Assembly: GCF_029690045.1 (NCBI RefSeq)
Contig: NZ_CP121464.1
Location: 3,968,001 to 4,032,000, forward strand
DNA length: 64,000 bases
Direction of reading: 5' to 3'
From: Janthinobacterium rivuli
GTDB taxonomy: Bacteria; Pseudomonadota; Gammaproteobacteria; Burkholderiales; Burkholderiaceae_D
Under the pieces are notes generated by a model that was not told the DNA's origin, searched no databases, and saw only the letters and a program-made list of their open reading frames with translations. Position numbers and translations under genes: made by a program. The stretch's first letter is position 1, and the number at the start of each line of letters is the position of its first letter. Shown here piece by piece: positions 1 to 64,000 of the stretch.

Positions 1-791
1 CCGGCAGCGAACTGTTCGGCCACGAACGGGGCGCCTTTACGGGCGCGGCGGCGGCGCGCGACGGCGCGTTTGCCCTGGCCGACGGCGGCGTGCTGTTCCT
101 CGACGAAGTGGGCGAACTGCAACTGCCCCTGCAGGCGCAGCTGCTGCGCGCCATCCAGGAGCGCAAATACAAGCGCGTGGGCGGCAATACCTGGCAACCG
201 ACGCAATTTCGGCTCGTCTGCGCCACCAACCGCGAACTGGAAGACGAGGTGGCGCGCGGCGCCTTCCGTGCCGACCTGTATTACCGCATCGCCGGCTGGC
301 GCTGCCAGACGCCACCCCTGCGCGAGCGCCAGGACGACATCCTGCCGCTGGCCCGGCATTTCCTCGCCGAACTGGCGCAACGGCCGCCGCCCGCGCTGGA
401 CGCCGCCGTGAGGGAATACCTGCTGCTGCGCGACTATCCGGGCAATGTGCGCGAACTGCGCCAGACCGTCACGCGCATCTGGCACCGCCATTGCGGCCCC
501 GGCCCCATCACCATCGGCGCCCTGCCGCCCGAAGAACGGCTGCTGGCGCCGCCCTGGCCCGACCAGCACTTCGAGGCGGCCGTGCGGCGGGCCCTGGCGC
601 AGGGCTGCAAGCTGTCGCACATCACGCGCTGCGCCACCGACGTGGCCATCCGCCTCGTGCTGGCCGAGGAAGGCGGCAACAACCAGCGCGCCGCCGCCCG
701 CCTGGGCGTGAGCGACCGCGCGCTGCAGATACGCCGCAAGGCGGCCAGCTGCGCAGCGCAGCTGGCACCGCCTGATGTTGTGCCGCCATAA
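1..791 (+). CDS. Sigma-54-dependent transcriptional activator, C-terminal part (5' end outside window)
   Basis: This is an enhancer-binding protein that uses ATP to open sigma-54 promoters. The reading frame is already open at base 3. The first visible residues include the sigma-54 contact loop GAFTGA (here ERGAFTGA), followed by the Walker B segment GGVLFLDEVGEL, the sensor I region CATNRELE and the arginine-finger region FRADLYYRI. The last third carries a Fis-type helix-turn-helix (NNQRAAARLGVSDRALQ). The Walker A motif and any N-terminal sensory domain lie upstream of the window, so the signal and targets cannot be read. The stop codon is TAA at 789-791. The acyltransferase gene follows 33 bases later on the same strand. 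Confidence 0.9.
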   Translation, partial: GSELFGHERGAFTGAAAARDGAFALADGGVLFLDEVGELQLPLQAQLLRAIQERKYKRVGGNTWQPTQFRLVCATNRELEDEVARGAFRADLYYRIAGWRCQTPPLRERQDDILPLARHFLAELAQRPPPALDAAVREYLLLRDYPGNVRELRQTVTRIWHRHCGPGPITIGALPPEERLLAPPWPDQHFEAAVRRALAQGCKLSHITRCATDVAIRLVLAEEGGNNQRAAARLGVSDRALQIRRKAASCAAQLAPPDVVPP

Positions 792-824
792 GACCGGCAA
801 CAGCCAGACGGCTATAGTCGGCCC

Positions 825-1997
825 ATGTCCAGCCCAGCCTGCCATCGCCTGTCCATCTGTTTCGACCTGTCGCGCCCCGGCGCGGCGCCGCAACTGCGCG
901 CCATGGAAGGCTTGCGCGGCCTGGCCGTGCTGCTGGTGTTTCTCGTCCACTATGTCAGCCTGGAAGCGCCGTGGCGCGGCGATGGCGGCGCCGTCACGCC
1001 GCTGGCGACGGCCCTGCACAGCATGGGTAATGCGGGGGTCGACCTGTTTTTTGTGCTCAGCGGCTATCTGATCTATGGCTCGCTGATGTCCCGCCAACAA
1101 GCGCTGCTGCCCTACCTGCGCCGCCGCGCGCGCCGCATCTATCCCGTCTACAGCTGTGTCTTCGTCCTGTACCTGCTGCTGTCGTGGGCCCTGCCGTCGG
1201 AAAGCAGGATACCGGCGGCATGGCCGCAGGCAGTCGCTTACCTGACCAGCAATTTCCTGTTGCTCAGCGGCTTCACGGCGGCGCCACCGTTCATCAGCGT
1301 GGCCTGGTCGCTCAGCTACGAAATGCTGTATTACCTGCTGATCCCCCTGCTCATCCTGGTCTTCGATTTGCGCCGGCGCAGCCGCAGCTGGCGCGGCGGC
1401 TTCTTCGCCGTGCTGACCTTGCTGGCAGGCGGCCTCTTCGCCATCTTCGGCGGACCCGCCCGTTTGCTGCTGTTTATCGCCGGCATCCTTGTCCATGAAG
1501 CGCTGGCAGCACCCGCCTGGCGCGCGCCGCCACCCGCACTGGCCGCCTGCGCCGTGCCGTGCGCGCTGGGTTGTTTGTTGCTGCCGCTGGCACTGCTGTT
1601 GAAACTGGCATTGCTGGCGTGTGCCTTTTTCCTGCTTTGCCTGTGCTGCTTCCAGGCGCGCGCCAACTGGCTGGCGCGCCTGTTTTGCTGGACGCCCTTG
1701 CGCTGGCTCGGCAATATCAGCTACTCCTACTATCTGATCCACGGCCTGGCGCTGAAAGGCGCCTTCCTGGCGCTGGCGCTGCTCCATCCGCCGCAAGCGC
1801 ATGGCCTGGCCTTCTTTTTGCTGCTGATGCCGCTGATGCTGGCCTTCAGCCTGCCACCGGCAATGACACTATTCCTGCTCGTCGAGCGGCCGTTGTCATT
1901 GTCGCCATCGCAGGCGTCCGTGCCTGCGATGGCGACTGCGCCTGCTGCGGTGTCTAGCCCTGCCTTGCCAGCCGCAGGAAATTCTCCCCCAGGATGA
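825..1997 (+). CDS. Acyltransferase-3 family membrane protein (OafA/YrhL-like)
   Basis: This is a polytopic inner-membrane acyltransferase of the family that O-acetylates surface polysaccharides and similar targets. About ten hydrophobic segments are visible. The family signature is present: MEGLRGLAVLLVFLVHY near residue 27, with the R-x10-H spacing, and VDLFFVLSGYLI near residue 75. The length of 390 residues is normal for a membrane-only member without an SGNH domain. I chose the ATG at 825; the ATG at 903 would start right at the first motif and seems too short. The last 25 residues are an Ala/Pro/Ser-rich tail, and its final 44 bases overlap the convergent amidohydrolase gene. The acceptor substrate cannot be inferred. 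Confidence 0.85.
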   Translation: MSSPACHRLSICFDLSRPGAAPQLRAMEGLRGLAVLLVFLVHYVSLEAPWRGDGGAVTPLATALHSMGNAGVDLFFVLSGYLIYGSLMSRQQALLPYLRRRARRIYPVYSCVFVLYLLLSWALPSESRIPAAWPQAVAYLTSNFLLLSGFTAAPPFISVAWSLSYEMLYYLLIPLLILVFDLRRRSRSWRGGFFAVLTLLAGGLFAIFGGPARLLLFIAGILVHEALAAPAWRAPPPALAACAVPCALGCLLLPLALLLKLALLACAFFLLCLCCFQARANWLARLFCWTPLRWLGNISYSYYLIHGLALKGAFLALALLHPPQAHGLAFFLLLMPLMLAFSLPPAMTLFLLVERPLSLSPSQASVPAMATAPAAVSSPALPAAGNSPPG

Positions 1998-2682
1998 GCG
2001 CGGCATCGGCTGGCGGCAAGCCCAGCAGTTCAATCTTGTGCAATTCCAGCCCCGGATGCAGCCAGGGGCCGTCCGAACCGAACAATACCTTGTGCGGCCC
2101 CGCGCGGCGCACGGCCTGTTGCAGCAAGTCGAAGCGGCGCACGCCCGGGCTGTCCGTATGGATGTTACGGTGGCGCACCAGATGGTCGATCAGCGCCAGC
2201 TGTGCAGCCCAGTCGTCGCCAAAGCTGCCCAGGTGCGGCAGGATGAAGTTAACGTCGGGATACTGCTGCGCCAGCAATTCCGCCACGGCCACCTCACCGG
2301 CCGGGTCGTACAGCACGGGCAAGCCGAAGAAGCGCGCCGTCTCGCACACTTCGCCGCTGATGCGCGCATCAAGCCGGTGCGCCTTGATGCCGACAAAGCC
2401 GTAGCGCTCGACGGCCGTGCGCACCAGGTCCATGATGCGGCCCCGGTCGCGCCGCGCATGCACGAAGGCAAAGCCGTAAAAACGCTGCGGATCGGACGCG
2501 ACCAGGCGCGCCACGCCATGGTTGGCGATGGCGTAGTCGGAGTGGAAGGCGGCGAACAGCACGCTGCGGGCGATGCCGGCCGTCTGGGCGCGGCGCAGGT
2601 AGGCCTGCAGCGGCGCATCGCTGTCCCACGGCCCGCTCAAGCCGTCGCCCTGTCCCGCATGGCAGTGGCAATCGATGATCAT
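1954..2682 (-). CDS. Amidohydrolase family protein (TIM-barrel, amidohydrolase-2 type)
   Basis: This is a 242-residue metal-dependent hydrolase or decarboxylase of the amidohydrolase-2 type. The N-terminus MIIDCHCHAG gives the HxH metal pair. A lysine-histidine segment (GIKAHRLDAR), an ILPHLGSFGD histidine and the C-terminal LFGSDGPWLH aspartate complete the usual metal-ligand pattern. It is the last gene of the minus-strand cluster that begins near 10177, and starts 9 bases after the stop of the gene before it. Its 3' end overlaps the convergent acyltransferase gene by 44 bases. The substrate is unknown. Its place at the end of an uncharacterised operon suggests a small-molecule role, but that is inference. 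Confidence 0.8.
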   Translation of the reverse strand: MIIDCHCHAGQGDGLSGPWDSDAPLQAYLRRAQTAGIARSVLFAAFHSDYAIANHGVARLVASDPQRFYGFAFVHARRDRGRIMDLVRTAVERYGFVGIKAHRLDARISGEVCETARFFGLPVLYDPAGEVAVAELLAQQYPDVNFILPHLGSFGDDWAAQLALIDHLVRHRNIHTDSPGVRRFDLLQQAVRRAGPHKVLFGSDGPWLHPGLELHKIELLGLPPADAALILGENFLRLARQG

Positions 2683-2691
2683 CGTGCCACG

Positions 2692-3342
2692 CTATTGCCA
2701 GTCGCCCATGACGACGATGCGGTTGCCGCGTCGGCGCCAGCGTCCGCTTTCATCTTCCTGCTGCGGCGCAGGCGAGCGGAAGTGCGGCAATTGCTGGTGC
2801 AGGGCCCGCGTCAGCGCGCTTTCCACGGCGCGCGCGCTGCCGTCGCCGTCGGCCGCCAGGCGCGCCGCCTGCCCCGCGATACGCACGAAGCGGCGCGCCA
2901 GTTCCAGTTCGCGGTCGGCCGGTGCTGCGCTCTCCATTTCGAGTTCCAGCGCATTGCTGGCCGCGCGCCCCAGGGCCGACCCGAGCGCCGTGCCCACGCC
3001 CGGTATCGGTATCATCGAGCCGAGGGCGCCGCCGACAAAGGGCAAGGCCGTCTTGGCCACGGCCTTCAAGGCGCCGCCCAAAGGCTTGGCCACCTTGGCA
3101 ATGGTCGCGCCCACCTTCTTGACGCCCTTCCACACGCTTTTGAAGACATTGCCGAGAAACTGTTCCAGTTCCTCTTCGCTGGCCACTTCCAGCAACTCCA
3201 TAGCCAGCTGCAATTCTTCCTCTTCGCTCAAGACAGCCGGTGCGCGGCCCTTGCCGGGCCAGTCCCGGCCGAACTCCAGCACTTCAAACGCAGCGCCGGC
3301 CCGCTGCCGGCATTGCGCGCATGCGCATTCGAGTTGGTGCAT
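2692..3342 (-). CDS. Glycine-zipper-like protein with C-terminal GRWxRxGxxIV motif (paralogue 3 of 3)
   Basis: The function is not recognised. This is one of three related proteins in the cluster (with 8822-9547 and 9611-10177). Visible parts in order: a Cys-containing acidic start with AFEVLEFG; an acidic helix (EEEELQLAMELLE, then EEELEQFLGN); a Lys/Gly/Ala-rich hydrophobic stretch with GGALGSMIPIPGVGTALGS, resembling a glycine zipper or membrane-inserting hairpin; the segment DRELELARRFVRIA; and the ending GRWRRRGNRIVVMG. I chose the ATG at 3342 because AAGGAGA lies 6 bases upstream; an ATG at 3366 lacks this. No signal peptide is seen. It lies between the GIY-YIG gene and the amidohydrolase gene. 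A membrane-active or exported protein is possible, without proof. Confidence 0.7.
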   Translation of the reverse strand: MHQLECACAQCRQRAGAAFEVLEFGRDWPGKGRAPAVLSEEEELQLAMELLEVASEEELEQFLGNVFKSVWKGVKKVGATIAKVAKPLGGALKAVAKTALPFVGGALGSMIPIPGVGTALGSALGRAASNALELEMESAAPADRELELARRFVRIAGQAARLAADGDGSARAVESALTRALHQQLPHFRSPAPQQEDESGRWRRRGNRIVVMGDWQ

Positions 3343-3375
3343 GACGGTCTCCTTCGCAGTCATCAAGTGCTGGTG

Positions 3376-4245
3376 TCAACCCCACATTTCACCGAGCACG
3401 GCCATTTCCAGTTCGCGCCGCTGGTTGGTCAGCACGCCGCGCCGGTGGGTAAACATGTCGCTGTGGATATCCTTTTCCATGCTGCGCCGCTGCGCGGCCG
3501 AGGATAGCGGCGCCACGTAGACATCGTGCGCGCTCATGTCCATGCCCATCATCTTGCCGCACAGGTGGTGCTGTTTCAGGCGCCGCCGCAAATCATCGGT
3601 CTGGCCGCTGTAGGCGCGCCGGCCATCTTTGGTGTCGAACTCGATCACATACAGGCCCGGCCCCGTTGCCGTCACATCGCTGACGGCCTGCGGAATCGCG
3701 CCCACAGCCTGGTAGCGCAAGGCGGCCGCGCCCGGCACACGGCCCAGGGTGGACGCCAGGATGGGCGGCACTTCGCCCTGCATCTGGCCGCCGTCCTGGT
3801 CCTGGTCTGGATCCTGGTCTTGGTCTTGATCCTGCGCCGGCTCCTGCTGGCCGCCGGACACGGGATACGGCGTGGGATAAATGGTGGGAAAAAAGGCACC
3901 ATAGCCACCCCAGCCCCGGTAGCGCGGCGGATACGGCAAGGGCGGCGGCGGATAGCGTGGCGGCCGGCGGCCCTGGCCCTGGTAGCGTGGCGGCGCGGGA
4001 CGGCGCGGGCCCCGCAGCGGCGGCCTCGCGCGCAAGCCGCCACCGCGCATGGGCATGGCGCCGCGTCCGCCGCCCGGGCGCGCACGCTCGCCTTCCCATT
4101 CACTCTCCCACTCACTCTCCCATTCACCTTCCCACTCGCCCTCTGCCTCTTGCGTCCACTCCTGCGACCATTCTTGCGACCATTCCTGCTCGCCGGCCGC
4201 TCCCGATTGTCCCGCAAAGGGCAGCATTTCAAACGCTTCGTTCAT
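3376..4245 (-). CDS. Glu-Trp-repeat protein with C-terminal GIY-YIG nuclease domain
   Basis: Three parts are visible in 289 residues. Residues 20-53 are an acidic repeat of EW units (EWSQEWSQEW, EWEGEWESEW). Residues 55-160 are low complexity: Arg/Gly/Pro-rich, then Pro/Tyr-rich, then a DQ repeat. Residues 190-289 form a GIY-YIG domain with G197-L-Y199, Y212-S-G214, R220/R222 in LRRRLKQH, E257 in SMEKD and N274 in VLTNQ, so all catalytic positions of the family appear intact. The fold cuts DNA in homing endonucleases, UvrC and some toxins. The ATG at 4245 is preceded by AGGAGG and overlaps the end of the upstream gene by 17 bases. A disordered tag fused to a nuclease suggests an exported or scaffold-bound enzyme; this is inference. 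Confidence 0.75.
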   Translation of the reverse strand: MNEAFEMLPFAGQSGAAGEQEWSQEWSQEWTQEAEGEWEGEWESEWESEWEGERARPGGGRGAMPMRGGGLRARPPLRGPRRPAPPRYQGQGRRPPRYPPPPLPYPPRYRGWGGYGAFFPTIYPTPYPVSGGQQEPAQDQDQDQDPDQDQDGGQMQGEVPPILASTLGRVPGAAALRYQAVGAIPQAVSDVTATGPGLYVIEFDTKDGRRAYSGQTDDLRRRLKQHHLCGKMMGMDMSAHDVYVAPLSSAAQRRSMEKDIHSDMFTHRRGVLTNQRRELEMAVLGEMWG

Positions 4246-5257
4246 ATCGCCTCCTGATGTGATGTTCAAGCAAGTTCATCGCCTGCTCCAGTTGCCGTGG
4301 CGTCTGGTCCGCCCGCAGCAGAAAAGTCAGCGCGCCGGGACCGTTCCCCGCTTGCGCCAGCGCCAGCACGCCTGCTGCGCGCAAGGCGGGCTGCAAATGG
4401 GCGCGGCCGGGCAGGCGCTGCACGGGAAAGCTGCCACCGCGGCAAACGATGCCGGCCGCCGCCATTCCCGTCTTCCATTGCGCCACCCTGTCCGCCAGCC
4501 TGGCGCGCAGAACGTCGCCATGGCGCGCATTGAGGGCCAGCGCGCGCCGCGCCGCCGCCAGCACGGCGGCCGACGGCGGACTGGCATGCACACGCGTCTG
4601 GCTGTGCGCCACGAAGCGCCGGAACAGCTTGCGGCTGCCGGCCAGCACGGCCAGCGGCACGCCGAATCCCTTGGCCAGCGAGGCGCCGACGATCAGCGAT
4701 TCTCCATGCAAGCCATGCAGCCGCGCCGAGCCGCCGCCCTGTGTACCCATCACGCCCAGCACCTGCGTGTCGTCCAGCAACAGATAACCGCCGCCCTGCT
4801 GCGCCAGGGCCGCGTAACCGGCCAACGGCAAGAGATGTTCGCTGCCCGGCACATAGCCATCGGCCAGGATCAGGGGGCGCCGCCCTTGCCGGCCCCAGGT
4901 TTCCACCAGTTGCCGCAAGGCCGCCATCTCGCCGCTGGGAAACAATCGCAGCGGCAAGCCCAGCGCCTGCGCCCGCTCGGCGCCCCAGCGCGCGATGGCG
5001 TAGCTGCCGCCATCGACGAGGATCACCAGCCGCTCGGCAGCCAGCATGCCGAACAGGTCCCAGAACAAATGCAGGGTCGACGGCAGCATCCAGGCCGCTT
5101 CGCAGCCTTGCAGCGCAGCCAGGTCCATGGCCAGAGCCCGCGCGCCGGGCGGCTCCTGTAGCGCGGCCGGCTGGCCCAGGCTCAAGCTGCTCCACGGCGC
5201 CAGCGCAGCCGCCGGATGGCGCATGCCCAGGTACAGGGCACTGCTAAAGTCGAGCAT
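4229..5257 (-). CDS. PLP-dependent aminotransferase-fold protein, alpha-oxoamine synthase-like
   Basis: This 342-residue protein resembles 8-amino-7-oxononanoate synthase and relatives, which condense an amino acid with an acyl thioester. Seen: LLLDDTQVLGVMG near residue 160 (the PLP ring-binding Asp region, normally DEAHGxG) and SLAKGFG with the Schiff-base lysine at K196. It is about 40 residues shorter than typical BioF, and DDTQ replaces the usual DEAH, so biotin synthesis is unlikely. A GGGAGGGG ribosome binding site precedes the ATG at 5257. It sits between the 724-residue unknown and the GIY-YIG gene in a tight same-strand run. It may make or modify a small molecule for the cluster, or it may have lost activity. 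Confidence 0.72.
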   Translation of the reverse strand: MLDFSSALYLGMRHPAAALAPWSSLSLGQPAALQEPPGARALAMDLAALQGCEAAWMLPSTLHLFWDLFGMLAAERLVILVDGGSYAIARWGAERAQALGLPLRLFPSGEMAALRQLVETWGRQGRRPLILADGYVPGSEHLLPLAGYAALAQQGGGYLLLDDTQVLGVMGTQGGGSARLHGLHGESLIVGASLAKGFGVPLAVLAGSRKLFRRFVAHSQTRVHASPPSAAVLAAARRALALNARHGDVLRARLADRVAQWKTGMAAAGIVCRGGSFPVQRLPGRAHLQPALRAAGVLALAQAGNGPGALTFLLRADQTPRQLEQAMNLLEHHIRRRYERSV

Positions 5258-5276
5258 GCACGCGTCCCCTCCCGCC

Positions 5277-7451
5277 CTAGACGCTGCGCAGCTGCTGGCT
5301 CAGGCGCTGGCGCAGCAGCACCGAGGGCATCGTAGCTTCGACCACCGGGTCGCTGCTGTCGACGGACAGGTCGACCCCGGTGGCGGCGCGGTAGCCGTGG
5401 ATATAGCCCTGCACCTGCGGGCGCCAGAAGCGCGCCCAGTTGAAGGCCTGCGTCGGTTCATAAATGTCGCTCCAGTTGCCATAGCGCACGGAGAGCAGCA
5501 ATTGCTCGCCAAAGATGGCCAGGTTACGGAAGTGCATCACGCTCGTATCCGTCCAGCCCTGCAGTTTCTTCATGGCGTCAACCCTGTCCATCCACGGTTC
5601 CGGATACGCCACCATCACGCGCGTCGGTAAAAATTCGCGGAACTCGGGCCGCGCCAGCATCCATTGCTGCATCAGCATCTCGATACGCGCCGTCGACGGC
5701 AAGTCGCCGAACTGGTTGTGCGCGCCTTGCGACAGGATCAGGTGGATTTCTTTCAAGGCATTCAGCACGGGGAAGGCGTCCGCCTTCACGGTGGTGTCGT
5801 CATCCTGCTTGTAGAACGAGGTCAGCTGGCGCAGCAAGTGGTGGAAGGCCTCCAGGAATTTGGAGCGGCTATCGGCTGGCCGGAAGTGCTGCACTGCCTT
5901 GCCGTCCAGGCGCACACCGTAGTGATGGTCATATTCATAGTTCCGGCGCATCACGGTCAGCCGATGCTGTTCATCCTGCGTGTATCCCCAGAGTAAATTA
6001 TTCAGCGGACGCAACATGTCGATTTCCGTGTTCGACAGGGGATCGAGATGGTTGCCCGGCGCGCGCAGATTCTGGAAGCGCTGCGCGATGGCGTTCATGG
6101 TTTGCACCAGCATGCCCTCTTCATGCCAGTACGACCAGATCAGTTCCAGCAGGCAAGGATTGGCCAGCTTTTCCTGGATGATGCCAAAGCACAGATCGAC
6201 TTCGCCTTCCTGGCCGCGCGGGATGCTGATGGGAATGTCGGGCAGCTTGCGGCGGATCACGGCCAGGTAGGGCAAGGTCTGGAAGCCGTCGATGTTTTCC
6301 AGGTAATCGTTGCGCAGCACGGTTTCCAGGTCGCGTCCCTGGGGAATGTCGCGCCGGTCCAGGTAGGCGTTGTCCTCGGCCGGATTGAAGGCCAGCGGCT
6401 GGTTCAGCACGCCGCAATTGACCATCACGAACGCTTCCGTCGCCACTTTCAGCACGCGGTAGGAATCGGCATCGGAAAACGGCAGCGCGCGGCGTTGCTT
6501 GAGCTGCTGGAACACCTCGGCCTTTTTGACGAAGCGTTCCTGCTCGAAACCGCGCACATTGGCCAGGTCGCCGCAAAACAGGCTGTCCATGAAATGCAGG
6601 TAGTTGGTAAACGACATCGCCTCGGTGCTGTTGCGTATCAAGGTCCACAGCGGCAAGTCTTCCGTCGGTTCCGTTTCCGTGCGCGTCAGCGACACGCCCA
6701 CATTGCCCGAGATGGGCTGCGGCTGGCGCTCTTCCGTCTCGTATTCCGCATCCACGGCCAGCATGGCGTTCGGGCTCAGCCCTTCCGGCACGGGCAAGGC
6801 GCTGCGCAGTTCGGGCCGCTGCGACAGCATCATCTGCCCCATGAAACGGTGCATGCCGGCGCGCCGCACGGGGGTGGAAAAGGTATTCGCCGCGCCGCGC
6901 ATGGGCACCCATGGCGCGGCGGCCAGCACCTGCACCTGGTCACGCCCATCGGCGCTTTGATCGCCGTCAAAGGAAACGGTGGCCACGGCGCGGTCGCCCA
7001 CCCTGCCGAAATGGCAGTCGCTGGGCTGGCAATCGGCGGTCTCGAACACCAGGCCCACCTGGGGATTGAGCTGGGGCGTGAAGCACAGCACGGCGCTGCA
7101 ACCGGCCTGCACCGTCACGCACTGGGGCGCCGTGGCGGGAAAATTGCCATACACCCCCACGTAGCTGCCCGTCGCCAGGTCGGAAAACACGGTGCGGCCG
7201 GTGCCGTCGGTCCAGCGCACGCCCACCAGCATGGCGGGATCGGCTACCCAGGTGGCGGCATTGAACAGATGGCAATCCGCATCCATGCCCCGGTACAGGC
7301 TGATGGCGGCATTGACGACCCTCACCCCGCTGTCCTGTTCGTGTACGGTGACAGCGATGCTGCCGCCGTGGTGTTTCGGACCGGCCTGGCCCGCCGCCCC
7401 GCTCTTGCTGCTCATCTTGCCACCCATATTGCTGCTTATCTTGCTGCTCAT
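5277..7451 (-). CDS. Large uncharacterised protein (724 residues) of the cluster
   Basis: I do not recognise this protein. The first 25 residues are Ser/Gly/Lys-rich. Residues about 30-130 look like a beta-sandwich of the carboxypeptidase-regulatory or prealbumin kind (SIAVTVHEQDSG, AAISLYRG, TGSYVGVYG). The rest is long, mixed alpha-helical and rich in aromatic and charged residues, with LLWGYTQDEQHRL followed by NYEYDHHYG near residue 500. No signal peptide or membrane helix is apparent. GAGGAGA lies just before the ATG at 7451. It is the largest gene in the unit, 10 bases after the zincin-like gene, so the two are probably co-translated. A structural or enzymatic core role is possible but not supported by any motif. 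Confidence 0.7.
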   Translation of the reverse strand: MSSKISSNMGGKMSSKSGAAGQAGPKHHGGSIAVTVHEQDSGVRVVNAAISLYRGMDADCHLFNAATWVADPAMLVGVRWTDGTGRTVFSDLATGSYVGVYGNFPATAPQCVTVQAGCSAVLCFTPQLNPQVGLVFETADCQPSDCHFGRVGDRAVATVSFDGDQSADGRDQVQVLAAAPWVPMRGAANTFSTPVRRAGMHRFMGQMMLSQRPELRSALPVPEGLSPNAMLAVDAEYETEERQPQPISGNVGVSLTRTETEPTEDLPLWTLIRNSTEAMSFTNYLHFMDSLFCGDLANVRGFEQERFVKKAEVFQQLKQRRALPFSDADSYRVLKVATEAFVMVNCGVLNQPLAFNPAEDNAYLDRRDIPQGRDLETVLRNDYLENIDGFQTLPYLAVIRRKLPDIPISIPRGQEGEVDLCFGIIQEKLANPCLLELIWSYWHEEGMLVQTMNAIAQRFQNLRAPGNHLDPLSNTEIDMLRPLNNLLWGYTQDEQHRLTVMRRNYEYDHHYGVRLDGKAVQHFRPADSRSKFLEAFHHLLRQLTSFYKQDDDTTVKADAFPVLNALKEIHLILSQGAHNQFGDLPSTARIEMLMQQWMLARPEFREFLPTRVMVAYPEPWMDRVDAMKKLQGWTDTSVMHFRNLAIFGEQLLLSVRYGNWSDIYEPTQAFNWARFWRPQVQGYIHGYRAATGVDLSVDSSDPVVEATMPSVLLRQRLSQQLRSV

Positions 7452-7461
7452 GTCATTCTCC

Positions 7462-8817
7462 TCAATGGATAATCAAACGCGACGCCAGGGGCGGCAGCGG
7501 CCTGCCGGACGGGCGGCCATGCCGCACGACATCGGCGCACAGCTCCGACGTGTCCAGCGTGCTGCGCAGGGCCCAGTGGCTCAGCAAACGTCCCAGCAGC
7601 TCGCTTTCGTCTTCCGGGCTCAAGGTGCCGCTGGCGCGCGCCTGGCCCAGCACGGCGAACACCAGGGTCGGCGTCGCCTGGTACATCTGCGCCGGCGCCA
7701 GGGTCCAGCTGCGAAACAGCTGCGCCAGCATGGCCGGCTGGCGTGTGTGCACGGCCATGGCCTCGACCAGCGAGCCGCCGCGCAATGCTGGCGGCCGGTG
7801 CTGCACCAGCAAGCCCACGAGGGCCGCCATGCTGGCCTGCAACTGTTCCAGCAGCCGCTGCCGGGCTGGCGGCAGACCCGTCAACGGGTAGTACGATAGC
7901 CACAGCTGTTCCAGGCGGTCCCACTGCGGGTGCGGATACAGGGCCCGTCCCATGGCGCAGCTCAGGCCCACCCGCAGCCATGGCACCGGGTGGGGATCGT
8001 CGATATTGAGGCGGAAGACAAACACGCGCGGCAGACTGACCACGCCGATCAGTCCCAGGGTGGCGGCCACGCCCACCCGCGCCAGCGACCAGAAATCGGC
8101 CACGATTTCGGATATCCACCGTTCCCACAGCTGCCACACGTGCACGGCACCGCTGCCGCCGTGCTGCATCGCTTGCAGCACGGGCCGCAAGGACGCCACC
8201 AGGTCCAGCAGCGCCGCGCCCTGGTGGCCCACCTCGTGCACCAGCGACGAGGCGATGCTGCTGCCGATCATGCGTTCGCGCGGCAGGCGGATGATGGCGA
8301 CGGGATTGTCGCCGCCGCCCGGCAGGCGCGTGCGTGCGCGGCGGATAGCCGCGCCCGGTCCCCGGTCCAGGTAGCAGATCACGGGCGGCGCCTGGTACAC
8401 ATTGCCGGGCAGCGCCAGCGCATCCGCGGCAACGATGTCCAGGCCAGCCAGCCACACGCCCGTCTTGTGCTCGCTGCGCTGCGTGATGACTTCGTTGAAC
8501 AGGTCGAACTGGGTCAGCGCGGCATTGAACTTCAGGCGCAGGAAGGTAAAGCGGCGCTGCGCCTCGGCGGCCGTGGCCATGCTGGCGCCGTCGGCGTGCT
8601 CGCGCCGCAACCACCACTGGAACTGGGCCACCATGCGCCGCAGTTCGCGCCGGCCCTGCACCAGCTGGCTTTCGATGGCCGACTGGGCGCTGGGCATCAG
8701 GGCGGCCGCCAGCACCGTCGGTTCGATCAGCGCGAACGGTTCCAGCCGCGCCAGCCGGGTCAGCAGCGAGCGTGCCTCCTGCGCCAGCATCCAGGCTGCG
8801 TAAGCGCCGATGGCCAT
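7462..8817 (-). CDS. Zincin-like protein with HExxH and ExxxD motifs
   Basis: The protein has 451 residues. The motif LVHEVGHQ puts H194, E195 and H198 in HExxH spacing, and SEIVADFW follows with E237-xxx-D241, which is the gluzincin pattern for the third zinc ligand. I therefore read it as a probable zinc metallopeptidase, although the family is not one I can name. A helical N-terminal part (residues 1-120) precedes the catalytic segment, and a hydrophobic stretch near 245-265 may pack the core or anchor to membrane. The chosen ATG at 8817 lies 4 bases after the stop of the preceding gene. Possible roles are processing of the three paralogous proteins or of a target; both are inference. Confidence 0.68.
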   Translation of the reverse strand: MAIGAYAAWMLAQEARSLLTRLARLEPFALIEPTVLAAALMPSAQSAIESQLVQGRRELRRMVAQFQWWLRREHADGASMATAAEAQRRFTFLRLKFNAALTQFDLFNEVITQRSEHKTGVWLAGLDIVAADALALPGNVYQAPPVICYLDRGPGAAIRRARTRLPGGGDNPVAIIRLPRERMIGSSIASSLVHEVGHQGAALLDLVASLRPVLQAMQHGGSGAVHVWQLWERWISEIVADFWSLARVGVAATLGLIGVVSLPRVFVFRLNIDDPHPVPWLRVGLSCAMGRALYPHPQWDRLEQLWLSYYPLTGLPPARQRLLEQLQASMAALVGLLVQHRPPALRGGSLVEAMAVHTRQPAMLAQLFRSWTLAPAQMYQATPTLVFAVLGQARASGTLSPEDESELLGRLLSHWALRSTLDTSELCADVVRHGRPSGRPLPPLASRLIIH

Positions 8818-8821
8818 GATG

Positions 8822-9547
8822 TCAGACGCCGTACAGGACGATTTTGTGGCCCTGGCGCGCCCAGCGTCCGCTGGACTGGCGCATGCCGCCCTGGCCGCGT
8901 CCGCCGCCCTGCGCCATGCCGCCCGCGCCAGCGCCGCTGCCGTTCTGCGTGGCGACCTGGCTGCCGGGGCGCCCCAGCAGGCCGGGCGCGAACTGGCGCG
9001 CCGCCGCGCTGGCGGCCGCCTGGGCGATGGCGCGCGGGTCGCCCGCACCGCGCGCCTGCGCGGCGCGGTTGACGGTATCGGCGGCCAGGCGCACGAACTG
9101 CTTGGCGCCTTCGAATTCGCGGTCCTCGTTTGACGACGCTTCCGCTTCCAGCCCCAGCGCGCCGCCGGCGGCCGAGGCCAGGCCGCTGCCGATCTTGGCG
9201 CCCAGCGGGCCGCCGAAATAGCCGCCGATGGCGCCGCCGGCCAGGGGAATGGCCTTCTTCGCCACACCCTTGAGCACGCCGCCGATGGCTTGTCCCACGG
9301 GCGACTTGATGATGCCGCCCGCCACCGACGCGGCCTTGCGCAGGAAATTGCCGAGAAACTGCTCCAGTTCGGCTTCATTGCTGACCGACAGCAGTTCATT
9401 CGCCAGTTCCATCTCCTCGGTCTCGGAAAACATGGCGTTCGCGCCGCCCTCGCCACTCCACTCGCCCTGGCCAAACTCGAACTGTTCCGCTTCAAAGCCG
9501 GACATCTCCTGCCCGTATTCCAGGGTCGTACGATCCAAGTCATGCAT
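8822..9547 (-). CDS. Glycine-zipper-like protein with C-terminal GRWxRxGxxIVLxG motif (paralogue 2 of 3)
   Basis: This is a paralogue of 2692-3342, with 241 residues. The N-terminus carries acidic-aromatic units (EAEQFEFGQGEW). An acidic helix follows (ETEEMELANELLS, AELEQFLGNFLRK). Then come a long Gly/Ala-rich hydrophobic region (AIPLAGGAIGGYFGGPLG and GSGLASAAGGALG) with GxxxG spacing, the segment DREFEGAKQFVRLA, a Gly-rich linker, and the ending GRWARQGHKIVLYG. GAGGAGC lies 5 bases before the ATG at 9547. It resembles membrane-inserting or bacteriocin-like sequences in its middle, but there is no leader or lipobox. It is followed 4 bases later by the zincin-like gene. Confidence 0.72.
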   Translation of the reverse strand: MHDLDRTTLEYGQEMSGFEAEQFEFGQGEWSGEGGANAMFSETEEMELANELLSVSNEAELEQFLGNFLRKAASVAGGIIKSPVGQAIGGVLKGVAKKAIPLAGGAIGGYFGGPLGAKIGSGLASAAGGALGLEAEASSNEDREFEGAKQFVRLAADTVNRAAQARGAGDPRAIAQAAASAAARQFAPGLLGRPGSQVATQNGSGAGAGGMAQGGGRGQGGMRQSSGRWARQGHKIVLYGV

Positions 9548-9610
9548 GATCAGCTCCTCAAAGTGATTACCTCGGTTGGGACTACCTTGCCGGACAGACT
9601 GGCCGTCCGG

Positions 9611-10177
9611 CTAACAATCGAGCACGACGATGTGCCCGCCCTCGCGGCGCCAGCGGCCAGCGTCCCGCCCCGGCGTTTGCGCCGCCTGCCTGAGCAAGCC
9701 TGGCGCCTCGCTGCGTGCCACTTGCAGCAAGGCCGTTTCCACCCGTGCCCCGGGCGCGCGCGTGCCCATGCCGCCGTCCTGCGCCAGCGCCGTGTTGACG
9801 GCATCGATCAGATGCACGACCTGGCGCGCCAGTTCGAATTCCTTGTCTTCCGGGCTGAGTCCTTCCAGTTCCATGCCGAAGATGCGGGCAGCGCGCCGCT
9901 TGAGCGCCTGCGGCGAACCGCCATGCAGGGGCAGCAAGGGCGCCACCACCTTGCCCAGCAACTGGCGCAGCGGGCCTTCCAGCGGCGTGCCGCGCACTTG
10001 CTGTCCCGCCGCCGTGGCGTCCAGCTGGCGCGCCAGGAAAGCATCAAACTGGGCCGGCGCCTGCAATTCCAGCAATTGCGCCGCCAGTGCCAGTTCATCT
10101 TCCTGCTGCAAAGGCAGCACGCCCGGCGCTTCAGGCAATTCCATTTCGGGACGATAGGCGAGCAGGCGGCTGGTCAT
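9611..10177 (-). CDS. Protein of the GRWxRxG family (paralogue 1 of 3), first gene of cluster
   Basis: This is the most diverged of the three paralogues, with 188 residues. It shares the acidic helix (QQEDELALAAQLLELQ), the central KEFELARQVVHLID segment and the ending GRWRREGGHIVVLD. The glycine-zipper region is replaced by a proline- and leucine-rich stretch (KVVAPLLPLHGGSP), so it probably cannot insert in membranes the way the other two might. I used the ATG at 10177, preceded by GGAG; the frame is open further upstream to 10333 without a better start. It opens the minus-strand cluster and faces the DUF1800 gene across a 412-base AT-richer gap. The function is unknown. Confidence 0.68.
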   Translation of the reverse strand: MTSRLLAYRPEMELPEAPGVLPLQQEDELALAAQLLELQAPAQFDAFLARQLDATAAGQQVRGTPLEGPLRQLLGKVVAPLLPLHGGSPQALKRRAARIFGMELEGLSPEDKEFELARQVVHLIDAVNTALAQDGGMGTRAPGARVETALLQVARSEAPGLLRQAAQTPGRDAGRWRREGGHIVVLDC

Positions 10178-10589
10178 GACAGGCTCCGGTGAAAGATGGG
10201 CGAGTAAGCCATGCCTCCCTGTTGCAAGGGCCATGCCAGTCAGGCGCAGGGGAAAAAAGAGACAGGACGGCGAACGGCGTTTCGCCGATAGCGTAAAAAC
10301 CATGGTTTCCGGCGAAGCGGGTTTCGTTGTCAAGATGAGCTTTTGAACAAGCTTAATTGGCAGGAATGGTTACGTCGCCTATCCGCCACAGTGCTTGTTC
10401 CAGACAAAAAATATTTTTCATTTTCAAAAAACAAACTTCGCGCTACATCTTCAAACACACCTTCATTGCCACGCCAAATGGTCGCAAAAATAAACGTGGC
10501 CAACACGTAAATAGTTAATTGGAAACAGGATTTTAGTAGGCAAGCCCTACAATTAACGGGCCAGAATTTGATTGCCTGAAAGAAACTAA
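10178..10589. other. Intergenic region between divergent operons
   Basis: No gene is convincing here. Bases 10340-10560 are clearly AT-richer than the surroundings (A-runs around 10405-10440), which fits promoters for both the minus-strand cluster and the plus-strand DUF1800 operon. I could not identify a convincing sigma-54 element or a known operator. Confidence 0.5.
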
Positions 10590-12392
10590 ATGATAGACCC
10601 TACTTTGCGCCGTTTATTGGCCATCACCCTACTCAGCCTGCTAGCCGCCTGCGGCGGTGGCGGCGACAGCAAGACCGGCGCCACCCAGAACCCGGACATC
10701 TCGGCCGTGCCACCGGGGACCACCGCCCCCGGCGATCCGGCAGCCCCCGGCACCAAGCCCGGCGAGACCATTCCGCCGCCGCCCCTGACCACGCCACCGG
10801 CCGGCCAGACGGCCACGTTCACGCGCCCGGCAGCGTCGCGCTTCCTGGGCCGCGCCACGTTCGGGCCGGACATGGCGGCCATCGATGCCCTGGCCGCCAG
10901 CGACAGCGACGCCTGGTTCCGCGCGCAGTTTTCCAAGCCGCAAACCTTGCACCGTAAATATATCGACGCCAAGTATCCCGTCGCGGGCGCGGCGGCCACC
11001 CAGGCCGTGCCGAACGACTTTTATGAATCGTTCTGGCAGCAAGCCGTGCGCGGCGACGATCAGTTGCGCCAGCGCGTGACCTTTGCCCTGTCGGAAATAT
11101 TTGTCATCTCAACGCAAAACGAGGCCGTGTGGCCGCAAACGCGGGGCGTCGCCAGCTATTACGATATGCTGGGGCAACATGCGTTCGGCAACTTTCGCAC
11201 CCTGCTGCAGGGCGTGGCCACGCATCCGATGATGGGGCTGTACCTGTCGCACCTGCGCAACCAGAAGGAATCGGCCACGCGCACGCCCGACGAAAATTTC
11301 GCCCGCGAAGTGATGCAGTTATTTACCATCGGCCTGTACCAGCTGAATGCCGATGGTTCATTGAAAATGTCCGGCGGCAAACCCATCGACACCTACACGC
11401 GCGACGATGTGAGCGGCCTGGCGAAAGTGTTTACGGGCTGGAGCTGGGCCGGGCCGGACCAGGGCGCGAACCGCTTCTTTGGCAGCGTGGCCGATCCGGA
11501 CCGCGACTGGAAGCCGATGCAGAACTATGCGGCGTACCACTCGACCAGCGAAAAACGCTTTCTGGGCGTCAGCGCGGCGGGCGCCGCCGGCGGCGAAGCG
11601 GACATGGCCCTGGCCCTCGACACCCTGTTCAACCATCCGAATGCGGGTCCCTTCTTTGGCCGCCAGCTGATCCAGCGCTTAGTGACCAGCAACCCCAGCC
11701 CGGCCTATGTGGGCAGGGTCGCGGCCGCCTTCGCCAACAATGGTTCTGGCGTGCGCGGCGACATGCAGGCCGTGATCCGCGCCGTGCTGCTCGATCCCGA
11801 CGCGCTGGCGCCAGCCGGCAGCAGCCTGCGCACGGGCAAGCTGCGCGAACCGCTGGTGCGTCTGGGCAACTGGATGCGCGCATTCCACGCCAAGGATGCC
11901 GCCTTGCAGTACCGCATCTATTACCTCAGCGATCCGCTGTCGGGACTGGGCCAGAATCCCATGAACGCGCCCTCCGTCTTCAATTATTTCCGTCCGTCCT
12001 ACGTGCCGCCCAATTCGGCGCTGGCGACGGCGGGCCTGGTGGCGCCGGAAATGCAGATCACGTCGGAGCCGTCTGTCACCGGCTACCTGAACTTCATGCA
12101 GGACGCCATCAGCGGCGGCGTGGCGGAAAACAGCGCCGTTAAGGGCGACTACTCGGCCGAACTGGCGCTGGCCGAGCAGCCGGCCGCCTTGCTGGACCGG
12201 GTCAACTTGCTATTAATGTCCGGCAATATGTCATCCCGGCTGCGCACCAGGATCCTGTCGGCCGTCACGAGCATCGCGATTCCCGCCGCCAACGGCAGCA
12301 ATGCCGCGCAAGTGACGAAGGCGAAATCCAACCGCGTGTACCTGGCCATTTTCCTGGCCATGGCCTCGCCTGAATACCTGGTTCAAAAATAA
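10590..12392 (+). CDS. DUF1800 domain-containing lipoprotein
   Basis: This is a 600-residue exported protein. The N-terminus has a lipoprotein signal with lipobox LLAAC at Cys21, followed by a Gly/Pro/Thr-rich linker to about residue 75. The remainder is the DUF1800 domain: the segment ASRFLGRATFGP near its start, FYESFWQQAVRGDDQLRQR, and ENFAREVMQLFTIGLY are typical of the family. DUF1800 genes are almost always followed by DUF1501 genes, as here (9 bases downstream), so the two products probably act together in the envelope; the biochemical activity is not established. The ATG at 10590 has only a weak Shine-Dalgarno sequence. Confidence 0.88.
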   Translation: MIDPTLRRLLAITLLSLLAACGGGGDSKTGATQNPDISAVPPGTTAPGDPAAPGTKPGETIPPPPLTTPPAGQTATFTRPAASRFLGRATFGPDMAAIDALAASDSDAWFRAQFSKPQTLHRKYIDAKYPVAGAAATQAVPNDFYESFWQQAVRGDDQLRQRVTFALSEIFVISTQNEAVWPQTRGVASYYDMLGQHAFGNFRTLLQGVATHPMMGLYLSHLRNQKESATRTPDENFAREVMQLFTIGLYQLNADGSLKMSGGKPIDTYTRDDVSGLAKVFTGWSWAGPDQGANRFFGSVADPDRDWKPMQNYAAYHSTSEKRFLGVSAAGAAGGEADMALALDTLFNHPNAGPFFGRQLIQRLVTSNPSPAYVGRVAAAFANNGSGVRGDMQAVIRAVLLDPDALAPAGSSLRTGKLREPLVRLGNWMRAFHAKDAALQYRIYYLSDPLSGLGQNPMNAPSVFNYFRPSYVPPNSALATAGLVAPEMQITSEPSVTGYLNFMQDAISGGVAENSAVKGDYSAELALAEQPAALLDRVNLLLMSGNMSSRLRTRILSAVTSIAIPAANGSNAAQVTKAKSNRVYLAIFLAMASPEYLVQK

Positions 12393-12401
12393 GGAAGCTG
12401 C

Positions 12402-13847
12402 ATGACTACCCCTACTCACTTCTCGCGCCGCCGCTTCCTCGGCTCCATGCTGGGCCTGGCAGGCAGCACGGCCGCGCCCTTCGCCCTCAACCTGGCCGCC
12501 ATGGGGCAGGCTGCGGCCCAGTCCGCCGACGACTACAAGGCCCTCGTCTGCCTGTTCATGAACGGCGGCAACGATACCTTCAACACGGTGCTGGCCACCG
12601 ACACGCCTTCATGGAGTGAATATGTGCGCCTGCGCAACACGGGCAGCAACGATTCGATCCACCTGCCCGGCGTCGGCGAAACGGGCGGCGTGCTGCCGAT
12701 CACACCCGCCACGGCGCAGGCCGGCCGCAGCTTTGCCCTGCATCCCGCCCTCGCTCCCGTGAAAGACCTGTTCGACGGCGGCCGCGCCGCCATCGTTGCC
12801 AATGTCGGCACCCTGATCCAGCCCGTGACCCTGGCGCAATACAAGGCGGGCAATGTGGCGCTGCCGCCGAAACTGTTTTCGCATAACGACCAGCAATCGA
12901 CGTGGCAATCGGGCTTGCCGGAAGGCGCCAGCATCGGCTGGGGCGGACGCCTGGGCGACCTGCTGGGCGCCGGCAACGCAAATGCGACGTTTACCGCCAT
13001 CTCGGCCGCGTCAAACGCGCTCTTCCTCAGCGGGCGCCAGGTGCGCCAGTTCCAGGTGGGCCGGGCGGGCGCCGTGCCGATCCGCAATATCGGCGGCGGC
13101 TACCTGTTCGACACCACCGAGGGTGAAACCGCCTTGCGCGACATCATCAGCACGGCGGGCGACGACATGATGGAGCAGGAACACGTGGCCACGGTGCAGC
13201 GCGCCATTTCCAGCCAGAGCGTGCTGAGCGGCGCCATGCTGGCTGCCGGCGCGGGCGGCGTGCCCAATCCGCCGCCCTATATCAACCCGAACACGGGCGC
13301 GTCCAGCGTCAACCAGCTGGCCGTGCAATTGCAGACGGTGGCGCGCATCATCGGCGGGCGCGGCCCCCTCGGAGCGAAACGGCAAGTGTTTTATGTGACA
13401 CTGGGCAGTTTCGACACGCATGACCGCCAGAAGGAGCTGCATGGCGACCTGATGGCGCGCCTGGCGCACGCGCTCGCGTATTTCGACGCGACCCTGGCGG
13501 CCCTGCAAGGTGCCGACGTGCGGCGCCAGGTGACGACGTTTACGGCCTCGGACTTCGGCCGCACCTTCAGCAGCAATGGCGACGGCACGGATCACGGCTG
13601 GGGCGCGCACCACTTTGTCGTGGGCGGCGCCGTGAAAGGCCGCGACATCTACGGCGCCTTCCCCACCACGGGCCTGGGCCATGAGCTGGACGTCGGCTCC
13701 GGCGCCCTGCTGCCGACCACTTCCGTCGACCAGTACGGCGCCACCCTGGCCAAGTGGTTCGGCGTGGCCGACAGCCAGCTGGCCGAGGTGTTCCCGAACA
13801 TCGGCAACTTCAGCCGGCGCGACCTGGGATTCATGACGGCAACTTAA
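12402..13847 (+). CDS. DUF1501 domain-containing protein, Tat-exported
   Basis: This 481-residue protein has a twin-arginine signal (SRRRFLGSMLGLAG) with cleavage likely after AAAQS near residue 40. The DUF1501 family belongs to the alkaline-phosphatase/sulfatase-like superfamily: LVCLFMNGGNDTFNTV near the start, FYVTLGSFDTHDRQ in the middle and DFGRTFSSNGDGTDHGWG near the end supply the metal-ligand-like Asp and His positions. The ATG at 12402 is preceded by AAGGAAG. It forms a two-gene unit with the DUF1800 gene and ends with a 4-base overlap against the convergent dioxygenase-like gene. The substrate is unknown. Confidence 0.88.
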   Translation: MTTPTHFSRRRFLGSMLGLAGSTAAPFALNLAAMGQAAAQSADDYKALVCLFMNGGNDTFNTVLATDTPSWSEYVRLRNTGSNDSIHLPGVGETGGVLPITPATAQAGRSFALHPALAPVKDLFDGGRAAIVANVGTLIQPVTLAQYKAGNVALPPKLFSHNDQQSTWQSGLPEGASIGWGGRLGDLLGAGNANATFTAISAASNALFLSGRQVRQFQVGRAGAVPIRNIGGGYLFDTTEGETALRDIISTAGDDMMEQEHVATVQRAISSQSVLSGAMLAAGAGGVPNPPPYINPNTGASSVNQLAVQLQTVARIIGGRGPLGAKRQVFYVTLGSFDTHDRQKELHGDLMARLAHALAYFDATLAALQGADVRRQVTTFTASDFGRTFSSNGDGTDHGWGAHHFVVGGAVKGRDIYGAFPTTGLGHELDVGSGALLPTTSVDQYGATLAKWFGVADSQLAEVFPNIGNFSRRDLGFMTAT

Positions 13848-14680
13848 CTGTACACGGCGATGGTCAGGGTGGCGACATAGCCATCCGTGGCATTGCCCGT
13901 CACCGTGGCCATCTGCAAGCTGGTGCCGTCGCCAAAGACATTGTCGGTGGCATAGCTGATCTGCGCCAGGTTGCGCACGCTGGCCGTGTAGCCGCTGGCC
14001 GTGTAGGCCTCGTTCAAGGTTGCCATCGAGAAAGTGAACTGCGACGTCTTGATGCGGTTCGAGGCAGAGGCCGCCTTGGCCAGGCTGGGATAGACCTCAA
14101 AGTGCACGTGCGGCATGCGCCCGGCGTAGCAGCCGGGAAAGATGGTCGTAAAGCTGACGTTGCCGGTGCGGTCCGTTTCCTGCACGCCGCGCAAGTAATT
14201 TTGCGCCGTCACGCCGCTCGAATACAGCGAATACAAGCCGTCGCGGTCGCAATGCCACAGATAGACGGCGTAGCCGGCCAGGCTGGCGCAGCCGCCGCTG
14301 GCGTTAAGCAACTGCAAATGGATGGTCAAGGGCACGCCCGCCGCCACGCCGGTGGCGCCATTGAAACTGGCGCGGATATCGCTGCGTACGACGCCCGTCT
14401 GGTTCAGCACATTGATGATGCTGCCGCCATGCGTGTTCGTGCCATCGGCAGGATACGGCCCGCCCGTCTCCTCGGGTATCACTGTGCAGGCGCCCGTGGC
14501 CGGCACTGTGACGGTGCCGCTGCTGACCGCCGTGGCGCCGGCGTCCGAACCGCCGCCACAGCCGATCAAAGGCAAGGTGGCGGCGCCGGCCAGCAGCCAG
14601 CGCAGCACTTGCCGCCGCTCAGCCGCCTGTCGCCGCATCATTTCGAGGTCGGATGCCAGACCGTGATCATGTAATTCCAT
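13844..14680 (-). CDS. Secreted intradiol ring-cleavage dioxygenase-like protein
   Basis: The protein has 278 residues and resembles the beta-fold of protocatechuate 3,4-dioxygenase. The signal region ERRQVLRWLLAGAATLPLIGC combines a twin-arginine look with a lipobox, so it may be a Tat-exported lipoprotein. Fe(III) ligand positions seem present: Tyr in YAVYLWHCDRDGLYS, Tyr in FPGCYAGRMPHVHFEVY and the two His of that same block. I chose the ATG at 14680 because GGAG stands just upstream; an ATG at 14734 would add 18 residues. Exported members of this family exist in many soil bacteria and their substrates are mostly unknown. It is convergent with the DUF1501 gene. Confidence 0.82.
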   Translation of the reverse strand: MELHDHGLASDLEMMRRQAAERRQVLRWLLAGAATLPLIGCGGGSDAGATAVSSGTVTVPATGACTVIPEETGGPYPADGTNTHGGSIINVLNQTGVVRSDIRASFNGATGVAAGVPLTIHLQLLNASGGCASLAGYAVYLWHCDRDGLYSLYSSGVTAQNYLRGVQETDRTGNVSFTTIFPGCYAGRMPHVHFEVYPSLAKAASASNRIKTSQFTFSMATLNEAYTASGYTASVRNLAQISYATDNVFGDGTSLQMATVTGNATDGYVATLTIAVYS

Positions 14681-14811
14681 ACGTACTCCATCAAGTGGGG
14701 CAAGCCCGCCAGGGCGGGGTTCAGGCTGGCGCACAGGTACAAAGCCTGCGTGGTCCGTCGCGAGAGCGCCTGGATGCGCATGCTGGCTCTCCCTGTGGTC
14801 GCGCCGGCCGC

Positions 14812-15240
14812 TTACTCGGGGCGCTCTAGCCGACGCGGGCCCTGGCGGCCGTCGCTCCGCTGCTGCGCCTGCTGGCGCTGTTCCGGCGTCAGCACGGCCA
14901 GCAATTGCTGCTCGAGGCGCGCCTGCTGCAAGCTGATCTGCGCCATGGCTTGCGCCGCCGTGCTGGCCAGCGCGCTGGCTTTTGCATCGTCGTAGGCGCT
15001 GGACCCGGCCAGCGCACGCAACTGTTCATGGGCCTTGAAGGCGATCTTTTCCTGTTCCCGCAGCAAGGGCGCATGGGCATAGGTGGCGGCGAAAATCTTG
15101 TCCTGCTGCGCTTCGTTCAGCTCGATGCCATGCAGAAACGGCGGCAAGACTGGCGGCGGCCCTGGCTGGGCCAGAGCCAACAGCGGCATGCTGCAAGCGG
15201 ACAGCAGCAACAAAGAGACGACGATACTCAGGTATTTCAT
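14812..15240 (-). CDS. Spy/CpxP-family periplasmic protein
   Basis: This 142-residue protein has an N-terminal signal peptide (MKYLSIVVSLLLLSAC...LALAQ) and a helical, Gln/Ala-rich mature part with two family-type repeats: IELNEAQQDKI near residue 40 and LTPEQRQQA near residue 118 (LTxxQ motifs). In Spy and CpxP these helices build a cradle that binds unfolded periplasmic proteins or the CpxA sensor. The Cys in LLLSACSM could serve as a lipobox, so a lipoprotein form is possible. It is divergent from the CpxR-like/CpxA-like genes across an array of GTAAA boxes, which points to control by that two-component system. AAAGGA precedes the ATG. Confidence 0.82.
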   Translation of the reverse strand: MKYLSIVVSLLLLSACSMPLLALAQPGPPPVLPPFLHGIELNEAQQDKIFAATYAHAPLLREQEKIAFKAHEQLRALAGSSAYDDAKASALASTAAQAMAQISLQQARLEQQLLAVLTPEQRQQAQQRSDGRQGPRRLERPE

Positions 15241-15288
15241 CGGGATTTCCTTTCGTGGCGATCAACCCTGATTGTCGGCGTCTGGCGT

Positions 15289-15368
15289 GTAAAGCAACGT
15301 CAAGGCGACGTAAAAGCGCGTAAAGGAAGCGCCGGAAATGTAAGCGAACGTATGTAAAAGCGGGTAAA
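15289..15368. promoter_or_regulatory. Array of CpxR-type boxes between spy-like gene and cpxRA-like operon
   Basis: Two perfect GTAAA-N5-GTAAA sites lie at 15310-15324 and 15354-15368, and a near match (GTAAA-N5-GTCAA) at 15289-15303. A weaker GTAAG/GTATG pair lies at 15340-15354. GTAAA-N5-GTAAA is the published CpxR consensus in enterobacteria. The array covers most of the 193-base divergent promoter region, consistent with autoregulation and with control of the Spy/CpxP-like gene. Binding itself is inferred. Confidence 0.75.
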
Positions 15369-15433
15369 ACCGCCGTGAACGGTCCCCTTTGGCTGCTATC
15401 ATCGGGCGATATTCACCCGAAAAAAGCACAGGC

Positions 15434-16123
15434 ATGAGCAAGGTTTTGTTAATCGATGACGACGTGGAACTGGTCGGCATGTTTCAGGAATACCTGACGC
15501 AGGAAGGTTTTGATGCGCGCGCCGTGCATGACGGCGAAAGCGGCGCGGCCGAAGCGCTGACGGGCCTGTACGCGATCGCCATCCTCGACGTCATGATGCC
15601 GCGCATGAATGGCCTGGAAACCCTGCGCCGCATCCGTGCCGGCAGCAACCTGCCCATCTTGATGCTGACGGCGCGCGGCGACGATACGGACCGCATCGTG
15701 GGGCTGGAGCTGGGCGCCGACGATTACGTCACCAAACCGTGCACGCCGCGCGAGCTGACGGCGCGCATCCGCGCCATCCTGCGTCGCGCGCAAGCCGTGC
15801 CGCACGATGCGTCCGGCCTGGCGCCGCTGACCGTGGGGCAACTGACGATGTGGCCCGAACAGCGCCGCGTTGCCTGGGCCGGCGCGCACCTGGAACTGAC
15901 GAGCACGGAATTCAACCTGCTGGAAGTGCTGGTACGCCATGCGGGCAAGCCCGTGAGCAAGAATCAATTGTCGGAACTGGGCCTGGGGCGGCCCATGGCC
16001 CGCTTCGACCGCAATATCGACGTGCACTTGAGCAGCCTGCGCCGCAAGCTCGGCAGCCTGGCCGATGGCCGTTCCTGCCTGCAAACCGTGTACCGTCTCG
16101 GCTACCAGCTGATCAAGGAGTAA
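15434..16123 (+). CDS. OmpR-family response regulator, CpxR-like
   Basis: This 229-residue regulator has a receiver domain (acidic pocket D8-D10 in LLIDDDVEL, phospho-acceptor D52 in LDVMMPRMNG, conserved lysine in VTKPCTPREL) and a C-terminal winged helix (LTSTEFNLLEVLVRHAG, DVHLSSLRRKLG). It answers the sensor kinase encoded directly downstream. I selected the ATG at 15434 that begins MSKVLLIDDD. The name CpxR-like rests on three points: a Spy/CpxP-like gene across the promoter, GTAAA-N5-GTAAA boxes in that promoter, and a kinase of CpxA layout. RstA-type or other OmpR regulators remain possible. Confidence 0.88.
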   Translation: MSKVLLIDDDVELVGMFQEYLTQEGFDARAVHDGESGAAEALTGLYAIAILDVMMPRMNGLETLRRIRAGSNLPILMLTARGDDTDRIVGLELGADDYVTKPCTPRELTARIRAILRRAQAVPHDASGLAPLTVGQLTMWPEQRRVAWAGAHLELTSTEFNLLEVLVRHAGKPVSKNQLSELGLGRPMARFDRNIDVHLSSLRRKLGSLADGRSCLQTVYRLGYQLIKE

Positions 16124-16125
16124 GC

Positions 16126-17625
16126 GTGGGCCGTCTGTTCTGGAAGTTTTTTCTGTGCATCATGCTGGCGCAAGTGACGGCCACCATCGGCATCGGCGGC
16201 ACCTTCTGGCTGAAAAACCGGGCAGCGCAGCAGGAACGGGCCCTCGACATCGATACCAGTCCGCCCGCGCAAATGATCATCGAGGCCGCCAGCGCCACTC
16301 TGGAGGCGGGCGGCAGCCAGGCCTTGCGGCAATTCGTCGGCAAGCTCGAACGCATGCGCGTGTTTGCCGTTGATGCCAAAGGACAAGAACTGATGGGCCG
16401 CACGGTGCATCCCGCCATGCTGGCCAAGGCGCGCGCCATGCTGGAGCAGGGCCAGGCCCATCCCGTCGTGCGCGAAGCGGCCGGCAGCGACGGCAAGCGC
16501 TACCTGCTGTTCCTGCCCTCGTCCGAACGCTTCCGCCATGCCGAGGCGGGCGCCGCGCGCGACACGCTCAACGCCGTCGCCATGAGCGGCCCGCACGCCA
16601 TGGGAGCCGGTCCACGGCCGCACGAAGCGGGCGCGCCGCCGCCACGCGGCGAATTCGGCCGCGGCATGCCGCCGCGCATGGACACGCCCTACCGCAACTT
16701 CATCCCCCTGGCCGCCGCCATCGCCGCCAGTTTGCTGTTTGCCTTTTTGCTGGCCTGGTATTTTGCCCGCCCCATCCGCGACTTGCGGCAGGCGTTCGAG
16801 GCCGCCTCGCACGGCAACCTGGCGCCGCGCTTTCACGCCAGCGGCAAGCGCGGCGATGAATTGACGGACCTGGGCCGCGATTTCGACCGCATGACGGGCC
16901 GCTTGCGCAGCCTGATGGATAGCCAGACGCGCTTGCTGCATGATGTGTCGCACGAGCTGCGCTCCCCGCTGGCGCGCTTGCAGGCCGCCATCGGTCTGGC
17001 GCACCAGCAGCCGGAAAAAATGGCCGCCTCGATGCAGCGCATCGAACGCGAAAGCGAGCGCATGGATAAACTGATCGGTGAACTGCTGACCCTGTCACGG
17101 CTGGAGGCCGGCGCCGCGCAAGCCGGTGCCGGGCACACGCACAGCGAAGACGTCAGCATCGCCGATCTCGTGCACGACATCGTGGACGACGCCCGCTATG
17201 AAGCCAGGGCGCGCCTGCTGGGCATCAACCTGACGGGTGACGCCGCCACGGCGGACGCCAGCGTCACGGGTCAGCCGGAACTGCTGGCCCGCGCCGTGGA
17301 AAACGTCGTGCGCAATGCCGTCAAGCACAGTCCCGATGGCGGCACGGTGCACGTGGAGCTGTCGCGCCAGCATGATGGCAAGCAGGATTGGCTGCGCATC
17401 GCCGTGCTGGACCGTGGTCCCGGCGTGGCCAGCGCCGACCTGGCCCGCATTTTTGAACCGTTCTTCCGCGCCAGCAATACCCAGCACAGCACGGATGGCC
17501 ACGGCCTGGGCCTGGCCATCGCCCGGCACGTCATCAACGCCCATGGCGGCCGCATCGGGGCCAGCTTGCGCGGCGGTGGCGGCTTGTGCGTGGAAATGCT
17601 GTTGCCCGTCAAAACGCCAGGCTGA
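16126..17625 (+). CDS. Envelope sensor histidine kinase, CpxA-like
   Basis: This 499-residue kinase starts at GTG 16126, two bases after the regulator stop, with AAGGAG inside the regulator's last codons. It has one membrane helix near residues 4-28, a periplasmic domain to about 188 that ends in a Pro/Met/Gly/His-rich stretch (GPRPHEAGAPPPRG), a second helix near 190-212, a HAMP domain, and the transmitter: H276 in HDVSHELRSPL, N box VVRNAVKHS, G1 DRGPGV and G2 HGLGLAIA. All catalytic motifs are intact. Its stop codon lies inside the stem of a terminator. The Met/His-rich periplasmic loop might bind metal, but this is speculation. Confidence 0.88.
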   Translation: MGRLFWKFFLCIMLAQVTATIGIGGTFWLKNRAAQQERALDIDTSPPAQMIIEAASATLEAGGSQALRQFVGKLERMRVFAVDAKGQELMGRTVHPAMLAKARAMLEQGQAHPVVREAAGSDGKRYLLFLPSSERFRHAEAGAARDTLNAVAMSGPHAMGAGPRPHEAGAPPPRGEFGRGMPPRMDTPYRNFIPLAAAIAASLLFAFLLAWYFARPIRDLRQAFEAASHGNLAPRFHASGKRGDELTDLGRDFDRMTGRLRSLMDSQTRLLHDVSHELRSPLARLQAAIGLAHQQPEKMAASMQRIERESERMDKLIGELLTLSRLEAGAAQAGAGHTHSEDVSIADLVHDIVDDARYEARARLLGINLTGDAATADASVTGQPELLARAVENVVRNAVKHSPDGGTVHVELSRQHDGKQDWLRIAVLDRGPGVASADLARIFEPFFRASNTQHSTDGHGLGLAIARHVINAHGGRIGASLRGGGGLCVEMLLPVKTPG

Positions 17626-17651
17626 CCTGTCGGCGAGCCTGGCGTTTTTTT
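17612..17651 (+). terminator. Rho-independent terminator after the cpxRA-like operon
   Basis: The inverted repeat AACGCCAGGCT / AGCCTGGCGTT is followed by a run of seven T. The left arm includes the end of the kinase reading frame. Confidence 0.85.
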
Positions 17652-17667
17652 ATGCGCGAATAAACTG

Positions 17668-18003
17668 TTACGCCTGCGTATCGATGATGCTGCCCAGGGT
17701 CGACGAGGTCGATTGGGCCGGACTCGTCGCCGTATCGGCGCTGCTGGCCGGCTGAGCGTCTTGCTGCGCCTGCGCGGCGGCAGCTTGCAACTGGGCAATT
17801 TGCGCCTGCAAGGCCTGGATTTGCTGCGCCAGTTGCTGCTGCAGCTTTTGCGACGCCTCCGTCTGCTCGCCCTTCTGCGACTCCGTCAACTGCTTTTGCG
17901 CCGCCGTGATCTGCTTTTGCAGCGCCGCGATCTGCGAACCGCTGCCCGCACTGGCGCTACTGGCCGCGCCGACTGCGCCGACTGAACCGATTGCCGCTAC
18001 CAT
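17668..18003 (-). CDS. FlxA-like coiled-coil protein
   Basis: This 111-residue protein has a Gly/Ala/Ser start (MVAAIGSVGAVGAASSASAG), a Gln-rich coiled coil at residues 22-83 (ALQKQITAAQKQL, QIQALQAQIAQLQ) and an Ala/Ser/Thr-rich tail. The heptads and composition match FlxA-like proteins, a small family of unknown activity often tied to flagellar or motility regulons. GAGGAGG lies 4 bases before the ATG. A GTAAA-N5-GTAAA-N5-CTAAA box lies about 70 bases upstream, so it may belong to the same CpxR-like regulon as the neighbouring kinase operon. Its reading frame converges with that operon. Confidence 0.65.
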   Translation of the reverse strand: MVAAIGSVGAVGAASSASAGSGSQIAALQKQITAAQKQLTESQKGEQTEASQKLQQQLAQQIQALQAQIAQLQAAAAQAQQDAQPASSADTATSPAQSTSSTLGSIIDTQA

Positions 18004-18071
18004 GCTTCCTCCTCAGTGTTTCAATACCAAGGTTAACGGCAGGCATGAGGGGCGGATATAGGGCGGCGGGT

Positions 18072-18096
18072 GTAAAGGCAGGTAAAGACGGCTAAA
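18072..18096. promoter_or_regulatory. CpxR-type box upstream of the FlxA-like gene
   Basis: GTAAA at 18072-18076, GTAAA at 18082-18086 and CTAAA at 18092-18096 are separated by exactly five bases each. This is the same pattern as the array at 15289-15368. It lies between the dcd stop and the FlxA-like start. Confidence 0.62.
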
Positions 18097-18123
18097 CCGG
18101 TTGGCGCCCCGCCTTCACTGCGA

Positions 18124-18693
<570 letters not shown>

Positions 18694-18826
18694 CGCAGGG
18701 GTATCTTTCTAGAATATCGGAATGGCTGGGGCCGCACGCCTGCTGCAGGCACGGCCCGGATGGCAGGATTTTACGCGAAAATCCGCCGCTGTTGGCCCCC
18801 ATCGCCTGAAAATCCCTGGCGATATT

Positions 18827-19627
18827 CTATTGCTTCGCCAGCAATGCCGTGATCATCTCGCGCACCACCTGTGCCGTCAGTTCCGGGTTTTCCATGGGAA
18901 ACAGATGGCCGCCCGGCACCTGGCGGAAAAACTTGCCGACCAGCTTGCGCGTGGCCGTCAAGCCCGCTTGCCGGCATTCCACCGATTCCGTGCCGCCGAT
19001 AAAACCGATGGGCACGGGAAAACCGTCCTTGACGAGGCCGCCAATATGGTGCGGCAAGCTGCGGTAGACGTCCGTTTCCACTTCGCGCGTAAAGCGCAGC
19101 TGCACCCCTTCCGGATGCGGGACCAGGCCGCTGTCGATGTAGTCGCGCAAGACCTGCGGCGCCCAGATGGCGAACATGTCCTTGGCGGCGAAATGTTCAT
19201 ACGCGGCCTGCGCGTCGGGCCACAGCTTGCGCCGCCGGGCGGAAAAACGTGACGGCGAGAACCGCTCGCCCAGCGCCGTGTTGCGTGCCAGGCGCACCAG
19301 CAAGGCGCGCCAGCCCGCCACCACGGGCGAATCGAGCAAAACCACGCAGCGCACGAGATCCGGCCGCTGCTTGGCCACCATCACGCTGAGCATGCCGCCG
19401 AGCGAATGGCCGACGAGGATCACGGGCGCGCTGTAGCGCCGTTCCAGCTCGTCGATATACTCGCGCACCAGCTCGGGCCAGCCCGTGCTGACGGGATAAT
19501 TCGGGTCGTGCGCGTGCATGTCGAGCGCCTGCACGGTGTAGTGCTGGCCCAGCAGGCCAAACAGCTTGCGGTAGGTGCCAGCAGGATAACTGTTGGCGTG
19601 GGCAAAGTGCAGTTGCGGGAGGGTCAT
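18827..19627 (-). CDS. Alpha/beta hydrolase
   Basis: This 266-residue serine hydrolase of the alpha/beta fold shows the oxyanion-hole start LHFAHANSYPAG, the nucleophile elbow VGHSLGGMLSV, the acid region near IGGTESVECR and the catalytic His in VPGGHLFPMENPE. No signal peptide is seen, so it is cytoplasmic. The spacing to dcd (133 bases) and to the HAD gene (58 bases) does not prove an operon. The substrate is unknown; the sequence suggests a lipase or esterase-like enzyme with a lid of moderate size. Confidence 0.85.
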   Translation of the reverse strand: MTLPQLHFAHANSYPAGTYRKLFGLLGQHYTVQALDMHAHDPNYPVSTGWPELVREYIDELERRYSAPVILVGHSLGGMLSVMVAKQRPDLVRCVVLLDSPVVAGWRALLVRLARNTALGERFSPSRFSARRRKLWPDAQAAYEHFAAKDMFAIWAPQVLRDYIDSGLVPHPEGVQLRFTREVETDVYRSLPHHIGGLVKDGFPVPIGFIGGTESVECRQAGLTATRKLVGKFFRQVPGGHLFPMENPELTAQVVREMITALLAKQ

Positions 19628-19685
19628 CGTGGGACGGTGCCGGTGAATGCGATAAACAATTGTAATGGCATGCCGGCGAGACGGA

Positions 19686-20381
19686 TCAGAGGAAGGCCTC
19701 TAATTGTCCCTGCGACCGCGTCATGCCGGGCACGAACGAAGCCAGCACTTCGCCCAGCTCCGCGTTTGAATCCACCACGCAAAAAGCGTCGTCAAACGCG
19801 TGGTGACGGTTCATCTGATTGCGCACAACGATGCATTCCAGCCCCGCCGCATTGGCGGCGCGCAAGCCGCGCGGCGAATCTTCCACGGCCACGCAATCGG
19901 CGGCGGCCAGGCCCAGGCGCTGCAAGCCCAGCTGGTAACCGTCGGGCGCCGGCTTGCTGTCGCCATACATTTCACGCGTCAGCACGAAGTCGAAATGTTG
20001 CAACAAGTCCGTGGCCGCATGGCTGATCCGGAAATGCTGTTCGTAGGCACTGGTGACCACGCCCATGGCCACGTGCGGGCGCAGCGCCGCCAGCACTTGC
20101 TTGACGCCGGGCATGGCCAGCTGCCGCGCCTGGCGCAGGCGCTGCGCAAACAGCACGGTGCGTTCTGCCCGCAGGCGTTCGACCAGCTCGATGTCGTGGC
20201 CCTGCCCCAGCAGCACATGCCAGGCACCATAGTTATTATCCAGGAACCAGTCAAAAAATTGCTTCGGCGTCAGGTCTATGCCGTAGGGCAAGAGCAAGTC
20301 GCGGTTGCTTTCGTAAAACAGCTGCTCCGTGTTGACCAGCACGCCATCGTTGTCCCACAGCACGCCCTGGATGGTTTTCAT
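19686..20381 (-). CDS. HAD-superfamily hydrolase, phosphoglycolate phosphatase/phosphoglucomutase-like
   Basis: This 231-residue protein has the HAD nucleophile motif GVLWDNDGVLVNTE, the motif II Thr/Ser in MGVVTSAYEQHF, the motif III Lys in GDSKPAPDGYQLGLQ and motif IV VEDSPRGLRAANAAG. The helical cap is inserted after motif I, as in subfamily IA. The substrate is a small phosphorylated molecule that cannot be assigned. It is followed by the TSUP permease gene on the same strand upstream, 32 bases away. Confidence 0.87.
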   Translation of the reverse strand: MKTIQGVLWDNDGVLVNTEQLFYESNRDLLLPYGIDLTPKQFFDWFLDNNYGAWHVLLGQGHDIELVERLRAERTVLFAQRLRQARQLAMPGVKQVLAALRPHVAMGVVTSAYEQHFRISHAATDLLQHFDFVLTREMYGDSKPAPDGYQLGLQRLGLAAADCVAVEDSPRGLRAANAAGLECIVVRNQMNRHHAFDDAFCVVDSNAELGEVLASFVPGMTRSQGQLEAFL

Positions 20382-20413
20382 GGCTTGTTGTCGCTCTTGT
20401 TATCTATCAAAAC

Positions 20414-21175
20414 TTACTTGAAGAAGATGTCGTAAGACAATTTCACAATCAGCAGCACCAGCAGCACGAGGAAGAGGATGCGCACGAAGGCGGCGCCGCG
20501 GCGCACGGCGATCCAGGTGCCCGTCAGGGCGCCCAGGATATTGCACACAGCCATCGGTGCGGCCACGGCGTAGACCACGTGGCCGGCGGGAATGAAGAAG
20601 GCCAGCGCAGCCACGTTGGTGGCGATATTCACCAGTTTCGAACAGGCCGAGGCGAGGATGAAATCGAAGCCGAAGACGCGGATGAACAGGAAAATCAGGA
20701 AACTGCCCGTCCCTGGGCCGAACAGGCCGTCATAAAAGCCGATGGCGCCGCCGATGACGATGGCGAGGATGCGTTCGCGCGGACCGATGGGGCGCGCTTC
20801 GCGGGTCGTGCCGAAATCCTTCTTGATGAAGGTGTAGATGGCCATGATGATGATCAGCACCAGCACCATGGGGCGCACCACCTGTTGCGGCACGTAAGAC
20901 ACGGCCGCCGCGCCGATGAAGGACATGACGAAGGCGCTGGCCACGGCCGGCAGCACCAGCAGCCAGGGGATATGCACCTTGCCGACAAACGAGCGGGCGG
21001 CAAACGTGGTGCCGCAGGCGGACGCCAGTTTATTCGTGCCCAGCAAGGACGTTGAGGCCATGTTCGGCATCAGGTTGAACAGGGCCGGCAGCTGTATCAA
21101 CCCGCCCCCGCCCACGGCGGCATCGATCAGGCCGGCAAAGAAGGCAAATAAACACAGCAGCGAGATGGTCAGCAT
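20414..21175 (-). CDS. TSUP (TauE/SafE) family membrane transporter
   Basis: This 253-residue permease has about eight membrane segments. The signature AGLIDAAVGGGGLIQLPAL near the N-terminus and the second half-repeat GGAIGFYDGLFGPGTGSF are the two pseudo-symmetric TauE motifs. Members export or import sulfite, sulfoacetate and other organosulfur anions; the substrate is unknown here. I began at ATG 21175 (MLTISLLCLF), since the frame further upstream encodes a hydrophilic stretch that would break topology. Confidence 0.87.
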   Translation of the reverse strand: MLTISLLCLFAFFAGLIDAAVGGGGLIQLPALFNLMPNMASTSLLGTNKLASACGTTFAARSFVGKVHIPWLLVLPAVASAFVMSFIGAAAVSYVPQQVVRPMVLVLIIIMAIYTFIKKDFGTTREARPIGPRERILAIVIGGAIGFYDGLFGPGTGSFLIFLFIRVFGFDFILASACSKLVNIATNVAALAFFIPAGHVVYAVAAPMAVCNILGALTGTWIAVRRGAAFVRILFLVLLVLLIVKLSYDIFFK

Positions 21176-21298
21176 GATAGGCAATAAGGAATGATCGACA
21201 GCGGCAGTATAGGCGCCGTGGATTTTTCCGGATGCAACTTCAAATTGCGGAAAACGCAATCAGGCGTAACGCTTGACGGAATGCGCCAGGAGGCCTGA

Positions 21299-21883
21299 CT
21301 ACTGCTGGCTGGTTATCATTGTGAACACGTTTTCCATCGGCCCTAGGTTGCCGGCAAAACTCACAGTGGCCGCATCTATCCAGGTTTTTTGAGACACTTT
21401 AGTGTAGTCGAGATCGAAGCCCGCATGCCGTGCCAGTTGCTCGATGAATTGCCGCGTGCTGCGTCCGTTGCCCTCTCTGAACGGATGCAGGGCATTGATT
21501 TCGGCATAGTGATAGGCGAGGCGCGTAATAAATATCGGCTTATCGAGCCCGACAAGCAGTTTGTCGCGTGCAATGGCTGGAAAGACCTGCTTGTCTGCAT
21601 AGTTCTGGATCGCGGCGTGATGCGCGAAAAACGTGGAACCCTTGGAAATATCCACGGTCCGAGTTTTTCCGGCCCAGGCATACAGGTCTTGAAAAAGGTA
21701 GGAATGTATTGCTTGCAAGTGTGCTAAATCGAATCGTCCAACAACTGGGCTTTCCTGAAGCTCCATGGAGCGCTCGGCAGTTTTACGAAATTCGAACTGC
21801 CTCAATCGTTCCTTGTCACGGATATCCGGCTTGTTACGCAGGATATCCGTACCAGGATAACAATAGGGGTCATTGAAAGTCAC
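21299..21883 (-). CDS. Fic/DOC family toxin (AMP-transferase), partner of VbhA-like antitoxin
   Basis: This 194-residue protein has the Fic core motif HPFREGNGR at residues 133-141 with catalytic H133. The upstream flap region DISKGSTFFAHH and the helix LAYHYAEINALH are typical. Fic enzymes transfer AMP from ATP to targets such as GyrB and ParE. The start is GTG 21883, and its first bases overlap the antitoxin stop as GTGA, so the pair is translationally coupled. The inhibitory helix is supplied in trans by the 72-residue partner, the class I Fic arrangement. The target is not known from sequence. Confidence 0.9.
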   Translation of the reverse strand: MTFNDPYCYPGTDILRNKPDIRDKERLRQFEFRKTAERSMELQESPVVGRFDLAHLQAIHSYLFQDLYAWAGKTRTVDISKGSTFFAHHAAIQNYADKQVFPAIARDKLLVGLDKPIFITRLAYHYAEINALHPFREGNGRSTRQFIEQLARHAGFDLDYTKVSQKTWIDAATVSFAGNLGPMENVFTMITSQQ

Positions 21884-22098
21884 GCGGCATGCAGCACTGG
21901 CGTTTTTTCCTGGTCATCCGCGCTGACACCAAATTGGACATCGGTCATTGCGCGCACCTGGGCAAGCGTAAGTTCACCTTGAATATAGCGGTCAAGCAAC
22001 GCCAAGTATTGCGGATCTGGCTCAAAGCCTTCAATTGCCCAACTTGCCAGTGTTTGATTGACGGAACGTTGACGATCTTGCTGGGTAAATTTGGCCAC
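21880..22098 (-). CDS. VbhA-like antitoxin of the Fic pair
   Basis: This small protein carries the Fic inhibition motif S-x3-E-G (S19-W-A-I-E23-G24), whose glutamate blocks productive ATP binding in the Fic partner. The remainder (DPQYLALLDRYIQGELTLAQ) matches the short antitoxin-VbhA domain. I chose the GTG at 22098, 6 bases after GGGAG; the TTG directly before it is an alternative. It precedes the toxin gene and overlaps it by 4 bases. Confidence 0.87.
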   Translation of the reverse strand: MAKFTQQDRQRSVNQTLASWAIEGFEPDPQYLALLDRYIQGELTLAQVRAMTDVQFGVSADDQEKTPVLHAA

Positions 22099-22320
22099 CA
22101 ATTTCTCCCGTAGAAACGATATATCAAGGCAGATTTTAGCATGCTACGCAATGATTGACTTGGCAGCCATGCGGCACTGCCCGAAGTTACTCATGGGAAT
22201 AGCCGCTCCCTGCGCCGCCACGCGTTCATTCGTGCGCATTGCGAAAAACGCCATGTGGCATCGCACTTGACGAAATGCCTGACACTGCGGTCTACTGACC
22301 TCTTTTGCCAGGAGTCACCG

Positions 22321-23244
22321 ATGTCGATGAAACTGATGTGGGAGATCCGCGCCTTCTGCACCGTGGTCGAAAAGCGCAGCTTCATCCACGCGGCGCGCAT
22401 GCTGGGACGCTCGCCGTCGGCCGTCACGCGCGCCATCCAGTTCCTCGAAGACGCCATCGGCGCCGAGCTGATCTTGCGCACGCAAAAACAGTTCACCCTG
22501 ACGACGGCCGGCGAAACGTATTACGCGTCGGCCAAGCACTTGCTGGAAACGCAGGCCGAGGCGGAAGAGCAATTGGCGGAATTGAGCAACTCGCCGCAAG
22601 GCTGGGTGCGCCTCTCGGCGCCGGAAATCCTGTCGCTGGGTTTTCTGCCGAAAGTGGTGGCGCAATTTTCGCGCGACTACCCGAACGTGTCGGTGGACAT
22701 CCATTTCTCGGACAAATCGATCGATCCCATCCAGGAAAAGCTGGACTTCGCCATCCGCGGCGCCTTCCCCCAGTCGAGCGAGCTGATCGGCTACCCACTG
22801 TGGAATTACCGCCGCTACATGTACGCCTCGCCCGACTATATCGCCCGCATGGGCGCGCCCGAGGAACCGGAGGAACTGGCCGGCCACGACATCATCATGC
22901 ACTCGGCCCCCCGCATCCTGCGCGACTGGCATTTCGTCTCCAGCGAACGCAACGTGCGCTACCAGGTGCAGCCGCGCTTCCGCTTCACTTCCGGTATCGC
23001 CACCTTCCAGGCGGCCCTCGAAGGCGCCGGTATCGTGCGCCTGGCCAGCTGGCTGGCCGAGCCCGCCGTGGCCGCCGGCACCCTGCGCCGGGTCTGCACG
23101 GCGTACCGGCTGACGTCGTCAAAAGAGCTCGATCCCAGCATCCATGCCGTGTATGGCACCTCGAGGATGGCCAAGGGAGCAAGGTTGTTTCTGGAATATG
23201 TGCGGCAGCGGGGGTTGGAGATACCCGATGAACGGGTCATTTAG
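22321..23244 (+). CDS. LysR-family transcriptional regulator
   Basis: This 307-residue regulator has an N-terminal winged helix-turn-helix (IRAFCTVVEKRSFIHAAR, SPSAVTRAIQFLED) and a periplasmic-binding-like effector domain. CAGGAG lies 6 bases before the ATG at 22321. It resembles CrgA/DsdC-type members by its AIRGAFPQSSELIGYPLW segment. Its neighbours are a Fic module and a convergent GNAT gene, and no divergent enzyme gene adjoins it, so the regulated pathway is not evident. Confidence 0.9.
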   Translation: MSMKLMWEIRAFCTVVEKRSFIHAARMLGRSPSAVTRAIQFLEDAIGAELILRTQKQFTLTTAGETYYASAKHLLETQAEAEEQLAELSNSPQGWVRLSAPEILSLGFLPKVVAQFSRDYPNVSVDIHFSDKSIDPIQEKLDFAIRGAFPQSSELIGYPLWNYRRYMYASPDYIARMGAPEEPEELAGHDIIMHSAPRILRDWHFVSSERNVRYQVQPRFRFTSGIATFQAALEGAGIVRLASWLAEPAVAAGTLRRVCTAYRLTSSKELDPSIHAVYGTSRMAKGARLFLEYVRQRGLEIPDERVI

Positions 23245-23247
23245 CAA

Positions 23248-23811
23248 CTATGTCGCGACGATAGCATCGCTGTACACGGCGAACTGCACGCCGTCGAAGA
23301 CAAAAGCCGCCACCTCGCGCATGCCCAGCCGTTCATGCGCGCGCAGCGAGCCGATATTATCGCGCCGGATGAACAGCACCGCCTCCGCGCCCCCATGCTG
23401 CTCGCGCATGGCAGCGTACAGCAGCGCCAGCAAGCCCTGCCCTCGCTCCGACTCCGCAATGCAGACAGGGCCGTACACATAGGCGTTGTCACTTCCCGCA
23501 TACGCGGCCAGCATGGCCAATACCACGGGCGCCTGCGCAGTGGCTGGCGCCGCACTGAACAGCACGCCAACGACAGGCCCGTCCGCCATGCGCCGCGCAA
23601 CGATGACGGGCGACGCGCCATCCGCCATGCCGGCCACCTTGTCGCGCGAAAACTCGCCCGTCAGGCTGCCGCCATGCGAGGGGGAATTGGCTTGCAACAA
23701 GGCCGTGATGGCGTCGATGTCTGTGGCTTGGGCCAAGTTGACAAAATAGGACGTGCTGGAAGAGTTCAAGCCGGACTCCTGTGAAGGTGATTTTTCAAGC
23801 GTAACATGCAT
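23248..23811 (-). CDS. GNAT-family N-acetyltransferase
   Basis: This 187-residue protein has the GNAT fold. The acetyl-CoA pyrophosphate loop region is ESERGQGLLALLYAAM, preceded by the strand YVYGPVCI and followed by VLFIRRDNIGSLRAHERLGM. The substrate is not evident. Its ATG follows the ComEC stop by 3 bases on the same strand, so it may be read from the comEC transcript. It converges on the LysR gene with a 3-base gap. Confidence 0.8.
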   Translation of the reverse strand: MHVTLEKSPSQESGLNSSSTSYFVNLAQATDIDAITALLQANSPSHGGSLTGEFSRDKVAGMADGASPVIVARRMADGPVVGVLFSAAPATAQAPVVLAMLAAYAGSDNAYVYGPVCIAESERGQGLLALLYAAMREQHGGAEAVLFIRRDNIGSLRAHERLGMREVAAFVFDGVQFAVYSDAIVAT

Positions 23812-23814
23812 GCA

Positions 23815-26238
23815 CTAGCGCCCATGCCAATAACGCGGCCGGCTGTCCCGATACCGCGTCACAGCTATCCCCTCTCCAAACTCCAGCACCACCGCCCCTT
23901 CCACATCCGTGCGCAGCCGCGCAATCCCCATGTCGCCATAGCGTGCATACACCTGCGCCTTCGGATGTTTATAGCGATTCCTGTGCCCGACCTGAAAAAT
24001 AGCCAGGGTCGGATGGACCGCGTTCAAAAATGCCTGCGTGGAAGACGTCCCACTGCCGTGATGCGGCGCCAGCAGCACGTCGGCGGCCAGTTCGCCGTCC
24101 ATCGAGCGCGCAAGCAATTGCGCCTCCTGCGCCGCTTCGATATCGCCGGCCAGCAAGATAAAATGCTTGCCAGCCGTGATTTTCACGGTGCAGCTGCGGG
24201 CGTTCGGCTTCAGGGCAATGTCCATGTGGCTCGCCGGCAATGGGTGCAACATGGCGAAGTGCACGCCTTCCCACGTCCAGCTCTGGCCCGCCATGCAATG
24301 CAGATAGGGCTGGTGTAACGCCCGCCGCGCCTCGACGGCCGGGTGGCCTTCGAACAAGGAAGAGGCCAGCCAGCCCACTTGCACGTTTTCCAGCAGGGAC
24401 ATGGCGCCGCCCGCGTGATCGAGGTCGCTGTGGGAAATGATCACGCCGTCGAGCTTGCCTATGCCGCGTGCGCGCAGGTAAGGCACGATGACCCGGCTGG
24501 CGCCATCGGAATCGAGGCTGTAGGCCGGTCCCGTGTCATACAGCAGGCGGTGTTCATGCGTTTCCACCAGCACGGCCATGCCTTGTCCCACGTCAAAAGC
24601 CGTGATCCACATGTGGCCCGGCGGCGGGCTGGACGGCAAGGCCGTCAGCAGCCGCAGCCAGCCCAGCATGCCCGCCCAGCGATGCGGCCATCCGCGTGGC
24701 GCCAGCAGCCATGCCGTGCCAAACAATGCCCAGCAAAAACTCCACATTGGCGGCGCGGGCGCCGTCCACACGGCAAAGCGGCGCGCGCCCAGCCACTCGA
24801 GCACCTGCGCCAGCATCTGCACGATGGCATGCGCCAGCAGCAGCAACCCATCGGACAGGGGCGCCGGCAGCAGGCTGCCAGCCAGGGACAAGGGCGTGAC
24901 GAGCAGGCTGATGATGGGGATGGCCAGCGCATTGGCCACGGGGCTGACCAGCGAGACTTGCGAGAACAGCAGCATCGTCAACGGCACCAGCCCCACCGTC
25001 ACCACATACTGCGTGTGCGCGCCCAGCGCCACGGCCGCGCGCAGGCGGCGCCAGCGTCCAGCTTGCTGCGGCATGGGCGCCGCGGTGCGGCCTGCCGTCG
25101 CGTACAGCATGGTGGCGACAGCGCCAAACGACAGCCAGAAACCGGGCCACAGCACGGCCCACGGGTCGAGCAGCACGACCACGCCCAGCGCCAGGCACAG
25201 GATATGCCCTATGCTGGTGATGCGTCCCATCCACAGGGCCAGCGCGACCACCAGCAACATATACAAGGTGCGCTGCGCAGGCACGCCAAAGCCGGCCAGC
25301 AGCACGTACAAGAACGCGGCCAGCGCGCCGGCCAGCGCCGCCACCTTTTGCGCCGGCAAGCGCAAGGGCAGTTGCCAGTCGGTAAAGAATGAACGGCGCC
25401 ACAGCGCGCCCGCGCCCAGCGCGAACAGGCCCGCGATCATCGTAATGTGCAAACCCGAGATGGAAATCAAATGGCTCACGCCCGTGCGGTTGAACACTTG
25501 CCAGTCGGACTGGGGAATGGCGCGCTGGTCGCCCACCACCAGCGCCACGATCACGCCCGCATACTGCTTGCCTTCCAGGCTGCGCAAGATGCGCGCGCGC
25601 AAGGCCGCGCGGCTGGCCTCCACCACGTTGCCAAAGCCGGGCACGAAGGCGGCCAGGCGCACGTTCGGCGTATCCGCGCGCGGCTGCGGCCGTACATAGC
25701 CCGTGGCGCGCACGCCCTGCTCCAGCAGCCACGCTTCGTAGTCAAAACCCATGGGGTTCGCATTGCCGTGCGGACGCTGCAGCCGCACCGTCAGCCGCCA
25801 GCGCTCGCCCGGCTGCACGTCGCCGACATCGTTCGTCACTGCATCGCGAAAACCCGCGTACCAGGACAGCGCGATCGAGGGCGGCACCTTCGCCCCAACT
25901 GCCTTCTCCACGGCAAAATTGAAGCGCACGCCCTGCTCGAAGCGATATGGCAGACTGGCTACCGTGCCCGTGACAACAATGTCCTGCCCTTCATCGGCCA
26001 GCGCCAGTTGCGGCGCCATGGCGGCATGGGCCAGCCAGGCGGCCCAGTAAAAACCCAGTCCCACGCCAGCGGCAAGCGCAACAACGCAACGCCAGTGCGC
26101 GTGGTGGCGCAGCGCCAGACTAGCAATAATCCCTACGCCAGCGATCACCCACAGCAACGTGCCCGCCTGCGATGGCAAGCTTGCCTGCGTCTGCAACCAG
26201 GCAGCGCCAGCGGCAAAGCCGAGTATCAGGGTGCGCAT
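23815..26238 (-). CDS. comEC: ComEC/Rec2 DNA-uptake channel protein
   Basis: This 807-residue inner-membrane protein forms the channel through which single-stranded DNA enters the cell in natural transformation. It has the three parts of the family: an N-terminal soluble DUF4131 domain between hydrophobic segments, a central competence domain (VSHLISISGLHITMIAGL is the signature) with many membrane helices, and a C-terminal metallo-beta-lactamase domain (FDVGQGMAVLVET, SHSDLDHAGG, LLAPHHGSGTSS). The gene is full length with no frame breaks. It begins at ATG 26238. No other competence genes lie nearby, which is common. Confidence 0.95.
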   Translation of the reverse strand: MRTLILGFAAGAAWLQTQASLPSQAGTLLWVIAGVGIIASLALRHHAHWRCVVALAAGVGLGFYWAAWLAHAAMAPQLALADEGQDIVVTGTVASLPYRFEQGVRFNFAVEKAVGAKVPPSIALSWYAGFRDAVTNDVGDVQPGERWRLTVRLQRPHGNANPMGFDYEAWLLEQGVRATGYVRPQPRADTPNVRLAAFVPGFGNVVEASRAALRARILRSLEGKQYAGVIVALVVGDQRAIPQSDWQVFNRTGVSHLISISGLHITMIAGLFALGAGALWRRSFFTDWQLPLRLPAQKVAALAGALAAFLYVLLAGFGVPAQRTLYMLLVVALALWMGRITSIGHILCLALGVVVLLDPWAVLWPGFWLSFGAVATMLYATAGRTAAPMPQQAGRWRRLRAAVALGAHTQYVVTVGLVPLTMLLFSQVSLVSPVANALAIPIISLLVTPLSLAGSLLPAPLSDGLLLLAHAIVQMLAQVLEWLGARRFAVWTAPAPPMWSFCWALFGTAWLLAPRGWPHRWAGMLGWLRLLTALPSSPPPGHMWITAFDVGQGMAVLVETHEHRLLYDTGPAYSLDSDGASRVIVPYLRARGIGKLDGVIISHSDLDHAGGAMSLLENVQVGWLASSLFEGHPAVEARRALHQPYLHCMAGQSWTWEGVHFAMLHPLPASHMDIALKPNARSCTVKITAGKHFILLAGDIEAAQEAQLLARSMDGELAADVLLAPHHGSGTSSTQAFLNAVHPTLAIFQVGHRNRYKHPKAQVYARYGDMGIARLRTDVEGAVVLEFGEGIAVTRYRDSRPRYWHGR

Positions 26239-26442
26239 AAGAAGGCAGAATCAAGGCAAAATCAGCTCGCGGCGAAAAGGGCTCAGGTACTGTGAGCGTT
26301 TTCTGCGCCTTGCCCTCTGATCTGGCGCAATGGTGCCCTGAATAAGAAAGTTCAGCACGCCATCCGGCACCACCGCTGGTGAAATTTTCTCCATGCTAAG
26401 ATGGCCATCCGGCGCCAGGCGCCACGACTTTGCGGACCTTGC

Positions 26443-27276
26443 ATGACCCTACTGACAGCGGCTGAAACTTATTTGCAGGACTTTCATCAAAGGCAAGTCG
26501 GCGCGACCAGCGCCGCGTTTGCTCATCTGCCGGCCAGTTCCCCCGCTGGCAACTGGACCTCGTCCTACCATGTGCTGACCAGCCTGGTACCGGACGTGGC
26601 GACGCCATTGACCGTGCTCGACCTGGCCTGCGGCGACGGCCATCTGCTGGGTTTGCTGGCAGCCAGGCGGCAAGCCCGGCTGCAACTGCTCGGCATCGAC
26701 ATGAGCCAGGCTGAACTGGCCGTCGCGCGCGCCGCCCTGCCCGCCTCCGTGCAACTGCTGCAAAGCCGCGGCCAGGCGCTCGACCTGCCATCGGCCAGCG
26801 TCGACTATCTCGTTTCGCACATGGCGTTGATGCTGATGGACGACATCGAACAAGTCATGCGTGAAATCCGCCGCGTGCTGCGCCCCGATGGCCAGTTCGC
26901 CGCCATTGTCGGCCGGACGTTCTTGCTGGGCGAAGTGAACGACGTTTTCATGCGCGTGTTCAAGCCGATCGCCAGCACCGAACTGCCGCCGCTGCGCTTC
27001 GGCGACCGGCGCACGGGCTCCGAAACGGGCTGGCGCGAGCTGCTCGACGGCGTGTTTGCGGACGTGGCGTTCGACGACATCGACGTGCCATGGACGCCCA
27101 CGCCGGGCGAACTGTGGGCCGCCCTGCTGGACACCTACGATATCGACCGCCTGGACGACGGCGCCAGACAGCGCCTGCGCGGCGCGTTCATGGACGCCGT
27201 GACGCCGCTGCAAGCCGGTGACGGATTGATCGCCACCGGCTGGGGACTACGGGCCGTACGCGCACGGGCAGCCTGA
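26443..27276 (+). CDS. Class I SAM-dependent methyltransferase
   Basis: This 277-residue protein shows motif I VLDLACGDGHLLGLLAA, the post-I acidic residue in LLGIDMSQAEL, and motif III-like LRPDGQFAAIVG. It belongs to the broad methyltransferase-11 group. The substrate is unknown. The ATG at 26443 was chosen because the frame before it (from 26401) encodes a Cys/Arg-rich non-family stretch. Neighbours give no pathway clue. Confidence 0.82.
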   Translation: MTLLTAAETYLQDFHQRQVGATSAAFAHLPASSPAGNWTSSYHVLTSLVPDVATPLTVLDLACGDGHLLGLLAARRQARLQLLGIDMSQAELAVARAALPASVQLLQSRGQALDLPSASVDYLVSHMALMLMDDIEQVMREIRRVLRPDGQFAAIVGRTFLLGEVNDVFMRVFKPIASTELPPLRFGDRRTGSETGWRELLDGVFADVAFDDIDVPWTPTPGELWAALLDTYDIDRLDDGARQRLRGAFMDAVTPLQAGDGLIATGWGLRAVRARAA

Positions 27277-27358
27277 ACTGCCATCGATGCCATGGCTTGC
27301 TGGCGTCAGAGGCAACAGGCTACGATAGTTGCTGCCGCGGCGCGCAGTACTCCTTCTG

Positions 27359-27541
27359 TCAATTGCAGGTTTGCTGGCAAGCGGACCGCTCGGCGTTGCA
27401 CTCAGCTTGAGCGGTACCGCCAGCAATGCAAGCCCGCCATTCGGCGGCGCAGGCGCTAGCGCAGCTTGCAAAGGCTGGCGTCGCAGTCACCGCCAAACCG
27501 AGGCCTGACGCAAAAAGAAATGCAGCGAGCTTTTTATTCAT
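27359..27541 (-). CDS. Small secreted cysteine-rich peptide
   Basis: This 60-residue protein has a clear signal peptide (MNKKLAAFLFASGLGLAV...AFA), with cleavage near residue 25. The mature part of about 35 residues has six cysteines spaced 3-6-9-6-3, a perfectly symmetrical pattern with a CX3C pair at each end. Two antiparallel helices joined by disulfides (a CHCH or alpha-hairpinin-like fold) would fit. GGGAG lies just before the ATG. I do not recognise the family. Possible roles are a periplasmic structural peptide, a protease inhibitor or a small toxin; none is shown. It is convergent with the methyltransferase gene. Confidence 0.72.
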   Translation of the reverse strand: MNKKLAAFLFASGLGLAVTATPAFASCASACAAEWRACIAGGTAQAECNAERSACQQTCN

Positions 27542-28460
27542 GGAGTTCTCCCAAAGTCGGATGGCTGATAAATCCCTGCGCGCGCCATCCTCTGGCGCAG
27601 GGTCACATACACAGGTATGTCGAGTGTCATCGCAAGCTGGCTGTGCGTCAGCGCGAAGTGAAAAGTATTGCGGTCGCCAACGTATCCTGGAGCACCGTCA
27701 AATCAAAGCCGTTCATATAAAACGCGGCGCGCCTCATTCGATAGCCAGAATAATGCCGCACATCGCCGTCAATTTCAGCTATTTTCAAAACATGCCAAAA
27801 ATCCCCTCGTAAAATATGATGCCATCATCAGCTCGCCTTTATTAATTGTCAAGTTAATTCGATTCATTTCGCACCAGCGGATAATTTCTCACGCAATGAA
27901 AAATACAGGCGCGATAAGGAAACGATCCCGCCGTGCTTAATTTCAAATCGACAGCGTGGGAAGGCGCGTTCAATCATGCAAAATGGTGCTGGCACCATGG
28001 GAGCGTGGCGATAATTAGCCATTGCCGGATGCGTGCAAGAGAACACCTGCGACCTCACATCCAGAAAAACAATCTGCACATGATACGAATATCATCACCG
28101 CGGATACCAATAGAAACTTACTCTTTGTTATTATCGACGTTACGGCAATTAAAATTTCACAATTAAATTTAACAAATCAAATTAACTTAATAAAAATATA
28201 TTTAAAATATTCAGCCAAAATGGGACAGGAAAAATACGATAAGCGAAAAGTACCAGATATCGCATTCTGATTCCACGCTCAAGCAAGGTGATTCGCCAGA
28301 ATGGAAGCGCCGCTCTCAATGCCTGCCAGTTGCTTATCCGGCACAGAGAATCATCGCTTTGAAAATCAGTGCTCTTGTGACAGCCGCACCGCGCACGGGG
28401 CAAAATCTTTGCCTTCGCACGGTATAATCGGCCTCGCTTACTTCAACACCCAGGCACGAC
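27542..28460. other. AT-rich gene-free stretch
   Basis: About 0.9 kb without a credible gene. Bases 28080-28240 are strongly AT-rich (runs of A and T around 28140-28215), well below the GC of the neighbours. Short open frames lack ribosome binding sites and family features. It probably holds the promoters of the cysteine-rich peptide and the helicase, and perhaps remnants of acquired DNA. I saw no inverted repeats of an insertion sequence and no tRNA end. Confidence 0.5.
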
Positions 28461-30446
28461 ATGACTTCCTCCGCACTTCCTCCCGACACCTCCACCGACA
28501 TTTCCGACAGCAGCGAAGACAATAACGACGCCACTCTGGTCGTGGAACTGGGGGAACTGGCCGAGCATATCCGCCTGGTGAAAATGGAAGGCCGCGTCTT
28601 CGTGCGCTTTTCCGGCGTGGTCAAGGCCGGCCATCTGGTGGTGCCGTATGCGCTGGTACCAAGCCAGGGCGTGCTGGCGCGGCCGGCCAAGTGGCGCAAG
28701 ATGGACCGCGAGACCAAGCTGGCCCTGGTGCGCGAACGGGCCAGCGCGGCCGTGTTCGAGGAACTGCGCCAGCACGTGATCGATTTCGTCGCCGATATCG
28801 CGGGCTTGAGCGAGGACGTGGACACGGATCCGATGGTTTTCCTGCATACGCTGGCCGACATGCAGACGTCCGAGCCGGCCGGCATGGTGTTCGACCGCAT
28901 CCGCCAGCGCTTCCATCACGCCATCGAGCGCCAGCAGGAGGAGCAGCATGCGGCGCGCACGCGCCAGAGCATCAACCTGGCCGAGTATCCGGCCTCGTTC
29001 GAGATGGCGCGCCGCCTGCCGCGCCGCTTCGTCGCCCTGCTGGGACCCACGAACTCCGGCAAGACGCACCGCGCGATGGAAGCGCTGGCCAAGGCAAAGA
29101 GCGGCATCTACCTGGCGCCATTGCGCCTGCTGGCCCTGGAAAACTACGAGCGCCTGCAGGAAGCAGCGCCGCATGGCAAACCGCTGGCCGTGAGCCTGGT
29201 CACGGGCGAGGAGCGCCGGGTCGTCGACGGCGCCACGCATGTGGCCAGCACGGTGGAAATGCTGGACACGAAAACCGTCGTCGAGGTGGCCGTCATCGAT
29301 GAAATCCAGATGCTGGCCGACCCGGACCGGGGCGCCGCGTGGACGGCGGCCATCTGCGGCGCGCCCGCTCACACCGTCTACCTGGTAGGGGCGCCGGAAG
29401 CGCGGCGCGCCATCGAGGCGCTGGCCGAACGCCTCGACTGCCCGCTGGAAGTGCATGTCTTGAAGCGCATGGCACCCCTTTCGATGGAGCCGACCGCCGT
29501 GCGCAAAGTGCGCAACCTGCGCCGCGGCGACGCCGTCATCGCCTTTTCGCGCCGCGAAGTGCTGATGTGGCGCGACATGATCACGGAAACGGGGCTGTCG
29601 GTGGCCACCGTCTACGGCAACCTGTCGCCCGAAGTGCGGCGCGCGCAGGCGCAGCGCTTCCGCGATGGCACGGCCGATATCGTCGTCGGCACGGATGCGC
29701 TGGCGATGGGCCTGAACATGCCGATCGCGCGCATCGTCATGACCACCTGCGTCAAATACAATGGCCGCGAAGAGGAAGAGATTTCAGCCGCGCTGGCGCG
29801 CCAGATCGCCGGGCGCGCGGGCCGCTACGGCGTGCATGAAGAAGGACTCGTGGCCGGCTACGACAACGAGACGCATGAAGTGATGCGCGCCCTGCTGAAG
29901 GAAAAACTGCATCCGCTGAACACGAGCGGCTTTGCCGTGGCGCCGTCGCTTGAACATCTGCACCGCATTTCATCGGTAACGGGCGAACTGTCGCTGTCCA
30001 AACTGCTGCGCCGCTTCATCCACAATATCGACGTGCCGGACGGCTTTTTCTTCCCCCGCATCACGGAAGACCAGAAGGAGCGCGCCGTCTGGCTCGACAC
30101 CCTGCCCCTGTCCGTGGCCGACAAGTTCACCCTGTCGCTGGTGCCGATATCGAGCAAGGTGCCGTCCTTGCAAACGGCGTGGGAACACTGGGCGAAGAAT
30201 CTGTCGCAGGGAAAAACCAGCACCTTGCGCCAGCATGCGTACGGCGGCGGCACGCAGAATTTGCAGCAGGTGGAAGACACTTGCCGCTACTATTCCGCGT
30301 ATGCGTGGCTCAGCTACCGCCTGCCCGAATTCTTCCCCGATATCGCCGTGGCGCAAAACCTGTCGCGCGACGCGTCGGAGCGGGTCGACTCCATCCTGCG
30401 CGCACACAATGCGGCTTCGCGCGGACGCTCGAAGAAGTTCAAATAG
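28461..30446 (+). CDS. SUV3-like superfamily 2 RNA/DNA helicase
   Basis: This 661-residue protein has an N-terminal region (1-180) without clear motifs, then a helicase core: Walker A GPTNSGKTHRAMEAL, Ia YLAPLRLLALE, motif II DEIQML, IV/V VYGNLSPEVRR and GTDALAMGLNMPI, and VI QIAGRAGRYG. This set, with GPTNSGKT and QIAGRAGR, matches SUV3, the mitochondrial helicase of RNA turnover, more than DEAD-box enzymes. Bacterial homologues occur mainly in alpha- and betaproteobacteria and are little studied. A C-terminal SUV3-C-like helical segment follows. The gene stands alone and ends 3 bases from the convergent effector gene. Confidence 0.88.
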   Translation: MTSSALPPDTSTDISDSSEDNNDATLVVELGELAEHIRLVKMEGRVFVRFSGVVKAGHLVVPYALVPSQGVLARPAKWRKMDRETKLALVRERASAAVFEELRQHVIDFVADIAGLSEDVDTDPMVFLHTLADMQTSEPAGMVFDRIRQRFHHAIERQQEEQHAARTRQSINLAEYPASFEMARRLPRRFVALLGPTNSGKTHRAMEALAKAKSGIYLAPLRLLALENYERLQEAAPHGKPLAVSLVTGEERRVVDGATHVASTVEMLDTKTVVEVAVIDEIQMLADPDRGAAWTAAICGAPAHTVYLVGAPEARRAIEALAERLDCPLEVHVLKRMAPLSMEPTAVRKVRNLRRGDAVIAFSRREVLMWRDMITETGLSVATVYGNLSPEVRRAQAQRFRDGTADIVVGTDALAMGLNMPIARIVMTTCVKYNGREEEEISAALARQIAGRAGRYGVHEEGLVAGYDNETHEVMRALLKEKLHPLNTSGFAVAPSLEHLHRISSVTGELSLSKLLRRFIHNIDVPDGFFFPRITEDQKERAVWLDTLPLSVADKFTLSLVPISSKVPSLQTAWEHWAKNLSQGKTSTLRQHAYGGGTQNLQQVEDTCRYYSAYAWLSYRLPEFFPDIAVAQNLSRDASERVDSILRAHNAASRGRSKKFK

Positions 30447-30449
30447 GCG

Positions 30450-30923
30450 TCAACGGATTTCCCAGAACCACACTTCCGCGCAATCCCAGTAGCACTCGGA
30501 ACCGCACACCTTCACGCCGATGGATGGCAAGAGGATGTCGATATGCCCGCCCGCGCCCCCCAGGTAACCGGGAATGCGGAAAAAAGCGACGAGGCCCTTG
30601 CGCTGGCCGATGCCGGCGATAGCGGCGTCGCGTGCGAATTTCTCGGGCGGGCCAAACATCGAGGGGCTGGCCAGCATATGCGCCAGCTTGGCCTGTCCCG
30701 GTTCGATCAGCGCGCCCTTGAACGGCCCCTTGCGGATGGCCATGCGGCCCTTAACCTTGACGCCGGCCTTGATCAGGGCCAGGCTGACGCGGATGGCGCA
30801 GGTATTGGCAAAGCTGTCCTTGCCGATCAAGTCTTCCCAGCCGATTTCGCCGAACAGGGCCGCCTGGTCGACGGCGGCCACGCTCGGATAATTCTCGCGC
30901 AGCTTGATGAATGCAGGTTTCAC
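30450..30923 (-). CDS. tae4: Type VI secretion amidase effector, Tae4 family
   Basis: This 157-residue peptidoglycan amidase of NlpC/P60-like fold corresponds to the Tae4 family, which cuts the D-Glu to meso-DAP bond in target cells. The catalytic Cys is C42 in NTCAIRVS and the His is H127 in GGHIDI. The C-terminal block CGSECYWDCAEVWFW has the disulfide-forming cysteines typical of Tae4. The start is GTG 30923, with AGGAGG located in the last codons of the immunity gene, one base before. There is no signal peptide, as expected for a T6SS cargo. No T6SS structural gene, hcp or vgrG is in the window, so delivery must depend on genes elsewhere. Confidence 0.88.
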   Translation of the reverse strand: MKPAFIKLRENYPSVAAVDQAALFGEIGWEDLIGKDSFANTCAIRVSLALIKAGVKVKGRMAIRKGPFKGALIEPGQAKLAHMLASPSMFGPPEKFARDAAIAGIGQRKGLVAFFRIPGYLGGAGGHIDILLPSIGVKVCGSECYWDCAEVWFWEIR

Positions 30924-30924
30924 G

Positions 30925-31311
30925 TCAGCCTCCTGGTGGTGGAGTGGAACAGGGAAAACGCCGCGCCAGAATGGCGACGATCAGGGTGGACGCTTCGCCC
31001 AGACGCGCGCGCGCGGGCAGCTTTTTCAGTTCGGCGACGATGTGCGCGTCGATTTCCACCGTTTTCAGCCGACCCGTATCGCACCACAGCCGCCCCTGCG
31101 CCGCATCGGCCACGCCGGCCAGGTAGCCTTTGGCGTAGCGCTGATCGAGCAGGAAGACAGCATCGGCCATCGCTCCCTTGGCCGGCCCTTCCTGGTAATA
31201 CGCGATCAGCCGGTCGGCGCTCAGGCGCGGCGCCGGAGCATAGGCTGCGCCCTGCCCGTGTGCGCTGGGCAGCCACAGGCTCAATACAATGAAAAGGAAG
31301 GAGACATGCAT
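30925..31311 (-). CDS. tai4: Tai4-family immunity protein
   Basis: This 128-residue protein has a signal peptide (MHVSFLFIVLSLWLPSAHG), as required to protect the periplasm from incoming or own Tae4. The mature part is helical, with AKGYLAGVADAAQG and two cysteines (LWCDTG, RFPCS) that likely pair, matching the Tai4/Rap1a layout. It is transcribed before the effector with one base between the genes, so immunity is made first. The two genes form a self-contained effector-immunity unit. Confidence 0.85.
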   Translation of the reverse strand: MHVSFLFIVLSLWLPSAHGQGAAYAPAPRLSADRLIAYYQEGPAKGAMADAVFLLDQRYAKGYLAGVADAAQGRLWCDTGRLKTVEIDAHIVAELKKLPARARLGEASTLIVAILARRFPCSTPPPGG

Positions 31312-31386
31312 GGCCAGCCATGGTCAGTGAGGGAGGTCTGGCTGATTGTAGAAGGATGCGCCAGCCCCGCACTGAGCGAGGTCAAG

Positions 31387-31489
31387 CGTAGGTCGGGTAG
31401 GTCGGGTTAGGCCAAAGGCCGTAACCCGACAACACCAGCCAACAATGATGTCGGATTACGCGCGGCGTTGCCCCGCTAATCCGACCTAC
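31387..31489. repeat. REP/BIME-like pair of hairpins
   Basis: Two palindromic units lie in the gap between immunity and dehydrogenase genes. Unit 1 at 31401-31430 has arms GTCGGGTTA and TAACCCGAC around GGCC-AAA-GGCC. Unit 2 at 31450-31485 has arms GTCGGATTA and TAATCCGAC with a GC-rich loop. Outer copies of GTAGGTCGG and CCGACCTAC bracket both. This is the usual form of repetitive extragenic palindromes, and it could also stop transcription from either side. Confidence 0.8.
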
Positions 31490-31509
31490 ACGTACGACAC
31501 CGGTGAAAG

Positions 31510-32742
31510 TTACGGTTTGCCCGGCGCCGCATAATGCAGCTTCAGCACCAGCCCATTATGGTCGTCGGCCATATAGATATCGCCATCCTGTCCCTGCTTC
31601 ACATCGACGGGCGCGCCTCTGCCCTGCTTGCCCTTGCGTTCCCAGTTGCTGATCAAGTCGACGGACTTGCCCAGCGGCGCACCGGCCTTGTCGGGCAGCA
31701 GGGCCACCAGGCGGTGACCGTTGCTGCGGTAGCCGTGATAGCCGATGATCAGGCTATTCTTGTACAGCGCCGGGAAACGGCTGGCCGTATAAAAGGTCAT
31801 GCCCAGCGGCGCGGCATGGCCGGGCAGCAGGCGCTCCGGCGCCGCGTATTGGGCGTCGCACGCCGTCTTCGGATATTCGGGACTGGCGACGTTATCGTCG
31901 TAGCAGTACGGCCAGCCGTAGTGCCGGTCGGCCTTGATCAGATTGAGTTCTTCATGCGGCAGGTTTTCGTCGCTTTTCAGTTGCGGCATGGCGGCCTGGA
32001 TGGCGTCGCGCGAGTTTTCCGCCTGCCACAGCTCGCCCGTCGCAGGGTGAAAAGCCAGCGCCATCGAGTTGCGCAAGCCGCGCGCATGCGTGCGCCAGCT
32101 CGTCACCGTGCCTGCCGGCCAGGCCATCGTGTATTCGCGGATGGCGCCCAGCGCTTCCAGGCCTTCCGCCGAAGGGCAAGCCTTGGCCGGGTCCGGCGCC
32201 TTGCCATCGTTCTCGCAATGGTCGGTGCTCGAGCCCACGTTCACGTACAGGTCGCCCTTGGGGCTGAAGCGCATGTTTGTCAGCAGGTGCAAACCGAGGC
32301 CCGGCAGGCGCGGCGTCTTGGCCTTGCCGCCGATCACGTCGGTGACGGTGCGCGTGGTGTCGCGCAAGTCGAAGCGGAAGATGCGTCCCACCTCGCCCAC
32401 ATAGACCATGCCGTCCGGTCCCTGCACGATGCCGTTCGGGCGATCAAGCTTGTCGAGCAGCAGCTTGCGCTCGTAACCGCCACCGGCCGCCTTGGGCTGC
32501 AACAGCCACAATTTACCCTGCTTCGGCGCCCATCCCGTCATGTCCGTGACGAGGATGTCGCCATTCGTCAGCGGCAGCACGCCGCGGGGAAATTTCAGGC
32601 CATCGGCCAGCACGGCCACGCAAAAGCCGGCCGGCGTGGTGACGTCGAGGCGCGGCAAGCCGTCGCACTGAGCGCTGGTCGCAGCCATAACGGGAGCGAA
32701 GGCACCGGACAGGCAAGCGGCCAGGATGATCTTGTTATTCAT
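31510..32742 (-). CDS. Sorbosone dehydrogenase-like (PQQ-dependent sugar dehydrogenase family) protein
   Basis: This 410-residue exported beta-propeller has a signal peptide (MNNKIILAACLSGAFAPVMA). Family segments seen: FPRGVLPLTNGDILVTD, RPNGIVQGPDGMVYVGEVG, HLLTNMRFSPKGDLYVNVGS, ARGLRNSMALAFHP and HYGWPYCYDD. Related soluble glucose or sorbosone dehydrogenases oxidise sugars in the periplasm with PQQ. Whether this copy binds PQQ or is active is not shown. It is encoded directly after tatD (7 bases), at the end of the lol-tatD run, though a metabolic link is not evident. Confidence 0.82.
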   Translation of the reverse strand: MNNKIILAACLSGAFAPVMAATSAQCDGLPRLDVTTPAGFCVAVLADGLKFPRGVLPLTNGDILVTDMTGWAPKQGKLWLLQPKAAGGGYERKLLLDKLDRPNGIVQGPDGMVYVGEVGRIFRFDLRDTTRTVTDVIGGKAKTPRLPGLGLHLLTNMRFSPKGDLYVNVGSSTDHCENDGKAPDPAKACPSAEGLEALGAIREYTMAWPAGTVTSWRTHARGLRNSMALAFHPATGELWQAENSRDAIQAAMPQLKSDENLPHEELNLIKADRHYGWPYCYDDNVASPEYPKTACDAQYAAPERLLPGHAAPLGMTFYTASRFPALYKNSLIIGYHGYRSNGHRLVALLPDKAGAPLGKSVDLISNWERKGKQGRGAPVDVKQGQDGDIYMADDHNGLVLKLHYAAPGKP

Positions 32743-32749
32743 TGTGGTC

Positions 32750-33547
32750 TCATTCCATCAAGGGTAATCGGGGCAGTACGGCGCGCGCATTGGCGCTGGT
32801 GGCAACGGCCACGTCGGCCAATGCCAGGCCGCGCAACTCGGCCAGCACGGCGCCGATGCGCGGCAATTCTTCGGGGCTGTTGCGGCCCGGGTGTATCCAG
32901 CTGGGGGAAATATCGGGCGCGTCCGTCTCCAGCACGATGGACGCCAAAGGCAAGTCGGCGGCCATGCGGCGTATCTGCAGCGCGCGGGTAAACGTCATGG
33001 CGCCGCCAAACCCCAGCTTGAAACCGAGGTCGATATAGCCCTGCGCCTGCTGGAAGCTGCCGTTGAACGCATGCGCGATGCCGCCGTTCGGGCGGATCTG
33101 GCGCACGTGCTTGAGGACGATGTCCTGCGAGCGGCGCACGTGGGCCAGCACGGGCAGGTCGAAGTCGCGGGCGATTCTCAGCTGCTCGCGCAGGAAGTGT
33201 TCCTGCATGGCGCGCATGGCCGGTTCGCACAGCATGGGAATGAAGAAATCGAGTCCGATCTCGCCGATGGCGACAAAGCGCGGGTCGTTCATCGCCAGCG
33301 CCACGGCTTCGCGCAGGGCGATCAAATCGTCCTCGGTGGCGTGCGGCACGTAGATCGGGTGGATGCCGAGCGCATAGCAGGCATTGGGCGCCGCTGCCGC
33401 CAGGTCGCGCACGATGCTGAAATTGGCCCGTTCGACGGCGGGAATGACGATCATCGCCACGCCTTGCGCACCCGCGCGCGCCGCCACCTGCGGCGATTCA
33501 TCGCCGAATTCATGCGCGTCGAGGTGGCAGTGCGTGTCGATCCACAT
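32750..33547 (-). CDS. tatD: TatD-family metal-dependent DNase
   Basis: This 265-residue TIM-barrel hydrolase has the HxH metal pair in WIDTHCHLDA, the Glu in IGEIGLDFF, the His residues in LAHVRRSQD and IAHAFNGS, and the terminal Asp in VLETDAPDISPSW. TatD enzymes act as 3'-5' exonucleases in DNA repair or degradation. The gene follows lolD by 9 bases. The TatD family has several paralogues in most genomes, so the symbol is by family. Confidence 0.9.
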   Translation of the reverse strand: MWIDTHCHLDAHEFGDESPQVAARAGAQGVAMIVIPAVERANFSIVRDLAAAAPNACYALGIHPIYVPHATEDDLIALREAVALAMNDPRFVAIGEIGLDFFIPMLCEPAMRAMQEHFLREQLRIARDFDLPVLAHVRRSQDIVLKHVRQIRPNGGIAHAFNGSFQQAQGYIDLGFKLGFGGAMTFTRALQIRRMAADLPLASIVLETDAPDISPSWIHPGRNSPEELPRIGAVLAELRGLALADVAVATSANARAVLPRLPLME

Positions 33548-33556
33548 GGCGATTCC

Positions 33557-34306
33557 TTAATATTGGTACGGCTGCAGCCCTTCGTCCGTCAGGCGCAGCA
33601 CGCGGTCGCAGCGCCTGGCCAGCTCGATATCGTGCGTGACGATGACGAAAGCCGTGCCCAGGGTGCGCGACAGTTCCAGCATCAGGTCGAAAATCTGTTC
33701 GGCCGTAGCGTGATCGAGGTTGCCCGTCGGTTCATCGGCCAGCACGCAGGCCGGCTGCGTGACGAGGGCGCGGGCCAGGGCCACGCGCTGGCGCTCGCCG
33801 CCCGACAATTCACCGGGCGTGTGCGTGACCCGCTTGGCCAGGTTCACGCGCGTGAGGATTTGCTGCGCCAGCTCGGTGGCCGGCGCGCGCTTCATGCGCC
33901 GTATCATCAAGGGCATGGCGACGTTGTCCAGCGCGGAAAACTCGGGCAGCAGGTGGTGGAACTGGTAGACGAAGCCCAGCGAAGCGTTGCGCAAGTCGCC
34001 GCGCGCCTTTTCGCTGAGGGTGGCGAAGTCCTTGCCTAGCAGGGTGACCTTGCCGCTGGTGGGCGTATCGAGACCGCCCAGCAGGTGCAGCAGGGTCGAC
34101 TTGCCCGAGCCGGAGGCACCGACGATGGCGACGCGCTCGCCGCGGTGGACGTCGATGTCGATGCCGGCCAGGACCTGCACCTTGTAGCTGCCCTGCGTAA
34201 AAGTCTTGCCCAGGCCGCGGCAAGAAAGGACGGCGGAATCGGCGGAAGCGCCGTTGGAGGCAGGTTTGTTCAGATCGGTCATGGTAGTCGTCAGTGGTTT
34301 ATTCAT
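33557..34306 (-). CDS. lolD: Lipoprotein-releasing ABC transporter ATPase LolD
   Basis: This 249-residue ATPase powers the extraction of outer-membrane lipoproteins from the inner membrane. Motifs: Walker [11 protein letters not shown]-loop [16 protein letters not shown], signature [15 protein letters not shown], Walker [12 protein letters not shown] and the H-loop VTHD. The ATG at 34306 overlaps the end of the permease gene (which ends EALRYE-stop) by 8 bases, so the two are coupled; the ATG at 34282 is an alternative. Partners are one or both tandem permeases. Confidence 0.95.
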
Positions 34307-35564
34307 AGCGCAGGGCTTCCGCAGGTTTCACGCGGGCAGCCCACCAGCTTGGGTACAGGGTCGCCAAAAAGGCGAGGATCACGGCCAGCACGCCGATCTT
34401 GGTGACGTCGGGCCAGCGCAGGTCGGACGGCACGGTGCTGATGAAATAGATGTCCTTGGAGAGGAACTGCACGCCCAGCAAATGCTCGATGAAGGGCACG
34501 ATGACGTCGATGTTCATCGCCACCAGCACGCCGCCGCCGACTCCCAAAATCGTGCCCAGGATACCCACCAGCGCGCCCTGGATCATGAAGATCTTCATGA
34601 TGGAGCGAGGGGAAGCACCCAGGGTGCGCAAAATCGCGATATCGGCCTGCTTGTCCGTCACCGTCATCACCAGAGTCGACACCAGGTTGAAGGCGGCCAC
34701 GGCGATGATCAGGGTCAGGATGATGAACATCATGCGTTTTTCAGTCTGCACGGCGGCGAACCAGTTGGCGTTCAGCTTCGACCAGTCGCGCAGCCACAGG
34801 TCGCCCGGCATGGTTTTTTTCAGTTCCGCCGCCACTTGCGGCGCCCGGTTCATGTCGGCCAGGCGCAAACGCAGGCCGGATGGACCGTCGAGGCGCAGCA
34901 AACGCTGGCCGTCTTCGATGTTGATGAAGGCCAGGCCCGCGTCGAATTCATTGTGGCCCGCCTGGAAGATGCCGCTGACGGTAAAACTGCGCATGCGCGG
35001 CAGCACGCCGGCCGGCGTGACCTGCCCTTGCGCCAGCATCAGGGTGACTTTTTCGCCGAGGTTGACGCGCAAGGCGCGCGCCAGCTCGATGCCCAGCACG
35101 ATATTGAAGGTGCCCGGCTGCAGCGCCTTGAAGCTGCCCATGCGCGTCTGGCCGGCCACGTCGGAGACGTTCGGCTCTTCCTCGGGCAGCACGCCGCGCA
35201 CGATGGCGGGACGCAGCGCATCGTCGCGCAGCAGCATGCCCTGCGTTTCCACGAACGGCGCGGCGCCCTTGACGGCAGGATTCTTGAAGGCCTGCGCCGC
35301 TTCGGCGCGCCAGTCCGGCATGCTGCCGCTGTTGTCGAACACTTCCACGTGGGCCAGCACGGACAACATGCGGTCCGTCACTTCCTTCTGGAAGCCGTTC
35401 ATCACGGACAGCACGACGATCAGCGCCGCCACACCCAGGCCGATGCCGGCCATGGAAATGAGCGAAATAAAAGAGATAAAACTGTTGCGGCCACTGCGCT
35501 TGCCGGCCCGCGTGTAGCGCAAGCCGACCAGCCATTCGAAAGGAAGATTTTTTAACATGCTCAT
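34299..35564 (-). CDS. lolC: LolC/LolE-family lipoprotein-releasing permease (downstream copy)
   Basis: This 421-residue inner-membrane permease has the MacB-like layout: one membrane helix near residues 30-50 ([20 protein letters not shown]), a periplasmic domain to about 265, and three helices after it ([33 protein letters not shown], then a final one). It captures lipoproteins and hands them to LolA. It is a close relative of the next gene upstream, with which it shares long identical blocks such as [20 protein letters not shown] and [10 protein letters not shown]. Betaproteobacteria commonly have one such LolF-type gene; the pair here suggests tandem duplication or a LolC plus LolE assignment. 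Confidence 0.9.
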
Positions 35565-35582
35565 TGATTCGTTAATTCCAAG

Positions 35583-35607
35583 GGGTCTGACCCGCCGGGT
35601 CTGACCC
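35583..35607. repeat. Tandem GGGTCTGACCC palindromes
   Basis: Two copies of the odd palindrome GGGTCTGACCC lie at 35583-35593 and 35597-35607 in the 65-base gap between the two permease genes. The two copies could also pair with each other. It resembles a short dispersed intergenic repeat; I see no other copy in this window. Confidence 0.6.
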
Positions 35608-35629
35608 CAGCAGTTTGTTGATCAGCCAA

Positions 35630-36907
35630 CTATTCATACCGCAGCGCCTCGGCCGGCTTGACACGCGCGGCGCGCCAGCTCGGATAGATGGTCGCCACCA
35701 GCGCCAGGCCGAAGGCGATCAGGCCGATCTGCGCCACGTCCAGCCAGTGCACGTCGGACGGCACGGCGCTGATCTGGTAGATTTCCTTGGAGATGAAGTG
35801 CAGGCCGAAGATGCCTTCGATGAAGGGCACGATGACGCCCACGTTCAGCGCCAGCACGACGCCGCCGATCACGCCCAAAGCACTCCCCAGCAAACCGACC
35901 AGCGCGCCCTGGATCATGAAAATCTTCATGATGGAGAACGGCGAGGCGCCCAGGGTGCGCAAAATGGCGATGTCGGCCTGCTTGTCGGTGACCGACATCA
36001 CCAGGGTCGAGACGAGGTTGAACGCGGCCACGGCGATGATCATGCTGAGGATGATGAACATCATGTTCTTCTGGCTTTGCACCAGCGCATACCAGCTGGC
36101 ACTGGCGCGCGACCAGTCGCGCATCCACAGCTGGCCCGGCATCGACGCCTTGAGTTCGCGCGCCACCTGCGGCGCCTGGTTCATGTCGTGCAGGCGCAGC
36201 CGCAGGCCGGACGGGCCGTCGAGCTGCAGCAGCTGCTCCGCGTCCTGCATGTTGACGAAAGCCAGACTGCCATCGAGTTCATTGTGGCCCGCCTCGAAGA
36301 TGCCAGATACCTTCAGCGCGCGCATGCGCGGCATGACGATGCCAGTGGCCGGATCGCCCGCCCTCGGCTCGCGTTCCAGCATCAGGGTGACGTTCTGCCC
36401 CACTTTCACGTCGAGCGCCTTGGCCAGGTCGATGCCCAGCACGATGTTGTACGAGCCTGGCGTCAAGTCCTTGAAACTGCCCTGCTTCATCTGGCTGGCC
36501 ACGCTGGAGACGGTGGCTTCCTGCTGCGGCAGCACGCCGCGCACGATGGACGGGCGCATGGTTTCGTCGTTGAGCAGCATGCCCTGGGTTTCCACGAACG
36601 GCGACACGGCTTTCACTTGCGGGTTGGCGTAGGCGGCGCGCTCCTGCGCCTGCCAGTTCTGCATCGAGCCGCTGGTGTCGAACACCTCGACGTGGGCCAG
36701 CACCGACATCAAACGGTCGGTGACTTCCTTCTGGAAGCCGTTCATGACGGACAGGACGACGATCAGGGCGGCCACGCCCAGGCCGATGCCGGCCACGGAA
36801 ATGAGGGAAATGAAGGAAATGAAGCTGTTGCGGCCACTGCGTTTCCCGGCGCGCGTATAGCGCACGCCGACCTGCCACTCGAAAGGAAATTGTTTGATGA
36901 TGCTCAT
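35630..36907 (-). CDS. LolC/LolE-family lipoprotein-releasing permease (upstream copy)
   Basis: This is the second LolC/E-type permease, 425 residues, with the same layout as the downstream copy: first helix in [20 protein letters not shown], periplasmic domain with the LolA hook region, and three C-terminal helices. Side by side the two copies look about two thirds identical, with the greatest divergence in the periplasmic domain. I chose the ATG at 36907 (MSIIKQFPFEW), since GGGAG precedes it and the frame before is not family-like. The two copies may form a heterodimer with LolD, as LolC and LolE do, or may be alternative homodimers. Confidence 0.9.
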   Translation of the reverse strand: MSIIKQFPFEWQVGVRYTRAGKRSGRNSFISFISLISVAGIGLGVAALIVVLSVMNGFQKEVTDRLMSVLAHVEVFDTSGSMQNWQAQERAAYANPQVKAVSPFVETQGMLLNDETMRPSIVRGVLPQQEATVSSVASQMKQGSFKDLTPGSYNIVLGIDLAKALDVKVGQNVTLMLEREPRAGDPATGIVMPRMRALKVSGIFEAGHNELDGSLAFVNMQDAEQLLQLDGPSGLRLRLHDMNQAPQVARELKASMPGQLWMRDWSRASASWYALVQSQKNMMFIILSMIIAVAAFNLVSTLVMSVTDKQADIAILRTLGASPFSIMKIFMIQGALVGLLGSALGVIGGVVLALNVGVIVPFIEGIFGLHFISKEIYQISAVPSDVHWLDVAQIGLIAFGLALVATIYPSWRAARVKPAEALRYE

Positions 36908-37067
36908 GCGCTCCCGCGACAACGTGATATGCGAGCGCGCAGTGTGCCACACAAATGGTATTTCATGCGCGAAACACATCACCGTGGCGCCATTTTTCCG
37001 CACCCGGCGGCTAGGGAAAAACCGCGGGAACTACTCCTCCAGCGCCACAATCGCCTACAATCTCGGG

Positions 37068-38120
37068 ATGAATCAACTTACCCTCGTCCTGCCCTTCGCC
37101 TTGCCCAATGCCGAGCTGGCTGCCGACCTGCTCAAGGTCTTGCAGGCGCCCGCCCTGGCGGCCCTGCTGTCGCGCACCTCTGATTGCAATTTAGAAACTT
37201 TTGACAACGCCAACCGGCTGCTGCCGCACGAAGCGTGGCTGGCGCATGCCTTGACCCTGTCGCCCGCGCCCAACGGCGAGGCGGCGCAATCGGCCTTTGC
37301 GGCCCAGGCCATGCGCGGCTACGGCCTGGCGCCGGAACCGGGCGCGCGCTACTTCCTGCTGCATCCGGCTCACCTGGCCATCGCCCGCAGCCATATCAGC
37401 CTGGAAGACTTGCGCCAGCTCAAGCTGAGCGAGGCCGATGGCCGCACCTTGTTCGACACGGCGCGCCCGTATTTCGACGAAATTGGCCAGCCCCTGTCGT
37501 ATGGCGACGCGGGCACCTGGTTCATGCGCGCCGATGGCTGGAGCGACTTGCAGTGCGCCACGCCGGACGCCGCCACCACGCAAGACCTGTCCGTCTGGAT
37601 GCCCGAAGGCGAACATGCGCGCGCCGCGCGCCGCCTGCAAAATGAAGTGCAGATGCTGTGGCATGAACATCCCGTCAATGCGGCGCGCGAAGAGCGGGGC
37701 TTGAAAGCCATCAATTCCTTCTGGATCTGGGGCGGCAGCCTGGCCAACGCTGAAGCTGCACGCTGCGCGTCCAGCCTGCATACCAAAGACGTACCGGGCT
37801 GGCTGGCCGCGCTGGCGGAACCGGCGCAGCGCGATGCCAGTCCAAACAGTGTGCTGGCAAGCCAACAGGACGCGATCGTCGTGCTGGGCGGCTTGACCGA
37901 AGCGGCGCAAGCGCAGGAATGGGGCATGTGGCTGCAGCAGTTGCAAGCGCTGGAAGCGGACTGGTTCGCGCCCCTGCTGGCGGCCATCAAGGATGGCCGC
38001 CAGGGCCAGCTGCGCCTGGTGCTGAGCCACCGCGACGCCTGGCTAGCCTGCACCACCAGCAAGCATGCGCAGCGCAAATTCTGGCGCGCGATTACCCTGA
38101 ACAAGTTGAAAGCATCATGA
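37068..38120 (+). CDS. Phosphoglycerate-mutase-like regulatory protein found before recJ
   Basis: This 350-residue cytoplasmic protein belongs to a family conserved in betaproteobacteria next to recJ and annotated as RpfA-related or phosphoglycerate mutase-like. Motifs seen: LVLPFALPNAELA at the start, LLPHEAWLAHALTL, AQAMRGYGLAPEPGARYFLLHPAHL and INSFWIWGGS. No catalytic centre is evident. The activity is unknown. I used the ATG at 37068. The stop overlaps the recJ start (ATGA), so translation of recJ is coupled to this gene. Confidence 0.8.
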   Translation: MNQLTLVLPFALPNAELAADLLKVLQAPALAALLSRTSDCNLETFDNANRLLPHEAWLAHALTLSPAPNGEAAQSAFAAQAMRGYGLAPEPGARYFLLHPAHLAIARSHISLEDLRQLKLSEADGRTLFDTARPYFDEIGQPLSYGDAGTWFMRADGWSDLQCATPDAATTQDLSVWMPEGEHARAARRLQNEVQMLWHEHPVNAAREERGLKAINSFWIWGGSLANAEAARCASSLHTKDVPGWLAALAEPAQRDASPNSVLASQQDAIVVLGGLTEAAQAQEWGMWLQQLQALEADWFAPLLAAIKDGRQGQLRLVLSHRDAWLACTTSKHAQRKFWRAITLNKLKAS

Positions 38121-39817
38121 CCCGTACCCGCATCGCCACCCGCCCCTGCCCCTACCGCGAATCCGAACTGCTGCGCCAGGGCGGCATCCACCCCGTGCTG
38201 GCCCGCCTGTACGCGTCGCGCGGCCTGTCCGACGCGGCAGAACTGTCGAGCGAACTGGCGGCCCTGATGCCGCCGTCCGGCCTGCTGCACATCGGCGCGG
38301 CCGGCGTCTTCCTGGCCGACGCCATTGCCGCCAAGAAACGCATGGTCATCGTGGCCGACTACGATTGCGACGGCGCCACCGCTTGCGCCGTGGCCATCCG
38401 CGGCTTGCGCGCCATGGGCGCCGACGTCGATTTCATCGTGCCCAACCGTTTTGAGTACGGCTACGGCCTGACGCCGGAAATCGTCGAACTGACGGCCCGC
38501 GAAAAGTCGCCCGACATCATCATCACCGTCGACAACGGCATCGCCAGCATCGATGGCGTGGCCGAAGCGAACCGGCGCGGCATCCAGGTGGTCGTCACCG
38601 ACCACCATTTACCGGCCGACACCCTGCCCGACGCGGCCGTCATCGTCAACCCGAACCAGCCCGCCTGCGGTTTTCCGTCGAAGCACCTGGCGGGCGTGGG
38701 CGTCGTGTTCTACGTCTTGCTGGCCCTGCGCGCGGAAATGCGCCAAAGAGGGATTTACGACCAGAAAACCCAGCCGCCCCTGCAAAACCTGCTCGACCTG
38801 GTGGCGCTGGGCACGGTGGCCGACGTGGTGCGCCTCGATACGAACAACCGCATCCTCGTCGCCCAAGGCCTCAAACGCATGCGCAAGGGCAATATGCACG
38901 CGGGCGTGGCAGCCCTGTTCCGCGTGGCGGGCCGCGAAGCGCGCAGCGCCACGCCGTTCGACCTGGGCTTTGCCCTGGGACCCCGCCTGAATGCGGCCGG
39001 CCGCCTGCAAGACATGTCACTGGGCATCGAATGCCTGGTCACGGACGACGAAGGCCGTGCCTGGGCGCTGGCACAGCAACTGAACGACATCAATCTGAAG
39101 CGCCGCGAAATCGAGGCGGAAATGCAGGATACGGCCTTGCTGCACCTCGACGACTTCGAGCCGGCCAACAGCAGCACCATCAGCGTCTTCGATGAGTCGT
39201 GGCACCAGGGTGTGATCGGCATCGTGGCATCGCGCCTGAAAGAAAAATTCTACCGCCCGACCATCACGTTCGCGCCCGGCGCCGATGGCTGGATCAAGGG
39301 TTCGGGCCGCTCGATCCCCGGCTTCCACTTGCGCGACGCGCTCGACCTCGTGTCGAAACGGGCGCCCAGCCTGATCGACAAGTTCGGCGGCCACGCCATG
39401 GCGGCCGGCTTGACCATTCGCGCCGACGCTTTCGACGCCTTTTCCAAGGCTTTCGAAGCCGTGGGCCAGGCCTGGCTCAGCCAGCAACAGCTGGAACGGG
39501 TCGTGGAAACGGACGGCCCGCTGGAAGACGCCTACTACACGACGGCCTTCATCGATCTGATGGATGGCCAGGTGTGGGGCCAGGGCTTCGCCCCGCCCGT
39601 CTTCTGCGATGAATTCCGCGTCGTCAGCCAGCGCATCTTAAAAGAACGCCACTTGAAACTGCTGCTGGAAAAAAACGGCGTGCGTTTTGATGCCATCTGG
39701 TTCGGGCATACGGACGCCTTGGGCGAACGCACGCGGGTGGCGTTCCGGCTTGATGCGAATGAATACAATGGCACCACGAAAGTTCAGCTGATGGTGGAGC
39801 ATGCGGAACCTGTCTGA
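38117..39817 (+). CDS. recJ: Single-stranded-DNA-specific exonuclease RecJ
   Basis: This 566-residue 5'-3' exonuclease of recombination and mismatch repair has its DHH-family motifs intact: [13 protein letters not shown] (motif I), [10 protein letters not shown] (II), VVTDHHLPA (III), and the DHHA1 motif [12 protein letters not shown]. The OB-like segment is at the C-terminus. The length is normal. The ATG at 38117 overlaps the preceding stop by 4 bases. The gene ends with TGA at 39815-39817, overlapping the next frame. Confidence 0.96.
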
Positions 39818-39837
39818 TGGCACCTGAAAGCAGCACC

Positions 39838-40251
39838 ATGTTGACCGGCCTGAACCACCTCACCCTGTCCGTGCGCGACCTGGCGCGCAGCGTCGCCTTT
39901 TACCGCGACATGCTGGGCCTGCGCCTGCATGCCCGCTGGGACAGGGGCGCGTATCTGTCGGCCGGGGATTTGTGGCTGTGCCTGTCGCTGGACGGGCAAG
40001 GCACGGCTGCGCTGGCCAGCCCCGCCTACACGCATTACGCGTTTTCCATTTCCCAGCACGACTTCCCCGCCTTCGCCGCCCGCCTGCGCGCCGCCGGCGT
40101 GCCCGAATGGCAGCAAAACCGCAGCGCCGGCGATTCCCTGTATTTTCTCGATCCGGACGGCCACCAGCTGGAAGCCCATACGGGCAGTCTGGCGCAGCGG
40201 CTGGCCGCCTGCCGCGCAGCGCCGTACCAGGGCATGGTGTTCGAGGATTGA
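39838..40251 (+). CDS. fosA: Fosfomycin glutathione transferase FosA
   Basis: This 137-residue VOC-fold enzyme adds glutathione to fosfomycin and opens its epoxide. It matches FosA across the whole length: [10 protein letters not shown] with metal ligand H7, the second ligand in YTHYAF (H66), the third in LEAHTG (E112), and fosfomycin-contacting [11 protein letters not shown] start at ATG 39838, which gives the usual FosA length; an in-frame ATG at 39817 would add 7 residues and overlap the end of recJ. It looks like an intrinsic chromosomal gene, since no mobile element flanks it. Resistance in the host is inference. Confidence 0.92.
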
Positions 40252-40524
40252 AGTTGGCAGCATCGCATATTCAATAAATTCGTTAAATTCGTTATTCCTC
40301 AAGAAAACAAGCACCGTGGTTGTGAAAAAACACTGTCATGCATCGGTACACCCCTGACAACCTTGCTTTTAAGACTTAACAAAGCTGACAAGATTCCACT
40401 CAGCAACAGGCAAATAAGCCACATTTCATTGCAAAAATAAAAATATTGATTGAAAATAGTTAACACTTATTTGGCAAATTCACTAAAATTGATGACGCAT
40501 CAGGAAATTCCCAATGATGCATGA
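40252..40524. other. AT-rich promoter region before the riboswitch
   Basis: No gene is seen. Bases 40370-40500 are AT-rich and probably hold the promoter for the riboswitch transcript. No clear terminator for fosA was found. Confidence 0.5.
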
Positions 40525-40615
40525 TCAGTTTTGAGGGCAAACCCGTCGAAAGGCGGGGACGCAAAGCCACCGGCCTACCGCGCGCAAGCGCCACGGCAGC
40601 GGGGCTGCCAATGTG
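40525..40615 (+). promoter_or_regulatory. Cyclic-di-GMP-I (GEMM) riboswitch aptamer
   Basis: The sequence has the class I aptamer order: GAGGGCAAACC, a hairpin closed by GAAA (CCCGTCGAAAGGCGGGG), the conserved GGACGCAAAGCC, the CCGGCCUA strand, and the second stem GGCAG-CGGGG-CUGCC. All near-invariant bases of the family appear present. The aptamer sits about 80 bases before the protease start. No U-run terminator lies in between, so control is more likely at translation than at termination; this is inference. Confidence 0.9.
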
Positions 40616-40697
40616 CAGGACCGGAGCCGCCAGCGCGCGGCACCAGCCTGGATGCATTGTCGAGATGTGGCCCTCGCCCAACTCGGAGAGTTTCGCC

Positions 40698-43325
40698 ATG
40701 AAAAAAATCATTCCCCCGCACCACCGTCACGGGCGCCTGCTGCTGGGCGCCACGGCCGCCATCCTGCTGGCCGCGTGCGGCCCCGGCCAGGAGACGCCGG
40801 CATCAACGCCGCCTGCCGCCATCGCCACGGCCGCGACACAGTTCACCGTCGAGGTGCCCGTCATTCCGGACGCCGTCGGCGCGCTGGTGGTGCAACCGAT
40901 GTTCCATGCGGCCCCGGCCCTGCTCGATACGCCTGACGGGCGCGACAGCGCCAACAGCAGCGGCTCGGCGCACTGGCGGCCGCACTTGCAGCGCGTGCCC
41001 GGCGCCATGGGGGAAATGACCACGCGCCGCCTGACGGCGCAAAGAATCGCCGTCGCGGAACAGGCGGCGCAGGACATCGCGCCATTGCTCGATGGTAGCG
41101 GCGCGAGCGACGTCGCCGCGCCCATGGCCGGCAGCAGCGTGGTGGCGACCTATTCTCCCGCGCAAATCCGCGCCGCCTACGACCTGCCCGCCCTGCCGGC
41201 GGCGGGCACGGCGCTGACGCCAGCCCAGGCGGCCCAGCTGGGCGCGGGGCAGACGATCTACATCGTCGACGCCATGCACAACCCGAACGCGGCGGCCGAA
41301 CTGGCCATCTTCAACCAGAAATTCGGTTTGCCAGGCTGCACCACCAAGGCCATCGCCACGAATGCCACTTTGCCCTTGCCGCCGGCCCCGCTCAGCGGCT
41401 GTGAATTTTCCGTTGTCTACAACACGCCGTCGAGCACCATGACGGCCACCGCGCCCGCCTATAACTCGGGCTGGGCCATGGAAATCGCGCTCGACGTGCA
41501 GTGGGCGCATGCCACGGCGCCGCTGGCGCGCATCGTGCTGATCGAGGCGCCCGACGCGTCCGTCAACAGCCTGCTGGGCGCCGTGCGCCTGGCCAACCTG
41601 ATGGGGCCTGGCGTCGTGTCGATGAGCTTTGGCGCCGCCGAGGGCAACTGGACGACTTCCGTCGACAGCGCCTTCACGGGCAAGAACATGAGCTACCTGG
41701 CCGCCACGGGCGACTCGGGCAGCGGCGTGTCCTGGCCTTCCGTGTCGTCCAACGTGCTGGCCGTGGGCGGCACCACGCTCAACTACAGCGGCAGCGGCGT
41801 GCGCAGCGAAACGGCCTGGTCCGGCACGGGCGGCGGCATCAGCGCCTACACGGCACTGCCCGCTTACCAGACAGCCAGCGTGCCCGGCCTGACCAACCTG
41901 CTGCGGCGTAACGTCGCCGACGTGGCCTTCAATGCCGACCCCGCCACGGGCCAGTACACGGCCGTGATGACACCGGGTAGCAGCACCGCCAGCTGGCTCA
42001 GCATCGGCGGCACCAGCCTGTCCACGCCGCAATGGGCCGGCCTGATCGCCATCGCCAACGCCAGCCGCGCGCTGCAGGCGAAGACGGCGCTCGGCCTGGC
42101 GCACAGCATGCTGTACGGCCAGATCGCCAGCGTGCCCGGCACCTTTGCCAGCAGCTTTGCCGACATCACGCGCGGCAGCAACGGCACTTGCGGCGTGTGC
42201 ACGGCCAGGGTCGGCTACGACCCGCTGGGCGGCCTGGGCACGCCCAACGTGAAAAGCCTGCTGGCCAGCCTGTCGGGCACGCAGATCGCGCCAACAGCCC
42301 CCGTGGTGGCGCCGGCCAGCATCAGCGGCGCGGCCGGCAAGCCGCTGTCGTTCACCGTCTCGGCCAGCGCAAGCAACCCTCTCAGCTACAGCATGCTGGG
42401 CGCGCCGGCCGGCATGAGCATCGCCGCCACGGGCGTGGTCAGCTGGGCCAATCCCATCGCCGGCACGTATGCCGTAACCATGGTCGCCAGGGATAGCGTC
42501 AGCGGCCTCAGTGGCCAGGGCGTGTACGCCATCGTCATTACCCCCGTCGCGCCGCCCGTCGTCGGCACCGGCGCCATCACGGGCAAGGTAGGCACGGCAC
42601 TGGCGTTCAACGTCAGCGTCAGCGCCCCCAATCCCGTCAGCTACACGCTCGCCGGCGCACCATCTGGCATGAGCATCAGCAGCGTCGGGCTGGTGAGCTG
42701 GGCCGCGCCCGTGGCCGGCACCTATGCCGTCACCGTCACGGCCAGGGACAGCAAGACTGGCCTCAGCGGCAAAGGCATCTACACGGTGGCCATCGCCGCC
42801 CCGCTGCCACCCGTGGTGACAGTGTCCAGCGTCAGCGGCAAGCCGGGCGTGGCCCTGTCGTTCACGGCCACGACGGTGGCGCCCAACCCCGTCAGCTACA
42901 GCCTGTCGGGCGCGCCGTCCGGCATGAGCATCAATGCCGCCGGCGTCGTCAGCTGGGCCAGTCCCGTGCTGGGCAACTACAGCGTGACGGTCATCGCCAA
43001 AGACAGCAAGACGGGATTGACGGGCCAGGCCGTGGCGACGGTAAAAATCGCCGCCGCCGGTCCCACGATCAGCGCCGCCGCCATGACGGGCGTGGCCGGC
43101 AAGGCCATGAGCGGCAGCATCGTGCTGACGGCGCCGGGCGCGAACGCGCTGTGGATCTCCATCATCGGCGCGCCGCTGGGCATGCAGTTTTCCATGAGCG
43201 GCATGACCATCACGGCCCGCTGGCCCCTGCCGGTGGCGGGCAGCTACACGCTGAAGGTCGTGGCGCTGGACAATAATGGCTTGACGGCGCAGCTGAACGT
43301 GCCGGTTACGGTCACGGCCAGATAA
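40698..43325 (+). CDS. Sedolisin (S53)-type lipoprotein protease with four Ig-like repeats
   Basis: This 875-residue protein has a lipoprotein signal with lipobox LLAAC (Cys27). A low-complexity propeptide-like stretch runs to about 150. The S53 catalytic domain follows: E262 and D266 in WAMEIALDVQW, oxyanion D339 in ATGDSGSG, and the nucleophile S440 in GGTSLSTPQWAG, i.e. the Glu/Asp/Ser set of sedolisins. From about residue 535 four putative-Ig (He_PIG-like) repeats follow. GGAG lies 9 bases before the ATG. A c-di-GMP-I riboswitch precedes it, linking its expression to the biofilm/motility signal. A surface or secreted adhesion or matrix protease is plausible. Localisation is inferred. Confidence 0.88.
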   Translation: MKKIIPPHHRHGRLLLGATAAILLAACGPGQETPASTPPAAIATAATQFTVEVPVIPDAVGALVVQPMFHAAPALLDTPDGRDSANSSGSAHWRPHLQRVPGAMGEMTTRRLTAQRIAVAEQAAQDIAPLLDGSGASDVAAPMAGSSVVATYSPAQIRAAYDLPALPAAGTALTPAQAAQLGAGQTIYIVDAMHNPNAAAELAIFNQKFGLPGCTTKAIATNATLPLPPAPLSGCEFSVVYNTPSSTMTATAPAYNSGWAMEIALDVQWAHATAPLARIVLIEAPDASVNSLLGAVRLANLMGPGVVSMSFGAAEGNWTTSVDSAFTGKNMSYLAATGDSGSGVSWPSVSSNVLAVGGTTLNYSGSGVRSETAWSGTGGGISAYTALPAYQTASVPGLTNLLRRNVADVAFNADPATGQYTAVMTPGSSTASWLSIGGTSLSTPQWAGLIAIANASRALQAKTALGLAHSMLYGQIASVPGTFASSFADITRGSNGTCGVCTARVGYDPLGGLGTPNVKSLLASLSGTQIAPTAPVVAPASISGAAGKPLSFTVSASASNPLSYSMLGAPAGMSIAATGVVSWANPIAGTYAVTMVARDSVSGLSGQGVYAIVITPVAPPVVGTGAITGKVGTALAFNVSVSAPNPVSYTLAGAPSGMSISSVGLVSWAAPVAGTYAVTVTARDSKTGLSGKGIYTVAIAAPLPPVVTVSSVSGKPGVALSFTATTVAPNPVSYSLSGAPSGMSINAAGVVSWASPVLGNYSVTVIAKDSKTGLTGQAVATVKIAAAGPTISAAAMTGVAGKAMSGSIVLTAPGANALWISIIGAPLGMQFSMSGMTITARWPLPVAGSYTLKVVALDNNGLTAQLNVPVTVTAR
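42300..43320 (+). repeat. Four tandem Ig-like repeats in the protease gene
   Basis: Four units of about 255 bases encode the pattern GxxGxxLxFxVxxxxxNPxSYxxxGAPxGMSI...WxxPxxGxYxVTVxAxDSxTGLxG. The first three are highly similar, including at DNA level, and the fourth is diverged. Such repeats can expand or contract by recombination. Confidence 0.8.
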
Positions 43326-43346
43326 GGTCGCGCAGCTCGCCTGCCA

Positions 43347-43387
43347 ACGGGGCGCACCGGGACACATGTCCTGGCGCGCCCCGTTTT
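43347..43387 (+). terminator. Rho-independent terminator after the protease gene
   Basis: The arms ACGGGGCGC and GCGCCCCGT enclose an inner pairing of GGGACA with TGTCCT, followed by TTTT. Confidence 0.8.
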
Positions 43388-43466
43388 GCATGCGCGCGGC
43401 CGTTGCAACGAATCCTGAAAAGGAGTATAAATAATCCTTAAACAGAGTTTTATCGAAGGACATATC

Positions 43467-43904
43467 ATGAATCTCGCTTACGCCTACCCGAAAAGCCGCT
43501 TCGAGCCGGCCGTGCTCGTCGACCTGAACGCCAAAGCCGAGCGCGAGCGATTGTCGCAGGCGGCCTTGAAAGGCTTTTTCAAGCTGGCGGCAGCTTGGCG
43601 CCTGCGCGACGACGATGCGCGCGAATTGCTGGGCGGCCTGTCCAGCAGCGCCTGGTACGAGTGGAAGAAGCACCCGGACCGCGTGCTGGAAGTGGACCGC
43701 ATCACGCGCATTTCCTACCTGCTGGGCATTTATAAAGCCTTGCACATCCTGTATGGCGACAAGCTGGCCGACGAATGGGTCAGCTTGCCCAACAAAAACC
43801 CGATCTTCGGCGGCCGCACGCCCCTGTCGCAAATGCTGGCCGGCGGCTTGCTGGCCATGCAGACGGTGCGCAAGCTGCTTGACGCGCGCCGCGGAGGACT
43901 GTGA
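43467..43904 (+). CDS. Xre/MbcA/ParS-type antitoxin (DUF2384)
   Basis: This 145-residue protein has an N-terminal HTH-like region (AAAWRLRDDDARELLGG, SSAWYEWKKHP) and a C-terminal toxin-binding domain (DEWVSLPNKNPIFGGRTPLSQMLAGG) that is diagnostic for antitoxins of RES toxins. It both represses the operon and blocks the toxin. AAGGA lies 6 bases before the ATG. It is followed at once by the RES gene with a 4-base overlap. Confidence 0.9.
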   Translation: MNLAYAYPKSRFEPAVLVDLNAKAERERLSQAALKGFFKLAAAWRLRDDDARELLGGLSSSAWYEWKKHPDRVLEVDRITRISYLLGIYKALHILYGDKLADEWVSLPNKNPIFGGRTPLSQMLAGGLLAMQTVRKLLDARRGGL

Positions 43905-44614
43905 TCGTGCCTGCCGTCCCGCCTACCCACCTGCCGCCGCTGGCCGCCTTGCGCCAGATCGACACGTGCCGCCTGATCCCGTCGCGCTTCGCCGACATGG
44001 AAGACTCCGTGCTGGCGCCGTTGGCCGAGGACGACGCGCACCTGCGCGAGCTGTTCGAACTCGATAACGCGACGAATGCGCGCCTGGTGGCCGAGTACGG
44101 CGGCGCGCCAGGAATTGGCGTGGACGAGCTGGTTTTTGGCGTGCCGCACTTTCGCATCATCAACGCCGCCTACACCTATGCCCGGCCGGAAGGGGCGCGT
44201 TTCAACGATGGCGAACGGGGCGCCTGGTATTGCGCCTTCGACATGAAAACGGCGCTGGCCGAGATCATTTTCCACAAGACCGTGGAATACCAGGAAATCG
44301 ATTATTTCGACGACAGCGTCAGCTACCAGTCGCTGCTGGCCGATTTTTCCGCCAGCTTCCACGACTTGCGCGGCCAGGAACGCTATCAGGCTTGCCTGGA
44401 CCCGGCCAGCTACATCGCCTCGCAAGACCTGGCCGCCATCCTGCTCGAAGCCGGCTCCATGGGCATCATCTTCCCCAGCACCCGGCTGGCGGGCGGCACC
44501 AACCTGGCCTGCTTCCGCCCCGCCCTCGTGGGCAATGTTCGCAAAGGCGCCGCCTATCGGTTAACATGGCGGGGTACGCCAACGCCGCAGGTGGAAGCCG
44601 TCCCAGGCAAATAA
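43901..44614 (+). CDS. RES-domain toxin (NAD+-depleting)
   Basis: This 237-residue RES toxin is of the family that degrades NAD+ and halts growth. The conserved Arg/Glu/Ser set seems intact: R100 in EGARFNDGERG, Y110 and E121 in WYCAFDMKTALAEIIFH, and the Ser in GIIFPSTRLAGGTN. The start is GTG 43901, which overlaps the antitoxin stop; GTG 43907 has a better distance to GGAGG and is an alternative. The usual antitoxin-toxin order holds. The cellular effect is inferred from the family. Confidence 0.9.
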   Translation: MIVPAVPPTHLPPLAALRQIDTCRLIPSRFADMEDSVLAPLAEDDAHLRELFELDNATNARLVAEYGGAPGIGVDELVFGVPHFRIINAAYTYARPEGARFNDGERGAWYCAFDMKTALAEIIFHKTVEYQEIDYFDDSVSYQSLLADFSASFHDLRGQERYQACLDPASYIASQDLAAILLEAGSMGIIFPSTRLAGGTNLACFRPALVGNVRKGAAYRLTWRGTPTPQVEAVPGK

Positions 44615-44655
44615 ACCGCGCGCATCGGCACCAACTCACCGCAACCTGATCTCAC

Positions 44656-44976
44656 ATGCAAACCAATCCTGAAAAAGACACCGAACTGCGCCTCAAAGTG
44701 AACAGCGAAACGGCCCGCCTGGCCTGGAGCGAACTGGAAAAGCACTTCGCCCAGGGCAACGTCGTCTGGGTCGCCAATGAACTGGACCTGGTCGAAGTGG
44801 CCGTGCGCATCTCGCACGACGACAAGGCCACGATCACGCAATGGATGGCCGATGGCAAAGTGGCCAAAGTCTCCGACCAGCAGGCGCTGGACTGGCAGGC
44901 CGCCGACGCATCCCTGTGGGCCGCCGTCGTCAGCCCGTTCATTCTGGTGCAGCAGGAAAAGCCGACCAGGCACTGA
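44656..44976 (+). CDS. DUF2288 domain-containing protein
   Basis: This 106-residue soluble acidic protein matches DUF2288 (LAWSELEKHFAQGNVVWVA, ELDLVEVAVRISHDDKATI, WMADGKVAKVSDQQAL). The function of this family is unknown. It is conserved as a single small gene in many proteobacteria. It is preceded by the RES/Xre pair and ends 3 bases from a convergent receptor gene. Confidence 0.85.
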   Translation: MQTNPEKDTELRLKVNSETARLAWSELEKHFAQGNVVWVANELDLVEVAVRISHDDKATITQWMADGKVAKVSDQQALDWQAADASLWAAVVSPFILVQQEKPTRH

Positions 44977-44979
44977 TGC

Positions 44980-47109
44980 TTACAGGCTGCGCTCGAGCAT
45001 CAAGCGTAGCGCAGCGCTGCTGTCGAGGGTCGTCACGCTGTCGCTGCGGCCCTCCCCATCCACATAGGATTGTCCTTGCACCTGCTGCCGGTGCAGCAGG
45101 TTGGCCGCCGACAGGCGCACGCGCGTTTTCGCGTCCGGCTGCCACAGCGCATACGCGTCGAGCGTGCGCCGCACGCCCGCATGGCTGCTGGCGTGCGCAT
45201 CGAGCCGCGCCAGTCCGCCCGTCTGCACGTGCAGATTGCCGCCCATGCTCAGCATCGGCGAGCGCCGGTAATCGAATCCCAGGTTGAGCGTGGCGGGCAC
45301 CTGGCTGGCCAGGCGGTTGCCAGGACCCGGTACGGCGGCGACGCGCGACCAGTTGCGCCCCGCATTGGCGCGCACGTCGACATCGGGCGCCTGCGCCCAC
45401 CAGGTCCGCACGGGAAACTTCACATCCATTTCAATGCCGCGCACTGTGGCCGTGCCATTGTTGAACGGGCTGCCCGTCCAGATACCATCGTGCTGGAACA
45501 GGCGCTGCACGGTGACATCGCTGATGCGCCGCGTGAATGCCGACAAACTGGCCACGCCGCTCTTGCCGAAATAGCTTTCCCAGGCCGCGTCCAGCCCCCA
45601 CGCCAGTTCCGGGCGCAGGTCGGGATTGCCCTGGAAATCGGGATTGTTGGCGCTGTTGCCATTGTTGACGGTGTAACGGCGCGGCACCAGGTTGCGCGTG
45701 GTGGGCGCCTTGTAGGTGCGCGCCAGCGCCAGCCGCAGCTGGTCGCGCTCCTGCCGCGGCGGCTTCCACAGCAGCTGCGCCACGGGACTCCAGACGCTGG
45801 CCCGCGTGCGCACTTCGCTCAGGGTGCGGCCTTCGGTTGCCGTCTGCAAGCCTTCCCAGCGCACGCCCGCATACATTTGCAGGCGCGGCGTCACGTCCCA
45901 TTCATCCTGCGCATACAGGGCCAGGCGCCGCACGTCGGCCGTGTAGTCTTCATCGAGCGCATACGGCGCGCCACCGGAAAAATACGTGTCGCGCTGGCGG
46001 CGCGACTCGCTGCGGCGTATCAGGCTGCCATCCCAGCCCACGCTCAGGGCGTGGCCGCCGCCCAGCCGGCCCAGGTATTTGCCGCTGCTGTTGACGCTGT
46101 CGTCGATGGCGTCGGACACCACGCCGCGCAGCAGCAGGGGCGCGCCACCGGCCGCCTCGCCATGGAAGGCGTAATCCGTGTCGCGCCGGTTGTGGTTGAC
46201 GCCCAGCTTGGCCGTCAGCTTGCCCGCGGCCCCCAGCGAGTGCGACCAGCTCACATCGCTGCGCGCCGAAAACACGCTCGCTTGCGAGGTGGCGCCATTG
46301 CGCGGATAGCTCGATGCCTGCCCCAGCAAGGTCGTTTCGCGGGCCACGCCGTCAAACCCCGTGCGATACCAGTCCAGCAGGCTTTGCCAGGTGATGGTGT
46401 CGCCCTTGTCCAGTGTCCAGTGCAGGCGCGGCGTCAGGCTGGCCTTGTTGACGGACGAGGCATTGCGTGTGCGCGTGTCGCGCAGCGCCAGCGGCAGGCC
46501 GGCGGCATCGGACATGGTGTCAGTCGTCCTGCCCGCCACATCGTCGGCCGTGCGCTCGAGCGCACCCGTCAGCGCATAGGCGAAACCCGGCAGCTTGTCC
46601 GCCACGCGCAGGGATGCGGCAGGCTGCCAGCGGCCGTCCTGCCGGCCCGCGCCCAGCTTCCATTCGCGCTCGGCGCCGCTGGCGCCCTTGCGCAAGACCA
46701 CGTTGATGCTGCCGGCGACGGCCTGCATGCTGTATTCAGCCGTCGCGCTGCGCAAAATCTCGATGCGCTCGATCATCTCGGGCCCGATCGATTCGATGGA
46801 AAAGCCCGGTGGCGCGGGCTCGCCGTTGATCAGCATCTGCGTGTAGCCCGCCCCCAGACCCCGCATGCGCACCTCGCCGCCGACGACGGAGACGCCGGGC
46901 TGGCGTTTCAGCGTCGCGGCCAGGCTGCTGTCGCCATATTGGGCCAGGTCGTCACGGCTGACGACGATCTTCGCGGCCGTATCGTCGCGCCGCTGCTGCA
47001 CGCCGCTGGCGGCGGAAATTTCAACTTTCGGCAGTGGTGCATCGTCGGCGCAGGCCATGCCTGAGAGCAAGATGAGAACGAGAGGACGATACCTGAGGCT
47101 GCTGCACAT
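44980..47109 (-). CDS. TonB-dependent outer-membrane receptor
   Basis: This 709-residue receptor has a signal peptide (MCSSLRYRPLVLILLSGMACA), a plug domain (SLAATLKRQPGVSVVGGEVRMRG, QMLINGEPAPPGF, IERIEILRSATAEYSM, GSINVVLRK) and a long beta-barrel ending in LMLERSL, with the last aromatic replaced by Leu. No clear TonB box is readable after cleavage. The substrate cannot be assigned: no siderophore genes or Fur-type neighbours are seen. It resembles FecA/CirA-type receptors broadly. It is preceded by a separate DKNYY gene upstream in the same orientation, with a 71-base gap. Confidence 0.9.
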   Translation of the reverse strand: MCSSLRYRPLVLILLSGMACADDAPLPKVEISAASGVQQRRDDTAAKIVVSRDDLAQYGDSSLAATLKRQPGVSVVGGEVRMRGLGAGYTQMLINGEPAPPGFSIESIGPEMIERIEILRSATAEYSMQAVAGSINVVLRKGASGAEREWKLGAGRQDGRWQPAASLRVADKLPGFAYALTGALERTADDVAGRTTDTMSDAAGLPLALRDTRTRNASSVNKASLTPRLHWTLDKGDTITWQSLLDWYRTGFDGVARETTLLGQASSYPRNGATSQASVFSARSDVSWSHSLGAAGKLTAKLGVNHNRRDTDYAFHGEAAGGAPLLLRGVVSDAIDDSVNSSGKYLGRLGGGHALSVGWDGSLIRRSESRRQRDTYFSGGAPYALDEDYTADVRRLALYAQDEWDVTPRLQMYAGVRWEGLQTATEGRTLSEVRTRASVWSPVAQLLWKPPRQERDQLRLALARTYKAPTTRNLVPRRYTVNNGNSANNPDFQGNPDLRPELAWGLDAAWESYFGKSGVASLSAFTRRISDVTVQRLFQHDGIWTGSPFNNGTATVRGIEMDVKFPVRTWWAQAPDVDVRANAGRNWSRVAAVPGPGNRLASQVPATLNLGFDYRRSPMLSMGGNLHVQTGGLARLDAHASSHAGVRRTLDAYALWQPDAKTRVRLSAANLLHRQQVQGQSYVDGEGRSDSVTTLDSSAALRLMLERSL

Positions 47110-47180
47110 GAGAGCTGTTCTACGCCATATGAGGAAGTGCGCAGTGTAGATGATTTGTCAAGCCGGGACCAGGACAAACG

Positions 47181-49211
47181 TCACGATACGCCCTGCTTTG
47201 CGAGCCCCCGGTAGTCCTCTTCGCCCACCTCAGTCAATCCGGCATGGCCGTCGTAGCGGTAGAAGCGATGCTTGTCGCGCGCATGGCGATCATCGAGAAA
47301 CGCCAACGTGGCCAGGTCTATGCGCTTGGCGCTCAGCGGGCTTCGGCCACAAAACAATTTACGCGTGCCTAGCTGCAGAAAATGAGGATGCGGCACCGAG
47401 ACTTCTTCCGGGCTGAATTCGACAGCCAATGGCTTGCCATCGGACATCATCAACGTGGAATTGAACGCATAAATGCCAAGTATCCGTGTATTTTCAGGAG
47501 CGAGGCTTTTTTTTGCCTGCCCCCTGTAGTAAACGGCACGGTTATCCTTGGCCCAGCCATAACCGCAGCTCACGAAGGTGGCAAGGTCAGCCTTGGAAAT
47601 GGGCTCAGGACAGTGATAGAAAATTCGGTGGCAATAGACTTTTTTACCATCACTCAGGTAAATCGAATCGAATGCGCTGAAATGCTCCACCGACTCGGTA
47701 GAAAACCGTTCGGGCACGGCGCGGTCAACCGCATGATACGGGATCAGATACAAGCCATTGACATCGCCGCACAGATGTTCACCCAATAATTTGAAACTGG
47801 CTGCATCCAATCCGGTGATGGGCCGCCCATGAAAGTACACCTGTCGGCCCAGTTCGAAGCCAGATCCGATGACACGCCGCACCGGGATTTCTTCCTGCTG
47901 CGCCGCCTGCGCCTCGTCCTGCGCCTCGTCCTGCGCCTGCAAGCGGTGCCACCAGTAATCCGTCAGTTGCGGATGCGCCTCGAAAAATGGCGCCCACCGC
48001 TGCTGCATGACCTTGTCGAGTACCCCGTCGCTGCCCAGCGGCCCGTTTCGGTCGCCCACCAGTGTCGACGAGTAATCGGCGCCTGCATGATGTACCAGCG
48101 CCACGACGAAACTGTCCACATCCACATGCAGCGGTTTGTTGCGGTAATAAGCGCGCTGATGATCGCGGTAATAGTCGAATCCCAGGTGTTGGAAACTGGG
48201 GCCGTGAGCGCCGCGCACACGCGTCCCTGCCGCGTAGACAACCTGATCATCCACGGCAATATACTCGTGCTGAAACTCACGCGCAGACACCACCCGGCCG
48301 GCCTCATCAAATTCCGGTTGCCGGCATTTGAGCAATTGGAATTCGCCCACATAGCGCATGGACTTTCCCGTCAAATAATACGCACGTTGCCCATCCTTGG
48401 CATAACGTTCGTTCAGTACGGTGAAGGTGGCCAGATCGGCATGATCAATGCGGTAAAAATATTCATATGCAATGCTCGATCCCTGCTGTGCCTGCACGAT
48501 GATCGACTCGCCATCCGTCCCCCATCGCTGCGCAAGCATGCGAAAGCCGTCAGGATGGGCGATGGGCAAAGGTGTGCCATCCTTCTGGTGCAGTCGCTTG
48601 TATCCTCTGTAGACCTGCCCGTTGATCACCCGGTAATCCGGGTGATTGGTGTAACGGATACGGTCGTGCGCGCTCGCGGTCACCTTTCCAGACAGAAAGA
48701 CATTCACGCCATCGCTGAACAGCGCGCAATCGGCGGATACAAAAGCTGGCGCCGGTCCGAGCAAAGCAAGCGCCTGGTGCTTTACATCAACCATGACAGT
48801 GACCGAATAATCACCAAACCAATAGGCGCAGGACTGGTCACGCCAGTAGTGGTAGCCGAGGTCTTCCAGGGTGCCATTGAAACGAAACGGCAAAGCCTGC
48901 ACCGCATGGTAGCCATATCGCGCAAGGTAATGCGGCAGCAGGTAGTAATCACGCTGACTATCGCGCAACAAACCCGGATGGGTTCGATGTCGCCAGACCA
49001 CTTGCCGAGCATGCAAAGGCGACGACGGAAAACGCCGGGAACTTGCCTCTTGAGCGATCTCGGAGGGCAGCTTTCCTGCAAGCGCGAGCATGATGTAGAC
49101 TTCGCGTGCACTATCGTCCCCCAGTAACGCCCCTTCCATAAACGCGAAGTCCCCGTGCCATTCAAGGTCAAGGGACTCCCACTGCGCAGCATCCACCTCT
49201 GGCGTCGTCAT
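47181..49211 (-). CDS. DKNYY-repeat protein
   Basis: This 676-residue soluble protein is made of repeated units that centre on D-K/R-x-x-V/A-Y-Y (KDNRAVYYRGQ, RDHQRAYYRNK, KDGQRAYYLTGK, ARDKHRFYRYDG). The DKNYY family has no known biochemical activity. It has no signal peptide. Its GC is lower than that of the neighbouring liv genes by eye, and codons are less biased, so a foreign origin is possible. The start at 49211 is weakly supported by the upstream sequence. Confidence 0.8.
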   Translation of the reverse strand: MTTPEVDAAQWESLDLEWHGDFAFMEGALLGDDSAREVYIMLALAGKLPSEIAQEASSRRFPSSPLHARQVVWRHRTHPGLLRDSQRDYYLLPHYLARYGYHAVQALPFRFNGTLEDLGYHYWRDQSCAYWFGDYSVTVMVDVKHQALALLGPAPAFVSADCALFSDGVNVFLSGKVTASAHDRIRYTNHPDYRVINGQVYRGYKRLHQKDGTPLPIAHPDGFRMLAQRWGTDGESIIVQAQQGSSIAYEYFYRIDHADLATFTVLNERYAKDGQRAYYLTGKSMRYVGEFQLLKCRQPEFDEAGRVVSAREFQHEYIAVDDQVVYAAGTRVRGAHGPSFQHLGFDYYRDHQRAYYRNKPLHVDVDSFVVALVHHAGADYSSTLVGDRNGPLGSDGVLDKVMQQRWAPFFEAHPQLTDYWWHRLQAQDEAQDEAQAAQQEEIPVRRVIGSGFELGRQVYFHGRPITGLDAASFKLLGEHLCGDVNGLYLIPYHAVDRAVPERFSTESVEHFSAFDSIYLSDGKKVYCHRIFYHCPEPISKADLATFVSCGYGWAKDNRAVYYRGQAKKSLAPENTRILGIYAFNSTLMMSDGKPLAVEFSPEEVSVPHPHFLQLGTRKLFCGRSPLSAKRIDLATLAFLDDRHARDKHRFYRYDGHAGLTEVGEEDYRGLAKQGVS

Positions 49212-49319
49212 CGTTGCATTTCAAGATAATAATTCGGCAGCATAAGCCTTTTGCAAGAAAAATCGCGCCCTGCAGGCGCAGTGATCCCATTGCCGCATCA
49301 TTGCCGCATTAATGCCGCA

Positions 49320-50042
49320 TTAATGCCCTCCCCCCAGATACGCCGCGATCACCTTGGGATCGTTTTTCAGGCTTTCCGCCGGCCCATGCACGGAAATGCT
49401 GCCGTTTTCCAGCACGTAGCCGTAATCGGCCACGTTCAGGGCGGCGGCGGCGAATTGCTCGACCAGCAGCATGGTCACGCCTTCGGCCTTCAAGCGCGTA
49501 ATGATGCGGAAGACTTCTTCCACCAAAATCGGCGCCAGGCCCATCGACGGTTCGTCCAGCAGGATCACTTCCGGGTTCAGCATCACGGCGCGGGCCATGG
49601 CCAGCATTTGCTGCTCGCCGCCCGAGAGCGTTCCGGCCAGCTGGTCGCGCCGCTCCTTCAGGCGGGGGAACAGCTCCAGGGCCTTGTCCAGGTCGCCCTT
49701 GATGTCGCCTTTCGGGCGCGAGCGCGTAAAGCGGGGGAAGGCGCCCAGCAGCAGGTTGTCCGTCACTGACATCGAGGCGAACACCCTCCGGCCTTCCGGC
49801 GAATGGGCCAGGCCCGCGCGGGCGATGCGGTGCGAATCGAGGCCCGTGACATCCTTGCCGCCCAGGGTGACGGTGCCGGATTTCGGTTTCAACATGCCGG
49901 AAATGGCGCGCATGGTGGTGGTCTTGCCGGCGCCGTTCGAGCCGATCAGGGTCACCAGCTTGCCTTTCGGGACGTCGAGCGAAATGCCGTGCAGGACTTC
50001 GACTTTGCCGTAGGCGGCGTGCAGATTGCTAATGGTCAGCAT
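49320..50042 (-). CDS. livF: Branched-chain amino acid ABC transporter ATPase LivF
   Basis: This 240-residue ATPase drives import of branched-chain amino acids. Motifs: Walker A GSNGAGKTTTM, signature LSGGEQQMLAMARAV, Walker B ILLDEPSMGLAP and switch LVEQF. AGAGGAAG precedes the ATG. It is the last gene of the liv operon transcribed from 54137, with 10 bases between it and the fused permease-ATPase gene. Confidence 0.94.
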   Translation of the reverse strand: MLTISNLHAAYGKVEVLHGISLDVPKGKLVTLIGSNGAGKTTTMRAISGMLKPKSGTVTLGGKDVTGLDSHRIARAGLAHSPEGRRVFASMSVTDNLLLGAFPRFTRSRPKGDIKGDLDKALELFPRLKERRDQLAGTLSGGEQQMLAMARAVMLNPEVILLDEPSMGLAPILVEEVFRIITRLKAEGVTMLLVEQFAAAALNVADYGYVLENGSISVHGPAESLKNDPKVIAAYLGGGH

Positions 50043-50052
50043 GGTCTTCCTC

Positions 50053-51996
50053 TCAGTGCGCCGCTGGCGCCAGGGTTTCGGCGCTGCCGCCCAGGTAGGC
50101 TTCGATCACTTTCGGGTCGCTCTGGACCAGCGCAGGTGCACCTTCGGCGATCTTCTGGCCGAAGTCCAGCACCGTCACCACGTCCGACAGAGCCATCACC
50201 ACGTCCATGTGGTGCTCGATCAGGATGATGGTGATGCCGTGTTCGCGGATCTTGCGGATGATGGCCATCAGTTCCTTGATGTCGGGCGCCGTCAGGCCGG
50301 CCGCCGGTTCATCGAGCAGCAGCAGACGCGGGTTGAGGCCCAGCGCGCGGCCGATTTCCAGCAGCCGCTGCTTGCCATATGGCAGATTGCGCGCTTCTTC
50401 ATTGGCCAGGTCCGCCAGGCCGACGAATTCGAGGATGCTGGCGGCCCGCTCGCGCGCGGCCGCCTCTTCGCGCTTGTAACGCGGGGTGTGCAGCATCACG
50501 TCCAGCACGTTCGACTTGAAGGTGTTGTGCAAGCCCACCAGCACGTTCTCGGTGGCCGTCATCTCGCCGAACAGCTGCACGTTCTGGAAGGTGCGCGCCA
50601 CCCCGCCCAGCGCGATCTCGGACGGCGTGCGGCCGGAGATCACGGCGCCGGCAAATTCCACCTTGCCCGCCGTCGGCTTGTAGATCCCCGTCAGTACGTT
50701 CATCATCGTGCTCTTGCCCGAACCGTTCGGCCCGATCAAGCCGTGCACGGAGCCTTGCGTGACGTTCAAGTCCACCTGATTCAGCGCCTTCAGGCCGCCG
50801 AACTGCATCAGGGCCTGCTCCACGCGCAGCAGGGTCGCGCCCTGCTGCCCGCCTTGGGCGTGGTCGAATGGCGCCACGCCGTGCGAAGCGACGGCTTGCA
50901 CATGGCGCCGGCCCTTGCCGATAAAGCTCATCAAAAAGCCCACGATGCCGTCCTGCAGGTAGTACACGACGAACAAGGTCATCAAACCGAAGATGGTCAG
51001 GCGCCAGTCGACCATGTTTTCCAGCTTGTACGAATACGCGGCCAGGCCGATGGTGGCCACCAGGGGCACGAGCACGCCGCGCACGGTGGAGCGTTTCTTC
51101 GCCAGCATGAAGGCGGAACCGATCACGCCTAGCACGGCGGCGGCCACGGCGATCTTGCGGAACAATTCGATGTCCGACAAGAGGCTGGGCAGCATGACGA
51201 CGATCATGGCGCCGATCAGCGCACCGGAACGGGTCTTGCGCCCGCCCATGATGACGGCCAGCAGGAACAGGATCGTCAGCTCGAAGTTGTAGGTATTGGG
51301 CGAAATATACTCTTCCGAATACGCATACAGGCTGCCGGCCAGGCCCGCAAAACCGGCGCTGATGACGAAGGCATAGACTTTATAGCGGTACACGGACACG
51401 CCCATGCAGTCCGAGGCGATGGGGCTGTCGCGCAAGGCTTCGAACGCGCGGCCCAGGTTCGATTTCAGGATGCGGTGCACCACCACCAGCGAGATCACCA
51501 GCAGCGCGGCGACCATGTAGTAGTACTCCACTTCCGTCAGTTTGTGGCCGAACAGCACGGGCTTGTGGATCTTGATGCCCATCGGGCCTTCCGTCAGGAA
51601 GCTCATTTCATTGATCAGGATTTGCACGATGGTGCCGAAGGCCAGGGTCACCATGGCCAGGTACGGCCCCGTCACGCGCAGGGCCGGCAAGGCCAGGATG
51701 GCGCCAAACACGGCCGCGCCCAAAATACTGGCGGGGATGGCCAGCCAGAACGACAGGCCCAGCTTGAACACCAGCACGCCCGTGACGTAGGAGCCGATGC
51801 CGAACAGGCCCGCGTGGCCCAGCGACACCTGCCCCGTGTAGCCGACGACGATATCGAGGCCGAACAGCAGGATGGCGTAGATCAGAATGGTCTCGGCCAG
51901 GTGGATGTAATACGGGTTCGGAATGACGATGGGGAACAGCGCAAGCGCGGCCAGTCCCGCCGCGCTCAGCGCCAGCATGGTGATTTTCTTGTTCAT
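50053..51996 (-). CDS. Fused LivM permease - LivG ATPase
   Basis: One 647-residue protein joins two subunits that are normally separate. Residues about 1-300 are a LivM-type permease (VVGYTGQVSLGHAGLFGIGSY is the signature) with 8-9 helices, followed by two further hydrophobic segments and a linker around 350-385. Residues about 385-647 are LivG, with Walker A GPNGSGKSTMM, signature-like LPYGKQRLLEIGRAL, Walker B LLLDEPAAGL and EHHMD. The frame is uninterrupted through the junction, so the fusion is real and not a sequencing artefact. AGGA precedes the ATG. Confidence 0.92.
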   Translation of the reverse strand: MNKKITMLALSAAGLAALALFPIVIPNPYYIHLAETILIYAILLFGLDIVVGYTGQVSLGHAGLFGIGSYVTGVLVFKLGLSFWLAIPASILGAAVFGAILALPALRVTGPYLAMVTLAFGTIVQILINEMSFLTEGPMGIKIHKPVLFGHKLTEVEYYYMVAALLVISLVVVHRILKSNLGRAFEALRDSPIASDCMGVSVYRYKVYAFVISAGFAGLAGSLYAYSEEYISPNTYNFELTILFLLAVIMGGRKTRSGALIGAMIVVMLPSLLSDIELFRKIAVAAAVLGVIGSAFMLAKKRSTVRGVLVPLVATIGLAAYSYKLENMVDWRLTIFGLMTLFVVYYLQDGIVGFLMSFIGKGRRHVQAVASHGVAPFDHAQGGQQGATLLRVEQALMQFGGLKALNQVDLNVTQGSVHGLIGPNGSGKSTMMNVLTGIYKPTAGKVEFAGAVISGRTPSEIALGGVARTFQNVQLFGEMTATENVLVGLHNTFKSNVLDVMLHTPRYKREEAAARERAASILEFVGLADLANEEARNLPYGKQRLLEIGRALGLNPRLLLLDEPAAGLTAPDIKELMAIIRKIREHGITIILIEHHMDVVMALSDVVTVLDFGQKIAEGAPALVQSDPKVIEAYLGGSAETLAPAAH

Positions 51997-52003
51997 GTCG
52001 TCC

Positions 52004-52894
52004 TCAGACTTTCTTGATCGCGGCTTTGCCGAACAGGCCGGACGGCTTGATGGCCAGCACCAGCAGCAACAGCAGCAGGCCAGGCACTTCCTTGTAGCCG
52101 GTGGAGATGTAATAGCCGGTGGTCGTTTCCGCGATGCCGAGTATCAGCCCGCCGACGATGGCGCCCACGCCCGACGTCAGGCCGCCGATGATGGCCACCG
52201 CAAAGGCTTTCAAGCCCAGCGACGCGCCCATGGTGGCTCCCGTCAAGGTCAGCGGCGCCACCAGCACGCCCGCAAAGGCGGCCGTGGCCGACGACAGCGC
52301 GTAGGAGAACGTGATGACCATGCCCGTGTTGATGCCCATCAGACCGGCCGCGTCGCGGTCGTTGGCTGTCGCCACGACGGCCTTGCCGTAGATCGATTTG
52401 CGGTTGAACACTTCAACGGCCAGCATGATGGCCAGCGCACCGACGATGACGGCCACCTGCATCTGCTGCACATTGGCGCCAAACACTTGGAACGGCGCGG
52501 CCGACAGCGGCGACGGGAACATCAGGTCGTCCTTGCCCCAGATATTTTCCGCGACGTTCTTGAAAATGATGGCCAGCGCGATGGTCGACATGATCCAGCC
52601 GAATTCGGACTTGATCTTGATGGCGGGCCGCACGCCTATCCATTCGACGAACACGCCCTGCAGGGCGCCGAAGACGATGACGATGGGGATCATCAGCAGA
52701 TAGCTCATGTACGGGCCGCCGTGAATGGTGCCCACCAGGGAAAGGCCCACGAGCGCGCCCAGCATCAGGGATTCGCCCTGGCCGAAATTGAGGGTGCCGG
52801 AAGTGGCAAAGGTCAGCTGGTAGCCGAAAGCGATGACGGCATAGATCATGCCCAGCGCGACGCCGCTGAAGACGAGCTGCAGGAAGATTTCCAT
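52004..52894 (-). CDS. livH: Branched-chain amino acid ABC transporter permease LivH
   Basis: This 296-residue permease has about eight helices. It shows the family start LQLVFSGVALGMIYAVIAFGYQL and the conserved GLMGINTGMVITFSYALSS and GGLTSGVGAIVGGLILGI loops. It pairs with the LivM half of the neighbouring fusion. It is separated by 85 bases from livK upstream and 7 bases from the fusion gene downstream. Confidence 0.94.
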   Translation of the reverse strand: MEIFLQLVFSGVALGMIYAVIAFGYQLTFATSGTLNFGQGESLMLGALVGLSLVGTIHGGPYMSYLLMIPIVIVFGALQGVFVEWIGVRPAIKIKSEFGWIMSTIALAIIFKNVAENIWGKDDLMFPSPLSAAPFQVFGANVQQMQVAVIVGALAIMLAVEVFNRKSIYGKAVVATANDRDAAGLMGINTGMVITFSYALSSATAAFAGVLVAPLTLTGATMGASLGLKAFAVAIIGGLTSGVGAIVGGLILGIAETTTGYYISTGYKEVPGLLLLLLVLAIKPSGLFGKAAIKKV

Positions 52895-52979
52895 GGTATT
52901 CCCCGGAAGACGAACGATGAAAAAATGGCCAGTCCTGATTCCTCAAGGCTGGCCACTGCGCGGCGACTGTCTGCCAGGC

Positions 52980-54137
52980 TTATTTCGCGAGGACGACTTT
53001 GCCGTCCTTGACCTCACCGAAGACCGTCAGGTCGGCCGTGATCGCCTCATGGTTGGTTTTGCTGAAGGGCTTGTTATACGTGGTGACAGCGCCTTCCACC
53101 TTCTCGTTCAGGTTTTCCAGCGCGGCGCGCACTTTCGGGCCATCCGTGCCGCCTGCCTGCGTGATGGCCGCGGCCAGCAGGTAGATGGAATCGTAGCCTT
53201 GCGCGGCCGAGACGGCCGATGGCATGCGTCCACCCGATGGTTTGTAGGCGGCCACGTAGGCGTCGATGAAGGCCTTGCGCTTCGGCGTGCTGGCATCCTG
53301 GATGAAGGTTTGCGGCATGCGCGTGCCATTGCCGTTCTTGCCCGCGTTGTCGATGAAGTTACCCATGGCCAGGGTCCAGCTGCCGATCAGCGGCACTTTC
53401 CAGCCCAGTTTTTCCATGCCGTTGGCGATCTGCGCCAGTTCCGGGCCGATGCCGTAGGTCAGCACGACTTCCGCCCCCGCCTGCTTGGCTTTCAGCAGCT
53501 GGGCCGTCATGTCGACGTCCTTGATGTTGTATTTTTCCACGACGACGGGCTTGATGCCCTTCTTGTCGAGCGCCTTTTCCAGGTCTTCACGGCCCAGCTG
53601 GCCATAGTTGGTGGAGTCGGCCAGGATCGCCACTTTCTTGAATTTGCGGTTCTCGATCGCTTCATGCACGATCATGCCGGACTGGATGGTGTCATTGGCC
53701 GCATTGCGGAAGACGTAGTTCTCCGGCTGGTCGGCGAATTGCTTGGTGACGATGGAACCCGTCGCCACATTGTTCATGACGGGAATTTTCGCTTCCTGGT
53801 AGAAGCGCTGCGAAGCCAGGGCCACGCCCGTGTTGATGTAGCCGACGGTGGCGGCGACCTTTTCCTTGTTGATGAGCTCCTGGGCGATCTGCACGCCGCG
53901 TTCGTTCTTCGCTTCGTCGTCGCGCTCGATCAGCAGCAGGGAACGGCCCAGCACGCCACCCTTGGCATTGATTTCCGCCACGGCCAGCTTGACGCCGTCG
54001 CGCATCGACACGCCCATCGGCGCGGAACCGCCCGTGAACGGACCGGACACGCCGATCTTGATGGGGTCGGCTGCGACTGCCGCCTGCGAGAAACCCAAAA
54101 CCAAACTTGCCACAAGCAATTTCTGTTTCAAATTCAT
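52980..54137 (-). CDS. livK: Branched-chain amino acid ABC transporter substrate-binding protein
   Basis: This periplasmic binding protein of 385 residues has a signal peptide (MNLKQKLLVASLVLGFSQAAVAA) and the mature start DPIKIGVSGPFTGGSAPMG. Family segments: LLLIERDDEAKNERGVQIAQ, VLTYGIGPELAQIANGMEKL and GYDSIYLLAAAITQAGGTDG. I chose the ATG at 54137, which is 6 bases after AGGAG; an ATG two codons earlier sits too near the Shine-Dalgarno sequence. It is the first gene of the liv operon. Binding preference (Leu/Ile/Val or other amides) is not certain. Confidence 0.93.
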   Translation of the reverse strand: MNLKQKLLVASLVLGFSQAAVAADPIKIGVSGPFTGGSAPMGVSMRDGVKLAVAEINAKGGVLGRSLLLIERDDEAKNERGVQIAQELINKEKVAATVGYINTGVALASQRFYQEAKIPVMNNVATGSIVTKQFADQPENYVFRNAANDTIQSGMIVHEAIENRKFKKVAILADSTNYGQLGREDLEKALDKKGIKPVVVEKYNIKDVDMTAQLLKAKQAGAEVVLTYGIGPELAQIANGMEKLGWKVPLIGSWTLAMGNFIDNAGKNGNGTRMPQTFIQDASTPKRKAFIDAYVAAYKPSGGRMPSAVSAAQGYDSIYLLAAAITQAGGTDGPKVRAALENLNEKVEGAVTTYNKPFSKTNHEAITADLTVFGEVKDGKVVLAK

Positions 54138-54469
54138 TGTCATCTCCTCTGATACAACGTTTTTAATGCCACTTATTTTTATAGTCGTACGCTGGATAAC
54201 CGCCCCATCGATAAATCATTGTAGGTGAGTAAACATGCACCAGCAACAACTACATATGACGCGTCGCAACATGCAGAAAAGACACAATTGCTGGCCCGAT
54301 GTCAGTCTTTTGTAAGGAAAATATGTCGCAAATTGACACAGCTGCTGCACTTTGCCACACAGTGCATGTGTCTGATCTGCGTCAAAGTATGGTGATGCAA
54401 TGGTGATATGGTCATTGAACCAGGGTCAACCGGCCATGGCGGCAATCCCATCCTTAACCTGGAGAACCT
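54138..54469. other. Intergenic region between livK and lipoprotein gene
   Basis: No gene is seen. It holds the divergent promoters of the liv operon and of the two-gene lipoprotein unit. The part at 54160-54300 is AT-richer. I could not fix an operator. Confidence 0.5.
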
Positions 54470-55357
54470 ATGCGCCAGCCCATGACAACCATCTGCGCCT
54501 GCCTGCTGATCGGCGGCATGACTAGCGCCTGCAAGAACTTCACGCCGGTCGACAAGTTCGCGGGACAGACGGTGGCGGTAACGGAAGTATTCAAACCCAT
54601 ACTGACGCACTCCATGAGCAGTTGCACCAATAATGTACGGCGCAACAGCATCATCACCGACCGCCCTTACCTTGCGCAGGAAACGGAACAGGATCTGCTC
54701 CGGCGCTGCCAGGCCTACGCGACGCAATTGGCCGGCACAGCCGAACTGAACAATGTATTGAAACGCTACGCGGAAGTCCTTGCCGCGCTGGCCAACGACA
54801 AGCTGGCAAACTACAAGGAAGAGATCGGCGCCCTTGGCGGTTCGCTGGACGCCTTGCAGCAGTCCAGCGGCATGACGCCGGTGCTCGACGCCGACCAGCT
54901 GGACAAAGTCACGCGCCTGAGCGCGCTGATCAGCCAAATCGTGACGCAGCACAGACAGCAGTCGGGCATCAACGAACTGCTGGCGCGCGAAGAAGATATT
55001 TATATCATCAGCAATGCGCTGAAAAAATATGCGCAGCAAAACTACGAGGCAAATTTGCACGACGAGAACCTGACGCTGGCGTCGCTGAACCGCTCGCTCG
55101 ACAATGCCGCTGCCAGGGAACCCGTTGCCAGCAACTACCTGAAAGCCAAGCTCTACCTGGACGGGCGGCAACTGCAAGAGCGTGGCAAGGTCATCGACGC
55201 CTATATTGCCGCCATGACCGGATTGCAGAACAGTCTGAGCACCTTGCGCGCCAAGTCCATGAAAGACCCGGCATTGGAGCGCCAACTGGACATCTTTGCC
55301 AAGCAAGTCGATACCCTGCAAAAGCAGGCCGCCAATTATTCACCATCCCCCTGGTAG
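54470..55357 (+). CDS. Uncharacterised lipoprotein with helical coiled-coil-like body
   Basis: I do not recognise this 295-residue protein. It has a lipoprotein signal with lipobox MTSAC near residue 21. The mature protein is almost wholly helical, with Gln/Leu/Ala-rich segments (LSALISQIVTQHRQQ, LEDIYIIS-like stretches, LERQLDIFAKQVDTLQKQ). Cysteines occur at SSCTNN and LLRRCQ. GGAG lies 5 bases upstream of the ATG. It forms a unit with the next gene (9-base gap). A membrane-tethered partner of the small helical protein downstream is plausible; nothing more can be said. Confidence 0.75.
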   Translation: MRQPMTTICACLLIGGMTSACKNFTPVDKFAGQTVAVTEVFKPILTHSMSSCTNNVRRNSIITDRPYLAQETEQDLLRRCQAYATQLAGTAELNNVLKRYAEVLAALANDKLANYKEEIGALGGSLDALQQSSGMTPVLDADQLDKVTRLSALISQIVTQHRQQSGINELLAREEDIYIISNALKKYAQQNYEANLHDENLTLASLNRSLDNAAAREPVASNYLKAKLYLDGRQLQERGKVIDAYIAAMTGLQNSLSTLRAKSMKDPALERQLDIFAKQVDTLQKQAANYSPSPW

Positions 55358-55366
55358 GAGTCGGAC

Positions 55367-55765
55367 ATGGGAAACGCTATCGCACTCGATGAAAAACAAA
55401 CCACGGAAATCGCCGACAAGCTGGCACAGGCCTCGAACCAGGTACTGGAGCTGCGCATCGCGCTGACCGACCGTACGCCGGCAACGCCATCAGCCGTGCT
55501 GCAGGATCTCAAGCAATATGAAAGCCACCTGGACCAGATGGTGTCCTTTTTCCGCGCCCATGGCATCTACCTGATCAACAAGGGCGCGCAGCAGGCATTG
55601 GCCAATGTGAACACGGCCATCGAGCAAGGCAGGAAAACCGTGGCAGACATCGAGCACACGCACGCGGCCATCAAGGCAGCGGCAGGCCTGCTGGATCTGG
55701 CAGCCGCCCTGCTGTCGCGCAACCCGCTGGCCATTGCCGAGGCGGCGAACAGCCTGCGGACCTGA
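55367..55765 (+). CDS. Small helical protein, partner of the preceding lipoprotein
   Basis: I do not recognise this 132-residue protein. It is helical throughout, with a hydrophobic C-terminal segment (AAAGLLDLAAALLSRNPLA) that could be a membrane or amphipathic helix. There is no signal peptide. GGAG lies 7 bases before the ATG. The gene is downstream of the lipoprotein gene and ends 12 bases from a convergent Sel1 gene. Confidence 0.7.
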   Translation: MGNAIALDEKQTTEIADKLAQASNQVLELRIALTDRTPATPSAVLQDLKQYESHLDQMVSFFRAHGIYLINKGAQQALANVNTAIEQGRKTVADIEHTHAAIKAAAGLLDLAAALLSRNPLAIAEAANSLRT

Positions 55766-55777
55766 CCTGGCGCACAA

Positions 55778-56269
55778 TTACGGCTCTTCAGCCCGGTGTC
55801 CCATCGCGTGCGTGGCCATCTTCAGGTACAGGAAGGACTGCTCCTCGTTGTGCGCATAGCCCATCTGCCCTTCGGCCAGGGCCACGGATTTCTGCTGCAG
55901 CGCTTCCGGGTATTCGAGGTCGCAGGCAGCGTCAAGCCAGTAACGCGCCCTGGCTTCGTCGCTCTCCAGCAGCATGTTCGCCACGATGAACATGGCCGGC
56001 GCCACGCCCCGTTGCGCTGCCAGTTCCAGCCAGCGCAGGGCGGCGGCGCCATCCTGCGGCCCGCCCATGCCATTCTTGAACATCAAGCCCAGGTAATACG
56101 CAGCCGGACCGCTGCCCTGCCCAGCCGCCTGTTCGAACAGGGCGCGCGCCTGCGGCTGGGACGCTTCTCCCGCACGCATCAAGGCCTTGGCCCGGGCCGT
56201 GACTTCGGGCGCCGCCGCTGCCACGGGCGAAGCCAGCGCGGCGGCCAGCAGCAAGTTTGCCAGCATCAT
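55778..56269 (-). CDS. Exported Sel1-repeat protein
   Basis: This 163-residue protein has a signal peptide (MMLANLLLAAALASPVAAAA) and Sel1-type repeats (ARALFEQAAGQGSGPAAYYLGLMF, ALRWLELAAQRGVAPAMFIVANML) of about 36 residues. Such repeats mediate protein contacts in the periplasm. Its ATG overlaps the stop of the phosphoesterase gene by 4 bases, so the two are coupled. A modulator or partner of that enzyme is possible but not shown. Confidence 0.8.
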   Translation of the reverse strand: MMLANLLLAAALASPVAAAAPEVTARAKALMRAGEASQPQARALFEQAAGQGSGPAAYYLGLMFKNGMGGPQDGAAALRWLELAAQRGVAPAMFIVANMLLESDEARARYWLDAACDLEYPEALQQKSVALAEGQMGYAHNEEQSFLYLKMATHAMGHRAEEP

Positions 56270-58299
56270 TTCGACAGGTCGAGCTGGTACAGCGCAAAAC
56301 CCTTGCCCGCACCATCGTCAAGCTTCAGCTGCGTGACGTTGTCGATGCCGGCCGCTTGCGCCAGGTCGATCACGTTCGGCGCCGAATGGAAGACCACGGG
56401 GCCTTTCGTGGCCACCCTGGCAAAGCGCCAGCTGCGCGCCGAGCCGTTTTTCGCGCGCGTCAGGTTCTTTTCCTTGGTCACGTAGGCGATCAGGAGTTCG
56501 CGGTTGTTGTCGGGCGAAGCCACCACCGTCTTGCTGCCGTCGAGGCCGGGGAAGTTGCCGCCGCCGCTGGCGCGGTAGTTATTCGTCGCGATCAAAAATT
56601 CCTGGCTGGCGTCTACCGGCTTGCCCTTGTACGTCAGGCCCTTGATGCGCTGGCCGGGCTTTTGCGTGACGTCGATCTGGTAGCGCACGTCGGCGCTCGT
56701 GATCGCGTCGAAGTTGTAGCTCGGGTGGGCCGTGTTGACCAGTTCCTGCGCTTCTGCCTTGTTCGGGTCGATGGTGTTGAAGCGCTGCGCCGACTGTTCC
56801 AGCCAGGCTTTCAAGTCCGCGCCATTCATCTTCACGCCGTACAGCGCGTTCGGATACAAATACAGATCGGCCGCGTTATTGAGCGCCACATTGCCCGCCT
56901 TGACGTCCGTGTAGTCGGACACGCCGGCCGAACCGCTCTTGAACGGCGACGACATCGACAGCACGGGCAAGTGCGCAAACTGCGACAGGTTTGCCTTCAC
57001 GTAGGCGGCCAGGTAGCCCGCTTGCGCCTGGTTCACCACTTCGATGGCGCTGACATCGCCCACATCGGCGAAGTATGTCGACATGCGGAAGTCCGTGGCG
57101 CCGACCGGCGTCTGCACGTAGGCAATCGTCGCCGCGTGTTCCTCGGCCACCAGCTTGGCGATGGCAGGATCGGGCTGGACGTAACTCTTGTCCGCATTCT
57201 GGATGCCGCGCGCTTCCACCGTCGTGGCGCTCTTGTCGACGACCCACTGCTTGCCGTCGTGGCGCAGGCGCAGGCCGATCACGCCCAGGTGCTTGCCCCA
57301 CAAATTGGCCATCACGGTGGGCACGCCATTGACCAATCCCTTGGCCTTGTCGACGCCGGGCAAATTAAATTGCGGCACCGTGCTGGTCGCGTTCGGGAAC
57401 AATTGGTGCGAGTGGCCGATCAGCATGGCGTCCACGCCCGGTACTTGCGACAGGTAGTAATTGCCGTTTTCCATGCTTGGCGAGTACGGACTGTCATCGA
57501 GGCCGCCGTGCGAGATCGCCACCACCAGTTCGGCGCCCTTGGCGCGCATCTCGGGGATGAATTTTTCCGCCGTCTCGCGCACGCCCTGCGTGTAGACGCG
57601 GCCTTCCAGCCAGCGCTTGTCCCACGCCATGATGGTCGGCGGCGCGAAGCTGATGATGCCGACCTTCACGGTGGAGGTGATTGCCTTGCCATCGGGGCCG
57701 GTGGCCGTGATCTGCTTGGCTATGATGTGGTATGGCGCGAACAGGGGTTTTCCCGTCTTGACGCTGTAGACGTTGGCCAGCACTTGCGGGAACGCGGGGC
57801 CGGCGCAGCGCGGTTTGCCGGCATCGACGCTGTCGACGTCAAACTGGTTGCCCGTTACCTGGCTCAAAAACGCCAGGCCGTAGTTGAATTCATGGTTGCC
57901 GATGCCGCCGCCGTCGACTTTCAGCAAATTCATCGCCTTGTAGATGGCCAGGGTCTGGTCGCAGGCCAGCGGTTTTACCAATGCCTGGTAGTCGGCCAGG
58001 GCCGTGCCCTGGATGGTGTCGCCGTTGTCGAGCAACAGGTTGTTCGGATACTGCGCGCGCGCCTGGGCGATCAGGGTCGCCGTGCGTTCCAGGCCGATCG
58101 ACGGTTCCGCCTGCAACTTGTAGTAATCATAACTGAGCACATTCGCGTGCAAGTCCGTCGTCTCGAGCAGGGCCAGGGTGGCGCTGCTACCTGCCTGCGC
58201 GGAGGCCAGCGGGTGGACCGGTCCGGTGGCGGCGGGAGGCAAGGCGCCGCAGCCGGCCAGCAGCAGCGGTAACAGGGCAAGACGGGGAGATTGAAGCAT
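56266..58299 (-). CDS. 5'-nucleotidase / 2',3'-cyclic phosphodiesterase family lipoprotein (CpdB-like)
   Basis: This 677-residue protein has a lipobox LLLAGC at Cys17. The metallophosphoesterase part carries LLETTDLHANVLSYDYYK, LLDNGDTIQG, GIGNHEFNYG, AISHGG and IGHSHQLFP. The C-terminal nucleotidase domain has DYTDVKAGNV, ALYGVKMNGADLKAWLEQSA and the substrate-stacking region NNYRASGGGNFPG. It probably degrades 2',3'-cyclic nucleotides and 3'-nucleotides in the periplasm for phosphate and nucleoside use. The start is ATG 58299. It stands upstream of the Sel1 gene with a 4-base overlap. Confidence 0.9.
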   Translation of the reverse strand: MLQSPRLALLPLLLAGCGALPPAATGPVHPLASAQAGSSATLALLETTDLHANVLSYDYYKLQAEPSIGLERTATLIAQARAQYPNNLLLDNGDTIQGTALADYQALVKPLACDQTLAIYKAMNLLKVDGGGIGNHEFNYGLAFLSQVTGNQFDVDSVDAGKPRCAGPAFPQVLANVYSVKTGKPLFAPYHIIAKQITATGPDGKAITSTVKVGIISFAPPTIMAWDKRWLEGRVYTQGVRETAEKFIPEMRAKGAELVVAISHGGLDDSPYSPSMENGNYYLSQVPGVDAMLIGHSHQLFPNATSTVPQFNLPGVDKAKGLVNGVPTVMANLWGKHLGVIGLRLRHDGKQWVVDKSATTVEARGIQNADKSYVQPDPAIAKLVAEEHAATIAYVQTPVGATDFRMSTYFADVGDVSAIEVVNQAQAGYLAAYVKANLSQFAHLPVLSMSSPFKSGSAGVSDYTDVKAGNVALNNAADLYLYPNALYGVKMNGADLKAWLEQSAQRFNTIDPNKAEAQELVNTAHPSYNFDAITSADVRYQIDVTQKPGQRIKGLTYKGKPVDASQEFLIATNNYRASGGGNFPGLDGSKTVVASPDNNRELLIAYVTKEKNLTRAKNGSARSWRFARVATKGPVVFHSAPNVIDLAQAAGIDNVTQLKLDDGAGKGFALYQLDLSK

Positions 58300-58501
58300 G
58301 ATGTATTCCTGTGGAAAGACAATATCGCCAGCATCATACGCAGCACGCCAGCCATCTTCAAGGCAAAAATATTGTCGCAAATACAGCGAAATGACGATTT
58401 TATTGCCCCGTGCGGCATCGTTTCGGCGCCGCCGGCATCAGAAACGCGCCGCGCTCGCGTATAATTCAGGGTTTGATTTCACCATAGAAGACCAGAACAT
58501 T

Positions 58502-59606
58502 ATGGAAGCCGAACGCATCAATATCATCTCCGCCCTGCTGAACGACCTGACGGTCCGCGAAGCCGAACTTCGGAGGTATCTTTGACTTCACTGTCAAGTC
58601 GGAGAAACTAGAGCAAGTCAACGAAGAGCTGGAAGATCCCACCGTCTGGAACGATCCCAAGCGCGCCCAGGACCTCGGTAAGGAGAAGAAGGCGCTGGAA
58701 GCCATCGTCTTCACCCTGGCCAAGGCCGATGCCGACCTGCGCGACACCCGCGACCTGTTCGACATGGCCCGCGAAGAAGGCGACGACGATACGCTCGAAG
58801 CGATCGAGCAGGACGTGCAGGAAATCCGCAAGGTCATCGAAAGCATGGAATTCCGCCGGATGTTCAACAATCCGATGGACCCGAACAACTGCTTCATCGA
58901 CATCCAGGCCGGCGCCGGCGGCACGGAAGCCCAGGACTGGGCTTCGATGCTGCTGCGCCAGTACCTGCGCTATTGCGAACGCAAGGGCTTCAAGGTCGAA
59001 ATCCTCGAGCAGTCCGACGGCGAGGTAGCCGGCATCAAGACGGCCACCCTGAAGGTCGAGGGCGATCACGCCTACGGCTTCCTGCGTACGGAAACGGGCG
59101 TGCACCGCCTGGTGCGCAAGTCGCCGTTCGACTCGGCCAACGGCCGCCACACTTCGTTTACGTCGCTGTTCGTGTATCCGGAAGTCGACGATTCGATCGA
59201 GATCGACGTCAACCCGGCCGATATCCGCGTCGACACCTACCGCGCGTCGGGCGCCGGCGGTCAGCACATCAACAAGACCGACTCCGCCGTCCGCATGACC
59301 CATGCGCCGACCGGCATCGTGGTGCAGTGCCAGAACGACCGTTCGCAGCACCGCAACCGCGCCGAAGCGATGGAAATGCTGAAAGCGAAACTGTACGAGC
59401 ATGAACTGCGCAAGCGCATGAGCGAACAGCAAAAGCTGGAAGACTCGAAAACGGACGTGGGCTGGGGTCACCAGATCCGCTCCTACGTGCTGGACCAGTC
59501 CCGCATCAAGGACTTGCGCACCGGTTTCGAGACGGGCAATACCAAGGGCGTGCTCGATGGCGACATCGACGAGTTCATTTCCGCCTCGCTCAAGCAAGGC
59601 GTATAA
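58502..59606 (+). CDS. prfB: Peptide chain release factor 2, expressed by programmed +1 frameshift
   Basis: RF2 ends translation at UGA and UAA. The first 27 codons run from ATG 58502 to an in-frame UGA at 58583-58585; reading continues in the +1 frame from 58584 (GAC) to the stop at 59606, giving 367 residues, the usual RF2 length. The shift site CTT-TGA-C with an internal Shine-Dalgarno CGGAGG upstream is the classical autoregulatory one. The RF2 codon-recognition SPF (KSPFDSANG) and the catalytic GGQ (GAGGQHINK) are both intact. The next gene is a HAD hydrolase, then lysS, on the same strand. Confidence 0.97.
58571..58586 (+). promoter_or_regulatory. prfB programmed frameshift site
   Basis: CGGAGG (internal Shine-Dalgarno) is followed by TAT-CTT-TGA-C, with the +1 slip on CTT at 58580-58582. 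The UGA is read by RF2 itself, so low RF2 raises frameshifting. Confidence 0.93.
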
Positions 59607-59608
59607 GG

Positions 59609-60310
59609 ATGAACGCATCCGCTCCGGCATTGGCAAAGCGCGCCTTCCTGTTCGACATGGATGGCACGATCGTCGACAACATGGCCTTCCACACGACATC
59701 GTGGCTGGCGTTCTTTGAGCGCCACGGCCATGCGCTGGACGCGGACGCCTTTTTCCGCGACACGGCAGGACGGCAAGGACACGAAATCATCGCCAAGTAC
59801 CTGGGCGAGGATGCCGACCACGTCACCCTGCTGGCTGAAAAGGAAGTCGTCTACCGCGAACTGTATGGCCCGCACCTGGCGACAGTGCTTGGCTTCGACC
59901 AGCTGATCGCCAGCGCGCGCCAGGCTGGCGTCGGGCTGGTGGTGGGGACGGCTGCGCCGGCCGAGAACATCGCGTTCACGCTCGATGGCCTGGACCTGCG
60001 CCACCGCTTCGACGCCATAGTCGGCGCCGCCGACGTGGAACGGGGCAAGCCGCACCCGGACGTTTTCCTGAAAGGCGCGCTGCTGGCCGGCGCGCTGCCG
60101 CACAACTGCATCGTCTTTGAAGACGCGCCCCTGGGCGTGGAAGCGGCGCGCCGTGCCGGCATGCGCGTCGTGGTACTCACCACCACCCTGCCTGCCGAAG
60201 CGTTTGCCGCCTTCGACAACGTCATTGCCATCGTGCCGGATTTCTCCGCACTCGACGTCGACGCACTGTTTGCCAGCGTGGCGCCTGCGCTGGCGCCACA
60301 TCATCAATAA
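59609..60310 (+). CDS. HAD-superfamily hydrolase, beta-phosphoglucomutase-like
   Basis: This 233-residue protein has the nucleophile motif LFDMDGTIVDNMAFH, motif II GTAAPAENIAF, motif III Lys in RGKPHPDVFLKGA and motif IV FEDAPLGVEAARRAGM. The order is that of subfamily IA, with a cap domain between I and II. It starts 2 bases after prfB and is followed by lysS 18 bases later, so all three are probably one operon. Its substrate is unknown. The placement between two translation genes is curious but may not be functional. Confidence 0.88.
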   Translation: MNASAPALAKRAFLFDMDGTIVDNMAFHTTSWLAFFERHGHALDADAFFRDTAGRQGHEIIAKYLGEDADHVTLLAEKEVVYRELYGPHLATVLGFDQLIASARQAGVGLVVGTAAPAENIAFTLDGLDLRHRFDAIVGAADVERGKPHPDVFLKGALLAGALPHNCIVFEDAPLGVEAARRAGMRVVVLTTTLPAEAFAAFDNVIAIVPDFSALDVDALFASVAPALAPHHQ

Positions 60311-60328
60311 TCACCAACGAAGAACACC

Positions 60329-61858
60329 ATGACTACGGATATCCAAGAACAAGCCGCCGCACCCGATGAAAACAAGATCATCGCCGAGCGCCGCGTCAAG
60401 CTGGCAGCACTGCGCGAACAAGGCATCGCCTTCCCGAACGATTTCCGCCCCGAGCACAAGGCGGCCGATCTGCACGCGCAATACGGCAGCAAGACGCGCG
60501 AAGAGCTGGAAGCCGAACCTGTCACCGTGGTGCTGGCCGGCCGCATGATGCTCAAGCGCGAAGCCGGCAAGAAAGCCGCTTTCGCCACCCTGCAAGACGC
60601 TTCCGGCCCGAAAGCCGATGGCCGCATCCAGATCTACGCCACCCTGGACCTGACCGGCGAAGCGGCCATGGCCGCCCTGCACCACTATGACCTGGGCGAT
60701 ATCCTGGGCGTGACGGGCACCCTGTTCAAGACCAAGACGGACGAACTGACCATCAAGGTGTCGGAACTGCGTTTGATCACCAAGTCGCTGCGCCCGCTGC
60801 CAGACAAATTCCACGGCCTGGCCGACCAGGAAACGAAGTACCGCCAGCGCTACGTCGACCTGATCATGAACGAAGAGACGCGCCGCACCTTCAAAGCCCG
60901 CACCGCCGCCATCTCGTCGATCCGCCGCTTCATGGAAAAGAACGAGTTCATGGAAGTGGAAACGCCGATGCTGCACACGATTCCTGGCGGCGCGGCGGCC
61001 AAGCCATTCGTCACGCACCACAATGCGCTCGACATGGAAATGTATCTGCGTATCGCGCCCGAGCTGTACCTGAAGCGCCTGGTCGTGGGCGGCTTCGACC
61101 GCGTGTTCGAGATCAACCGCAACTTCCGCAACGAAGGCGTGTCGATCCGCCACAACCCGGAATTCACGATGATGGAATTCTACGCGGCCTACACCGACTA
61201 CAAATGGCTGATGGATTTCACGGAAGCCGTCATCCGCCAGGCCGCCATCGACGCGCACGGCACCGCCACCCTGACCTACGGCGGCCGCGAGCTGGACCTG
61301 GCAAAACCGTTCCACCGCCTGACCATCGTCGAAGCGATCAACAAGTACGCGCCGGGCTACACGCCGGAGCAGTTGAACGATGCGGAATTCATCAAGGAAG
61401 AGCTGAAGAAGTTCGGCGTCAAGCCGTTCGCCACGGCCGGCCTGGGCGCGCTGCAACTGGCGCTGTTCGAAGAAACGGCTGAAGCGCAGCTGTGGGAACC
61501 GACCTACATCATCGACTACCCGGTCGAAGTGTCGCCACTGGCGCGCGCTTCCGACACGGTGGCCGGCATCACCGAACGTTTTGAATTGTTCATGGTGGGC
61601 CGCGAAATCGCCAACGGCTTCTCCGAGTTGAACGATGCGGAAGACCAGTCGGCCCGCTTCCTGGCGCAAGTGGCCGCCAAGGACGCCGGCGATGAAGAGG
61701 CGATGTTCTACGACGCCGACTACATCCGCGCGCTGGAATACGGCATGCCGCCAGCCGGCGGCTGCGGCATCGGCATCGACCGCCTGATGATGATCATCAC
61801 GGATTCGCCGAACATCCGCGACGTCCTGCTGTTCCCTCACCTCCGCCGCGAAGACTAA
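60329..61858 (+). CDS. lysS: Lysyl-tRNA synthetase, class II
   Basis: This 509-residue class II synthetase charges tRNA-Lys. It has an N-terminal OB-fold anticodon-binding domain ([19 protein letters not shown]) and the catalytic domain: motif 1 region [18 protein letters not shown], motif 2 [20 protein letters not shown], and motif 3 [13 protein letters not shown]. The length is typical. It is the last gene of the prfB unit and is followed by a strong terminator. Confidence 0.97.
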
Positions 61859-61877
61859 TCACGGACGCAAGCCGATA

Positions 61878-61913
61878 AAAAGCCGCCTGATTTTGCGATC
61901 AGGCGGCTTTTTT
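61878..61913 (+). terminator. Rho-independent terminator after lysS
   Basis: The arms AAAGCCGCCTGAT and ATCAGGCGGCTTT form a 13-pair stem with a short loop, followed by T-rich sequence. It lies 20 bases after the lysS stop and may also serve the convergent gene. Confidence 0.92.
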
Positions 61914-61928
61914 ACATCTGCGGCCGTA

Positions 61929-62930
61929 TCAGCCGGCCAGGGTCACGCGCTGGTGGCTGCGGCTGGCCTGCTGCGCCGCCAATGCCGTGGCCAGCGCGCG
62001 CATGCCGTCGTCGCCGGTGGCGGCCGGCTGCCCTTCGCCGCGCATGGCGCGCTGGAAGGCGCGCACCGAGCGCACGTACAGGTTTTCATGCTCGACGGGG
62101 ATGTCGATGCTGCCGGCCTCGCGCGTCAGGCTGATGGTGCCGACGGGGCGCTGCGTCATCACGCCGGTGGCGAAGATGGTGCCCTTCGTGCCGATGATTT
62201 CCACGCCGGACAGCGAATGCGGCGCGTTGAACGCGTCATGCACCTGCACCAGCGTGCCGTTGTCGAACTCGATGACGGCCATCAGACCCTCTTCCAGCCC
62301 GGCCACCGTCATGCCGCCGCTGGTGGCGCAGGCCGTGACGTGGCGCGGCTCCGAGTCGAGCAGGAAGCGCAAGGTGTCGACGTCGTGCACGAACATGTCG
62401 AGCGTGACGCCACCCGACTCCGGCGCGTCCAGGCGCCAGCCGCGCAGATGCTGCGGCAGGTTATTCGCGTGCAGCACGCGGCCATACAGGGGCTGGCCGA
62501 TATCGCCGGCGCGTATCAGCTCGCGCACCTTGCCGTGGCTGGCCGCGTTGCGCAGGTGGTGGTTAATCCCCAGCACCACGCCCGCTTCGGCACAGCCGTC
62601 GACCATGCGGCGGGCGTCGTCCAGGTTCAGCGCCAGCGGCTTTTCGCACAGCACGTGTTTGCCGGCGCGCGCCGCCTGCAAGGTCTGCGCCATGTGCAAC
62701 TCGTTGGTGGTGCTGATGTACACGGCGTCCGCGCCCGGATGCGCGAGCGCCGCGTCGAGGTCCGTGTAGCTGGCGGCGATGCCGAATTGTTCGGCAAAGG
62801 CGGCGCCGCGCGCGGCGTCCCGGCTGACCACGGCCAGCACTTCGGCGTCGCCCTGCTGGCCGATTGCGTCGACCATCCATTCGCGCGCCACGGTGCTGGC
62901 GCCGACCAGTATCCATCCGATTTTCTTCAT
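61929..62930 (-). CDS. Gfo/Idh/MocA-family oxidoreductase
   Basis: This 333-residue NAD(P)-dependent dehydrogenase has an N-terminal Rossmann fold (IGWILVGASTVAREWM), the family EKPLALN motif with its lysine, and the conserved HDVDTLRFLL segment in the C-terminal domain. The substrate, a sugar or inositol derivative, is unknown. It follows the porin gene by 12 bases on the same strand, so transport of the substrate by that porin is plausible. Confidence 0.88.
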   Translation of the reverse strand: MKKIGWILVGASTVAREWMVDAIGQQGDAEVLAVVSRDAARGAAFAEQFGIAASYTDLDAALAHPGADAVYISTTNELHMAQTLQAARAGKHVLCEKPLALNLDDARRMVDGCAEAGVVLGINHHLRNAASHGKVRELIRAGDIGQPLYGRVLHANNLPQHLRGWRLDAPESGGVTLDMFVHDVDTLRFLLDSEPRHVTACATSGGMTVAGLEEGLMAVIEFDNGTLVQVHDAFNAPHSLSGVEIIGTKGTIFATGVMTQRPVGTISLTREAGSIDIPVEHENLYVRSVRAFQRAMRGEGQPAATGDDGMRALATALAAQQASRSHQRVTLAG

Positions 62931-62942
62931 TCGATTCTCCCC

Positions 62943-63965
62943 TTAAAAAGTGTGGCGCAGGCCCAGGTTCCAGGCCTGGTTGCCGGTGCCGTTGTCGGTG
63001 GCGTTGCCCACCACATAGGCGGCGCCATTGCGGTTGTCGATGTGCGCGTAGGCCGCATATAAGGTGCTGCGCTTCGACAGCGCGTAGGTGTAGCCGATGC
63101 CGATCTGGGAAGCGTCGCCGTTGGCGGCGCGCCGGTCGTCGCGCCGCACGTACGAGAACAGGACTCTGTGCGGCCAGACAGGCACGGTGGCGCCCAGCAT
63201 CAGGTCCGCGCTGTCGACCGTGGTGGCGGCGCCCGCCGTGCTCTTGCTGACGGCGACGGCGCCATGCGCCTTGACCACGCCGAAGTCCCAGGTGGCGCCC
63301 AGCACCGTGTTGCGCGCCCTGCCCGCCACCAGCGCGGAGGACAGCGTGTTCGCGTCCTGGTGCGCCATGCGCACGTACAGCGGCCCGGTGGCATAGGTGG
63401 CCGCCGCGCCCGCGTAGCGTTTGGCCGACGCGTCGCCCGGCACTTCGCCGAAGCCGTACGCCAGCTCGCCGGAGAGTCCCCCGCGCACGGGCGAACTGTA
63501 GGTAATGCTGTTGTCGACCCGGCTGATGTAGCCGGCCGTGAAGACATTGCTCATCCTGCCCGCAAAACCCAGGTAAAACGGATCCAGCGCCCCCAGGCTG
63601 CTGTCGATGAAGGTGTACTGGCGCCCCAGACGCAAGGTGCCCGCCGCGCCGGCGAGGCCGACGAAGGCCTGACGTCCGAACAGCAGGCCACCCTGGGCCG
63701 AAGCGCCCGTGTCGGCCAGGATGCCCGCATCCATCGTAAAGATCGCCGTCATGCCGCCGCCCAGGTCGTCGCTGCCCTTGAAACCGAGCCGCGAGCCGTT
63801 GGCGATGCCGCTCGTCACCTTGAGCACCCTGCCCCCTGGGCCACCGTTCTCGGATACCACGCCCAGGTCCGCGATGCCATACATGGTCACGTTCGACTGC
63901 GCGCAACACAGGCCGCCGCAAGCGCCCGCGCCGATGATGATTGCCCTTGCTACCTTGTTCTTCAT
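62943..63965 (-). CDS. Gram-negative porin (OmpC-like, betaproteobacterial type)
   Basis: This 340-residue outer-membrane beta-barrel porin begins with a signal peptide; the mature start SNVTMYGIADLGV matches the typical betaproteobacterial SSVTLYGxxDxG. The segment SRLGFKGSDDLGGGMTAIF and the C-terminal NLGLRHTF with terminal Phe are standard. The signal peptide is unusual in carrying three cysteines (GACGGLCCAQ). The gene is the first of a pair with the Gfo/Idh/MocA gene. The selectivity is unknown. Confidence 0.9.
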   Translation of the reverse strand: MKNKVARAIIIGAGACGGLCCAQSNVTMYGIADLGVVSENGGPGGRVLKVTSGIANGSRLGFKGSDDLGGGMTAIFTMDAGILADTGASAQGGLLFGRQAFVGLAGAAGTLRLGRQYTFIDSSLGALDPFYLGFAGRMSNVFTAGYISRVDNSITYSSPVRGGLSGELAYGFGEVPGDASAKRYAGAAATYATGPLYVRMAHQDANTLSSALVAGRARNTVLGATWDFGVVKAHGAVAVSKSTAGAATTVDSADLMLGATVPVWPHRVLFSYVRRDDRRAANGDASQIGIGYTYALSKRSTLYAAYAHIDNRNGAAYVVGNATDNGTGNQAWNLGLRHTF

Positions 63966-64000
63966 TTCTTTCCCTGTCTGTCTTTTTATGGATACTGTTC

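Follow-up and report, generated by a model that had tools for sequence, protein, structure and literature searches.

What kind of system is encoded by eight closely packed genes of Janthinobacterium rivuli whose products combine three paralogues, a zincin-like protein, a 724-residue protein, a PLP enzyme, a GIY-YIG nuclease and an amidohydrolase? The original prediction treated them as one operon belonging to no system known to it, and offered as hypotheses either a delivered weapon with a processing enzyme or a small-molecule or assembly system.

Architecture and conservation of the locus

All eight genes were recovered in our ORF calls on the minus strand, at positions 1954–10177 of the window (the whole stretch of 64,000 nucleotides that was analysed). 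The features of the locus are as follows:

1..791 (+), C-terminal part of a sigma-54 activator with a Sigma54_activat Pfam domain, a conserved neighbour
1954..2682 (-), Amidohydro_2 enzyme, 242 aa, with an intact metal site (H6, H8, K100, H150, D204)
2692..3342 (or 3363) (-), SC3, an SC paralogue with a CxCxxC start and three GxxxG
3376..4245 (-), GIY-YIG cargo protein, 289 aa, with a FEMLPF tag, EW repeats, an R/P-rich linker and a GIY-YIG domain
4216..4233 (-), N-terminal cargo tag F-E-M-L-P-F of the GIY-YIG protein, fitting the tag pattern
4229..5257 (-), divergent alpha-oxoamine-synthase-like PLP enzyme, 342 aa, matching BioF
5277..7451 (-), 724-aa protein with CnaB/SpaA-like Ig domains (~residues 26-240) and a 480-residue all-helical domain
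7462..8817 (-), zincin-like protein, 451 aa, with HEVGH and E237
8822..9547 (-), SC2, 241 aa, a glycine-zipper-like paralogue with 15 GxxxG and C-terminal GRWARQGHKIVLYGV
9611..10177 (-), SC1, 188 aa, a divergent paralogue with one GxxxG and C-terminal GRWRREGGHIVVLDC
10223..10238 (-), sigma-54-type promoter, TGGCATGGCCCTTGCA

From SC1 to the amidohydrolase, the successive gaps between ORFs are 63, 4, 10, 19, −17, 33 and 9 bases. By eye, six of the eight genes are preceded by a purine-rich ribosome-binding site, whereas the sites of the zincin and amidohydrolase genes are weak. The first ATG (10177) lies 45 bases downstream of the end of the sigma-54-type site (10238–10223), which agrees at 11 of 12 positions with the sigma-54 consensus. 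Of the 73 loci scanned, out of the 80 described below, 57 have a site with at least 10 of the 12 positions close to their first SC gene, the background being 0.07 per 750 bases. The claim of an operon is thus upheld by the single direction of the eight ORFs, their gaps of −17 to 63 bases and the upstream promoter, which also supports the right-hand boundary first drawn for it.

The regulator of the cluster lies beyond the coordinates given in that first delimitation. Members of the sigma-54 activator family are encoded on the other strand in 51 of the 80 loci (chosen as the best of 124). Of the 47 loci with both an activator and an amidohydrolase gene, 46 have the activator no more than 2.5 kb 3′ of the amidohydrolase gene, and 48 of the 51 activators contain GAFTGA. 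In J. rivuli its gene starts to the left of the window; the whole ORF (L097:3346-4791, 481 aa) has the GAFTGA motif, and the Sigma54_activat domain was confirmed by Pfam in the window piece as well as in loci L048, L095 and L096. Together, the −24/−12 promoter and the activator point to a sigma-54-regulated operon.

The loci compared were found via the 724-aa protein and are the best 80 of 124; they are not independent, 15 being from Janthinobacterium. In all 80 the cluster genes share one strand and the same order, with the zincin present in 77, an SC protein in 76, the PLP enzyme in 74 and the amidohydrolase in 61. In all but one of the 77 loci with a zincin gene, the 724-aa gene follows it directly on its 3′ side. 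The near-universal core therefore consists of SC, the zincin and the 724-aa protein. Two minimal sets add little to this core: Actinomadura (L084) has an M74 murein endopeptidase besides, and P. phymatum (L096) a single SC gene, the amidohydrolase and the activator, with no plus-strand ORF listed in the interval from the 724-aa gene to the amidohydrolase. Such recurrence of the same families, in unchanged order, in 80 loci puts the cluster far beyond chance. Its carriers, several of which are MAGs, span six phyla, and a gene order shared by groups as distant as Betaproteobacteria, Nitrospirota and Actinomycetota must serve a function valued by selection. The neighbourhood is conserved across phyla rather than dissolved into singly scattered homologues.

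Consistent with the initial impression that the cluster resembles nothing familiar, searches of Pfam, NCBIfam, PHROGs, PADLOC and PDB sequences, and a fold search with the helical domain of the 724-aa protein, returned no named system. The three core families (SC, the zincin and the 724-aa helical domain) match no curated family or solved structure in the libraries searched, and none of the papers listed by literature searches describes this cluster. The gene set is an undescribed one, kept together across several phyla.

The core families and the accompanying enzymes

Searching its own genome, SC2 recovers SC3 (44% identity, E 3e-30) and SC1 (39%, E 7e-6), as expected of the paralogous triad originally proposed; beyond these, the search gave a single match, over 37 residues elsewhere in the genome (E 0.002). 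SC2 has an acidic-aromatic N-terminus starting MHDxDRT, and for SC3 we prefer the start at 3342, which is preceded by AAGGAG, over that at 3363. Across the family, the C-terminal motif is present in 141 of 213 SC sequences, exactly three residues from the end in 117, and there are 7.4 GxxxG per SC domain versus 3.8 after shuffling. Because the glycine zipper, clear in SC2, is unclear in SC1 and SC3, and because these proteins are only modestly hydrophobic (median maximum KD19 1.1 over SC), the SC proteins are only candidates for membrane insertion.

The HExxH motif noted earlier in the zincin-like protein is real, and H194, E195, H198 and E237 are retained in 78 of 78 aligned rows. The combination of HExxH with a downstream glutamate marks it as a putative gluzincin-type enzyme, with no sequence match to a known peptidase family: none of 20 members matched Pfam at E up to 1, and a PDB sequence search gave no significant relative, with one row at E 0.051. 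For the 480-residue helical domain of the 724-aa protein no clear fold match was obtained, the tryptophan 2,3-dioxygenase fold being the candidate compared. Acids and histidines are invariant or nearly so across 111 sequences of this domain, including E436, D493, E506, H509, H537, H570, E591 and E649. The protein had no match in 50,697 phage records and none was confirmed in IMG/VR.

The similarity of the PLP enzyme to alpha-oxoamine synthases (BioF, Kbl, SPT, CqsA), also recognised earlier, is substantiated by a match to BioF in the PDB (E 4e-10), with K196 and D162 aligning to the BioF lysine and aspartate and K196, D162 and D163 present in 75 of 75 rows. It differs from these enzymes in that residue 42 of BioF already corresponds to its second residue, in that it falls far under every NCBIfam cut-off, and in the change of the BioF DDAH to DDTQ. 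The DDAH histidine is a functional residue of alpha-oxoamine synthases; here glutamine replaces it and is kept in at least 90% of rows. The amidohydrolase, likewise correctly named at the outset, matches Amidohydro_2 (E 1e-16) and has an HxH/Lys/His/Asp metal site conserved in every row with a letter at the position (H6 60/60, H8 60/60, K100 61/61, H150 62/62, D204 61/61). Both enzymes thus keep their catalytic residues, and neither has a clear job in the weapon model discussed below, of which this is a weak point.

The variable slot and its N-terminal tag

The GIY-YIG domain and EW repeats predicted for the 289-aa protein were both confirmed, its Pfam score of 19.4 bits lying under the cut-off of 22.6 and some relatives scoring above it. 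The GIY..YIG, Arg and Glu residues, on which catalysis by these nucleases depends, align in 52 domains from 51 of 83 loci. In 11 loci an SC domain follows the GIY-YIG domain within one ORF. No wall-hydrolase or peptidoglycan-binding domain was found by Pfam in the window protein itself.

The position that it occupies is a variable cargo slot, filled elsewhere by amidase, VanY, M74, glucosaminidase, muramidase, NlpC/P60, trypsin, OmpA or peptidoglycan-binding proteins. We compiled 93 slot ORFs. Of these, 6 were added by hand and 87 came from a list of 134 plus-strand ORFs next to the cluster, from which most Janthinobacterium loci had already been left out; wrong-frame ORFs and related sequences are included. 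Most of the 47 ORFs dropped by hand either lie past the amidohydrolase gene or come from loci that have no such gene. Domains in the 93 were PG_binding_1 (28), GIY-YIG (17), Amidase_2 (11), M20 (8), Trypsin_2 (8), VanY (3), OmpA (3), Muramidase (2), NLPC_P60 (2), Extensin-like_C (2), and Glucosaminidase, DUF2272 and M74 (1 each). As controls we used 82 of 99 listed flanking ORFs, picked as long ORFs and including some antisense frames. The slot-domain families are absent among the 25 families listed of 169 (each with at least 2 members) in these 82 flanking proteins, and therefore each occurs in at most 2 of the 82. Judged by family, the slot enzymes are predicted to cut peptidoglycan, protein or nucleic acid.

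Otherwise unrelated cargo proteins share an N-terminal tag, F[EDR]xxP[FLI], often followed by acidic-aromatic repeats. It occurs within the first 80 residues of 40 of the 93 slot ORFs, in 35 of their 56 loci, and in none of the 82 flanking controls; over all ORFs first listed the count is 40/134, the 47 dropped ones having none. The background is 1/93 in residues 81–160 and 1.1/93 by shuffling. The pattern was picked after viewing the cargo, with the controls playing no part in the choice, and the strength of these figures is descriptive. With one more residue fixed, the tag is found in 50 of 2510 ORFs inside clusters versus 5 of 2491 outside, one of the five being really cargo. The 53 slot ORFs without the tag are M20 peptidases, ORFs read in a wrong frame or begun too late, and some plain cargo, such as the GIY-YIG proteins of Variovorax.

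Models for the function of the cluster

With confidence a little short of even, we favour a self-contained, sigma-54-controlled protein-loading module, most likely for killing neighbouring bacteria; its use is probably that of an antibacterial weapon. The tag would dock cargo on an assembly of SC and the 724-aa protein, and the zincin together with the 724-aa helical domain would mature or release SC via the common C-terminal tail. The glycine-rich SC helices might then enter and permeabilise the target membrane, wall hydrolases would open the murein, and the nuclease would enter and cut DNA; exit from the producer could be by producer lysis or by an unrecognised exporter. The weapon-with-processing-enzyme hypothesis gains from the variable slot of wall hydrolases and proteases, the common N-terminal tag and the GIY-YIG/SC fusions; neither an immunity gene nor an export route was recognised. 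Further points against the model are the 53 slot ORFs that lack the tag, the window's own cargo protein with no wall-hydrolase or peptidoglycan-binding domain, and the P. phymatum locus with no slot ORF listed. More tentatively, the cluster could be a new delivery system, in which the N-terminal FExxPF tag loads exchangeable nucleases, proteases and wall hydrolases onto glycine-zipper carriers that breach the envelope without a known injection machine, after maturation by the zincin and the new-fold enzyme. If the tag does load cargo, it would be a new targeting signal, probably transplantable, and would give nitrifiers, Janthinobacterium and its kin, and soil actinomycetes a new way to attack neighbours or to lyse.

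Several known systems share parts of this design. The contact-dependent Cdz bacteriocin system of Caulobacter has toxins of 84–86 aa, type I export encoded adjacently and an immunity protein, CdzI (PMC5380434). As here, there are one to three glycine-zipper proteins per locus, and many of the systems appear horizontally acquired (PMC5380434). The SC proteins share the family-wide GxxxG enrichment; however, at 188–241 aa they exceed the small-toxin range of about 5-10 kDa, and enzymes and tagged cargo are there rather than a recognised type I exporter or immunity gene, no type I secretion gene being among the window's eight. No immunity gene, including a Cdz-like membrane immunity protein, was recognised in the cluster, where unfamiliar families could escape recognition; nor was an exporter or injection gene recognised there, or a signal peptide seen by eye in the cargo. 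Tde1, a T6SS DNase effector with an N-terminal glycine zipper that binds the adaptor Tap1, needs a GxxxG motif for membrane permeability and delivery into prey (PMC10240207). The pairing of a nuclease with a membrane-permeabilising GxxxG element recalls the single-ORF GIY-YIG/SC fusions, but our cluster has no recognised T6SS gene, and VipB, with two matches in the J. rivuli genome, is missing in 20 of 40 carriers. The eCIS marker Pvc16_N occurs in 21 of the 40 carriers versus 40 of 300 genomes of the order, a comparison unmatched for taxon or genome size, whereas no sheath, tube or baseplate gene is among the eight. Because the complete J. rivuli genome has no Pvc16_N and 9 of the 40 carriers (several of them MAGs or drafts) have neither marker, the delivery machines searched for are not required.

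The lack of a recognised immunity gene, and of signal peptides visible by eye in the cargo, also suits programmed self-lysis, in which the activator would turn on holin-like SC and endolysin-like wall hydrolases in the producer, releasing DNA, vesicles or toxins. Phage holin/endolysin cassettes likewise encode a membrane-active protein together with wall hydrolases, the slot holds many wall-hydrolase chemistries, and SC3 and SC2 have weak PHROG matches to endolysin and tape-measure proteins (best E 5e-4). We nevertheless consider this reading unlikely, as we do its corollary that the nuclease and proteases clear the producer cell: a holin/endolysin pair needs no docking tag, zincin, PLP enzyme, amidohydrolase or sigma-54 control, the 724-aa protein has no relative in the phage records searched and none confirmed in IMG/VR, no wall hydrolase was recognised beside the single SC of the P. 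phymatum locus, and a wholly lethal device kept across phyla would need kin benefit. The peptidoglycan-binding and OmpA domains (PG_binding_1 in 28/93 and OmpA in 3/93 slot ORFs) could instead anchor a surface or trans-envelope structure, with the hydrolases making room and the CnaB-like domains as scaffold. The pilin-like Ig domains of the 724-aa protein and the acidic low-complexity repeats are in keeping with such envelope assembly; yet it leaves no place for a GIY-YIG nuclease with motif residues conserved in 52 domains from 51 of 83 loci, inspection by eye revealed neither a sortase nor a signal sequence, and we judge it improbable.

Apart from the loading module that we prefer, the enzymes might form a modified-protein or small-molecule pathway, in which SC precursors are modified by the 724-aa helical domain and the PLP enzyme and cut by the zincin, and the amidohydrolase finishes a product or signal. 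The conserved catalytic residues of the zincin, PLP enzyme and amidohydrolase, the near-invariant acids and histidines of the helical domain, and a minimal core of SC with two putative enzymes all accord with it. Against this, SC proteins are 190–250 aa and conserved lengthwise, unlike typical peptide precursors, and the tagged wall hydrolases and GIY-YIG/SC fusions go unexplained, so that as a full account it has a low probability in our estimate. The small-molecule alternative first raised nonetheless keeps some likelihood, because the PLP enzyme and amidohydrolase retain their catalytic residues, and the modification pathway may be one step of the protein-loading model rather than its rival.

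Conserved gene order and the smallest core

The eight minus-strand ORFs of the original prediction (window 1954-10177) were found where it placed them, with gaps of 63, 4, 10, 19, -17, 33 and 9 bases, in a genome assembled as one 6.3-Mb contig (completeness 100%); no tRNA was found in the window. Pfam and NCBIfam gave names solely to the amidohydrolase, the PLP enzyme and the GIY-YIG domain, the last by a match below the family cut-off, while PHROGs and PADLOC returned weak matches only, the best being SC3, one of the three paralogous glycine-rich SC proteins, against an endolysin family (E 5e-4). The initial impression that the cluster matches no familiar system was borne out: its core families are unnamed in every library searched, and full-text literature searches listed no description of it.

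With 21 aligned members of the 724-aa family as the query, we obtained 124 encoding stretches in genome contigs and analyzed the best 80. Profile searches of these 80 loci recovered the 724-aa family in 80, the zincin in 77, SC proteins in 76, the PLP enzyme in 74, and the amidohydrolase in 61, while a loose profile of the whole protein gave GIY-type proteins in 56; 57 combine SC, zincin, 724-aa protein, PLP enzyme and amidohydrolase. Absences are overstated in these counts because a contig end truncates the cluster in some loci. The suggested check for co-occurrence in other genomes came out positive, with order retained: among the same best 80, all cluster genes share one strand in 80/80, the zincin gene directly precedes the 724-aa gene, no more than 1.2 kb away, in 76/77, 72 have an SC gene on the 5' side of the zincin, and the PLP enzyme (74/74) and amidohydrolase (61/61) lie 3' of the 724-aa gene.

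The 724-aa gene also occurs on four plasmid records. The three plasmids examined (Ensifer, Rhizobium and Paraburkholderia phymatum) all keep SC, zincin and 724-aa protein; the P. phymatum cluster has a single SC and no PLP enzyme, with no plus-strand ORF listed between its 724-aa gene and amidohydrolase. An Actinomadura locus codes for SC, zincin, 724-aa protein and an M74 protein, with neither PLP enzyme nor amidohydrolase found within its 14.7-kb contig. From these two gene sets, the smallest common core is SC, zincin and 724-aa protein, and the PLP enzyme and amidohydrolase both lie outside it. By sequence, the former is a divergent alpha-oxoamine synthase of short length, in which K196, D162 and D163 are invariant (75/75) and DDTQ occupies the position of the BioF DDAH; the amidohydrolase family retains its metal ligands. 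The weak Foldseek matches to residues 240-724 of the 724-aa protein repeatedly include chains of tryptophan 2,3-dioxygenase (E 0.85-2.6), and several histidines and acids of this region are conserved within ExxH-like motifs. Adjoining the Rhizobium plasmid cluster on the opposite strand is a 435-aa ORF (L095:9974-11281, minus) with an SC-like stretch and a weak NolX match (E 0.015).

The distribution is patchy: 4/300 genomes of the order, including the window's own, and 1/197 of the Actinomadura carrier's class, namely that carrier. A 48-row tree places Comamonadaceae at two positions and Methylococcaceae amid Nitrosomonas, with several forks strongly supported. Horizontal transfer of the cluster is likely. 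The 724-aa protein had no relative in phage records and none confirmed in IMG/VR.

Probable sigma-54 regulation and flanking genes

An opposite-strand sigma-54 activator family accompanies the cluster in 51 of the best 80 of 124 loci (one member matching Sigma54_activat at E 5e-56), lying within 2.5 kb 3' of the amidohydrolase in 46/47 loci having both genes; GAFTGA was found in 48/51 activators. Beside the plasmid clusters it is Pfam-confirmed in two of three, with a look-alike ORF in Ensifer. Searching -500 to +250 of the first SC ORF with the sigma-54 consensus TGGCACG-N4-TTGCW (at least 10/12 matches) gave sites in 57/73 loci tested versus a background expectation of 0.07 in 750 bases. In window 1500-11000 a search for sigma-70-type sites found none. 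The window features are:

1-791, plus strand: sigma-54 activator, C-terminal part (whole ORF, read from the genome, 481 aa)
10238-10223, minus strand: predicted sigma-54-type promoter site (consensus match)

Between activator and amidohydrolase lies an Acyl_transf_3 membrane protein gene (825-1997, plus), whose 3' end has a 44-base convergent overlap with the amidohydrolase. Upstream of the cluster (10590-13847, plus) are a lipoprotein-like and a Tat-like ORF, presumably DUF1800/DUF1501-like, whose families neighbour it in 12 loci and 8 loci, respectively, mainly in Janthinobacterium; DUF1800 occurs in 2/82 flanking proteins of relatives. A c-di-GMP-I riboswitch (40526-40612, plus, 85.6 bits) lies beyond the cluster.

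A variable slot and its N-terminal tag

A variable gene set separates the PLP gene from the amidohydrolase. Its 93 scanned ORFs contain PG_binding_1 (28), GIY-YIG (17), Amidase_2 (11), M20 (8), Trypsin_2 (8), VanY (3), OmpA (3), Muramidase (2), NLPC_P60 (2), Extensin-like_C (2), weak PT-VENN (2), Glucosaminidase (1), DUF2272 (1) and M74 (1). In 82 flanking control proteins (169 families), no slot domain was among the 25 families listed, all of which have two or more members; none of the slot domains is therefore present in more than two controls. Searched with its own profile, the GIY-YIG domain gave 52 copies in 51/83 loci, in which the tyrosines of the motif and its arginine, glutamate and asparagine are largely retained.

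A short tag, F[EDR]xxP[FLI], falls within the first 80 residues of 40/93 slot ORFs (35/56 loci; 40/134 over every ORF first listed), versus 0/82 flanking proteins, 1/93 at residues 81-160 and 1.1/93 expected from shuffling. With one extra fixed residue, it marks 50/2510 ORFs of at least 100 residues inside clusters versus 5/2491 outside, one of the five being cargo bordering the counted range. In the window's own genome its DNA pattern is no commoner than a reversed control, and the GIY-YIG gene is the only long ORF that has it N-terminally. The tag precedes catalytically unrelated proteins: GIY-YIG in the window (FEMLPF), a PG-binding protein (locus L040), OmpA and VanY proteins (L079), and, in L079 and L082, proteins bearing a TAxHC motif of trypsin-like type. 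It is also present in a few SC3 proteins, is often followed by acidic-aromatic repeats, and is absent from M20-type ORFs in the slot-ORF tag listing.

In 11 loci GIY-YIG is followed by SC inside one ORF, the order of the adjacent GIY-YIG and SC3 genes in the window; in one (L049) an ATG between the parts would allow two separate genes. In L072 an Amidase_2 domain follows SC, and L074 has an ORF of similar length. SC2 relatives of ~390-420 aa (P0127, P0134, P0137 and similar), nearly double the usual length, are possibly SC-SC fusions.

A proposed delivery device and its rivals

The conserved system, its likely regulation, variable cargo and tag are securely established. The tagged slot proteins look like putative cargo of a delivery device, because one short tag precedes non-homologous wall-, protein- and nucleic-acid-cutting domains and the tagged proteins adjoin a zincin of processing type and zipper-like proteins rich in glycine. 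Rival readings of the same genes are self-lysis, assembly of an envelope structure and modification of proteins, the last of which may be one step of the delivery process itself. Tde1 (PMC10240207) offers a precedent for the zipper step and Cdz (PMC5380434) for zipper killing, but on defining tests the cluster does not qualify as either.

Among 40 carriers, T6SS (marker VipB) is missing from 20, eCIS (marker Pvc16_N) from 19 and both from 9; with each missing from about half, neither is the general exporter of the putative cargo. Pvc16_N is present in 21/40 carriers versus 40/300 genomes of the order, groups unmatched in taxon and genome size, and this excess may be real co-selection. The window's own genome has two Phage_sheath_1 genes (at 1754660 and 2118994, open frames of ~400 aa), probably belonging to prophages or tailocins.
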